Of a stretch of DNA of 35,677 nt, positions 1-35,677 are shown one piece after another. The stretch spans positions 1-35,677 of the forward strand of contig CALMZQ010000007.1 of the NCBI GenBank assembly GCA_937870915.1, given 5' to 3'. Numbering within the stretch: position 1 is the stretch's first letter; each line of letters begins with the position of its first letter. The notes under the pieces were generated by a model that was given only the letters and a program-made list of their open reading frames with translations, did not search any database and was not told the origin of the DNA. Made by a program: the position numbers and the translations under genes. This DNA is from an uncultured Ignavibacteria bacterium. GTDB taxonomy: Bacteria > Bacteroidota > Ignavibacteria > Kapaibacteriales > Kapaibacteriaceae.

Positions 1-224
1 TGCTCTACAAGGCACACCCCCGGCCAGAACAGGTCAATGAAGCCTTGGTTCTTCCCGGTCTTGGTCACCTGCTTCTCGAACGAGGCAACACGCTTACGGT
101 CGACCCCGAAGACGGCGAAGAACTCGTGCCAAAAGGTTTTGGCTTCGGCGTCCTCAGACACTTCGTCCTTCCATCGTTCGGCAAAAGCAGTGGCGTTTGC
201 GCGTATATCGGTGAGTGCTAACAT
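1..224 (-). CDS. MmeI-like type II restriction-modification enzyme, N-terminus only (cut by window edge)
   Basis: The first 74 codons are visible, starting at the ATG at 224. The protein reads MLALTDIRANATAF, then WKDEVSEDAEAKTFWHEFF, then FGVDRKRVASFEKQV and GFIDLFWPGVCLVE. This matches from memory the start of MmeI-family (type IIL/IIG) single-chain enzymes, whose N-terminal nuclease uses a D-x9-E-x-K motif. The D of FIDLFWPG and the E of LVE, the last visible codon, fit that spacing; the K would lie just outside. In this family the nuclease is followed by a gamma-class adenine methyltransferase and a target-recognition domain, none of which can be seen. It is transcribed in the same direction as the integrase and helix-turn-helix genes and is probably cargo of the tRNA-Lys element. 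TATCTTTC at 228-235 (minus), three bases before the ATG, may be its -7 box. Confidence 0.75.
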   Translation of the reverse strand, partial: MLALTDIRANATAFAERWKDEVSEDAEAKTFWHEFFAVFGVDRKRVASFEKQVTKTGKNQGFIDLFWPGVCLVE

Positions 225-580
225 GGTGAAAGATAAGGCTGAGTGATTGCAATTGACTGATGGTCTTAAGCTTCAAATGGCGAACAACATTTGAATTGCC
301 AATGATAACCACAGTGTATTGATGATACGTACACCGCAAGTTGCAGTACACTTCGCGCCACCCAAAAACCACTTCTTTTATACTAAAAACACCTAAATGC
401 TCGTTCTTTTGCGTTCCGTGAAACACTAACGGAAGGGTTCCGTGACCGTTCAGGGAAGTGCATTTTACTGAGACGAGTACGTTGAACGTGGAATGGAAGG
501 CCTCCAGAGCTAATATTAAGGTGGCGTGCGGTACCATTAGTCTCACGGAAGTGTTCGATAGGGGTTCCGTTGCGCCACTT
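225..580. other. Intergenic stretch upstream of the MmeI-like gene
   Basis: This stretch of about 356 bases holds no convincing gene. Open frames crossing it on either strand overlap the well-supported neighbours and resemble nothing I recognise. It contains the inverted repeat TTCCGT/ACGGAA (414-434), and the word GTTCCGTGA occurs twice (412-438). These could be operator sites for the restriction-modification gene or for the helix-turn-helix protein, but that is a guess. Confidence 0.5.
414..434. repeat. Small inverted repeat TTCCGT-N9-ACGGAA
   Basis: Six-base arms, TTCCGT at 414-419 and ACGGAA at 429-434, are separated by nine bases. A further GTTCCGTGA follows at about 437. It lies in the gap about 190 bases upstream of the MmeI-like start. 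It could be an operator, but six-base arms are short enough to occur by chance. Confidence 0.3.
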
Positions 581-1582
581 TTATGTAATTGCGAGGTAGA
601 TGTCGATGCTTTTGCGGGTGATGAGGTGCTTGCGACCGACATGTGTGCCTTCAAGTGCACCGCTTTTGATCAGTCGTTCGACAGTAACGCGGGTTACGCG
701 GAGGAATGCTGCGGTTTCTTTGATGGTGACGAGGCCTTCGGGTAATGGGGGTGGTGTTGGTAAGGGGGCGGACTGCGCGATCTCAACGGGTTGATGTTGT
801 GTGTTAGTAGTGTTGATCTCGGTAATGCGGTCGTTGATGAGGCCGGTGATCACTGTGCGATAGGTTGTGAGGGCGCGGTCGATGATGTGACCGCTGATCT
901 GGTCGAAGATGCCGGCGCCGAGTTCGCGGATGATGACGGAGAGGGTGCGCATGATGTCTTGGTCGAGGAGCCGACCGTACATGTAGACGAATTCGCGGAG
1001 GATCGTGCCGTCGAGATCGGGGAGACCAACGAGGAGGTCGGGGACGGACTGCATGGCGTAGTCCATCACGTCGCGCTGTTTGTTGGTTTCGAGGTCGGTG
1101 CGCGACATGATCTCGTCGAAGCGCTGCTGACCAATTTGAAACGCGGGGTTGGATTCCATGTGCTGCTTTACGGGCTCAAGGGCACGCGCTAACGACGAGG
1201 TGAAGTCTGCGTCGTCCTCCAACAAGAGCATAGCCCCTTGCTGCATGAGGGGATCGAGAACGAAACCGGAGAGCCCCATGCGACGCTCGGCGTTGCGGAG
1301 GTGACGAAACGTAGTGCCGATCTTCATCGTTGTGAGATTGCGCTGAACGACGTTGAGCAAGGCTAATGTGTCCTGCGTGGACATTGAGTCGAGCAATGGT
1401 GCAAGCTGTGTTGGAATGAAGAGTGCTGCCTCACTGCACATCGTGTTGCGTTGTGATGCGAGCCACTCAATTCGCTGGTGTACAGTTGAACCGTTGCGTA
1501 ACATGTCGAGCTCAACAGCGAGGATCTGTCGAGCATGTTCCATTGCTATGGGATCGATGAGAAAAGCATCGGTGATGTTCAT
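581..1582 (-). CDS. Helix-turn-helix (excisionase-fold) protein with long N-terminal extension
   Basis: A 333-residue protein. The last ~50 residues (from VTIKETAAFLRVTRVTVERL through GRKHLITRKSIDIYL) form a MerR/excisionase-type helix-turn-helix: helix, turn, recognition helix, and a wing with the GRKHLI motif typical of HTH_17 proteins. The preceding ~260 residues look mainly helical, with no domain I recognise, then a Pro-rich linker (LPTPPPLPEG) before the DNA-binding part. I chose the ATG at 1582 over one four codons upstream because it forms a 4-base ATGA overlap with the integrase stop, so the two are probably translationally coupled. Context suggests a recombination directionality factor or regulator of the element. 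The large N-terminal part is unusual for an excisionase, which is normally under 100 residues, so another DNA-binding role is possible. Confidence 0.7.
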   Translation of the reverse strand: MNITDAFLIDPIAMEHARQILAVELDMLRNGSTVHQRIEWLASQRNTMCSEAALFIPTQLAPLLDSMSTQDTLALLNVVQRNLTTMKIGTTFRHLRNAERRMGLSGFVLDPLMQQGAMLLLEDDADFTSSLARALEPVKQHMESNPAFQIGQQRFDEIMSRTDLETNKQRDVMDYAMQSVPDLLVGLPDLDGTILREFVYMYGRLLDQDIMRTLSVIIRELGAGIFDQISGHIIDRALTTYRTVITGLINDRITEINTTNTQHQPVEIAQSAPLPTPPPLPEGLVTIKETAAFLRVTRVTVERLIKSGALEGTHVGRKHLITRKSIDIYLAIT

Positions 1583-2850
1583 AGTTGTTCCCATGCCTTG
1601 CAGACCATATCGCGTACAACGGAGTCGCTGAGGATGATGTAGTGCTGTTGAAGTATGCCCTTTGCGGAATGACCTGTAACGTGGGAGATCACGACCTCAG
1701 AAAGGCCAAACTCTGTGGAGAGAGAGATGAAGGTTCTGCGAGCAACGTGAGTGGCTACGAGATCGGCTCGACGGTAGTTCTGCTCCACGCGCTCACCTCC
1801 TTTATAATGGCTGATCGTGATGTTGCCTGTCATCCCAACCAATACGCCGAGCTCCTTGAGGTATTCGTTCATCTTGACGCTGGAAGGGAACTCAAAGAGA
1901 CGAGATGGGTAGCGTGTAAGTAATTGCAGTAGTGGACGAGTGAGTGGAATGATGCAGACAGAGTCGGACTTCTCTGTTGTTAGGCGAATGATCCCTGTGG
2001 CGTCATCGAAATTGCTCGGTGCGAGGCGTTCGATGTCTCCATACCGCATCCCGGTGTAGATCTGTAGGAGGAACAAATCGCGTATGCGTGCAAGACGGGG
2101 CTTTGCGGAAAGGTCAATGTCGCGGATCGTTCGGACTTCCTCGAGGGTCAGTGCCATTGAGTCGCCGGTGCGACGGTCCCGCCAGAACTTCTCCCATTCA
2201 TTGTTGTTGTGATAACCTTTGTCTCTCGACCATTTCATGAAGGTCTTGAGCACCTTGATGTGGTTGGAGATTGAAGCGTCGGCAAGACCGCGTTCGTCGG
2301 AGAGCCATTTGTAGAAACTCTGGTAGAAGGCTTCGTTGATTGCTTCGTAGGTGAGTGGCTTCTTAAACGTGGTCGACCATGTAATGAGGTCTTTCCGTAC
2401 GCGCTTGTAGAGCAGGATCGTCTCAGCGCCGGGACGCTTACTTGTGATCATGCCGGTTCTCGTTCGGAGAGTGTAGGTCTCGATGAACGTGGTGAAGGAG
2501 TCGGAGAAGGACTCTGGAGCGTCGCTCTTCTCCACCAGTTCGGGAGAAATGAACTCCTTTATACGTCTGGTGAACGACTCAACGTCGTCAGTGGAGATCA
2601 GCTTATCCTTTCCCGACGGTACGAGCTTGTTGAATGTATCGTTCACAAAACGGAGGATTCGATCCAGACTCTTCTTGTGGGCGTTGTGCTGAGGGTCTGT
2701 CGTTCGGACAGTCTGTCGGTCATGAAGCCAATGCCTTGGCTCAATGGTTATACCCGTTGCGATGCGTATCCGCTTGCCGGAAAGCCACACGTTTAAGAGG
2801 ATCGACGTGGTCTCGCGGTCCGGTTTGTCGAGGTAGAAGGATGCCTTCAT
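1579..2850 (-). CDS. Site-specific tyrosine recombinase (integrase), Bacteroidota type
   Basis: A 423-residue recombinase. The N-terminus (1-60; YLDKPDRETTSILLNVWLSG) resembles the arm-binding domain of Bacteroidota integrases. Residues ~115-215 form the SAM-like core-binding domain, and the rest is catalytic. Visible catalytic residues are Arg269 (TGMRYGD), Lys294 (TTEK), His368 and Arg371 (HVARRTF), His394 (VTGH) and nucleophile Tyr404 (QQHYI). The set is complete, so the enzyme is probably active. It would cut and rejoin DNA at the attachment site in the adjacent tRNA-Lys gene, whose 3' end lies ~195 bases upstream of this start. The next gene overlaps its stop by four bases. Length and domain order are normal for integrases of integrative conjugative elements and genomic islands. 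Confidence 0.93.
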   Translation of the reverse strand: MKASFYLDKPDRETTSILLNVWLSGKRIRIATGITIEPRHWLHDRQTVRTTDPQHNAHKKSLDRILRFVNDTFNKLVPSGKDKLISTDDVESFTRRIKEFISPELVEKSDAPESFSDSFTTFIETYTLRTRTGMITSKRPGAETILLYKRVRKDLITWSTTFKKPLTYEAINEAFYQSFYKWLSDERGLADASISNHIKVLKTFMKWSRDKGYHNNNEWEKFWRDRRTGDSMALTLEEVRTIRDIDLSAKPRLARIRDLFLLQIYTGMRYGDIERLAPSNFDDATGIIRLTTEKSDSVCIIPLTRPLLQLLTRYPSRLFEFPSSVKMNEYLKELGVLVGMTGNITISHYKGGERVEQNYRRADLVATHVARRTFISLSTEFGLSEVVISHVTGHSAKGILQQHYIILSDSVVRDMVCKAWEQL

Positions 2851-2853
2851 AGA

Positions 2854-2925
2854 GAAAACCGTCAGTAAGTAGTTCAGGTGGGTCGGACAATCTAACCCAT
2901 ACTGACGCTCTTACTGACGGTTTTC
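2854..2925. repeat. 16-bp perfect inverted repeat upstream of the integrase
   Basis: GAAAACCGTCAGTAAG (2854-2869) is repeated in perfect inverted form at 2910-2925, with 40 bases between. Inside the loop ACTGACG recurs as a direct repeat (2901-2907 and 2913-2919), and a shorter GGGT/ACCC pairing is possible. The left arm lies four bases upstream of the integrase ATG. Likely roles are integrase arm-type or excisionase binding sites, or a leader hairpin controlling integrase translation. The sequence cannot separate these. Confidence 0.7.
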
Positions 2926-2934
2926 GTGTTTCTT

Positions 2935-2953
2935 CGGTATGCAACGGTATGCA
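2935..2953. repeat. CGGTATGCA direct repeat, 10-bp period
   Basis: CGGTATGCA occurs at 2935-2943 and 2945-2953, exactly one helical turn apart, between the integrase inverted repeat and the tRNA-Lys 3' end. Helically phased repeats in this position are typical of integrase or accessory-protein binding sites, but the function here is inferred. Confidence 0.45.
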
Positions 2954-3045
2954 TCACATGTCGTCTAAATCCTCTGAATCGACTGTCTGGTAACGGATTC
3001 CTCCGTTTTCCCCATACCCAACATATCCTCTGCAAACCCACTTTG

Positions 3046-3118
3046 TGATCCCGTTGGGACTCGAACCCAAGGCCCTTTGATTAAAAGTCAAATGCTCTAC
3101 CAGCTGAGCTACGGGATC
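3046..3118 (-). tRNA. tRNA-Lys (anticodon UUU)
   Basis: A 73-base cloverleaf reads on the minus strand. The acceptor stem GATCCCG pairs with CGGGATC, the D arm contains AGCTCAGCTGGTAGAGC, the anticodon loop is CTTTTAA (anticodon TTT), and the T arm contains GGTTCGAGTCC. The discriminator base is A and no CCA is encoded. Its 3' end faces the integrase, making it the probable attachment site of the element to the left. Upstream on its own strand a TAACTTCG box lies 13 bases before the first base; the nearest TTG (TTTTTG) leaves only 12 bases, so no good -33 element is evident. Confidence 0.96.
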
Positions 3119-3158
3119 AAAAAACAAGCCACGAAGTTACGAAATCGAAGACAAAAAC

Positions 3159-3300
3159 AGTTACGGAGTTACATAGTTGCAGAGTTACGGAGTTACGGAG
3201 TTACGGAATTACTGAGTTACAGCGTAACTCGTAACTGGTAACTAGTAACTCGTAACTAGTAACTGGTAACTCGTAACTAGTAACTCGTAACTGGCAACTT
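3159..3300. repeat. GTTAC tandem array: 8-bp units then inverted 7-bp units
   Basis: From 3159 to 3222 there are eight 8-bp units of the form AGTTACGG with small variations. A single base is followed at 3224-3300 by eleven 7-bp units GTAACTN, the same core in the opposite orientation. The two halves can pair imperfectly. The last four units overlap the 3' end of dxs, so the final residues of DXS and its TAG stop are made of repeat units. The first half adjoins the promoter side of tRNA-Lys. It may act as a terminator-like or spacer repeat. The 7-base period recalls the short tandemly repeated repetitive (STRR) sequences of cyanobacteria. Confidence 0.9.
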
Positions 3301-5199
3301 CATGCTCTTTGTAAGAAACTCCTTTACTACCTCTGCAATGCCCGGGGCATCGAGCTGGAGGTCTGCATGGAGTTCTTCTTGGGTGCCGTGGTCTACGTAG
3401 ATGTCGGGGATGCCGTGGATCTTGAAGTCTACCGACCCTACATGATGCTGTGCAAGGTGCTCGGCAACGGCACTGCCAAAGCCGCCTTGGATCTGACCGT
3501 CTTCAACGGTGATGATGCGACCAATTCGCAGCGCCAGATCGTCGATCATCGAGTGGTCAAGGGGCTTCACAAAACGGGCATTTACAACTTCACAATCAAT
3601 GCCCTGCGCTAATAGGAGCTCGGCTGCCTTCATGGCGTGGGATACCATCTTGCCGATAGCAACGATGGCTACGTCCTTGCCGGTGCGCATGGTTTCGCTC
3701 TTGCCGATCTCGATGGATTGCATCGGACCTATAGGTGTGCCCACACCACTGCCGCGCGGATACCGAATAGCTACCGGACCCGCTGTGTACGAATACACAG
3801 CTGTGTACATCATGTTGCGCAACTCTTGCTCGTCCTTTGGTGCCATCACAACCATGCCTTGGATGATGCGCAGATAGGCCAAGTCCAAGACGCCGTGGTG
3901 CGTTGGACCGTCTGCACCAACGAGACCTGATCTGTCGAGCGCAAACACAACATGGAGATGTTGCAATGCAACGTCATGAGCCATGTGGTCAAAGGCGCGC
4001 TGAAGGAAGGAGGAATAGATGGCAACTACGGGTATCACGCCTTGCGTAGCGAGGCCGGCAGCGAAGGTAACGCCGTGACCTTCTGCAATGCCAACGTCAT
4101 AGACTTTGTCAGGGAAACGCTTCTGGACAATATCAAGCCCCGTTCCATCTGGCATGGCGGCTGTGATGCCAACAACCTTGGGGTTGGTTGACATGATCTC
4201 TACCATCGCTTCACCAAAGATCTTTTGGTAGGTAGGGGGCGGAGCAACTGCCGGCGGTGGTGTTGATAGTGCCTTGCCGGTGATCTTGTCTACCTTGCCG
4301 ATGGCGTGGAGGAATTGTTTGTCCCGCTCTGCCGGACCGTAACCCTTGCCTTTTTGGGTGATCACGTGGAGAAGGATTGGACCCTTCATCTCTCGGATGC
4401 CCTGGAGCATGGTAACGAGGTTGTTTACGTTGTGACCGTTCACGGGACCGAAGTAGCGGAAGCCAAGTGTTTCGAATAACATGCCGGGCGTGATCACGGC
4501 CTTCATGCCCCCTTCAAGACGATGAGCAACGGAACGAATGCGATCTCCTAGACTGTCCATGCGCTCGGTCATGCCAAGGATCTTTTCCCGAAGCCTGCGT
4601 CCGGCAGGGGAGGCAAAGATCTCGGAGAAGTAGTTGGACATTGCCCATACGTTGGGTGCGATGGACATGTTGTTGTCGTTGAGGACAACGATGATGTCGC
4701 TCTTCAGCACTCCGCAGTTATTCATTGCTTCATAGGCAAGACCACCTGTCATGGCTCCGTCACCAATAACGGCAACAACCTTGTAGTCTTCCTTGAGTTG
4801 ATCACGTGCAGCAGCCATGCCAAGTGCTGCAGAGATGGACGTGGTTGCGTGACCTGCCCCGAAATCGTCGAAGATGCTTTCCGTGCGTTTGAGGAATCCC
4901 GAAAGGCCACCCTTCTGACGAATGGTGTCGAGCGTGGTGCGACGTCCGGTGAGAATCTTGTGCGGATACGCTTGATGCCCCGTATCGATCACGATCTTAT
5001 CGTGTGGAGTGTTGAAGACGTAGTGCAATGCAACCGTGAGTTCCACTGTGCCTAGGCCGGCACCGAAGTGACCTCCCACGCGCGTGATGGTGTCTACTAG
5101 GCACTCGCGTACTTCGTCACTTACCCTGCGCAGGTCCGTCTCCGGAAGTTTGCGCAGGTCCTCGGGTGTGTCAATGTTCGATAAGAGGCGATAGTTCAA
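3277..5199 (-). CDS. dxs: 1-deoxy-D-xylulose-5-phosphate synthase
   Basis: A 640-residue thiamine-diphosphate enzyme joining pyruvate and glyceraldehyde 3-phosphate, the first step of the MEP isoprenoid pathway. The length is normal. The cofactor motif GDGAMTGGLAYEAMNN (~150-165), IDTGHQAYPHKILTG near the N-terminus, LDRSGLVGADGPTHHG and YPRGSG are all characteristic. The start is a TTG at 5199 overlapping the TGA of the upstream OmpA-like gene (TTGA); it is preceded by AAGGAC at a good distance, and the N-terminus NYRLLSNIDTPEDLRKL fits the family. The C-terminal residues LPVTSY and the stop lie within a tandem repeat array, so the natural C-terminus may have been altered by repeat expansion. 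It is co-transcribed with the outer-membrane gene before it, with no obvious functional link. Confidence 0.97.
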   Translation of the reverse strand: MNYRLLSNIDTPEDLRKLPETDLRRVSDEVRECLVDTITRVGGHFGAGLGTVELTVALHYVFNTPHDKIVIDTGHQAYPHKILTGRRTTLDTIRQKGGLSGFLKRTESIFDDFGAGHATTSISAALGMAAARDQLKEDYKVVAVIGDGAMTGGLAYEAMNNCGVLKSDIIVVLNDNNMSIAPNVWAMSNYFSEIFASPAGRRLREKILGMTERMDSLGDRIRSVAHRLEGGMKAVITPGMLFETLGFRYFGPVNGHNVNNLVTMLQGIREMKGPILLHVITQKGKGYGPAERDKQFLHAIGKVDKITGKALSTPPPAVAPPPTYQKIFGEAMVEIMSTNPKVVGITAAMPDGTGLDIVQKRFPDKVYDVGIAEGHGVTFAAGLATQGVIPVVAIYSSFLQRAFDHMAHDVALQHLHVVFALDRSGLVGADGPTHHGVLDLAYLRIIQGMVVMAPKDEQELRNMMYTAVYSYTAGPVAIRYPRGSGVGTPIGPMQSIEIGKSETMRTGKDVAIVAIGKMVSHAMKAAELLLAQGIDCEVVNARFVKPLDHSMIDDLALRIGRIITVEDGQIQGGFGSAVAEHLAQHHVGSVDFKIHGIPDIYVDHGTQEELHADLQLDAPGIAEVVKEFLTKSMKLPVTSY

Positions 5200-7160
5200 C
5201 GTGTTGTCCTTGGGGTCTCCACGATCACCTGCACCGTGCGAGAGAGTTGACGTCCAACGGCAACGTCATTGGAGAAGATCTCGGTGCCTTCGCCCACTCC
5301 GTTGATGGAGTATTTGGCATCCTTGGCCCGCGACTCTAGAAACGCACGAACGGTCTCTGCACGTTCCCGAGAAAGCTTTTGATTATACACATCGTTGCCA
5401 ATGCGGTCCGTGTATCCAATGATGTTCACCTTTGATGAAGAGGTGATGTTGGGCAACACCATCAGTTCTAGGATACGAGAGTTGTCTTCTGTGAGTGTTG
5501 CCTTGTCAAAATCGAACAAGATCAAGGAGTATTTGTCAACGGTACGGTCAGGCAAGTTCTCTGTCTTCTTACGAACACTCGATACGTAGTCTACAGGGAT
5601 TGAACCAATTGCCGTTGCACTGTCTCCCTTCACAGAACGGAACACCATTTCATAGTCTACCGGCACCTGATCTGCAGAGAGTTCGTTAGGGCGGATTGGC
5701 CATGAAACACGTTCTGGGCGACCTAGGCCGTTGATCTCGCGGAGCTGACGTCCGGCCTGCATTACACTAAGTGACCACGAGCTGAGAGAATCCTCGCTGT
5801 CAACCTTTGGATGGAAGGTCACAACATCCGGTGTTGATACACGCTGGTTATCAGCCGTGATCACAACGGGTGCTAACACGTCAGGTACGTTCGATGAAAA
5901 TTCTACGCGACGGTTTTCGACGATTCCATCAGGATCTGTAGCAGACGATGGTTTCGACGGTGTTGCCGAGGTCTTGGTGACAATGCGAGCCGGATCTATA
6001 CCGAATGCTGATACGAGGTAATTCTTTGCCCAGTTAGCACGTCTCTCCGGCAGGTCCTTTGTTTTTGCTTCGTTCTTTCCATCGGTAGTACCGGTAATCG
6101 TAAGTGTTGCCTGCGGATAGGCAATCATACGAGAGCCGATGATGTTCAAGAGATTGCGATTGACTTCGATGGCATCGAGTGGCAATGTCTCGGGTTGGAA
6201 GCCACCCTTTTCCGGCATGTGATCCGTTGTTTGCGAAGACGCATCAGGGAGCCCGTTCTCTTGCGCAAACACATACGGTACTAGTGGGAACATCTCGTTG
6301 TAGCGCACATCTTCTACGTTAAGCGCTGTTACGTTCACTTCCTTACCATCACGGTCATACGCCGTGATGCGGTCTATAGAAGCACTCATCTCGCGCGAAG
6401 ACGTTGGTGTTTCCTTCTTGTCTGCAAATCCAAGGAAGACGTTCACACCAATGCGAATCTGGGAGAACGATGTTGGCGAATACGTAGCAGAAGACGATAG
6501 ATCGGAAAGGGGCAGGCGGTACGATACTTCCGGCTGGATGTACCACTGCGAACTATCGAGTCTGATTGTGTACCCAAGTCCTATAAGGAGGGCAGTACGC
6601 ACAGAACTCTCCGGAACGTCTGTTGCATCAGCAAATGTTTGCACGGTCTCGGTGTTCTGCGCTGTAGCAGTTGCAGTTTGCGTAACCGTTGTACTGAGTG
6701 GGATGCCAAATTCAAGCCCAACAAGAGGATGCAGAGATAGATCGCCAAAGAGACCGTAGAACTCTGCAACGGGAGAGACCTCCAGGGTGGAGGAAAATGC
6801 GTCAAGTTCGTTTACGACAGTTGTTGGTGCAACTATCTGCTGAACGGACGATGAACCCGACATGCTGTTATAACCAATGCGACCCGAGATATGAATCGTC
6901 CGGGTGATAGGAAAGCCCATCAAGAATCCGAATGCACCACCAAGCCCCATACTTCCGCTTGTGAAACGGAGAGAATCATTCACGAAGGGGGCAAATTGGG
7001 GTTGTGTGCTGCCAAATCCGCGCCATACCTGAACGGACGGCGAGAGCGGGTTGAGTGTGAGGCCTCCGGAGAGTCCAACACGCAACGGTGGAATGACTTG
7101 AGCACTGGCCACACCCGTGGTGAGGAGGGCAACGATAGTAAGACGCAGGAGTCGATTCAT
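5196..7160 (-). CDS. OmpA-family outer-membrane protein with tandem OmpA-like domains
   Basis: A 654-residue exported protein. Residues 1-20 are a signal peptide ending VASA. Residues ~25-250 alternate like a small beta-barrel. A degenerate OmpA-like region (~330-425) carries TGTTDG and ENRRVEF. A FlgD/Ig-like beta stretch spans ~430-525, and a canonical OmpA peptidoglycan-binding domain ~543-650. The canonical motif is GYTDRIGNDVYNQKLSRERA, with the Asp and Arg that bind diaminopimelate (about Asp585 and Arg600). It probably anchors the outer membrane to peptidoglycan. The gene at 10223 shares this architecture. A -7 box TAATTTTG ends four bases before the ATG, suggesting a leaderless mRNA. 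It overlaps dxs by four bases. Confidence 0.85.
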   Translation of the reverse strand: MNRLLRLTIVALLTTGVASAQVIPPLRVGLSGGLTLNPLSPSVQVWRGFGSTQPQFAPFVNDSLRFTSGSMGLGGAFGFLMGFPITRTIHISGRIGYNSMSGSSSVQQIVAPTTVVNELDAFSSTLEVSPVAEFYGLFGDLSLHPLVGLEFGIPLSTTVTQTATATAQNTETVQTFADATDVPESSVRTALLIGLGYTIRLDSSQWYIQPEVSYRLPLSDLSSSATYSPTSFSQIRIGVNVFLGFADKKETPTSSREMSASIDRITAYDRDGKEVNVTALNVEDVRYNEMFPLVPYVFAQENGLPDASSQTTDHMPEKGGFQPETLPLDAIEVNRNLLNIIGSRMIAYPQATLTITGTTDGKNEAKTKDLPERRANWAKNYLVSAFGIDPARIVTKTSATPSKPSSATDPDGIVENRRVEFSSNVPDVLAPVVITADNQRVSTPDVVTFHPKVDSEDSLSSWSLSVMQAGRQLREINGLGRPERVSWPIRPNELSADQVPVDYEMVFRSVKGDSATAIGSIPVDYVSSVRKKTENLPDRTVDKYSLILFDFDKATLTEDNSRILELMVLPNITSSSKVNIIGYTDRIGNDVYNQKLSRERAETVRAFLESRAKDAKYSINGVGEGTEIFSNDVAVGRQLSRTVQVIVETPRTTR

Positions 7161-7164
7161 GCAA

Positions 7165-7172
7165 CAAAATTA
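7165..7172 (-). promoter_or_regulatory. TAATTTTG -7 box, four bases from the OmpA-like ATG
   Basis: On the minus strand TAATTTTG matches the Bacteroidota -7 consensus TAnnTTTG and is followed by four bases and then the ATG at 7160. If used, transcription would begin at or next to the start codon. No clear TTG element is visible at the expected upstream spacing. Confidence 0.5.
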
Positions 7173-7291
7173 CGTTATGGTCGTACACACGCGCCGACCA
7201 GTGAGTCAATGTGGACAACGAGCCAGAAACACTGTAGCTTGCAACGCAGTACCCGCACAATGTCAAAGTTTTCCTTTTTAGGTCCAGTACC

Positions 7292-7984
7292 ATGTCATAT
7301 CGTCACAATGTTTCTGCAGCGATAGCTTTTTTGGCACTCCTTGCAGTCACGTTTGTACCAACAAAGGCAGCCGGTGAGTCAGACGGCGGTGAACCATTTT
7401 CCATCGGTGTCTTTCTTGGACCAAGCATTCCGAGCGAGTCCATAGAACAGGTCTACAATTCTATTGACACCACCGGGATCGGTACTGCGTTTGAAACTGC
7501 GTCGGGGTTGGGATATCATCTTGGTGCCAAAATGAGGTTTGGACTTTCCGATGACTTCAGTTTTTCCGGTGGAATCCAATACACACAATTCCCGGGACAG
7601 GAACAGACAGCCGTGCTCGATAATGGTACGCGGATCCAACTTCAAACAGTTACAACCTATGTTCCTGTGTATGCTGGAATTACCTTCATTCCGATGCAAG
7701 GACTTGTTCGTCCGTACGTGGCAACGGAACTGATGTATTCGTACCGCAATGTTTCTGTGAGTGAAGGCAATAGCATTTTTGAGAACCTCATCACAGGTAC
7801 GGGACAGGATCTAGAGCCTCAAACGTCACGTTTTGGAGCAGCCATCACGGGTGGACTAGAGTTCAATCTGGGTGGTCTTCGGCCGTTTCTCGAGCTGAAG
7901 TATAACTGGACGAATCTCGTGGGAAAAGAAGAGGGTGAAGCAACGATGTCCTTCCTCAACGTGAGTATTGGCCTCGTTTTTTGA
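7292..7984 (+). CDS. Outer-membrane beta-barrel protein (porin-family fold)
   Basis: A 230-residue protein with a signal peptide (hydrophobic IAFLALLAVTFV; cleavage after TKAA likely) and then alternating amphipathic strands, ending in aromatic GLVF with C-terminal Phe, as expected for BAM-inserted barrels. The pattern (SIGVFLGPSIPSE near the start, GLGYHLGAKMRFGLSDDFSFSGG, and VPVYAGITFIPM later) is that of outer-membrane protein beta-barrel domain proteins common in Bacteroidota. No specific ligand or function is evident. It is divergent from the OmpA-like/dxs operon, with 131 bases between starts. Its 3' end overlaps the convergent permease gene by 29 bases, so the two transcripts are mutually antisense at their ends. 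Confidence 0.75.
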   Translation: MSYRHNVSAAIAFLALLAVTFVPTKAAGESDGGEPFSIGVFLGPSIPSESIEQVYNSIDTTGIGTAFETASGLGYHLGAKMRFGLSDDFSFSGGIQYTQFPGQEQTAVLDNGTRIQLQTVTTYVPVYAGITFIPMQGLVRPYVATELMYSYRNVSVSEGNSIFENLITGTGQDLEPQTSRFGAAITGGLEFNLGGLRPFLELKYNWTNLVGKEEGEATMSFLNVSIGLVF

Positions 7985-9398
7985 ACCACCAGTAGAACGG
8001 TATGCCGGATGTGAGAAGGATAACTCCCCAGAGTGAGTTGATGACCGGGGCACTCCCGTTGTTGTAATTCTCGATGTCGGAGAAGATTGTAAAGCCTAAG
8101 AACGCAACTGCAAAAAGTATGAAGACGATGGGAACAACCGGATAGCCCCATGTCTTGTACGGTCGATGTGCATCCGGCATCTTTCGCCTGAGCACAAACA
8201 CGCCATAAGCGCCCAAGGCATAGAAGCCCCAACTCACAAAGATCAACATGTCTGTGAGCATGTCGAACGTTCCGGAGAAGATCAACACTGTGGTCCAGCC
8301 CAACTGCAATGTGAGTGACCGAACCGGAGTGCGGAACCGATCATGAACCACACCAGCCCCTTTAAAGAACATGCCTTCATTGGCCATTGAATAATAGACA
8401 CGTGAACTGGCAAGGATCGTTCCGTTGGATGTGCCAACGGTGGAGACCATCACTGCAACACTGACGAATACGGCACCAAAGGTACCCATCATGATAAAGG
8501 CTGCATCACGTGCAACAGCAGATGATGCGCTCAGGACGTCAATAGGCAGAATGGTCAAGTAGGCAAGATTGATCAGGACGTAGACGCTGATGCAGATGGC
8601 CGTGCCGAGCATCAGTGCACGAGGAACGGTAACCTGCGGGTTCTTCACTTCACCGCTCACGTAGGTAGAATTGTTCCATCCATCGTACGACCACAATGCC
8701 TTGTTCATGGCCATTGCAAGAGCAAACATCAGTGCTGTGCCTACCGGGACGGTAGTGGAGGAGGTAGCAACGATATTGCCAACATTGCCACTGGTACTGG
8801 TGAAGGCCATCACCACAAGAAAGAGGATGGCGGCCACCTTGGCTACGGTGAAGAGACCTTGAACACGTCCACCTTCTTTTACACCAAGTGCATTGATGAG
8901 CGTGAGTCCCGCCACTGCGCCAAACGTGAGAAGTTTGATGCCGATCTGTTTGAACGGATAGATAGTGGCAAAGGGAAGAGAGATAGCCCATGCTGTTGCC
9001 GTTGATTCATCGAGTTCCCACAGCGGAACAACGGTATTGAAGTATTCAGCAAAAACAAAGGTGATGGATGCAATGGAACCGGATTGAATCACAACAAACA
9101 ACGCCCAGCCGTAGAGGAAGGCCATGAAGTCACCGTACATCACCCGGAAGTACTGGTACTGTCCGCCCGTTACCGGAATGAGTCCGGCAACCTCTGCATT
9201 TGTGAGCGCACCAAACATCGTTACCAGTCCGGCAACCACCCATACGCCCAAGAGCAATTCCGGCGAATGCAGGAAGCTTGCCATGGTAGACGGATTACGG
9301 AAGATCCCCGAACCAATCATTCCTCCAACAACAAGAGACGTTGTGGTGAACAGTCCAAGAGTTGCTACAAGCCCCTTACCACCCTTTATCTGCGTCAT
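7956..9398 (-). CDS. APC-superfamily amino-acid permease
   Basis: A 480-residue polytopic membrane protein with about twelve hydrophobic segments. The first helix carries the APC signature TTTSLVVGGMIGSGIFRNP, whose GSGIF loop binds the substrate backbone. The next helices contain NAEVAGLIPVTGGQYQYFRVMYG, typical of the LAT/amino-acid transporter subfamily. It most likely takes up or exchanges amino acids across the inner membrane; the substrate is not predictable. An open frame extends 16 codons upstream, but I place the start at ATG 9398 because GAGGA lies just before it and the extension overlaps the TATCTTCG promoter box at 9420-9427. It converges on the barrel gene and overlaps its end by 29 bases. 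Confidence 0.9.
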   Translation of the reverse strand: MTQIKGGKGLVATLGLFTTTSLVVGGMIGSGIFRNPSTMASFLHSPELLLGVWVVAGLVTMFGALTNAEVAGLIPVTGGQYQYFRVMYGDFMAFLYGWALFVVIQSGSIASITFVFAEYFNTVVPLWELDESTATAWAISLPFATIYPFKQIGIKLLTFGAVAGLTLINALGVKEGGRVQGLFTVAKVAAILFLVVMAFTSTSGNVGNIVATSSTTVPVGTALMFALAMAMNKALWSYDGWNNSTYVSGEVKNPQVTVPRALMLGTAICISVYVLINLAYLTILPIDVLSASSAVARDAAFIMMGTFGAVFVSVAVMVSTVGTSNGTILASSRVYYSMANEGMFFKGAGVVHDRFRTPVRSLTLQLGWTTVLIFSGTFDMLTDMLIFVSWGFYALGAYGVFVLRRKMPDAHRPYKTWGYPVVPIVFILFAVAFLGFTIFSDIENYNNGSAPVINSLWGVILLTSGIPFYWWFKKRGQYSR

Positions 9399-9419
9399 GC
9401 ATTCCTCGTAATGAAGATT

Positions 9420-9427
9420 CGAAGATA
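9420..9427 (-). promoter_or_regulatory. TATCTTCG -7 box for the permease gene
   Basis: TATCTTCG on the minus strand fits TAnnTTYG and lies 21 bases upstream of the chosen ATG at 9398. A Shine-Dalgarno GAGGA lies between. The same octamer occurs in the divergent direction at 9468-9475. Confidence 0.45.
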
Positions 9428-9467
9428 CGTTCACAGACAACTCCACGGTATCGGTGCATAACGGGTG

Positions 9468-9475
9468 TATCTTCG
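9468..9475 (+). promoter_or_regulatory. TATCTTCG -7 box for the LysE-type gene
   Basis: TATCTTCG fits TAnnTTYG and ends six bases before the ATG at 9482, leaving almost no leader. It is identical to the box serving the divergent permease gene 41 bases away. Confidence 0.45.
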
Positions 9476-9481
9476 TAGACC

Positions 9482-10198
9482 ATGATTATAGCTCTACTTA
9501 TAGGTGCAGTTGTAGGATACGTCCTTGCGATTCCACCCGGACCGATAGGGATGGCATCAGTCCGAACCGGGCTTCGTGATGGCTGGCATCAAGCAATCAA
9601 ACTCAGTGTTGGTGCAGGACTGCTCGATCTGCTCTATTGCTCCCTTGCAATGTGGGCCAGTTCGTGGGTTGTAGACGCGTTGAAGTCGATGGAAGGGGGC
9701 AATCCTATTGTCACACTATCGATTCAGCTTGCCATCGTCCTCTTTATGATCGGCTTTGGAATTTATCAGATCCGCGAGCACCCTGTAAAAGCTATCGACA
9801 CAACAAAACATCGTAGGGGTGATGAACTTCTCAACAAGGTTACATCCAATGGACCATTCTTTGTTGGAGTAGGATTTGCCGTAGCCAATCTTGCTAATCC
9901 AACCTTTATTCCGGCGGTGATGGCCATGACCACGTTCATTCAAAAGATGGGTGTATTCGAGCAGACATTCCTCAACGCGATGGCATTTTCTGTTGGATTC
10001 GGAGCGGGCAATACCCTGTGGTTGATGACGCTGGTACGGCTGGTTTTGGCCTTCCGGGACAAGATGACGCCGAAGTTCGTTCATCGCATTCAACAGGGCA
10101 CAGGTGTAACGCTCATCGGCTTTGCGGCATTCTATTGCTACCGTATCCTTAGTGCTACTCCATGGGACGAGATCCGCAAAATCCTTGCCCCTGTTTAG
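9482..10198 (+). CDS. LysE/RhtB-family amino-acid exporter
   Basis: A 238-residue inner-membrane protein with about six transmembrane segments. The N-terminus IGAVVGYVLAIPPGPIGMASVRTGLRDG is the hallmark of the LysE family (small hydrophobic helix, PPGP motif, then a G-x-R-x-G turn). A second conserved part, GFAVANLANPTFIPAVMAM, matches the usual NP-containing helix 4. Members export basic or neutral amino acids, and the permease next door runs divergently, so import and export may be balanced from one promoter region. No Shine-Dalgarno is present because a -7 box sits six bases before the ATG. Confidence 0.88.
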   Translation: MIIALLIGAVVGYVLAIPPGPIGMASVRTGLRDGWHQAIKLSVGAGLLDLLYCSLAMWASSWVVDALKSMEGGNPIVTLSIQLAIVLFMIGFGIYQIREHPVKAIDTTKHRRGDELLNKVTSNGPFFVGVGFAVANLANPTFIPAVMAMTTFIQKMGVFEQTFLNAMAFSVGFGAGNTLWLMTLVRLVLAFRDKMTPKFVHRIQQGTGVTLIGFAAFYCYRILSATPWDEIRKILAPV

Positions 10199-10222
10199 GT
10201 GTTTTTTCGTAACGTCGCTTCC

Positions 10223-12226
10223 ATGAATCTTTTCCGTGTTCTGGCAATTGTGTTGTTCTTCCTCTTCGCACACCATGCCGCCACGGCACAGGTTGCGTCC
10301 ATTGGCGTTAAGGGGGGCTATCAATTTGTAATGAACACATCTACGATTCCGGTGCTCTTGGGGAGTCCGGAATGTGGACAGTTCACAAACGGCAATTCCA
10401 GCGGGTTTTTTGCTGGCCTAACCGGTGAATATTCGCTCCTTGGTGATGCGTTTGAGCTTACCGGTGCCTTGGTGTATTCCCTTCGTCCTGCCGATCTGAC
10501 GACAACAACCGTAGATGGATTTGAGGTGCTGGATCCAAACTCCAATACCTATGTCCCAATGGAACGCACACACGTTTTCTCCAGCTCCTTAGGCTATGTG
10601 GCCGTTGAACTAGGGATTCGTTCTCGTCCGGTAGAATGGCTGCCGATCTATATACGGGGCTCCTTTGATGCCGGTAATCCGCTTGTGAATGCCTCTTATT
10701 CACAATCGGAAGAAATCACATCTCCTGATGGTGTCTTGTTTCCCGACGGGACACAAAAACATGTGGTTGCTGAAGGTGAATTTCCCGGTCTCGGAACGGC
10801 CATGGGTGTGTCTGGTGCCTTAGGCGCGGTTATCCCCCTGTCGAAACACGTTGAGTTATGTCCCGAGGTCTTCTATCGCTATGGACTGAATTCGATCTCT
10901 TCATCCTCAACATGGAAACAGTCGTTTGCCGGAGCCGGACTCCAGGTGCGATATCGCATGTTCAGCGATGAACTGCCGCCACCGCCACCACCTCCGCCAC
11001 CACCACCTCCTCCACCTCCTGTTATTGTTGAAGCACCTGCACCAACGCCACTACCGGAACCTGTTCCTGTGGTGATTGCTTCTGTGCGTTCGCAGCCATT
11101 GGAGATCCGCGAAACGGTTGTGACGCAGACGTTCCCATTGTTGCCTTACATCTTTTTTGATAGTACCTCTCATGCCCTGAACGTGAAGTACGTTGGCGAA
11201 GATGATGTATCTCAGTTCAGTGAATTGGCGCTGCCCAAACAGACGTTGCCCATCTACTACCGTATGCTCGATATCGTGGGTGCCCGTATGCGTGCAAAGC
11301 CACGTGTAGTGCTTACGGTCACAGGAACAACGGACGGGATGGAAGGGGGCTCCACGGAACAACTCACGAAACTTGCAACAGCACGCGCACAGAGTGTGGT
11401 TACGTATTTGCGAAACCGTTGGGGTCTGGGTCAGGAGCGATTCAAGATCCGTACCACAGACCGACCATCTCTACTGTCGAACGAACAATACATGCAGGGC
11501 ATTGAAGAGAACCGACGAGTAGAGCTCTCAGCCAGCGATGGCTCGGTGCTCGATCCGGTTGTTCATACCCGCTTCAATGAGTATGTACCGGTACAAGGTC
11601 ATCACGACTTTTCTGTAGATGTTCGGAATCCGGAACAAGCCTCATCGTGGGCATTGGATGTGAATCATCGCGATCGGTCTATTGGTGCACGAACAGGCGG
11701 AAACGTTCCGCCGGCGCAGATCAGCTTTGATCTCACACAAGAGATGACCGATAAGCTTGGTCCAGTAGTGGGAACCACCGATACGCTTGACGCAAAACTT
11801 GGGATCATGCAGAAGGATGGATCTCCGGTAACGGCATCCACACGTTTCCCGGTGATCAAGACCGTGGCCAACTATGAAGTGAGCAGGTTAAGCCTCATTG
11901 TTTTTGATTACGACCGAGCAGACATATCCGAACAGAACAAGGAAATGATGCGTCGGGTTGTGAAGTCGTCATCCGGACAGGGGAGTGTGGCAACCATCGT
12001 AGGCTCCACGGACCGTCTGGGAGAACTTCAACACAACATGAACCTTTCTACCGATCGTGCCAGATCTGTAGAACAATTCGTACGTTCGATAGCCCCTTCC
12101 CTGAACATCACGGAAGTGAAGGGTATCGGACCAGCAATACTTCCCTATAGTAACGAACTGCCCGAAGGTCGATTCTACTGCCGAACGGTCTCTTTGACGA
12201 TCACAACTCCGTTGAGGGAGCGATGA
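10223..12226 (+). CDS. OmpA-family outer-membrane protein with polyproline linker (paralogue of the gene at 5196-7160)
   Basis: A 667-residue exported protein. The signal peptide is MNLFRVLAIVLFFLF...TAQ, followed by an N-terminal beta-barrel to ~245. Fifteen consecutive prolines (residues 252-266) come next. A degenerate OmpA-like region contains TGTTDG and ENRRVELS; a beta-rich bridge follows, then a C-terminal OmpA domain with GSTDRLGELQHNMNLSTDRA. The layout matches the other OmpA-like protein in the window, so the two are paralogues. I start at ATG 10223 because an upstream GTG at 10199 would precede the signal peptide with charged residues. TAACGTCG five bases before the ATG resembles a -7 box. 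The stop overlaps the DUF1800 start by four bases (ATGA), so the two are expressed together. Confidence 0.85.
   Translation: MNLFRVLAIVLFFLFAHHAATAQVASIGVKGGYQFVMNTSTIPVLLGSPECGQFTNGNSSGFFAGLTGEYSLLGDAFELTGALVYSLRPADLTTTTVDGFEVLDPNSNTYVPMERTHVFSSSLGYVAVELGIRSRPVEWLPIYIRGSFDAGNPLVNASYSQSEEITSPDGVLFPDGTQKHVVAEGEFPGLGTAMGVSGALGAVIPLSKHVELCPEVFYRYGLNSISSSSTWKQSFAGAGLQVRYRMFSDELPPPPPPPPPPPPPPPVIVEAPAPTPLPEPVPVVIASVRSQPLEIRETVVTQTFPLLPYIFFDSTSHALNVKYVGEDDVSQFSELALPKQTLPIYYRMLDIVGARMRAKPRVVLTVTGTTDGMEGGSTEQLTKLATARAQSVVTYLRNRWGLGQERFKIRTTDRPSLLSNEQYMQGIEENRRVELSASDGSVLDPVVHTRFNEYVPVQGHHDFSVDVRNPEQASSWALDVNHRDRSIGARTGGNVPPAQISFDLTQEMTDKLGPVVGTTDTLDAKLGIMQKDGSPVTASTRFPVIKTVANYEVSRLSLIVFDYDRADISEQNKEMMRRVVKSSSGQGSVATIVGSTDRLGELQHNMNLSTDRARSVEQFVRSIAPSLNITEVKGIGPAILPYSNELPEGRFYCRTVSLTITTPLRER
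10976..11020 (+). repeat. CCN codon run encoding fifteen prolines
   Basis: Fifteen successive CCN codons with mixed third positions separate the barrel from the periplasmic half of the OmpA-like protein. Runs like this stall ribosomes unless EF-P acts, and in the folded protein form a stiff spacer. Mixed codon use suggests the peptide is under selection rather than being a fresh DNA slippage product. Confidence 0.9.
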
Positions 12227-13815
12227 ACAGACGAAACCTCTTTACAAGTTTGGTGCGCGCTTCGCAGCGCGGCGGTGGTGCTCTCGATGCAGCTCCGATG
12301 GTGCAAGCCGGTCTTGAACCGTACACCACACCGCTCACATTGGAGGATGTATTCCACCTCTATCGCAGACTCGGGTTTTCCGTGTCTATGCCAGTTGCAA
12401 CGACGCATGTTGGCAAACAAGCGGCAGATGTTGTGGAGGAACTACTCGGTGAGGATGATCCGGGGGACCCAACACCCGATATGGTCTTTGCAAAGTGGCG
12501 AGACCCAGCTACACAGTTGATGGTGGACTATACGGAGAACCCTCAGGGTGCCGATCTCCAAACCCGACTGGCCATCGAAGGTTGGTGGAAGGGGAATCAT
12601 CGCTCGTTCTCCAACTGGTGGTTGGCAACGATGTATCGAGATGCACGCGCCGTGGAACGTCTCACGCTCTTTTGGATGAGCCACTGGTGTACGGAGTTCT
12701 CATTTGACGAGACGTACATGGTTCCACAAATGCATTACCGACACTATAGGATGATGCGCAAGAATCGGCTGGGAAATTTCCCTTCTATGGCTCTTGACGT
12801 AACGGTAGACAATGCAATGGTTTTCTATCTCGGCGGCACGTATAACGAAGTTGGCAAGCCGAATGAAAACTACGGTCGTGAACTCCTTGAGCTTTTTACA
12901 ACTGGCATCGGATGGTATACAGAAGGTGATGTGAAAGAAGCTGCACGTGTACTCACGGGCTGGAAGGCTTCTCGCTTTAATGATCAGCCGGCACCAAAGG
13001 GTATCTACAATACGTGGTTCGATGCAAACAAGCACGATACCGGTGCAAAGGAGTTCTTGGGTGTTACCATCCCGGCACGTACGGTTGATAACAACACCGA
13101 ATTTCAAGTGCTTAACGAAGAAGTTTTTGAACTTATCAAGATCATCTTCCGCGTTAGACCCGACGCAGCCGCTCGTTTCATCGCACGCAAGGCCTATCTC
13201 TACTTTGTCTACAGCTCCAAGGGTGATGTAGATGAATCGTTTGTGAATGATCTTGCCGCGGAATTCCGTGCTGCAAACTTTGACATCAAGCCGATGTTAA
13301 AGAAGCTATTCACCAGCCAGCACTTCTTTGATCCGGCTCTTCGAGGTGCACAGATCAAGACTCCGGTGGAGTATGTGGTTGGACTCCAACGACAGTTCGG
13401 AGTAGAAGAACTCGATCCCCAGATCTGGGTGTTGGATATGGATCAGATCATGCTCGATCCGCCGAATGTAGCCGGGTGGCCCGGACACCACACGTGGATC
13501 AGTACCAACACCTATCCACGTAGGCGAGAGTTTGCACGGAAGCTGATTGATGCCATGACGGATGCCCGAGCGAATGCCTTCATTCGTGAGTTCGCTGACT
13601 ATGAGGACGTTGCCAAGTTTGTGCTGGCTGTCACCAGATTTTTGTTGCCGGTAGATGTTTCTCAGGCTCGACTCGACTTCTACAAGAGCGCCCTCTTAGA
13701 AGGTCAGCCCGATTACACGTGGGCTGAAAAACTCGAAGTACCATCGGCAGCTGCTCGTGCAATGCGCGAACTCCTTAAGGCCATTGCTAAGGCCCCGGAT
13801 TTCCAACTATGTTAA
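12223..13815 (+). CDS. DUF1800 family protein
   Basis: A 530-residue protein with the DUF1800 hallmarks: PNENYGRELLELFTTGIGWY then EAARVLTGW in the middle, KTPVEYVVGLQRQFG, and near the C-terminus DPPNVAGWPGHHTWIST. The biochemical role of this family is unknown. It nearly always sits beside a DUF1501 gene, as here (37 bases downstream). The N-terminus MNRRNLFTSLVRA has a twin-arginine look but no hydrophobic segment follows, so export by Tat is doubtful. The start overlaps the stop of the OmpA-like gene. Likely periplasmic or surface-associated together with its partner, by inference from the partner's signals. Confidence 0.9.
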   Translation: MNRRNLFTSLVRASQRGGGALDAAPMVQAGLEPYTTPLTLEDVFHLYRRLGFSVSMPVATTHVGKQAADVVEELLGEDDPGDPTPDMVFAKWRDPATQLMVDYTENPQGADLQTRLAIEGWWKGNHRSFSNWWLATMYRDARAVERLTLFWMSHWCTEFSFDETYMVPQMHYRHYRMMRKNRLGNFPSMALDVTVDNAMVFYLGGTYNEVGKPNENYGRELLELFTTGIGWYTEGDVKEAARVLTGWKASRFNDQPAPKGIYNTWFDANKHDTGAKEFLGVTIPARTVDNNTEFQVLNEEVFELIKIIFRVRPDAAARFIARKAYLYFVYSSKGDVDESFVNDLAAEFRAANFDIKPMLKKLFTSQHFFDPALRGAQIKTPVEYVVGLQRQFGVEELDPQIWVLDMDQIMLDPPNVAGWPGHHTWISTNTYPRRREFARKLIDAMTDARANAFIREFADYEDVAKFVLAVTRFLLPVDVSQARLDFYKSALLEGQPDYTWAEKLEVPSAAARAMRELLKAIAKAPDFQLC

Positions 13816-13852
13816 GCCCCTTCAACGTGAACAAGAACGTCAAGGAACACCG

Positions 13853-15415
13853 ATGAAACGTCGTACCTTCCTCTCGACAACTGCGGCAGCCGCTGTTGGA
13901 ACTCAGGTCCTTGGGGGCGTCCCTTTGAAGGCGTTCTCACCCTTCGATCTCGGCGAGCACGTCCAAGCCGATGATGATCGAATCCTTATCGTGATTCAAA
14001 TGTTTGGCGGCAATGACGGTATGAACATGATCATCCCGGCTGATGATCCTGAATATTACAAGATCCGTCCGAGCATTGCCGTCCCGAAAGAGAAGGCCAT
14101 CAACGTGCTTTCGCGCGTTTACATGCACCCATCGCTCGATGCAAAAGCGCCGTATAATCTCAAGCGCATGTTTGAGGATGGACGTCTCGCCATTGTGAAT
14201 GGGATTGGCTATGAAGCCCCTTCTCTATCGCACTTTCGGTCCACGGATATTTGGTTGAGCGGATTTAACTCCTCCGATCCGAACAAACGTCTTGTTGATG
14301 GTTGGCTGGGCCGGTATTGGTCGAACAAGATCAATGGCTTCCCCGAAGTTCTACCGCCCGACCCAATTGCTGTGCAAATAGGGGGCTCCTTGTCCATGCT
14401 CCTTCAAAGTCCCAAGGGTGATATTGGTATTGCTCTCACGGATCCGCAGAAGTTCTTTGAGCTTGGCCAGGGGCTATCTCCCGACATGGATCCAATGCCG
14501 GAAGACACGCGGTATGGACGAGAGTTCAATTTTGTTCGGCTCGTTGCCGAACAGTCAGACCGGTATTCAACAGTTGTGAAGAATGCCTTTGACAAGGGAG
14601 AGAACAAGACAACGTATGATGATACGAACTTCGTAAAGCAGATGAAGCTCGTTGCACGTTTGATCAGTGGTGGATTGAAGACGAAGATCTACCTGGTCTA
14701 CATGGGCGGTTTTGATACACACGTGCAACAACAAGACGAAAATTTGAATGGACTACACCCGTACCTGTTGGAGAAGCTCTCAACCGGTATTGGAACCTTT
14801 ATGCAGGATGCGCTCATTCAAGGCTTTGCTGACCGTGTGGTTGGTATGACAGTGTCTGAGTTTGGACGACGTCCGTATGAAAATGGAAGTCGAGGCACGG
14901 ACCACGGCGCAGCCTCGGTACAATTTGTTTGGGGCAATGGTGTACGCGCCGGGGTATATGGCGAAATGCCGGATCTACAGAACTTTGATAGCAACGGCGA
15001 CCTTCGTTATCAATGGGACTACCGTCGGGTCTATGCCGACGTGCTAGAGAACTGGTTCGGCGGTACACCGGAAGACACCGAGGGTGTACTCGAAGACAAG
15101 GTCCTGCCGCTAGGCGTATTGCAACGCGCAACGAGTGTAGACGACGCCTATGCAGGCAAGGTGCACGTAGACGTCAAGGTAATGCCACAACCGATGAGAG
15201 ATCACTCCGTACTCGAATGGTATCAATCGGTTCCTGGTCTCGTGAATGTTGAGATCTACGGAAGCGAAGGACGCTTCTTGCAAACACTCTATACAGACCG
15301 CGTGGTGCCCGGCACCATCCGTGTGCCTGTGCGCGGAATTGCGTCCGGATCCTACATTTGCACGGTAACCGTAAATGGAGCCCGCACAGTTGTACCTCTG
15401 ACTGTAGTCAGATAG
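13853..15415 (+). CDS. DUF1501 family protein with Tat signal and T9SS-like C-terminal domain
   Basis: A 520-residue protein. The N-terminus MKRRTFLSTTAAAAVGTQVLG is a clear twin-arginine signal (KRRTFL then an alanine-rich helix). The body carries DUF1501 motifs ILIVIQMFGGNDGMNMIIP, THVQQQDENLNGLHP, SEFGRRPYENGSRGTDHGAA and WGNGVRAGVYG; the fold is related to sulfatases and alkaline phosphatases. The last ~65 residues (VNVEIYGSEGRFLQTLYTD then IASGSYICTVTVNG) look like a type IX secretion sorting domain, so it may reach the cell surface after Tat export. The start at 13853 has AAGGA upstream; longer frames would bury the Tat signal. The stop codon abuts the heptamer array. Function unknown; paired with DUF1800. 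Confidence 0.9.
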   Translation: MKRRTFLSTTAAAAVGTQVLGGVPLKAFSPFDLGEHVQADDDRILIVIQMFGGNDGMNMIIPADDPEYYKIRPSIAVPKEKAINVLSRVYMHPSLDAKAPYNLKRMFEDGRLAIVNGIGYEAPSLSHFRSTDIWLSGFNSSDPNKRLVDGWLGRYWSNKINGFPEVLPPDPIAVQIGGSLSMLLQSPKGDIGIALTDPQKFFELGQGLSPDMDPMPEDTRYGREFNFVRLVAEQSDRYSTVVKNAFDKGENKTTYDDTNFVKQMKLVARLISGGLKTKIYLVYMGGFDTHVQQQDENLNGLHPYLLEKLSTGIGTFMQDALIQGFADRVVGMTVSEFGRRPYENGSRGTDHGAASVQFVWGNGVRAGVYGEMPDLQNFDSNGDLRYQWDYRRVYADVLENWFGGTPEDTEGVLEDKVLPLGVLQRATSVDDAYAGKVHVDVKVMPQPMRDHSVLEWYQSVPGLVNVEIYGSEGRFLQTLYTDRVVPGTIRVPVRGIASGSYICTVTVNGARTVVPLTVVR

Positions 15416-15533
15416 TTCACTGTTCGCTGTTCACTGTTCGCTGTTCACCGTTCGCTGTTCGCTGTTCGCCGTTCGCTGTTCGCTGTTCGCTGTTCGCTGT
15501 TCACTGTTCGCTGTTCACCGTTCGCTGTTTACA
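15415..15533. repeat. 7-bp tandem array, 17 units of GTTCRCY
   Basis: Seventeen consecutive heptamers, mostly GTTCGCT alternating with GTTCACT and a few GTTCACC or GTTCGCC, the last degenerate (GTTTACA). It begins at the G of the DUF1501 stop codon and ends eight bases before the amine-oxidase ATG, filling the whole gap. There are no spacers, so it is not a CRISPR array. The 7-base period matches the GTAACTN half of the array at 3224-3300. Confidence 0.95.
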
Positions 15534-15543
15534 TTGTACAATG
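15532..15543. promoter_or_regulatory. 12-bp palindrome over the amine-oxidase start codon
   Basis: CATTGTACAATG reads the same on both strands and includes the ATG at 15541-15543. It also contains TACATTG, a shortened -7-like box four bases before the ATG. It might be an operator or simply chance next to a repeat array. Confidence 0.35.
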
Positions 15544-17112
15544 GTGAATACCCGAAGAGACTTTCTCTACACGATCATTCTGGGTTCCGGAGCGGTGTTT
15601 CTTGCACCATTGCCGGGATGTGGACCGGCGCGCATTGATGAGGGAGAGCCTCAGGTCACAAAGGTTGCTGAACCTCTTCGCCCGCGAGTGGGTACGCCGC
15701 AGTTTCGTGTAGCGCACGATTTTCTGCGTGATGGCAAGCCCCTTCCTCAACCAACAACAACGGTGCGCAAGGATGTAGTAGTGGTTGGTGGGGGACTATC
15801 GGGACTTACGGCAGCATTGGTCTTACAAACACACGGAATCGATAGCATCGTTCTTGAATCGGAGGCCCGATTAGGAGGTGCTGCTGTAAGTGAACAGATC
15901 AAGGATGTCTCGGTGCCACTCGGTAGTGTGTACTTTGTAAGTCGCACGGAAGAGATCGATATGTTGATGAAGGTGGCACGGATTGAACCCGTACAGTGTC
16001 CTGATGATGCCTACATTCTCGCAGACGGACAGATCGTTCAGGATCTCTGGTCGGATAAGACATTGAAGGACGCTATCCGTGACGAGCGAGACAGAGACGG
16101 GATGAAGCGGTTTCGAGATATGCTTTCCGTGATGGATGCAGATCTGCCATCATACCCATTACCTGCTTCTCTCTCACAACGTTTGCAAGCACATGATGCT
16201 CAACGATCTTCGGAGCTTGCACAACAATATGGGTCTGCTACACTCAACACCATCATTAATGCCTACAGTAGATCGTCGATGGGTGCCCCTTCCACAAAGA
16301 CGAATGCATATTGCTTGCTGAACTTCTACCAGTCAGAACTTGGCTCTTCGTTTGGATATTCTCGCTACAGTTTTCCTGGAGGCACGTCTCAGCTTACCAA
16401 TGGTGTTGCTGCTGCTTTAGAAAACACCCGATCATCTGCACTCGTGGCACGAGTTCACGAAACACCGAACACTGTTGAGGTGGATGTTGTAGAGCTTGAC
16501 GGGACTGTGACGCGCTACATTGCCCCCTTTGCCATCATTGCCGTTCCGAAGTATCAGTTGTCTCGATTACTCACGGGTGTTGGAGTGCAACGTCTTGAGG
16601 CATTGAAGAAGATCACCTACGCACCATATGCTACTATGCAGATCAGCTCACGAGTAGCCATTGCAACCGGCAAGGCATACGATACGTGGGACCTGCGTGT
16701 AGAAAATTCGTATACGGACGTGATAGATCCGATGTGTATTCAAAGGGGCTCTTCGGCACATGTAGTGTCCTTGTACGTACCTCTCGATCCAGCGCAACGA
16801 ACTATGCTGCAAGATCCTGATGCGTTTGCTCGCTTTGCAGCCACAACCGTAGAACGATTTGCTGCAAGCCTTACTGAAGAGCAACGTATGTCCATCACTG
16901 ATGTCCATTGTTGGGGATGGGGACATGGCATCGTTATTCCATCACCCGGTTCTCATAACGGGGCTGCACAGGCTGCTAGTGCACAAACACCGCGACTTCG
17001 TTTTGCAGGGACGGATAGTGACTGTGCACCTGCTATTGAAAATGCAACGGAGCAGGGGGCTAGAGCAGCACGCGACATCATCGCCCAACTCCAGCAAAGA
17101 TCCGGACGTTGA
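15541..17112 (+). CDS. Tat-exported FAD-dependent amine oxidase / phytoene-desaturase-like protein
   Basis: A 523-residue flavoprotein. The N-terminus MVNTRRDFLYTIILGSGAVFL is a twin-arginine signal; a Cys follows in LPGCGP, so a lipoprotein or a folded Tat cargo is possible. Residues ~80-115 contain the dinucleotide-binding motif DVVVVGGGLSGLTAALVL with the acidic VLESEARLGGAA that holds FAD. The C-terminus has RLRFAGTDSDCAPAIENATEQGARAA, the second FAD-contacting motif of amine oxidases. It probably oxidises an amine or a polyene in the periplasm; the substrate is unknown. I start at ATG 15541, just after the repeat array, because further upstream the frame only reads through the repeat. 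It follows the DUF1800/DUF1501 pair in the same direction and may be part of that unit. Confidence 0.85.
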   Translation: MVNTRRDFLYTIILGSGAVFLAPLPGCGPARIDEGEPQVTKVAEPLRPRVGTPQFRVAHDFLRDGKPLPQPTTTVRKDVVVVGGGLSGLTAALVLQTHGIDSIVLESEARLGGAAVSEQIKDVSVPLGSVYFVSRTEEIDMLMKVARIEPVQCPDDAYILADGQIVQDLWSDKTLKDAIRDERDRDGMKRFRDMLSVMDADLPSYPLPASLSQRLQAHDAQRSSELAQQYGSATLNTIINAYSRSSMGAPSTKTNAYCLLNFYQSELGSSFGYSRYSFPGGTSQLTNGVAAALENTRSSALVARVHETPNTVEVDVVELDGTVTRYIAPFAIIAVPKYQLSRLLTGVGVQRLEALKKITYAPYATMQISSRVAIATGKAYDTWDLRVENSYTDVIDPMCIQRGSSAHVVSLYVPLDPAQRTMLQDPDAFARFAATTVERFAASLTEEQRMSITDVHCWGWGHGIVIPSPGSHNGAAQAASAQTPRLRFAGTDSDCAPAIENATEQGARAARDIIAQLQQRSGR

Positions 17113-17114
17113 TT

Positions 17115-17144
17115 TTGCCATCTTCCGAACGTTTCCTACCTTTG
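17115..17144 (+). promoter_or_regulatory. Bacteroidota-type promoter of tRNA-Leu
   Basis: TTG at 17115-17117 (within TTTTG), 19 bases, then TACCTTTG at 17137-17144. This matches the TTTG-N19-TAnnTTTG consensus of the Bacteroidota housekeeping sigma factor. The tRNA begins ten bases downstream. It is the cleanest promoter in the window and helps assign the lineage. Confidence 0.8.
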
Positions 17145-17154
17145 TGACCCCTCT

Positions 17155-17238
17155 GCGGAAGTGGCGAAATTGGCAGACGCACCATCTTGAGGGGGTGGCG
17201 CTCGCAAGGGCGTACGGGTTCAAGTCCCGTCTTCCGCA
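17155..17238 (+). tRNA. tRNA-Leu (anticodon GAG)
   Basis: An 84-base class II tRNA. The acceptor stem GCGGAAG pairs with CTTCCGC, the D arm is followed by GGCAGACGC, the anticodon stem CCATC/GGTGG encloses TTGAGGG (anticodon GAG, reading CUC and CUU), and a long variable arm (GGCGCTCGCAAGGGCGT) precedes the T arm GGGTTCAAGTCCC. Discriminator A; CCA is not encoded. A strong hairpin terminator follows within ten bases. Confidence 0.95.
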
Positions 17239-17247
17239 CATCGTGGT

Positions 17248-17279
17248 AAAAAAGGTCGCTCATTCGAGCGACCTTTTTT
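17248..17279. terminator. Bidirectional rho-independent terminator
   Basis: AAAAAAGGTCGCT, loop CATTCG, AGCGACCTTTTTT: a 13-base symmetric arm with A-run and T-run at both ends. It ends tRNA-Leu transcription rightwards and the membrane transferase operon leftwards; the latter's stop codon begins at its edge. Confidence 0.93.
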
Positions 17280-18655
17280 CATTTCGGCAAACTATCCACC
17301 GTAAAAAGTGTTGAAACTGCCAGAGCAGTATCAGTTCTGCCTTCTTCATGAAGTCCGTTGGAGTCTAGCCGGACCCAATTCTGATCGATAGACTTAGTAT
17401 GACCCCACCACGGTCTACGTACCGAACCACGTACAGTAGAGAGGGCCTGAGCAATGCGCACAGATGGTGCAACATCGTTTTTGAACATGATGGGTCCGTC
17501 ATGATTTTCTATCCATGGCATTGTTTTATCCCAGAAGAGCCTCAGGTCGTTGATCCTATCCAACGTGCACGAATACGAAGACGTTGTCCTCTCCCACATA
17601 CGGACAACTGCATTCGAAGATCGTTGTGGAGAATTCTTCGGCAACGGGTCGGGCATAGATGGTAGCAACAAAAACATCACCGCTTGGACGAACACGCTTA
17701 CCGTGATCATCTGCCACGAGATGCGCCGCATACTCACAACACCAACGATCATTGCCGGCACGATCAACATCAAATACCCCTTGGCATAGTGCCCAATGGC
17801 AAAGAACATCACAGCACACATGAAGGTGATGATAAGGGGCTTTGCAACACCGGATGATCCCACGCCAGAACGCCACATCATCGGAAGTAGCGGAACACAG
17901 AACCACGCGCTGTAGACTGCGAAAGGAAAGAACTCACTGAATGGACGCATGGGTACCGGCGGACCTGACCTGATCAATGTGATAAGACCATCAATGCCGT
18001 TACTACCGATGAGGATGCCATAAACGGAGGCGGAGAAGAAAAGTATCGCAATGATCAGTGGTGTGATCATTGATGAAACGGTGAGTGATCTGCGAGCATT
18101 CCAGATAAGCCAGAGTATACCCGGCAAAAGCAGCACGGCTGTAACAGGACGGAAGAATGCTGTGACCCCTAACAGCGCCGGCAGCCACCGATGGTCACGG
18201 TCGCGGAGAATGATCAACGTGAGACACGTTCCAGCGAGAAGATCGATGGCATACGTTTCAGCAGTGAATGCGAAGAACCAGACAAAGGGTGATGTAAGCA
18301 CGAGTGCTTGGGTTGCCATCGCCCCCTTCCACCCTAGTCGATCTGAGAGGCCTAGGCCGAGCAGAAAGGCGCTCAGGGGCACAAGCAGGCCCAAGAGGCG
18401 AAGTCCGGATGCCGGACCAAGGAGTGGATCAACGAGTTTTGCAATTGCTACAATGCCCGGATAGCCCGGCAAATGTGGCTGATCTGCTGAAATACGAAAG
18501 TCTTGAGCTGCGAGGATGAAATTGCCGGCATCAAAAGAAATCAATCCAACATGCGGCGAAGCATCCAGTACAAACATGGTTAATGCTACACTTAGGAGCG
18601 TCCATACCAGCGGAACAATTGATGCACGAACTAGTGCCATTCGCACGGTGGCCAT
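17279..18655 (-). CDS. Polytopic membrane protein, glycosyltransferase-like (PMT/DUF2723 type)
   Basis: A 458-residue inner-membrane protein with about ten hydrophobic segments. The first extracytoplasmic loop holds SFDAGNFILAAQDF and QPHLPGYPG, recalling the acidic residue and HPPGYP-like motif of DUF2723 and GT-C protein mannosyltransferases. It probably transfers a sugar from a polyprenyl-phosphate donor to a protein or lipid on the outer face of the membrane; the acceptor is unknown. I place the start at ATG 18655, preceded by AAGGGG as ribosome-binding site, rather than a longer frame inside the upstream gene. That AAGGGG belongs to one of the window's recurrent octamers. The gene follows a T9SS-type secreted protein by ten bases, so the two are likely co-transcribed. 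Confidence 0.7.
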   Translation of the reverse strand: MATVRMALVRASIVPLVWTLLSVALTMFVLDASPHVGLISFDAGNFILAAQDFRISADQPHLPGYPGIVAIAKLVDPLLGPASGLRLLGLLVPLSAFLLGLGLSDRLGWKGAMATQALVLTSPFVWFFAFTAETYAIDLLAGTCLTLIILRDRDHRWLPALLGVTAFFRPVTAVLLLPGILWLIWNARRSLTVSSMITPLIIAILFFSASVYGILIGSNGIDGLITLIRSGPPVPMRPFSEFFPFAVYSAWFCVPLLPMMWRSGVGSSGVAKPLIITFMCAVMFFAIGHYAKGYLMLIVPAMIVGVVSMRRISWQMITVSVFVQAVMFLLLPSMPDPLPKNSPQRSSNAVVRMWERTTSSYSCTLDRINDLRLFWDKTMPWIENHDGPIMFKNDVAPSVRIAQALSTVRGSVRRPWWGHTKSIDQNWVRLDSNGLHEEGRTDTALAVSTLFTVDSLPK

Positions 18656-18665
18656 GCTGAGCCCC

Positions 18666-20903
18666 TTATCGAGTAACGGCGATCTTGCCAACGGCCGAAG
18701 TGTTTGTGCTCGCACTTTTTGCGCTAACAAGGTAGACGCCCGGGGCAACGATGTTGCCGTTTACATCCCGTCCGTCCCATAAGGCCTGACGTCCACGCGA
18801 CTGAATGGCGGAGACAAGCAGTCCACCATTGGTCATGATGCGTATGTCTGCATCCGGGGCAAGTCCGTCTATCACAACCTGCACATCTTTCGACGGAGCA
18901 AACGGTTGTGGGTAACATTGGATGCTGAAGTCATCGAGCGGACGCATTGAAGAGGTCTGTGCAACGCTACAGCCATTTGTGGTTCCGAAGTAGGCAAGAC
19001 CGGTTGTTTCGTCAACTGCTACGGTGCGAATGTTGTCGTCGAGTAGCGGGGTGTTAGACTTTGTGATCGTAGAGATCACCTCAGTCCCATCCTCATTCAA
19101 TACAAACACGCCGCCCGTGGTTGCAATCCATTTGTAATTCAAGGCATCAACATGGATATCAGTAACAACTGCATTGGTCAAAGCCGATATCCGACGCACA
19201 AACGGGACGCTGGTATTAGAAAGTGTACTTGGGGAGGAGATCACTGCTACACCCTTAGACGTGCCCATCCAAATTGCCCCTGACTTATCGGCGCGCACAC
19301 AACTGACAGCATTGTCCGGTAGTTGGGTATTGCTAGAGCGAATCACATTGCAGATATCATCATCTGTATCTGCAGTGAGTCTGTCATTGTAGGCAACCAC
19401 TCCACTTCCATTTGGACTTCCGGCCCAAACCGTCCCATTAAGATCGATGGTGAGCGTGCGAAAGATGTTGCTGCGTGGATCGCTGCAGTTAGGAGACCAA
19501 GCCCACGTGCCATTTTCGATTTTCGAGAGAAGCCTGTCTGCAGTTTGTTCATTGAGCATCCATGTGCGCCCCGATCTGTCCTGTGATACCTCTGCAACGA
19601 GCACATAATTGGGGTCGGCAGGTATACCCGTTAACGTGGAGTTATTCTGATCGAATTTTTCATAGACCACACCCGTATCCGTTGGTGTGCAACGCAACGT
19701 TCCTCCACCCCATGTGCCGATCCACGTAGATCCATCAGGTAGGGAAGACACGCGGTAACAGGCATTCGATCGAAGAAGGGGCTGAGTAGATGTATTGATA
19801 TTGATCCAATCGGTCCCGTCGAAATAGCTCACACCTTGACCGGTTCTTGGAGGGTCTACCTCCGTTGCTACCCAGATCCCGCCGCGTGTGTCAACATTGA
19901 TGTGAGCAAACTGGTTGGAAATTGGGGAGTTCACATTGAACATTGTGAGAGCGTCATTCTCTACATATCCCAATGCGAGGTCTCGAACAAACACGAGTAA
20001 GACATCTCCCGTGGGTGTTCGCGGCCACACGTGTCCAAGCAATTCGCCGGGCCAGGTTACGGCAAGAGGTCCGCTCATCGAACGTAGTTCAGACGCTGTG
20101 TTTACGGCAAGTCGGTCAGTGGTAAATGAGAGCCCCGTGATCACCTGAGACGTACCGATACGCATTTCGAATCGACTTCCATTCCATTCAACTGCCGAAT
20201 AGTCTGTTGTTGCAGCAACGGTTGTTCCGTTTGATCGAATGAAGTTCACACGGAAGACAGACAGACCGGACGCCGTATCAAGGACATTCCACACACTCGG
20301 TAATCGTAACGTTTCTACGTTGAGCGGGGCAATGGCCACACCGGAATCGGTAGAAGCCCACACGGTATCGCGGAGGATACACAGACTGCTCACGCGACTC
20401 TTTTCTTGCAGGTCTCCTATTCTATCAACAGTTTCAATAAAGGTCCCGTTTCTCGTGTTGTAGAGAACGATCCCAAAGTCTGTTGCTATAAAGAGTGTGT
20501 CACCGCGCATTGCAAAATCGTTGATCCGCCTACGTGTGTATTGTGTTGCTCTGCGAATGTCCGAAACGTTCGTCCACATCCCGGAAGAATCTGCAATGTC
20601 TAGAGAGCCATCACTTCCGCCCACATACGTTACGTTCTTTTTTTGATCGCAGATTAATGACGTGCAATCGAGTGATTGCAACGCGTCTACATTTCGATAT
20701 TCGTCGATAGTGCCGTTCTCTCGATCGATGACCATCACACCGCCCGACGTAGCTGCCCAGATCACACCTCGGGAGTCAATATCTGCATCGCGTACGGTGC
20801 GCAGGGAGGACATCGTTCGCCAGTTCGACAATTGGATCGACTGTGCTGAGAGGCCGAAGCTTCCGAGGATGCAAATGATCGCAAGGCTGAGGATGCGGAG
20901 CAT
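18666..20903 (-). CDS. Secreted beta-propeller protein with T9SS-type sorting domain
   Basis: A 745-residue protein. The signal peptide (LSLAIICILGSFGLSAQ) is followed by ~600 residues of propeller-like repeats with the pattern D-x-x-G-x-[IV]-W-x-[AG]-T-x-x-G: DSRGVIWAATSGGVMVID, DTRGGIWVATEVD, DLNGTVWAGSPNG, DKSGAIWMGTSKGVAVIS, DALNYKWIATTGGVFVLN. These resemble the two-component regulator propeller (Reg_prop) repeats. The last ~85 residues (YPQPFAPSKDVQVVIDG, LWDGRDVNGNIVAPGVYLV) form a FlgD-like T9SS sorting domain. No kinase domain is attached, so it is likely a surface or secreted binding protein rather than a sensor. Its TAA stop is part of a CGATAAGGGGCT element that also supplies the next gene's ribosome-binding site. 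Confidence 0.82.
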   Translation of the reverse strand: MLRILSLAIICILGSFGLSAQSIQLSNWRTMSSLRTVRDADIDSRGVIWAATSGGVMVIDRENGTIDEYRNVDALQSLDCTSLICDQKKNVTYVGGSDGSLDIADSSGMWTNVSDIRRATQYTRRRINDFAMRGDTLFIATDFGIVLYNTRNGTFIETVDRIGDLQEKSRVSSLCILRDTVWASTDSGVAIAPLNVETLRLPSVWNVLDTASGLSVFRVNFIRSNGTTVAATTDYSAVEWNGSRFEMRIGTSQVITGLSFTTDRLAVNTASELRSMSGPLAVTWPGELLGHVWPRTPTGDVLLVFVRDLALGYVENDALTMFNVNSPISNQFAHINVDTRGGIWVATEVDPPRTGQGVSYFDGTDWININTSTQPLLRSNACYRVSSLPDGSTWIGTWGGGTLRCTPTDTGVVYEKFDQNNSTLTGIPADPNYVLVAEVSQDRSGRTWMLNEQTADRLLSKIENGTWAWSPNCSDPRSNIFRTLTIDLNGTVWAGSPNGSGVVAYNDRLTADTDDDICNVIRSSNTQLPDNAVSCVRADKSGAIWMGTSKGVAVISSPSTLSNTSVPFVRRISALTNAVVTDIHVDALNYKWIATTGGVFVLNEDGTEVISTITKSNTPLLDDNIRTVAVDETTGLAYFGTTNGCSVAQTSSMRPLDDFSIQCYPQPFAPSKDVQVVIDGLAPDADIRIMTNGGLLVSAIQSRGRQALWDGRDVNGNIVAPGVYLVSAKSASTNTSAVGKIAVTR

Positions 20904-20963
20904 AGGGTATGTTCTGAATTGAACGATCGGTACGTCCCGTAGAGGAACGATACTGCTTCGATT

Positions 20964-21461
20964 TTAGGGTTTTTGCGTGCGAAGTCGGTCCATCACATCG
21001 GCCATTTCCAATGCGCCAGTTGCCGCCTCAGCCCCCTTGTTGCCGTGTATGCCTCCAGCACGGGCTTGCGCCTGCTCTACAGTATCGGTTGTGAGTACGC
21101 CAAACAAACACGGAATTCCGGTTTCAACGGCGATGTCCATCAGGCTGTGAGCAACCGGGGAGGACACATATTCAAAATGGGCCGTGTCACCTCTGATCAC
21201 AACGCCAAGGGCAATAACGGCATCAACGTGTTGACTCAGAGCCATGGCTTTGACGCAGACCGGTATCTCATAGCTACCCGGAACTCGTTCGATCACCACG
21301 CTGTGGTCTTCCAATCCAGCCGCACGCAATGTACTCAAGGCACCATCAAGAAGCCTATCTACGATATCTGCATGCCACCGTGCAGCAACAATACCGATGC
21401 GGCGCGAGGTGCTCCTTGAGAAGGTCAGGTCCTGAGGAATAGACGTTGATGTTATAGCCAT
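20964..21461 (-). CDS. ribH: 6,7-dimethyl-8-ribityllumazine synthase
   Basis: A 165-residue enzyme of riboflavin biosynthesis, condensing 5-amino-6-ribitylamino-uracil with 3,4-dihydroxy-2-butanone 4-phosphate. Visible motifs are ARWHADIVDRLLDGA near the start, VPGSYEIPV, the active-site GVVIRGDTAHFEYV with catalytic His, GVLTTDTVEQAQARAGG and GNKGAEAA. Length is normal. It starts two bases after the PHP phosphoesterase stop, so it is the third gene of the operon beginning with the NTF2-like gene. No other riboflavin genes are nearby and no FMN riboswitch is seen. Confidence 0.97.
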   Translation of the reverse strand: MAITSTSIPQDLTFSRSTSRRIGIVAARWHADIVDRLLDGALSTLRAAGLEDHSVVIERVPGSYEIPVCVKAMALSQHVDAVIALGVVIRGDTAHFEYVSSPVAHSLMDIAVETGIPCLFGVLTTDTVEQAQARAGGIHGNKGAEAATGALEMADVMDRLRTQKP

Positions 21462-21463
21462 CG

Positions 21464-22315
21464 TTAGCTTCCTCTGCGAATACGAACAACCCGAGTTTGA
21501 ATCCTATCGAGATGATCTGCTGTTACTCCAAACGATCCAAAGTTTCGATCGTCATAATCGCGCGTTCCGTGGAAGTCCGAGCCCCCTGTCATGAGAAGCC
21601 CATGTTGATCGGAAAGAACGCGATAGAATTCACGCGTTACGTACCAATGGGATGGGTGGTAGACCTCTATACCATCGATACCTGTTGCCACCAAGGTCAA
21701 GAACGAATGTGGATCTGCATAATGTCTGCCCGGGTGGGCAACAGACGTGATACCTCCTGCTCGATGAACCATTTGTACGGCTTCGGAAACAGGGAAGGGG
21801 CTTTTGGAAACGTATCCGGGTTTCCCAACATCGAGATAGGCGTCAAACGCAGCTTGGATGGATGACACGATGTTGCGTCGCACGAGCACGTCCGCTACGT
21901 GTGGTCTCCCGATTGGGGCCTTGCCGGCAGACTCGGCAACTTCTTCAAATGAAATGTTTACCCGTGCCACCTTGAGACGGTCTACCATTTCACGGGCGCG
22001 ACGTTCTCGGTCGTCCCGGAAAAAGGCTTCATACTTCTGGATTTCTTCGTTGTCGGGATCGAGATAGTAGGCTAAGAGGTGTACCTCTCGTCCGGCTTCA
22101 AAACACGATATCTCGATACCTTCCACAAGGTGCAACGGGCCATTGTATCCCTCGGCACGTAACATGCGGAACGCATCCATATTGTCATGGTCCGTTATGG
22201 CAAGCGCCGTCATGCCGGCCTGTTCGGCCTTCACAACAAGTTCTTGTGGAGTGAGGATGCCGTCGGAGCGGTTGGTATGGGTATGCAGATCGCCAATGAG
22301 TGTTGGGTCAGTCAC
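21464..22315 (-). CDS. PHP-domain phosphoesterase (YciV/RNase AM-like)
   Basis: A 283-residue metal-dependent phosphoesterase. PHP motifs are in order: DLHTHTNRSDG (motif I), ITDHDNMD (II), EGIEISC (III), VAHPGRHY and TGGSDFHG (IV), all giving His/Asp/Glu metal ligands for a trinuclear centre. Close relatives degrade 3',5'-nucleoside bisphosphates such as pAp and trim 5' ends of RNA, so that role is likely. I use the GTG at 22315, forming a 4-base GTGA overlap with the upstream stop, because the N-terminus VTDPTLIGDLHTHT then has the family's usual length; a longer frame would run inside the upstream gene. Confidence 0.9.
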   Translation of the reverse strand: MTDPTLIGDLHTHTNRSDGILTPQELVVKAEQAGMTALAITDHDNMDAFRMLRAEGYNGPLHLVEGIEISCFEAGREVHLLAYYLDPDNEEIQKYEAFFRDDRERRAREMVDRLKVARVNISFEEVAESAGKAPIGRPHVADVLVRRNIVSSIQAAFDAYLDVGKPGYVSKSPFPVSEAVQMVHRAGGITSVAHPGRHYADPHSFLTLVATGIDGIEVYHPSHWYVTREFYRVLSDQHGLLMTGGSDFHGTRDYDDRNFGSFGVTADHLDRIQTRVVRIRRGS

Positions 22316-22677
22316 GCTGTGTTCTCCCGGACAAACCATGCGCGAGATATCATGCCGTTCTTGCATTCATAGGTTGCAACAGCATGAATTGAGGAATCAG
22401 GGTTGATGCCGGTAACGTCTTCTTCGTCAAAAACGAATGGTGGACAGACAATGCGGCGTACAAGTCTGCAATGCAGATCTGGATGTTCTGCGAACATTGG
22501 GCCATAGCGTTCGATCAAGGCCTGCCGGCCGTTACAGAAAACGGTTCCGGTTGCAAGATCGATACACTGTATGTCATTGGCATATACGGATGCAAATCGC
22601 TCGATGTCACGAGCATTATACGCGTCCAGCTGTTCCTGAGCACATTGTTCAGGTGTTCGAATGAGTTGTGTGGTCAT
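22312..22677 (-). CDS. NTF2/SnoaL-like small protein
   Basis: A 121-residue single-domain protein with the cone-like NTF2 pattern: N-terminal helix QCAQEQLDAYNARDIERFASVYANDI, then CIDLATG, GRQALIERYG, and C-terminal strands HAVATYECKNGMISRAWFV. Such proteins are ketosteroid-isomerase-like enzymes or ligand-binding stress proteins; nothing indicates the ligand. It is the first gene of an operon with a PHP phosphoesterase (4-base overlap) and ribH. A TATCTTTG -7 box ends seven bases before its ATG. Confidence 0.8.
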   Translation of the reverse strand: MTTQLIRTPEQCAQEQLDAYNARDIERFASVYANDIQCIDLATGTVFCNGRQALIERYGPMFAEHPDLHCRLVRRIVCPPFVFDEEDVTGINPDSSIHAVATYECKNGMISRAWFVRENTA

Positions 22678-22684
22678 GCGGAGG

Positions 22685-22692
22685 CAAAGATA
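22685..22692 (-). promoter_or_regulatory. TATCTTTG -7 box of the NTF2-PHP-ribH operon
   Basis: A perfect TAnnTTTG match on the minus strand, seven bases upstream of the ATG at 22677. It immediately follows the CGATAAGGGGCT element that carries the holA stop codon, so this operon can be transcribed separately from the one above. Confidence 0.6.
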
Positions 22693-22697
22693 GCCCC

Positions 22698-23759
22698 TTA
22701 TCGCGACGTCGGGGAATCAAGCATGCGAGCAAGCATGGATTGCAGGACGATCAGGGGGTCTGTTGAGGTGGATTTCAGAGTGGCCTCGGCTGTGCGCAGT
22801 AGTGCCAGACCGCGTTCGATGCGACCGGGACCAAGCTTGTCGAGGGCATCAAAAGCATCACCAATCTTGAATGGGGGAATGCCTGCGGTTTTTGCTATTT
22901 CACCACGGTCTGTAACGCCACGAAGGTCGATGAGTCGGAAAAGCGAAGTAAAGTATCTGGTAAGCATACTGATAATGAGCATTTCTTGACGGTCCGTCTC
23001 CATCATTCTCGTTGCGATGGTCACGGCCCTGGCAGCATCACCTCTTCCTACGGCGTCCTGCAATTCAAACACGTTAAACTCTCGCGAACTTCCAACGATA
23101 GCCTGAATATCATCGGGAGTGGCTTCTGTGCGATCACCGAGATAGGTGGCTAACTTTTCCATCTCCATCGAGAGATCACGCAAGGACGTCCCGGTTTTGG
23201 CAATGAGAAGCTCGGGCGCACCCTGTGGTAGCGAGATACCAAGTTTTGTTGCCCGCTTCTTAAGCCAAGGACCCACCTGAGATTCGCGAAGTCCGGGATA
23301 CTCCCCATAGGAAACAGTGTTCAGAAGGAGATTGAACGGATACTTCAACGCAGCGATCTTGCGCTTGGCAGTAGCAGCGTTTTTTGTGAGTGCAGCACTT
23401 ATTCCGTCTGCCGAGGGCAGAGCGGCTGTGAGCAAGAGAAATGTAGTGGTGGATGGCGCATCAAGGTACTGCTGCACCGGATCCGCCCCCTTTTTTCCTT
23501 TTGATGCAGAGAGTTTGTCGGCACGTCGTACCCACACTACTCTTCGTTCAGACATCATGGGAAACGAACGAGCAATAGAAAGCACGGCGTCGAGCGTCAT
23601 GCCCTCACCATCAAGTACATCGCAGTTCATACCCGTGGTGTCTAAAGCAGAAGCCGCATCAAAGAGTCTCTGCGCATCTTCTTCAACAAGGAGATCTTCT
23701 TCACCAAAAAGCAACAGCAGGGGCGGAAACGATCCGCTTTTGAGGATGGCGTCGATCAT
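22698..23759 (-). CDS. holA: DNA polymerase III subunit delta
   Basis: A 353-residue clamp-loader subunit that opens the beta sliding clamp. It shows the family's N-terminus (FPPLLLLFGEEDLLVEEDAQRL), the RRVVWVRRADKL stretch of the AAA+ fold, and C-terminal helical regions ending in LALLRTAEATLKSTSTDPLIVLQSMLARML. No intact Walker motif is present, as is normal for delta. It overlaps the ABC permease gene upstream by four bases (ATGA), making it the last gene of murI-dppB-dppC-holA. Its TAA stop lies in a recurrent CGATAAGGGGCT word. Confidence 0.9.
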   Translation of the reverse strand: MIDAILKSGSFPPLLLLFGEEDLLVEEDAQRLFDAASALDTTGMNCDVLDGEGMTLDAVLSIARSFPMMSERRVVWVRRADKLSASKGKKGADPVQQYLDAPSTTTFLLLTAALPSADGISAALTKNAATAKRKIAALKYPFNLLLNTVSYGEYPGLRESQVGPWLKKRATKLGISLPQGAPELLIAKTGTSLRDLSMEMEKLATYLGDRTEATPDDIQAIVGSSREFNVFELQDAVGRGDAARAVTIATRMMETDRQEMLIISMLTRYFTSLFRLIDLRGVTDRGEIAKTAGIPPFKIGDAFDALDKLGPGRIERGLALLRTAEATLKSTSTDPLIVLQSMLARMLDSPTSR

Positions 23760-24802
23760 CGTTGAGACGTCTTTGGATCGAGTGCATCACGGAGCCCATC
23801 GCCAAACACATTTAAGACAAGAACGCCAATAGCCATGGCAAGACTTGGGAACAGAGTCATACCCCAGTTTGTGCCTAGTGCTATGTATCCGTATCCATCT
23901 TTTATCATCTGTCCCCACGATGGAGTAGGGGGCTGAACACCCAACCCAATGAAACTCAGTGATGCCTCTGCAATAATGGCTGTGGCGAAACCTGCCGTTG
24001 AGAGCACGATGATCGGACCGGCGGCGTTGGGTAACATGTGGCGGAATATGGTACGGAGGTGACCGTATCCAAGTGCTCGTGTGGCCTCTACATATTCTTG
24101 TTCACGGATGGAGAAGAATTGGCCACGCACAATGCGCGCAATGTCAACCCACGACGAGATACCGATGGCGACAAAGGTCTGCCAATACCCCTTGCCGAGG
24201 ATCACGCTGAAGGCAACAACGAGGAGAATGGTAGGGAAGGACCACACAACATTTACGAGCCACATGATGCCGTCATCTGCCCAACCGCGGAAATATCCTG
24301 CCAATGCACCAAGAATGATGCCGATGGCCAGAGCAATGGATTCAGAAATGAGTCCAACGCTTAATGAGACTCGCATGCCATAAACAAGGCGAGTGAAAAG
24401 ATCTCGACCAAATCGGTCTGTGCCAAGGAGGAAGAGTGGCTCGTCGTAATATTCGTGCGGAGCTGTGCCGATAAGCGTAGACCGTGCAACTCGATAGGGC
24501 TCACCTGCCGGATCGCGGTAGAACACCGAGTCTCCAATCTCTTCGTACGAAGAAACAGCGAGGATCGACGGAACATCTGCGTCGGCCAGGTTGCGCTTAT
24601 AGATAACCTTGCCTCGGAACCCGGCCGGCTTTACGCTGTACTCGAGGATCTGCGTTGACGGGTCGAATGGTGTTACAAGCGGAGCTGCGATGGCCATGAT
24701 GACCATGATGCCCAGAACGATCATGCCAATAACGGCACCACGGTTCTTACGAAGTCTGCGCCATGCCAGGCGACTCGGGCTTTCGCCGGTTGATGTACTC
24801 AT
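23756..24802 (-). CDS. Peptide/nickel-type ABC transporter permease, DppC-like
   Basis: A 348-residue inner-membrane permease. The N-terminus AWRRLRKNRGAVIGMIVLG is typical of DppC/OppC. LLGTDRFGRDLFTRLVYGMRVS is followed by transmembrane helices and the EAA loop YVEATRALGYGHLRTIFRHMLPNA, which contacts the ATPase. The segment between the first helix and the GTDRFGRD motif is unusually long (~90 residues: YKRNLADADVPS, DSVFYRDPAG), a periplasmic insertion seen in some Bacteroidota/Chlorobiota members. No substrate-binding protein or ATPase gene is in the window, so those parts lie elsewhere. It overlaps the genes before and after by four bases each. Confidence 0.93.
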   Translation of the reverse strand: MSTSTGESPSRLAWRRLRKNRGAVIGMIVLGIMVIMAIAAPLVTPFDPSTQILEYSVKPAGFRGKVIYKRNLADADVPSILAVSSYEEIGDSVFYRDPAGEPYRVARSTLIGTAPHEYYDEPLFLLGTDRFGRDLFTRLVYGMRVSLSVGLISESIALAIGIILGALAGYFRGWADDGIMWLVNVVWSFPTILLVVAFSVILGKGYWQTFVAIGISSWVDIARIVRGQFFSIREQEYVEATRALGYGHLRTIFRHMLPNAAGPIIVLSTAGFATAIIAEASLSFIGLGVQPPTPSWGQMIKDGYGYIALGTNWGMTLFPSLAMAIGVLVLNVFGDGLRDALDPKTSQR

Positions 24803-25719
24803 GAGAGGCGCACCTTGGGATCGATGAAACCATAGACAAGATCGGCGAGTGTATTCACCGCAACAAAGACAACTGCCGTGAATAACACCGTCCCTTGGAT
24901 CATCGGATAGTCGAGCTTTTCAATGGCATTGAATGCAGCAAGTCCAATACCGGGCCAATTGAAAATGAATTCGATGAAATACGTTCCGGCAAGGAGTCCG
25001 GCAAACCACGCACTTACTGTAGTAACTACGGGATTAAGGGCATTCCTCAGCGCATGTTTCAAAAAAACGGTGCTGCTGGAAAGGCCCTTAGCACGGGCTG
25101 TACGCACATAATCCTGACCGAGCACATCGAGCATGCTTGATCGTGTTACACGGGCAATGATCGAGAGTGGCCTTATGGCCAATGTCACCATCGGCAACAC
25201 AAGGAACTCCGGCCCTCGGTCTACATATCCGCTATTGGGGAACCATTCCAGAACCACACCAAAGAAGAGTACAAAAAGCAAACCCACCACAAAAGCGGGT
25301 AGCGAGATGCCCAATAGTGACGTTGACATCGTTAACGTATCAATCCAAGTGTTTGGACGCCAGGCAGCAATCACGCCAAGCAATATTCCTAAGACCGTTG
25401 CTATGGCAATAGACGTAAGAGCCAGGAGAGCCGTTGCAGGAAGTCGTTCAATGATGGTTTCGGTTACCGACCTGTTCGTTGCGATCGAGCGCCCGAGGTC
25501 TCCCTTCACCAGGTTCACCATATACGTTCCTATCTGGACAGGAAGGGGCTTATCAAGTCCAAGTTGCTCTCGCATGGCGGCAACGGAGGCTGAATCCGCG
25601 CGCTGCCCAAGCAGCACACGGGCTGGGTCGCCCGGTGGACGGATGAAGAACGTCACAACCACCACGCCAACGAGGACGAGGATGGTATAGAGGACCTTGC
25701 GAAGGAGATAGGTGATCAT
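24799..25719 (-). CDS. Peptide/nickel-type ABC transporter permease, DppB-like
   Basis: A 306-residue inner-membrane permease with about six transmembrane helices. The start MITYLLRKVLYTILVLVGVVVVTFF, the PGDPARVLLGQRAD stretch, QLGLDKPLPVQ and the EAA loop YVRTARAKGLSSSTVFLKHALRNA are characteristic of DppB/OppB. It would form a heterodimer with the next gene product to import oligopeptides or a similar solute. It overlaps murI upstream and dppC downstream by four bases each. Confidence 0.93.
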   Translation of the reverse strand: MITYLLRKVLYTILVLVGVVVVTFFIRPPGDPARVLLGQRADSASVAAMREQLGLDKPLPVQIGTYMVNLVKGDLGRSIATNRSVTETIIERLPATALLALTSIAIATVLGILLGVIAAWRPNTWIDTLTMSTSLLGISLPAFVVGLLFVLFFGVVLEWFPNSGYVDRGPEFLVLPMVTLAIRPLSIIARVTRSSMLDVLGQDYVRTARAKGLSSSTVFLKHALRNALNPVVTTVSAWFAGLLAGTYFIEFIFNWPGIGLAAFNAIEKLDYPMIQGTVLFTAVVFVAVNTLADLVYGFIDPKVRLS

Positions 25720-26546
25720 CTGATGTCGGGTGGTAATACGAGGTGTTCAACATTAACACGAACCGGTTCATCCACGGGCATTCCAAGAAACTGTCGAGCC
25801 AACATCGTGAATGCCGGCGTATGATCTGTAACGTACAAATAGATCAACGGCATGTGGAGTGGTTCTTGTGGTCCGGTTTCGAGCACGCGCAGTGCATCAA
25901 CGGCGGCGCACTCGCCACAGTCGATAAGTTCTACTCCGGGAAGGATGGCTGTAAGCACAGTGTTGAGCAGCGGATAGTGTGTGCATCCAAGGACGAGCGT
26001 GTCTATGCCATTGGCGATCAGTGGTCTGAGATATTCTTCTGCGACGAGTCTGGTTGCTGGAGAATCCAGCCACCCTTCTTCAACCAATGGCACAAAGAGC
26101 GGACATGGTCTGCTGTGGACGTCCAGCTTTCTGCCGTTAGAAAACCGTTCGATGGAGCGAGCATAACTATCGGACGCAATGGTGGCACGAGTGCCGATAA
26201 CACCGATGTGACCATTGCGTGTACGTTCTGCGGCCTCCCGTGCGGCAGGTTCGATAACGCCGATCACCGGAACGCTCACCATGGATCGCAAAACATCGAG
26301 AGCAAGTGCCGATGCCGTATTACAGGCAACCACGATCATCTTCACATCATGTGTGAGCAGAAATGCAGCACATTGTGATGAATACGTCCGGACAGTTTCG
26401 GCGGACTTGTTTCCATACGGTACGCGGGCCGTATCTCCCAGATAGACAAACGTCTCCTGTGGCAGGAGTCGCGCCAGATGTTTAAGAACGCTTAGACCTC
26501 CGATGCCGGAGTCAAAGACGCCAATGGGTCGTGGGTCAGTTGGCAT
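25716..26546 (-). CDS. murI: Glutamate racemase
   Basis: A 276-residue cofactor-independent racemase supplying D-glutamate for peptidoglycan. Motifs are PIGVFDSGIGGLSVLKHL, LGDTARVPYGNKS, the first catalytic Cys in VVACNTASA and the second in LGCTHYPLL. Length is normal. I use the ATG at 26546 (MPTDPRPIGVFDSG) because TATCTTTG lies four bases before it; the longer frame begins upstream of that box. It heads an operon with two permeases and holA and is divergent from the histidine kinase. Confidence 0.96.
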   Translation of the reverse strand: MPTDPRPIGVFDSGIGGLSVLKHLARLLPQETFVYLGDTARVPYGNKSAETVRTYSSQCAAFLLTHDVKMIVVACNTASALALDVLRSMVSVPVIGVIEPAAREAAERTRNGHIGVIGTRATIASDSYARSIERFSNGRKLDVHSRPCPLFVPLVEEGWLDSPATRLVAEEYLRPLIANGIDTLVLGCTHYPLLNTVLTAILPGVELIDCGECAAVDALRVLETGPQEPLHMPLIYLYVTDHTPAFTMLARQFLGMPVDEPVRVNVEHLVLPPDIR

Positions 26547-26550
26547 ACGG

Positions 26551-26558
26551 CAAAGATA
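26551..26558 (-). promoter_or_regulatory. TATCTTTG -7 box, four bases from the murI ATG
   Basis: A perfect TAnnTTTG match on the minus strand followed by CCGT and the murI ATG. The spacing equals that at the OmpA-like gene (7160) and the kinase gene (26601), implying a leaderless mRNA. Confidence 0.6.
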
Positions 26559-26588
26559 GAATCCTGTGCGCGGTCCGCGCTCAGTGTG

Positions 26589-26596
26589 TATGTTCG
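26589..26596 (+). promoter_or_regulatory. TATGTTCG -7 box, four bases from the kinase GTG
   Basis: TATGTTCG fits TAnnTTYG and is followed by GCAC and the GTG at 26601. It lies 30 bases from the divergent murI box, so the two promoters overlap on opposite faces and may be co-regulated. Confidence 0.5.
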
Positions 26597-26600
26597 GCAC

Positions 26601-28133
26601 GTGAAGTTCACCCTCCGAGCCCGACTCGCCCTAATGTACGGCGCCCTTGTGGCCGTAACGCTGATTGCCTTTGCGGCTATCGCCTATGTTACGGTTTCCA
26701 GTGAGCTGTATCAGAATCTCGACGCTTCGCTTTCCCGGGCGGGGTCCTCGTTACTTGCCGTATTGCGTAAGGAGCAGTCACAGGCCAGGAAGCCCCTTGT
26801 TCCGGTGAAGAAGACCAGAAGATCCCCACGCGACAAAGATCTCTTTTCCGTTCTGCAGCAGACGTCCGTTCGTGATTTTGTTGGTCCGGTTGCCACTGTC
26901 GATGCACTCGAACCCGAACAAGACCCTGTGTGGTCTGCAGTCTATGAACACATGCTCCTCAACTCCTCCAACTACGTAATGCAGGTGGTGGATAAAAAGG
27001 GTACAGTTGCATGGAGGTCAGATAACCTCGTTGCCGACAGTCTTCCACCGTTTCAGTGGTTTGCTGCGCAAGGGGCTCCGGTTGTCGAAGATCGGATCTA
27101 CACCTATTACTGGTTGAGAGGTGAGCGCTACCGTCTAGTGCTCACGCGTGGTGATGTAGCAGACGTAACGGCCGCATATCCAGCTGCTGAAGTGGACGTA
27201 ACCCTCCGGCGGCTGTTCTCGCTGATGTTGTATTCACTCCCCGTGGCCTTGATCCTTTCTGTTGGAATGGGATGGTTCATTGCCGGTAGGTCCTTACGCC
27301 CAGTTGATGTAATCACACGGTCGGCACGACAGATCACAGCCAGCAACCTTGGACTGCGGCTTCCGGTTCCACCGTCTGATGACGAGATCGCCCGATTGAC
27401 CGAGACACTGAATGATATGATCGCACGGTTGGAAACATCTTTTGCGCAGATACGCCAGTTTACCTCCGATGCATCGCATGAGCTGAAGACGCCCCTTGCC
27501 ATTCTGATGGGTGAATTGGAAGTTGCACTACGCAGGCCCATGCGCGAGGACGAATATCGAGCAACGCTGGCGAGCTGTTTGGAGGAAGTTGAGAGGCTCA
27601 CCCACGTAGTACAAGGATTGCTTGAACTATCACGTGCCGAGACGGGTCAGGTAACCATCGAACGTTCGCCGATTCGTTTCAGCGCCCTTGTTGCCGACGT
27701 GTGCGATGACGTGATGCTGATGGCAGAAACAAAACACATTGATGTAACAACGCACATCGAGCCGAATATCGCCATAACAGGGGATAGAGTACGACTGCAT
27801 CAGGCACTATTAAACGTGATTGAAAACGCCGTGAAGTATACGCCCGACAATGGCAGTGTACGTGTGGAGCTCGGCATTGCTGAAGACCGTGCACGACTTG
27901 TGGTTGCCGACAGTGGAATGGGCATTCCAGCCGATCAACTCCCATTTATCTACGATCGGTTCTTTCGTGTAGACAAGGCGAGATCGAAGAATATTCACGG
28001 AACGGGACTCGGTCTCTCCATCGTAAAGTGGATTGTTGATGCACACGATGGCACAATTGAAGCAATGAGTGCCGAAGGCAAGGGAACCACCGTTATCGTC
28101 ACATTTCCTTTGCGCAACGGAGCTGAGGGATAG
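26601..28133 (+). CDS. Membrane sensor histidine kinase
   Basis: A 510-residue kinase. Transmembrane helix 1 is near residues 8-32 (LALMYGALVAVTLIAFAAIAY), followed by a ~150-residue periplasmic sensor region, helix 2 (LMLYSLPVALILSVGMGWFI), and a HAMP linker (RPVDVITRSARQITASN). The HisKA box is SDASHELKTPLAIL, with the phosphorylated His, and the ATPase domain has the N box NVIENAVKYTPDNG, G1 VADSGMGIP and G2 GTGLGLSIVKW. It belongs to the CusS/QseC-like group. I start at GTG 26601 because a -7 box precedes it by four bases and the frame upstream has no ribosome site. No response-regulator gene is adjacent, since ileS follows, so the partner lies elsewhere. Confidence 0.93.
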   Translation: MKFTLRARLALMYGALVAVTLIAFAAIAYVTVSSELYQNLDASLSRAGSSLLAVLRKEQSQARKPLVPVKKTRRSPRDKDLFSVLQQTSVRDFVGPVATVDALEPEQDPVWSAVYEHMLLNSSNYVMQVVDKKGTVAWRSDNLVADSLPPFQWFAAQGAPVVEDRIYTYYWLRGERYRLVLTRGDVADVTAAYPAAEVDVTLRRLFSLMLYSLPVALILSVGMGWFIAGRSLRPVDVITRSARQITASNLGLRLPVPPSDDEIARLTETLNDMIARLETSFAQIRQFTSDASHELKTPLAILMGELEVALRRPMREDEYRATLASCLEEVERLTHVVQGLLELSRAETGQVTIERSPIRFSALVADVCDDVMLMAETKHIDVTTHIEPNIAITGDRVRLHQALLNVIENAVKYTPDNGSVRVELGIAEDRARLVVADSGMGIPADQLPFIYDRFFRVDKARSKNIHGTGLGLSIVKWIVDAHDGTIEAMSAEGKGTTVIVTFPLRNGAEG

Positions 28134-28143
28134 CCCCGTTCGT

Positions 28144-28173
28144 TGGTTCTGCTGGTATGGCTCCGTAACTTCG
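28144..28173 (+). promoter_or_regulatory. Promoter of ileS
   Basis: TTG at 28144-28146, 19 bases, then TAACTTCG at 28166-28173, fitting TTG-N19-TAnnTTYG. The ileS ATG lies 34 bases further on. CGTAACTTCGTGG also occurs upstream of tRNA-Lys (minus strand, 3130-3145), and its core resembles a unit of the GTTAC array. Confidence 0.6.
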
Positions 28174-28207
28174 TGGTTTCTAAGAACTTCAGTGACCCGT
28201 AGCGACC

Positions 28208-31200
28208 ATGTTTGAACCCCTGCCGGACGATTTTTCCTATCCACGACTCGAAGAAGACATTCTCTCGTATTGGGAACGCAACGACGTTTTTGCACGCACC
28301 CAACTGGCTCGCAAGGATGCAGAGTGGTTCAACTTCAACGAAGGTCCACCAACAGTTAATGGTCGGCCGGGCATTCACCACGTGTTTGCGCGGACGATCA
28401 AAGACGCAGTCTGTCGGTACAAGACCATGCGTGGCTACTATGTGCGCCGTCAGGCCGGCTGGGACACTCATGGCCTGCCCGTTGAACTCAGTGCCGAAAA
28501 AGAACTTGGACTCACAGATAAGTCGCAGATCGAGGTCCTTGGTGTAGACAAGTTCAATGCCGCTTGCCGAGACATCGTATATCGCAACATCGGTCAGGAC
28601 AACGGCTGGAGAACCATGACCCGCAGGATGGGACATTGGTTGGATCTCGATTCAGCCTATATCACCTGTACAAACGACTATATCGAATCAGTATGGTGGG
28701 CCCTACGCAAGTTCTTCGATAAGGGGCTTATCTATCGCGGCTATAAGGTAGTGCCACAATCACCAACCTTGGGAACGCCCCTTTCCTCCCACGAACTTTC
28801 ACAGAACTACAAAGAAGTACGCGATCCAAATGTCTACCTCAAGTTGAAGCTCACCAATTCTCCGGTAGCGGCAGCAGAGGGAGCCTTTATTCTTGTCTGG
28901 ACAACTACGCCGTGGACGTTGTTTGCCAACGTTGCTTTGGCTGTTGGACCAAAGATCGAGTACGTGATCGTACGGAACACGCGTGTTGTAGGCGAACGGT
29001 CGTTTGATGAACGACTCGTTGTAGCGGAATCTCGACTCTATATCCTTGACGGAGAAGTAGAGATCCTCGGACGTTGTAAAGGCGCAGAGCTCGTTGGTTC
29101 TGCATATGAACAGATCTTCACCGATGTTGAGCTTGATGCTTCGGCCTTTCCAGACGTGTTACATCTGCTGCCCGGAGATTTTGTGACAACGGAGGACGGC
29201 TCCGGCGTAGTTCACTTAGCCCCTGCATTTGGACAGGACGACTTTGAGATGTCAAAGCGGTTCAAGCTTCCAGTGCCCCAACCCGTAACACCAAATGGTC
29301 ATTTCACGGACGAGATCAAGGACTTTGCAGGCCGGGCGGTAAAGTCCTTCACCTATGCAGACCACACGGAAGAAGGGGCTGATCGAGATATTGTGAAGTC
29401 GTTGAAGATCAATGACAAGATCTACAAGGCTGCATTCGATTACGTGCACAGTTATCCGCATTGCTGGCGCACAGATAATCCCGTGATCTATTATGCACGA
29501 GACTCGTGGTTCATCACATCACCTACGTACCGCGACCGACTCGTTGAGCTTAACAAACAGATCAATTGGCACCCACCGGAAATCGGTGAAGGGCGATTTG
29601 GAAATTGGCTCGAGGAAGTAAAAGAGTGGTCCATTTCTCGCGACAGATACTGGGGGTCGCCACTCCCGATTTGGGTACATGAAGAATCGAAAGACATGTT
29701 CGCCATCGGCTCCATCGAAGAACTTCGCACCGGATTGTACGAGATGGAAGACGGTTCCCTTGTTCCTGTGGATAACTCGGGAGTTGAGGTAGATCTTCAT
29801 CGACCGTTTGTGGACCGCGTGGTTTTTGTGCGAGATGGAAAAACCTATCGTCGCACGCGCGAGGTTGTTGACGTGTGGTTCGATTCCGGAAGTGTGCCAT
29901 TTGCACAGTTCCATTATCCATTCGAAAACGTTGAACTTTTCGAGAAGGCATTCCCTGCAGATTTCATCGCAGAGGGGATTGATCAAACGCGCGGATGGTT
30001 CTATACAATGCACAACATCAGCACTGCATTGTTCGATCAGCCTGCGTATCGCAATGTTGTTGTGAACGATCTGGTTCTCGACAAAAAGGGGCAGAAGATG
30101 TCCAAATCAAAGGGCAATACCGTAGACCCCTTTGAAGTGATGGAACGATTTGGCGGAGATGCCGTTCGATGGTTCCTCATGGCGTCTTCGCCCGTCCACA
30201 AGCCGAAGCTGTGGAATGAAGAAGACATTGCAAAGACTGTTATCGCCGATCTTTTCCGGTCTTTCACTAACACCTATGAGTTCTTCGCAATGTATGCGAA
30301 CCTCGATGGGTATTCAGCAGATGATCCGATTGTGCCACTCGATAAACGTGCAGAAATCGACCAATGGATCATATCGCGGCTCAACACAGTGATGCGCGAT
30401 CATGTTACGGCGATGGACGATTATGACATCACACGTGCCTGCCGATTAGTGCAAGAATTTGTGATCGAAGATGTGTCCAATTGGTACGTGCGTCGCAACC
30501 GCCGTCGGTTCTGGAAGGGCGAGTATGACGAAGACAAACGTGCAGCATATCAGACGCTTCACACCGTGTTGATCCGTGTCGCTGAAATGATCGCACCCGT
30601 TGCTCCATTTCTGGCTGAGTCAATTTTTCTTCGATTGAATTCCAACAAAGAACATTTCACTGTTCATTGTATTATATTGCAAACGTGCGATGAGGGATTG
30701 ATCAACGTTGATCTTGAACGTCGCATGTGGCAAGCGCAACACATCGTTTCACTTGCCCGTTCTTTGAGAGAGAAAGCGAAGATCAAAACGCGCCAACCTT
30801 TGCGCAGGATCTTGCTTCCAGTTGATGGTCCGGCGATGCGCCGACAACTTCAATCCGTTGAAGACATCATCAAGGAAGAGATCAACGTTAAGGACGTCGA
30901 ATACGTATCGGATGACACAAACATTGTCCGACGTAGTGCAAAGCCGAACTTCAAGATCATTGGAAAGAAGTACGGCGATACAACACAGGCAGTGGCGCAG
31001 GCGATCAAGTCGCTGACTCACGATCAGGTGCGAAAACTGGAGCAATCATCTGTATTGGCGCTCACGATGGGTGAGCAGACAGTGCAGATCGACTTTGAAG
31101 ATGTAGAGATCGTAAGCGAGGATATCGAAGGATGGTTGGTAGCGTCAGACAGCGGACTAACTGTGGCCTTGGATACTGAGCTTGATGACGCACTTCTCCG

Positions 31201-31447
31201 CGAAGGTCTTGCACGCGAGTTTGTGAGTAGGGTTCAGAAGATCCGCAAGGATTCTGGGTTTGAGGTAACGGACCGGATCAGCATACAGTACGTTACAGAC
31301 GATGAAACGTCCTCAGCCCTGGAAACCATGCGATCGTACATTGTAATGGAAACGCTGACGGAAACGCTCGAGCGGGGGGAACAATCCGAAGGGGTTGATC
31401 TCGAGATGAACGGGCGTCAAGTCAACGTGCGCGTAAAGCGCGTCTGA
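28208..31447 (+). CDS. ileS: Isoleucyl-tRNA synthetase, eukaryote-like (IleS2) type
   Basis: A 1079-residue class I synthetase charging tRNA-Ile. The HIGH-region motif is GPPTVNGRPGIHHV (~47-59), as in Bacteroidota enzymes. AGWDTHGLPVELSAEKELG follows; the editing domain contains LVWTTTPWTL; the catalytic loop is KMSKSKGN (630-637). The C-terminal anticodon-binding and extra domains make it longer than the ~940-residue E. coli type, placing it in the IleS2 group, many of whose members resist mupirocin. It stands alone with its own promoter; the kinase gene ends 74 bases upstream. Confidence 0.97.
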   Translation: MFEPLPDDFSYPRLEEDILSYWERNDVFARTQLARKDAEWFNFNEGPPTVNGRPGIHHVFARTIKDAVCRYKTMRGYYVRRQAGWDTHGLPVELSAEKELGLTDKSQIEVLGVDKFNAACRDIVYRNIGQDNGWRTMTRRMGHWLDLDSAYITCTNDYIESVWWALRKFFDKGLIYRGYKVVPQSPTLGTPLSSHELSQNYKEVRDPNVYLKLKLTNSPVAAAEGAFILVWTTTPWTLFANVALAVGPKIEYVIVRNTRVVGERSFDERLVVAESRLYILDGEVEILGRCKGAELVGSAYEQIFTDVELDASAFPDVLHLLPGDFVTTEDGSGVVHLAPAFGQDDFEMSKRFKLPVPQPVTPNGHFTDEIKDFAGRAVKSFTYADHTEEGADRDIVKSLKINDKIYKAAFDYVHSYPHCWRTDNPVIYYARDSWFITSPTYRDRLVELNKQINWHPPEIGEGRFGNWLEEVKEWSISRDRYWGSPLPIWVHEESKDMFAIGSIEELRTGLYEMEDGSLVPVDNSGVEVDLHRPFVDRVVFVRDGKTYRRTREVVDVWFDSGSVPFAQFHYPFENVELFEKAFPADFIAEGIDQTRGWFYTMHNISTALFDQPAYRNVVVNDLVLDKKGQKMSKSKGNTVDPFEVMERFGGDAVRWFLMASSPVHKPKLWNEEDIAKTVIADLFRSFTNTYEFFAMYANLDGYSADDPIVPLDKRAEIDQWIISRLNTVMRDHVTAMDDYDITRACRLVQEFVIEDVSNWYVRRNRRRFWKGEYDEDKRAAYQTLHTVLIRVAEMIAPVAPFLAESIFLRLNSNKEHFTVHCIILQTCDEGLINVDLERRMWQAQHIVSLARSLREKAKIKTRQPLRRILLPVDGPAMRRQLQSVEDIIKEEINVKDVEYVSDDTNIVRRSAKPNFKIIGKKYGDTTQAVAQAIKSLTHDQVRKLEQSSVLALTMGEQTVQIDFEDVEIVSEDIEGWLVASDSGLTVALDTELDDALLREGLAREFVSRVQKIRKDSGFEVTDRISIQYVTDDETSSALETMRSYIVMETLTETLERGEQSEGVDLEMNGRQVNVRVKRV

Positions 31448-31452
31448 CGAAT

Positions 31453-31478
31453 GTGCGCCAAAGTGGCGTGCGCGTTTT
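31453..31478 (+). terminator. Possible weak terminator after ileS
   Basis: GTGCGCCA, loop AAG, TGGCGTGC (two wobble pairs), then GCG and a short T run (TTTT). It lies five bases after the ileS stop and 30 bases before the histone-like gene. It may only attenuate read-through. Confidence 0.4.
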
Positions 31479-31507
31479 CATGTTTCACTATATCAGAGGT
31501 ACTCTCT

Positions 31508-31753
31508 ATGGCAGCAGCAAAAAAAGCCGCCAAGAAGCCTGCAGCGAAGAAGGCCGTCAAAAAGGCGACCAAAAAGGCTACTAAGAAGGCTGCAAAGCCT
31601 GCGAAGAAGGCCGCGAAGAAGCCTGCAGTGAAGAAGGCAGCAAAGCCTGCTAAGAAGGCCGCCAAGAAGGCGACCAAGAAGGCTACAAAGAAGGCCACGA
31701 AGAAGGCTGCAAAGCCTGCTAAGAAGGCCGTAGCAAAAAAAAAAGCCAAGTAA
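31508..31753 (+). CDS. Histone-H1-like Lys/Ala-rich protein, possibly the N-terminal part of a DksA-like protein
   Basis: An 81-residue, almost pure Lys/Ala/Pro/Thr protein (MAAAKKAAKKPAAKKAVKKAT and similar repeats), like the C-terminal tails of histone H1 and bacterial H1 homologues. It would bind DNA or RNA non-specifically. The ATG at 31508 has AGAGG upstream; a longer frame from 31451 is unlikely. The reading frame ends at TAA 31751 just after an A10 tract (31735-31744). If the ribosome or polymerase shifts by -1 there, the frame continues without a stop into the DksA-like gene, giving a single 312-residue protein. I recall that related bacteria have such Lys-rich-DksA fusions, so this may be one gene. 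Confidence 0.75.
   Translation: MAAAKKAAKKPAAKKAVKKATKKATKKAAKPAKKAAKKPAVKKAAKPAKKAAKKATKKATKKATKKAAKPAKKAVAKKKAK
31735..31744 (+). other. A10 tract at the junction of the histone-like and DksA-like frames
   Basis: Ten consecutive A residues, read GCA AAA AAA AAA GCC in the histone-like frame. A-runs of this length promote transcriptional slippage and -1 ribosomal shifting, and are also where sequencing indels occur. A -1 step moves the reader into a frame open from 31723 through 32445. Confidence 0.85.
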
Positions 31754-31872
31754 GGGTACTCCCGAACAAGGCTAAGAGCCCAGCAACGACTTCAAAAAAT
31801 CAGACATCGGCGTCGAGAAATAGTTCGGCAAATGCCAAGAACGCTCAGTCAAAGCCAGCAGCAAGTAGGAAT

Positions 31873-32445
31873 GTGACGAATTCGAAGTCTGAGAAGTCAA
31901 CTGGGACAGTCGCATCTGCATCGGCGGTTGTAAAGACCGCCGGTGCAGTTTCTGTTTCATCCCAAGCTCCTGCACCACGCAGTACAAAGCAGATGCTCCC
32001 AATAGCACCCAAAAAAGGTTTGAAGTATCCTGAGAAGGACCTTTCATTCTTCCGCACGAATATTGAAAAATCAAAAGAAGAGGCTCTAGAAGAGCTCCGA
32101 ATGCTCCGTGAACGCCTCGAAGATCTTACGAGTAGTGAGAACAACGAAGACAGCGCTATCTACTCTATGCACATGGCCGAACAAGGGTCAGAAGCCGTAG
32201 AGAAGGAAAAGACGTATGCACAGATTCAACGGATCCAGGATTATCTGCGCAAGCTCGATGAGTCGCTGGCACGTATCGAAGACAAAACGTATGGTATCTG
32301 CCGTATGTGCGGGATCCTGATCAACAAAGAGCGTCTTCTTGCTGTACCGATCACAACACTCTCGGCATCGTACAAGATCCATCAACGTTGTCCGGAAGAC
32401 GGTGTAGACCGTATTGTAGCTAAGAACCCGGATGCACTGAAGTAG
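31873..32445 (+). CDS. DksA/TraR-family protein with altered zinc finger
   Basis: A 190-residue protein if started at GTG 31873; the same frame is open back to 31723 but contains no ATG before 31993. DksA features are FFRTNIEKSKEEALEELRMLRERL, the coiled-coil region that enters the RNA polymerase secondary channel, HMAEQGSEAVEKEK, then LARIEDKTYGICRMCGILINKERLLAVP, the zinc-finger segment. The first CxxC pair is present, but the usual second pair is replaced by S and Y (TTLSASYK); a His and Cys slightly later (IHQRC) might substitute. The Ser/Ala/Thr/Lys-rich N-terminal part looks like a linker, supporting fusion to the histone-like frame upstream. Confidence 0.8.
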   Translation: MTNSKSEKSTGTVASASAVVKTAGAVSVSSQAPAPRSTKQMLPIAPKKGLKYPEKDLSFFRTNIEKSKEEALEELRMLRERLEDLTSSENNEDSAIYSMHMAEQGSEAVEKEKTYAQIQRIQDYLRKLDESLARIEDKTYGICRMCGILINKERLLAVPITTLSASYKIHQRCPEDGVDRIVAKNPDALK

Positions 32446-32461
32446 ACAGCGCGAAAGCACT

Positions 32462-33085
32462 GTGTCCGATGTGAACGTCAGGCATTCAGCATATCGCCCC
32501 TTCATTCTTGTTGCAGTCCTGGTTTTCCTAGACCAGCTCACGAAACTTGCAGTGAAGGGATTTTCCGCGTTCGGTTTCTCCCACACAGGAATGGAATTAG
32601 GCGAGTCGCATGAACTTATCGGAGATGCCGTTCGACTAACGTTTGTGGAGAACCCCGGAATGGCATTTGGTATCAGTTGGGGAGACGGAAAACTGCTCCT
32701 CACACTGCTCACCATCGCAATCGCTATTTTCTTGGTCTATTATGTGATTCGCCTTGCTCAATCCCATTGGGCCCCCCGGCTGGCAGTAACACTGATCTTG
32801 GCCGGTGCCGTTGGAAACCTCATCGATCGGGTGTTCTATGGTATCGCATATGGAGAACAAGCCCTGTTTCACGGTAAGGTTGTGGACTTTATTCAAGTCA
32901 ATATCCCTGACGTTACCTGGTTCGGAGAACTCTACACACACTTTCCAGTATTTAACATTGCCGATTCATGTGTATCGATCGGTGTAGTTCTGCTCATATT
33001 GACGGGCGGTAAACTACCGCAATCGTCGGCAGCACAACCAAACACCGCAGAATCGGAGCAGACAGATGGACGAGCAGAACACTGA
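32462..33085 (+). CDS. lspA: Lipoprotein signal peptidase (signal peptidase II)
   Basis: A 207-residue inner-membrane aspartyl protease that removes signal peptides from lipidated prolipoproteins. Four hydrophobic segments are visible. Motifs are FLDQLTK, VENPGMAFGI, GNLIDRVFYG with the first catalytic Asp, and FPVFNIADSCV with the second. The start is a GTG at 32462, 17 bases after the DksA-like stop. The C-terminal tail of ~25 residues is hydrophilic. It overlaps the pseudouridine synthase gene by 20 bases, a pairing seen often for lspA and rluD-like genes. Confidence 0.95.
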   Translation: MSDVNVRHSAYRPFILVAVLVFLDQLTKLAVKGFSAFGFSHTGMELGESHELIGDAVRLTFVENPGMAFGISWGDGKLLLTLLTIAIAIFLVYYVIRLAQSHWAPRLAVTLILAGAVGNLIDRVFYGIAYGEQALFHGKVVDFIQVNIPDVTWFGELYTHFPVFNIADSCVSIGVVLLILTGGKLPQSSAAQPNTAESEQTDGRAEH

Positions 33086-34205
33086 GCTCGCCGCCGAAGA
33101 TCCGAACTATCCGACGCGTATCGAACACGTCTATGAATTCACGATCTCGCCGCGACAAAAACCGGAACGCCTCGATGCCTTTATTACAAAGAGCATCCTC
33201 CACGCTACACGCACACGTGTTCAAAAGGCAATTGACACAGACACCGTTCTGGTGAACGATAAGCCATCAAAGGCGAATTATAAGGTGCGTCCGGGAGACG
33301 TGATCCGTGTGACCGTGATGAAGCCACCACCCTTGCAGCTTATTCCGCAAGACATCCCGCTCGATATTGCCTTTGAAGATGAACACCTTATGGTGATTCA
33401 CAAACCACCGGGCATTCTTGCTCACCCCGGACTTGGCAATCGCTCCGGTACGCTTGTAAATGCAGTACTCTATCATCTAGGATTCCGCGAGCCAATCGAC
33501 GTCCTCAAGCGCCGTGAATCATGGGGCGATGATGAGTCTCAAGTTGAAGGACCTGTTGTTGACGATCAAGATTCTGTGGTTGATGACGAAGAATTCGGAC
33601 TGATAGATGATGCCAACTTCGATAGTAACGGCATGCGTCCGGGGATCGTACACCGACTCGACAAGGACACATCTGGCATCATGGTCATCGGCAAGACCTA
33701 TGAGGCAACGCTTGGATTGGCAACGCAGTTTGCCAACCGTACGGTGTCACGCGAGTACGTTGCATTAGCCTGGGGTGTGATCAAGGACGATACGAAGTTG
33801 ATCGAGGGCGATATTGGTAGGTCGCCTAAGGATCGGAAACTGCGTGCCATGGTACAACGTGGCGGTAAATATGCAGCTACAGATGTTACCGTACTCGAAC
33901 GCTACGACTGCGCATCTCTCATCGCATGTAAGCTGCGGACGGGGCGTACACATCAGATCCGTGTACACCTCGCTTCGATCCGGCATCCACTACTTGGCGA
34001 TCCGGATTATGGTGGACGTGAGTCTCATCTAACGGCTATCCATCATACGTTTCGCAAGAGGGCGCAAGTAGCACTCACGCTCATCAAACGTCAGGCCTTA
34101 CACGCACGACTACTCGGGTTCACACATCCGATCACGAATGAGCGGATGACGTTTGAGAGCCCTATACCAGCCGATATGCAGGCCTGTATCGATCTACTTC
34201 GGTAG
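33066..34205 (+). CDS. RluA-family 23S rRNA pseudouridine synthase (RluD-like)
   Basis: A 379-residue RNA-modifying enzyme. The N-terminal S4 domain (ERLDAFITKSILHATRTRVQKAI then VLVNDKPSKANYKVRPGD) is followed by the catalytic domain: EHLMVIHKPPGILAHPG, the motif VHRLDKDTSGIMVI with catalytic Asp, REYVALAWG, KLRTGRTHQIRVHL. Between YHLG and RPGIVHRLD there is an acidic insertion of ~45 residues (GDDESQVEG, VDDEEFGLIDDANFD) not normally present. It probably modifies helix 69 of 23S rRNA if it is RluD. It overlaps lspA by 20 bases and the convergent mtgA by 12. Confidence 0.93.
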   Translation: MDEQNTELAAEDPNYPTRIEHVYEFTISPRQKPERLDAFITKSILHATRTRVQKAIDTDTVLVNDKPSKANYKVRPGDVIRVTVMKPPPLQLIPQDIPLDIAFEDEHLMVIHKPPGILAHPGLGNRSGTLVNAVLYHLGFREPIDVLKRRESWGDDESQVEGPVVDDQDSVVDDEEFGLIDDANFDSNGMRPGIVHRLDKDTSGIMVIGKTYEATLGLATQFANRTVSREYVALAWGVIKDDTKLIEGDIGRSPKDRKLRAMVQRGGKYAATDVTVLERYDCASLIACKLRTGRTHQIRVHLASIRHPLLGDPDYGGRESHLTAIHHTFRKRAQVALTLIKRQALHARLLGFTHPITNERMTFESPIPADMQACIDLLR

Positions 34206-34883
34206 TGCAACACCGCGCATGCGACCACGAATCCAACTTGCACGTTTGCGTGTATAGGAGCTTGGTTTCACCGCACTGAACCGTCGAGGATTAGGAACGA
34301 TCGCACCCAACAATGCTGCCTGCTCAGGCGATAGAGCAGCCGCCGGCGTACCAAAATTCTGTCGCGCTGCCTGCTCTATCCCATACACCCCGTCGCCCCA
34401 TTCAATCATGTTCACATAGACTTCGAGTATCCGCTTCTTTCCCCATAACGCTTCGATGAGGTAGACGAAATAGACCTCAAAGGCCTTGCGTATCATCGAT
34501 CGCCACGGTACGAGAAAGACGTTCTTCGCCGTTTGCATAGAGATCGTACTAGCTCCAAGAGGGGGCTTGCCGCGTTTCACCCGCGATGCATTCACCTTCT
34601 TTGCTCGCTCAACGGCTTTCCAATCCACGCCCTTGTGTCGCAAGAATCCGGCATCCTCTCCACCAACTACTGCACGAAAAACAGCAGGGGAGATGTTGTT
34701 GTACGATACCCATTGATGTCTCGTGAGCACAACATGCCCCGTGAACGGCGCTTGCATGATTCTCAGCACCATCAATGGCGTTATGGCCGGAGGCACAATC
34801 CGAAAAATGGCAACAACAAGAACCGATCCGACCAAGAACGCAATGCCGGAACGGGCTACCCAGACAAAAATATTTTTTATCAT
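34194..34883 (-). CDS. mtgA: Monofunctional peptidoglycan glycosyltransferase
   Basis: A 229-residue GT51 enzyme polymerising lipid II into glycan strands. One N-terminal transmembrane helix (SGIAFLVGSVLVVAIFRIV) anchors it, followed by GT51 motifs in order: GGEDAGFLRHKGVDW with catalytic Glu, GASTISMQTAKNVFL, RKAFEVYFVYLIEALWGKKRILEVYVN, and EWGDGVYGIEQAARQNFG. No transpeptidase domain follows, so it is the monofunctional type. It converges on the pseudouridine synthase gene (12-base overlap) and diverges from the Lrp-type regulator. Confidence 0.95.
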   Translation of the reverse strand: MIKNIFVWVARSGIAFLVGSVLVVAIFRIVPPAITPLMVLRIMQAPFTGHVVLTRHQWVSYNNISPAVFRAVVGGEDAGFLRHKGVDWKAVERAKKVNASRVKRGKPPLGASTISMQTAKNVFLVPWRSMIRKAFEVYFVYLIEALWGKKRILEVYVNMIEWGDGVYGIEQAARQNFGTPAAALSPEQAALLGAIVPNPRRFSAVKPSSYTRKRASWIRGRMRGVALPK

Positions 34884-34888
34884 GGTGT

Positions 34889-34917
34889 TTGTTTAAACTT
34901 TCCAATCGTTAAGTTTG
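34889..34917 (+). promoter_or_regulatory. Promoter of the Lrp-glnN unit
   Basis: TTG at 34889-34891, 18 bases, then TAAGTTTG at 34910-34917, a perfect TAnnTTTG. The regulator ATG lies 36 bases downstream. The -33 part touches the start of the divergent mtgA gene. Confidence 0.6.
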
Positions 34918-34953
34918 CGACCAGAATACTTTACGAACGGCAAAATACTCGCA

Positions 34954-35409
34954 ATGAAAGAACTCGACCGGCAAATATGTGCACTGTTGCAGGATAATGC
35001 ACGACTGAGTCTAAGCGAGATCGCAGAGCAGGTTGGATCATCCGTTCCAACCGTGAGTGAGCACGTAAAGAAACTCGAAGCAGACGGAATCATACGCGAG
35101 TATACAACAGTGCTCGATGCCGTGAGTTTCGGGCTTGATGTAACGGCCTTCATTTTTGTTGATCTCGAATCGAGTGTGCATTACGACAACTTCCGTCGCC
35201 AATGCAGAACACGCCGAGAGATCCTCGAATGTCACGCCGTAACAGGCACAGCGTCTCATCTGCTCAAGGTTCGCGTTCGCACCACAGGCGCTTTGGAACA
35301 ACTCCTAGGCGCTATCCAACAGTGGAAAGGTGTGAGCAAGACGTTCACAAATGTTGTCCTCAGTTCACACAAAGAAACGCTCTCCATTCCCATCACCATC
35401 GAACGTTAA
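34954..35409 (+). CDS. Lrp/AsnC-family transcriptional regulator
   Basis: A 151-residue regulator. The N-terminal helix-turn-helix (MKELDRQICALLQDNARLS, then EIAEQVGSSVPTVSEHVKKLEADGII) is joined to a C-terminal RAM (Lrp ligand-binding) domain (FIFVDLES, ECHAVTGTASHLLKVRVRT, VSKTFTNVVLS). Members oligomerise and respond to amino acids. The ATG at 34954 gives the usual length; a frame from 34915 would add 13 residues with no family similarity. It lies five bases before glnN in the same direction, so it probably controls glutamine synthesis in response to nitrogen or amino-acid supply. Confidence 0.93.
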   Translation: MKELDRQICALLQDNARLSLSEIAEQVGSSVPTVSEHVKKLEADGIIREYTTVLDAVSFGLDVTAFIFVDLESSVHYDNFRRQCRTRREILECHAVTGTASHLLKVRVRTTGALEQLLGAIQQWKGVSKTFTNVVLSSHKETLSIPITIER

Positions 35410-35414
35410 CCTAC

Positions 35415-35677
35415 ATGCCGAACTCTATTGATATTGCCTCCGTAGCCAGAAACTGGCGTCTCGATGGCGTAGCATTTCCAACACCTTCTGATGTAGTCAC
35501 AGAGGTCTTTGCCAGCGACGTACTCACGATGGAGGAACTCCGTCAACGCCTTTCTAAGCCGGTGTGGAGATCCCTGCTTGCTACCACCGAACGTGGTGCT
35601 GCACTCGATCCGGCAATATCCGATACCGTGGCCTTAGCAATGAAGACGTGGGCAATGGAGAAGGGGGCTACGCACTA
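35415..35677 (+). CDS. glnN: Glutamine synthetase type III, N-terminal part (cut by window edge)
   Basis: The first 87 codons are visible. The fragment MEELRQRLSKPVWRSL, then ERGAALDPAISDTVALAMK and TWAMEKGATH, matches the start of the ~730-residue GSIII enzymes (GlnN), whose characteristic continuation is THWFQPLTG. The enzyme makes glutamine from glutamate and ammonia with ATP and is the usual form in Bacteroidota. The catalytic regions lie beyond the right edge. It follows the Lrp-type gene by five bases, implying joint transcription. Confidence 0.88.
   Translation, partial: MPNSIDIASVARNWRLDGVAFPTPSDVVTEVFASDVLTMEELRQRLSKPVWRSLLATTERGAALDPAISDTVALAMKTWAMEKGATH

Follow-up and report, generated by a model that had tools for sequence, protein, structure and literature searches.

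Putative programmed slippage at a conserved A-tract between a Lys/Ala-rich reading frame and a DksA-family gene in Kapaibacteriaceae

Introduction

The closest described systems to the locus reported here are the dnaX slippage genes, namely that of Thermus thermophilus with an A9 run and those of the two-ORF type. According to the available parts of two publications, they combine a long A-run with a nearby zero-frame stop and two products, and in the two-ORF type the longer product requires the shift (PMC3711429, PMC5009743). The runs of the two-ORF genes comprise 7–10 As, nine genes having 10 and three Chlorobi genes having 9, 8 and 7, and transcriptional slippage was proposed for them (PMC3711429, from the accessible portion). 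Selection against slippage-prone runs is visible from a length of nine in many bacterial genomes, as stated in the part of PMC1088944 at hand. For E. coli RNA polymerase, the excerpted text of PMC6260861 reports that slippage needs longer A runs than T runs and that a reporter study with short runs did not detect it on poly-A.

The locus described here likewise has a long A-run, a near zero-frame stop and, as we propose, two products, of which the longer one, containing DksA, would need the shift. Unlike dnaX, the gene encodes a putative secondary-channel regulator, and in the family of the analysed genome it additionally carries two hairpins, one immediately 3' of the tract and a covarying, terminator-like one further downstream. 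In the papers searched we found no report of a dksA gene with a programmed frameshift, of a Kapabacteria DksA, of a Lys-rich N-terminal extension of DksA or of transcriptional slippage in Ignavibacteria, with the restriction that supplements could not be searched. The main text of GeneTack (supplements again not searchable) and the accessible part of the review PMC5009743 do not mention dksA. The kind of slippage is known; for a DksA gene under slippage, its apparent threefold origin and the paired internal terminator-like hairpin no precedent in print was found.

Results

Layout of the locus

We analysed a stretch of 35,677 nucleotides of an uncultured Ignavibacteria bacterium (GCA_937870915.1, contig CALMZQ010000007.1), referred to as the window, from a draft genome of 3.3 Mb in 233 contigs that is 97% complete. 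In the window a Lys/Ala-rich reading frame and a DksA-like frame follow, in this order, on ileS and precede lspA and rluD (Table 1), the three neighbours being presumed to be these genes from their translations.

An earlier note on this DNA had described a Lys/Ala-rich frame stopping just past a run of ten As, and a second frame, shifted by -1, that is open from 31723 to 32445 and has its first ATG at 31993. The window sequence agrees on all of these points. A -1 step at the tract connects 79 residues of the first frame to 233 residues of the second, and this recount from the frames arrives at the same 312 residues that had been given for the fused product.

Table 1. Features of the split locus in the window
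Feature	Positions	Strand	Remarks
Lys/Ala-rich ORF, zero frame, 81 aa	31508..31753	+	ATG after CAGAGGT; stop TAA 31751-31753, two codons past the A-tract
A10 putative slippage tract, zero frame GCA AAA AAA AAA G	31735..31744	+	A10 in 22/23, A11 in 1/23 family genomes
Hairpin at first base 3' of the tract, contains zero-frame stop	31745..31772	+	in 20/23 family genomes
Ser/Ala/Thr/Lys-rich linker, -1 frame	31744..31989	+	open in 23/23; low synonymous variation
RTG-ACG block	31873..31878	+	conserved in the family; role unexplained
Intrinsic-terminator-like hairpin and U-rich tail TTTCTGTTTC, within the -1 reading frame	31916..31958	+	in 23/23 family genomes
DksA/TraR-like domain and stop, -1 frame	31990..32445	+	predicted coiled coil, remnant zinc finger

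Among the family loci with long flanks, ileS was found upstream in 18/20, lspA downstream in 20/20 and rluD downstream in 19/20; for 59 outgroup loci the respective numbers were 45, 29 and 22. Another hairpin that resembles a terminator and has a T-rich tail is located at 31452-31472, in the gap that separates the ileS stop from the Lys/Ala-rich ORF (in the following also called the tail). Elsewhere in the window genome, on contig C139, a stretch shows 69% similarity to the Lys-rich part (E 9e-4) and is perhaps, going by this similarity, a second Lys-rich gene.

Conservation of the tract and the reading frames

The window genome belongs to a family represented here by 23 genomes from 7 genera (f1); two further families of the same order are denoted f7 and f9. 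All 23 family genomes contain the DksA domain, always in the -1 frame, with the zero-frame stop 0–3 codons past the tract. A comparison of the tract length in close relatives, which the earlier note had proposed as a check, gave the counts in Table 1, with the phase being the same throughout: the single A11 tract (G014) leaves the frame relation to the domain unchanged. The tail ORF is intact from its ATG in 19/23 genomes, the exceptions being G011 and G021 (contig ends), G008 (a run of N) and G003. In the latter an extra frame break, which could be an assembly error, is situated inside the Lys/Ala repeat upstream of the intact tract.

From the tract to the domain the -1 frame contains no stop in any of the 23 genomes, and the other two forward frames are stopped in every one of them. 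The distance from the tract to the RTG codon takes 8 values between 128 and 161 nt, all of which equal 2 modulo 3 except the 148 nt of the A11 genome G014. Within this part of the linker the third positions of the -1 frame take 48/105 changes (p=0.006). This value is based on six separate pairs, because the test over 14 pairs (p=2e-6) involved pairs that were not independent. A third-position excess in the -1 frame was also obtained for the linkers of f7 (51/113 changes, p=0.006) and f9 (41/70, p=1e-5), from one pair each. Between the RTG codon and the linker hairpin of f1 the excess was not significant (p=0.16, six separate pairs), a weakness that is expected if RNA structure constrains this stretch. 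In the domain, third positions take 353/459 changes, and 795 synonymous versus 219 non-synonymous codon differences were counted over 14 partly overlapping pairs; by these substitution patterns the DksA domain is under purifying selection.

Upstream of the tract AAA accounts for 62/604 Lys codons (~10%, 19 genomes), while inside the tract all Lys codons are AAA. The window genome assembly has 7 sites with at least nine As on either strand, 3 of them being A10. Six of the 23 family assemblies (G003, G005, G006, G009, G020, G021) have no A10 on either strand other than the tract, and many further A10 runs occur in other assemblies of the family, e.g. in G011, G014, G018 and G019. Judged from the comparison of these genomes, the tract is maintained by selection.

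Synonymous variation in the linker is low: excess codon identity amounts to 0.40 in the linker (14 columns) versus 0.06 in the domain (98 columns; Mann-Whitney p=7e-7; 21 rows, the near-copies G008 and G022 being excluded here as well as from the linker alignment used with RNAalifold). One cause is the stem of the linker hairpin. An overlapping ORF as the cause was rejected, given the stops in the other two forward frames. Two of the reverse frames over the linker are also stopped in 23/23 genomes, and the third, which is stop-free in 6/23, is read as a composition effect.

Start signals

The window ATG at 31508 pairs with the anti-Shine-Dalgarno (anti-SD) sequence with -7.1 kcal/mol. Over the family the pairing averages -7.9 kcal/mol before the first ATG (n=19), -1.4 before the RTG codon and -1.8 before linker codons (n=23 each). 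The RTG codon is GTG in 18/23, ATG in 4/23 and GCG in 1/23 genomes (G006), and the next codon is ACG in 20/23. In G020 and G021, where AAGGA precedes the RTG codon, the pairing reaches about -6 kcal/mol; in these two, and to a lesser extent in G014, G018 and G022, RTG pairs better than most linker codons. Including G005, in which GGAG precedes another ATG, a ribosome-binding-like motif before an in-frame start, i.e. a separate start signal in the linker, was found in only 3/23 family genomes. AGGAA is often seen directly before the RTG-ACG block, too close for a normal ribosome-binding site.

In f7 the tail start shares AGGAG with the start of in-frame fusions, and internal ATGs pair weakly with the anti-SD sequence. 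Given this, the strong pairing of the first ATG in f1 and an RTG codon at linker background, the whole gene appears, from these sequence signals, to begin where the tail does.

Recurrence of the split in other lineages

Among 99 relatives searched, 5 gave no match and 94 did: 23 from the family, and 71 outside it, for which the upstream DNA was read. At most of the other loci in the order, DksA either shares a single in-frame ORF with a Lys-rich tail or stands without a tail. An arrangement of two genes, each with its own start and without the tract, which according to the earlier note would have refuted its reading, was not seen among them: all non-split relatives had one fused ORF or DksA alone.

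The split arrangement recurs in f7 (G028 and G054, tract A10; 2 of 9 genomes with a match in a family of 10) and in f9 (G055, G060 and G076, tract A9; 3/12 genomes with a match, this family having been sampled rather than searched whole). At these loci the Lys/Ala-rich ORF stops 0–5 codons past the tract and the domain follows in the -1 frame, such that an A-run of 9–11 is present in 28/28 split loci (23 from f1, 2 from f7 and 3 from f9). On a domain tree of 92 rows the split state needs three changes, and three are forced by the starred branches; the tree rests on few columns and leaves many forks unresolved. Its simplest reading would be three separate gains of the split, with f7 nested among in-frame fusions.

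A wider search covered 148 genomes across the phylum, with upstream DNA read at 40 loci: 24 of the class (all those listed outside the order) and 16 others, mostly picked for long open frames. None of these 40 loci had an A-tract split. A Lys/Ala-rich tail joined in frame to DksA is a common arrangement throughout the class and was also found in several further families of the phylum. One relative with such a fusion (G094, locus L158) has A9 and A10 runs inside the ORF without any frame break, and a long A-run is thus not always tied to the split.

Hairpins in the linker RNA

Directly after the tract, i.e. starting at its first following base, most family genomes can form a hairpin that closes 25–34 nt further on. 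It is modest (mean z -1.4), and absent or different in 3/23 genomes. Compensatory double changes were found in 5/10 pairs, counted on a chosen subset of the 23 rows, namely 13 that have equal length. Four of five covariation measures exceeded all 500 shuffles; for the fifth, further pair types, 83/500 shuffles did equally well. RNAalifold applied to the linker did not recover this hairpin and recovered the terminator-like one; on a 40-nt alignment of all 23 rows, in which rows were misaligned, it gave no pairs for the hairpin after the tract. No comparable hairpin was seen at the five split loci of f7 and f9. In ribosomal -1 frameshift cassettes the 3' RNA structure is spaced by about 5–9 nt from the slippery site; the f1 hairpin has no spacer at all.

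The hairpin further downstream has a stem of 13–14 pairs in the window (31916-31948), which is followed by TTTCTGTTTC. All family genomes contain it, 169–207 nt past the tract and with -21 to -34 kcal/mol, a stability of -20 kcal/mol or below being reached by 0/1380 shuffled controls. Of its 15 pairs, 11 have changed on both sides and 93.5% of cells pair, which was not attained in any of 500 shuffles; for slid pairings the value falls to 25–57%. The U-tail is imperfect with 4–7 U of 9. A hairpin of this kind is absent from the 71 other loci in the order, including the five split loci of f7 and f9, with two of the loci compared (G025, G089) truncated by contig ends close to the domain and one (G033) cut further up. 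There, the best stems inside ORFs have -19.9 (G091, 2 U) and -18.3 kcal/mol (G024, 1 U); in G046 a stem of -20.7 kcal/mol (5 U) precedes the ORF. Rfam provided one chance-level match only, on the opposite strand (E 0.63). With a GC-rich stem and a U-rich tail the linker hairpin fits an intrinsic terminator in its sequence features, the termination itself being inferred.

The DksA-family protein

That the second frame encodes a DksA-like protein was confirmed by a profile match to PF01258 above the family cut-off (26.1 bits versus 24.9, E 8e-6; 29 bits in the genome search). The NCBIfam DksA and yteA models matched below their cut-offs. No other PF01258 gene was found in the window genome. By sequence, phmmer matched the domain to the DksA structure 6ptg (2e-9), and the best Foldseek matches of an AlphaFold2 model of the domain were 4ijj (E 6e-5, TM 0.65/0.75), 5vsw and 1tjl (E 1e-4). 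The model, which is of moderate confidence (mean pLDDT 73.6), has helices at residues 15-48 and 58-97, with low confidence for the tip residues 54-57; an antiparallel two-helix coiled coil with a small C-terminal domain is thus predicted, as required for this fold.

The DksA zinc finger has the C4 motif CxxC-x17-CxxC. In 27 aligned proteins of the order C104, C107 and C134 are invariant, and SAS occupies the position of the second CxxC, such that the full motif is not met. By these features the product is a DksA-family protein with a remnant zinc finger; polymerase binding and synergy with ppGpp are inferred.

The 81-aa tail had been called histone-H1-like. This holds for its composition, which is alike to that of histone H1 and HC1-HC2, and for nothing beyond it: curated families gave 0 Pfam and 0 NCBIfam matches.

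Discussion

The conservation of the arrangement and its recurrence support the slippage reading that the earlier note had offered, with slippage in cells still being an inference. Overall we consider it highly probable that slippage of either kind is programmed here and yields two products, although no RNA, protein or reporter data were available. In the proposed mechanism a single start codon with a good ribosome-binding site would open the Lys/Ala-rich, DNA-binding-like tail. At the run of 9–11 As part of the expression would pass to the -1 frame, most likely by RNA polymerase slipping and adding one A to some mRNAs, and in f1 ribosomal -1 slippage on A_AAA_AAA before the hairpin would possibly assist. 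Without a slip, reading would stop a few codons later and release a free basic peptide. With a slip, it would proceed along the flexible linker and enter the DksA-type regulator, of which no second one was found in the genome; since the slipped reading continues through the linker, DksA would be made as a tail-linker-DksA fusion.

Which machine slips is not settled. The locus meets the criterion of a transcriptional slippage site, an A/T run of at least about nine at a frame junction that is conserved in relatives, and it also contains an in-phase X_XXY_YYZ heptamer, A_AAA_AAA in f1 and A_AAA_AAG in f7 and f9. A -1 frameshift of the dnaX/IS type by the ribosome alone at these heptamers, which would be a sub-case of the preferred explanation, draws support from the compensatory changes of the f1 hairpin directly 3' of the tract and from the stop that immediately follows A_AAA_AAG in 4/5 of the f7/f9 loci. 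However, seven bases suffice for the ribosome, yet the run is 9–11 long in 28/28 loci even though f1 prefers AAG for Lys; moreover f7 and f9 have no comparable 3' hairpin and that of f1 has no spacer. We regard a purely ribosomal shift without any role of the polymerase as somewhat unlikely. Taken together, the seven bases that are enough for a ribosome, the threshold of nine bases for selection against runs and the precedent of the two-ORF dnaX genes favour slippage by RNA polymerase, which is probably the slipping machine, perhaps together with the ribosome. A final decision is precluded because a conserved hairpin 3' of the tract, as in f1, typically accompanies ribosomal and not transcriptional slippage. 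The weak slippage reported for E. coli polymerase on A runs also counts against the polymerase.

Readings without slippage have to be weighed as well. DksA could be made alone from an internal start in the linker (RTG at 31873 or ATG at 31993), with tract and tail ORF forming a separate upstream gene. The GTG or ATG at the same aligned codon in 22/23 genomes, followed by ACG in 20/23, the low synonymous variation around it and the motifs before RTG in G020 and G021 and before another ATG in G005 speak for such a start, and the aligned codon together with the better pairing in a few genomes keeps it possible. It remains quite unlikely in our view: the mean anti-SD pairing does not exceed the linker background, G006 has GCG at this codon, all 23 genomes keep the -1 frame free of stops between tract and RTG, where the length varies in steps of three and third positions show an excess of changes, and the f7 tail start keeps the AGGAG of in-frame fusions while internal ATGs pair weakly. 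Long A-runs are prone to indels, which in general would permit DNA mutations in the run to switch DksA on and off between cells. Such phase variation is very unlikely with the same off-phase in 28/28 loci, a length of 10 in 22/23 f1 genomes and an A11 in G014 that keeps the frame relation. The earlier note had also considered an indel in the assembly. A homopolymer next to a repeat in a draft genome, and the further break in the G003 repeat, might suggest such an error or a decayed gene; the chance of either is practically negligible, and an indel in the window assembly is excluded, since 22 other genomes share the place and phase of the tract, two other lineages share the arrangement, and the domain is under strong purifying selection. 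Assembly indel, decay and phase variation were accordingly rejected on the 28 split loci.

For the preferred reading, i.e. programmed slippage, the linker hairpin would connect the choice of frame with transcription termination in a way that can be tested. In f1, RNA left bare past the zero-frame stop would fold the terminator-like hairpin, whereas ribosomes in the -1 frame would cover and traverse it, keeping DksA, lspA and rluD transcribed. From this an attenuator coupled to frame choice can be inferred, on which our judgement is evenly divided; alternatively the hairpin could form the 3' end of a short tail mRNA, stabilise such an mRNA or be a site of processing. If it does terminate transcription, lspA and rluD may by inference also hang on frame choice. 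The tract with its phase, the open frame, their conservation and recurrence and hairpin covariation can be taken as established from the genomes compared. Whether slippage and termination at the hairpin occur, and the roles of the products, are inferred; the level of slippage, the slipping machine and the purpose likewise remain inferences because expression data are wholly lacking.

A global regulator, for which the genome search gave no second family member, would thereby depend on an error-prone reading step, at which three lineages seem to have arrived separately. RF2 may serve as a parallel, which is drawn in this analysis: its shift is +1, ribosomal and sensed by the product, whereas no feedback has been shown for the f1 DksA gene. 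In the accessible part of PMC5009743, RF2 (prfB) is also a gene-expression factor that needs a frame transition. According to PMC4330370, DksA/ppGpp makes transcription more accurate by slowing down misincorporation, the portion of that source at hand making no mention of slippage, and the role is contested (PMC6027873, likewise in part). Given the reported role, the split gene is a natural test of a factor controlling its own synthesis via slippage. One could imagine that the DksA-type factor, sited in the secondary channel of RNA polymerase, alters slippage at its own A-tract, with unslipped RNAs giving the free peptide and ending at the linker terminator and slipped ones giving tail-DksA together with LspA and RluD. 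This switch is speculative and, as we see it, unlikely. If true, slippage, translation coupling and attenuation would form one feedback circuit setting the level of a global regulator.

With E. coli DksA, P. aeruginosa DksA2 and TraR (PF01258) the f1 protein shares the predicted coiled coil and the small C-terminal domain. Unlike them, it has an N-terminal basic tail and a linker, lacks the second CxxC and seemingly depends on a shift for its expression. The in-frame Lys-rich-tail DksA proteins of the order, the class and other families of the phylum have the same kind of tail and domain, and in the order often the same neighbours. Their ORF is, however, continuous without a frame break at an A-tract, and in those of the order the linker hairpin of f1 has no counterpart. 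Standard gene prediction would probably break the f1 gene in two and leave the regulator without its tail and linker, an inference made without inspecting annotations. Records titled Melioribacter, Bradyrhizobiaceae and Desulfobulbaceae were found to carry genes of this order and are probably mislabelled genomes.
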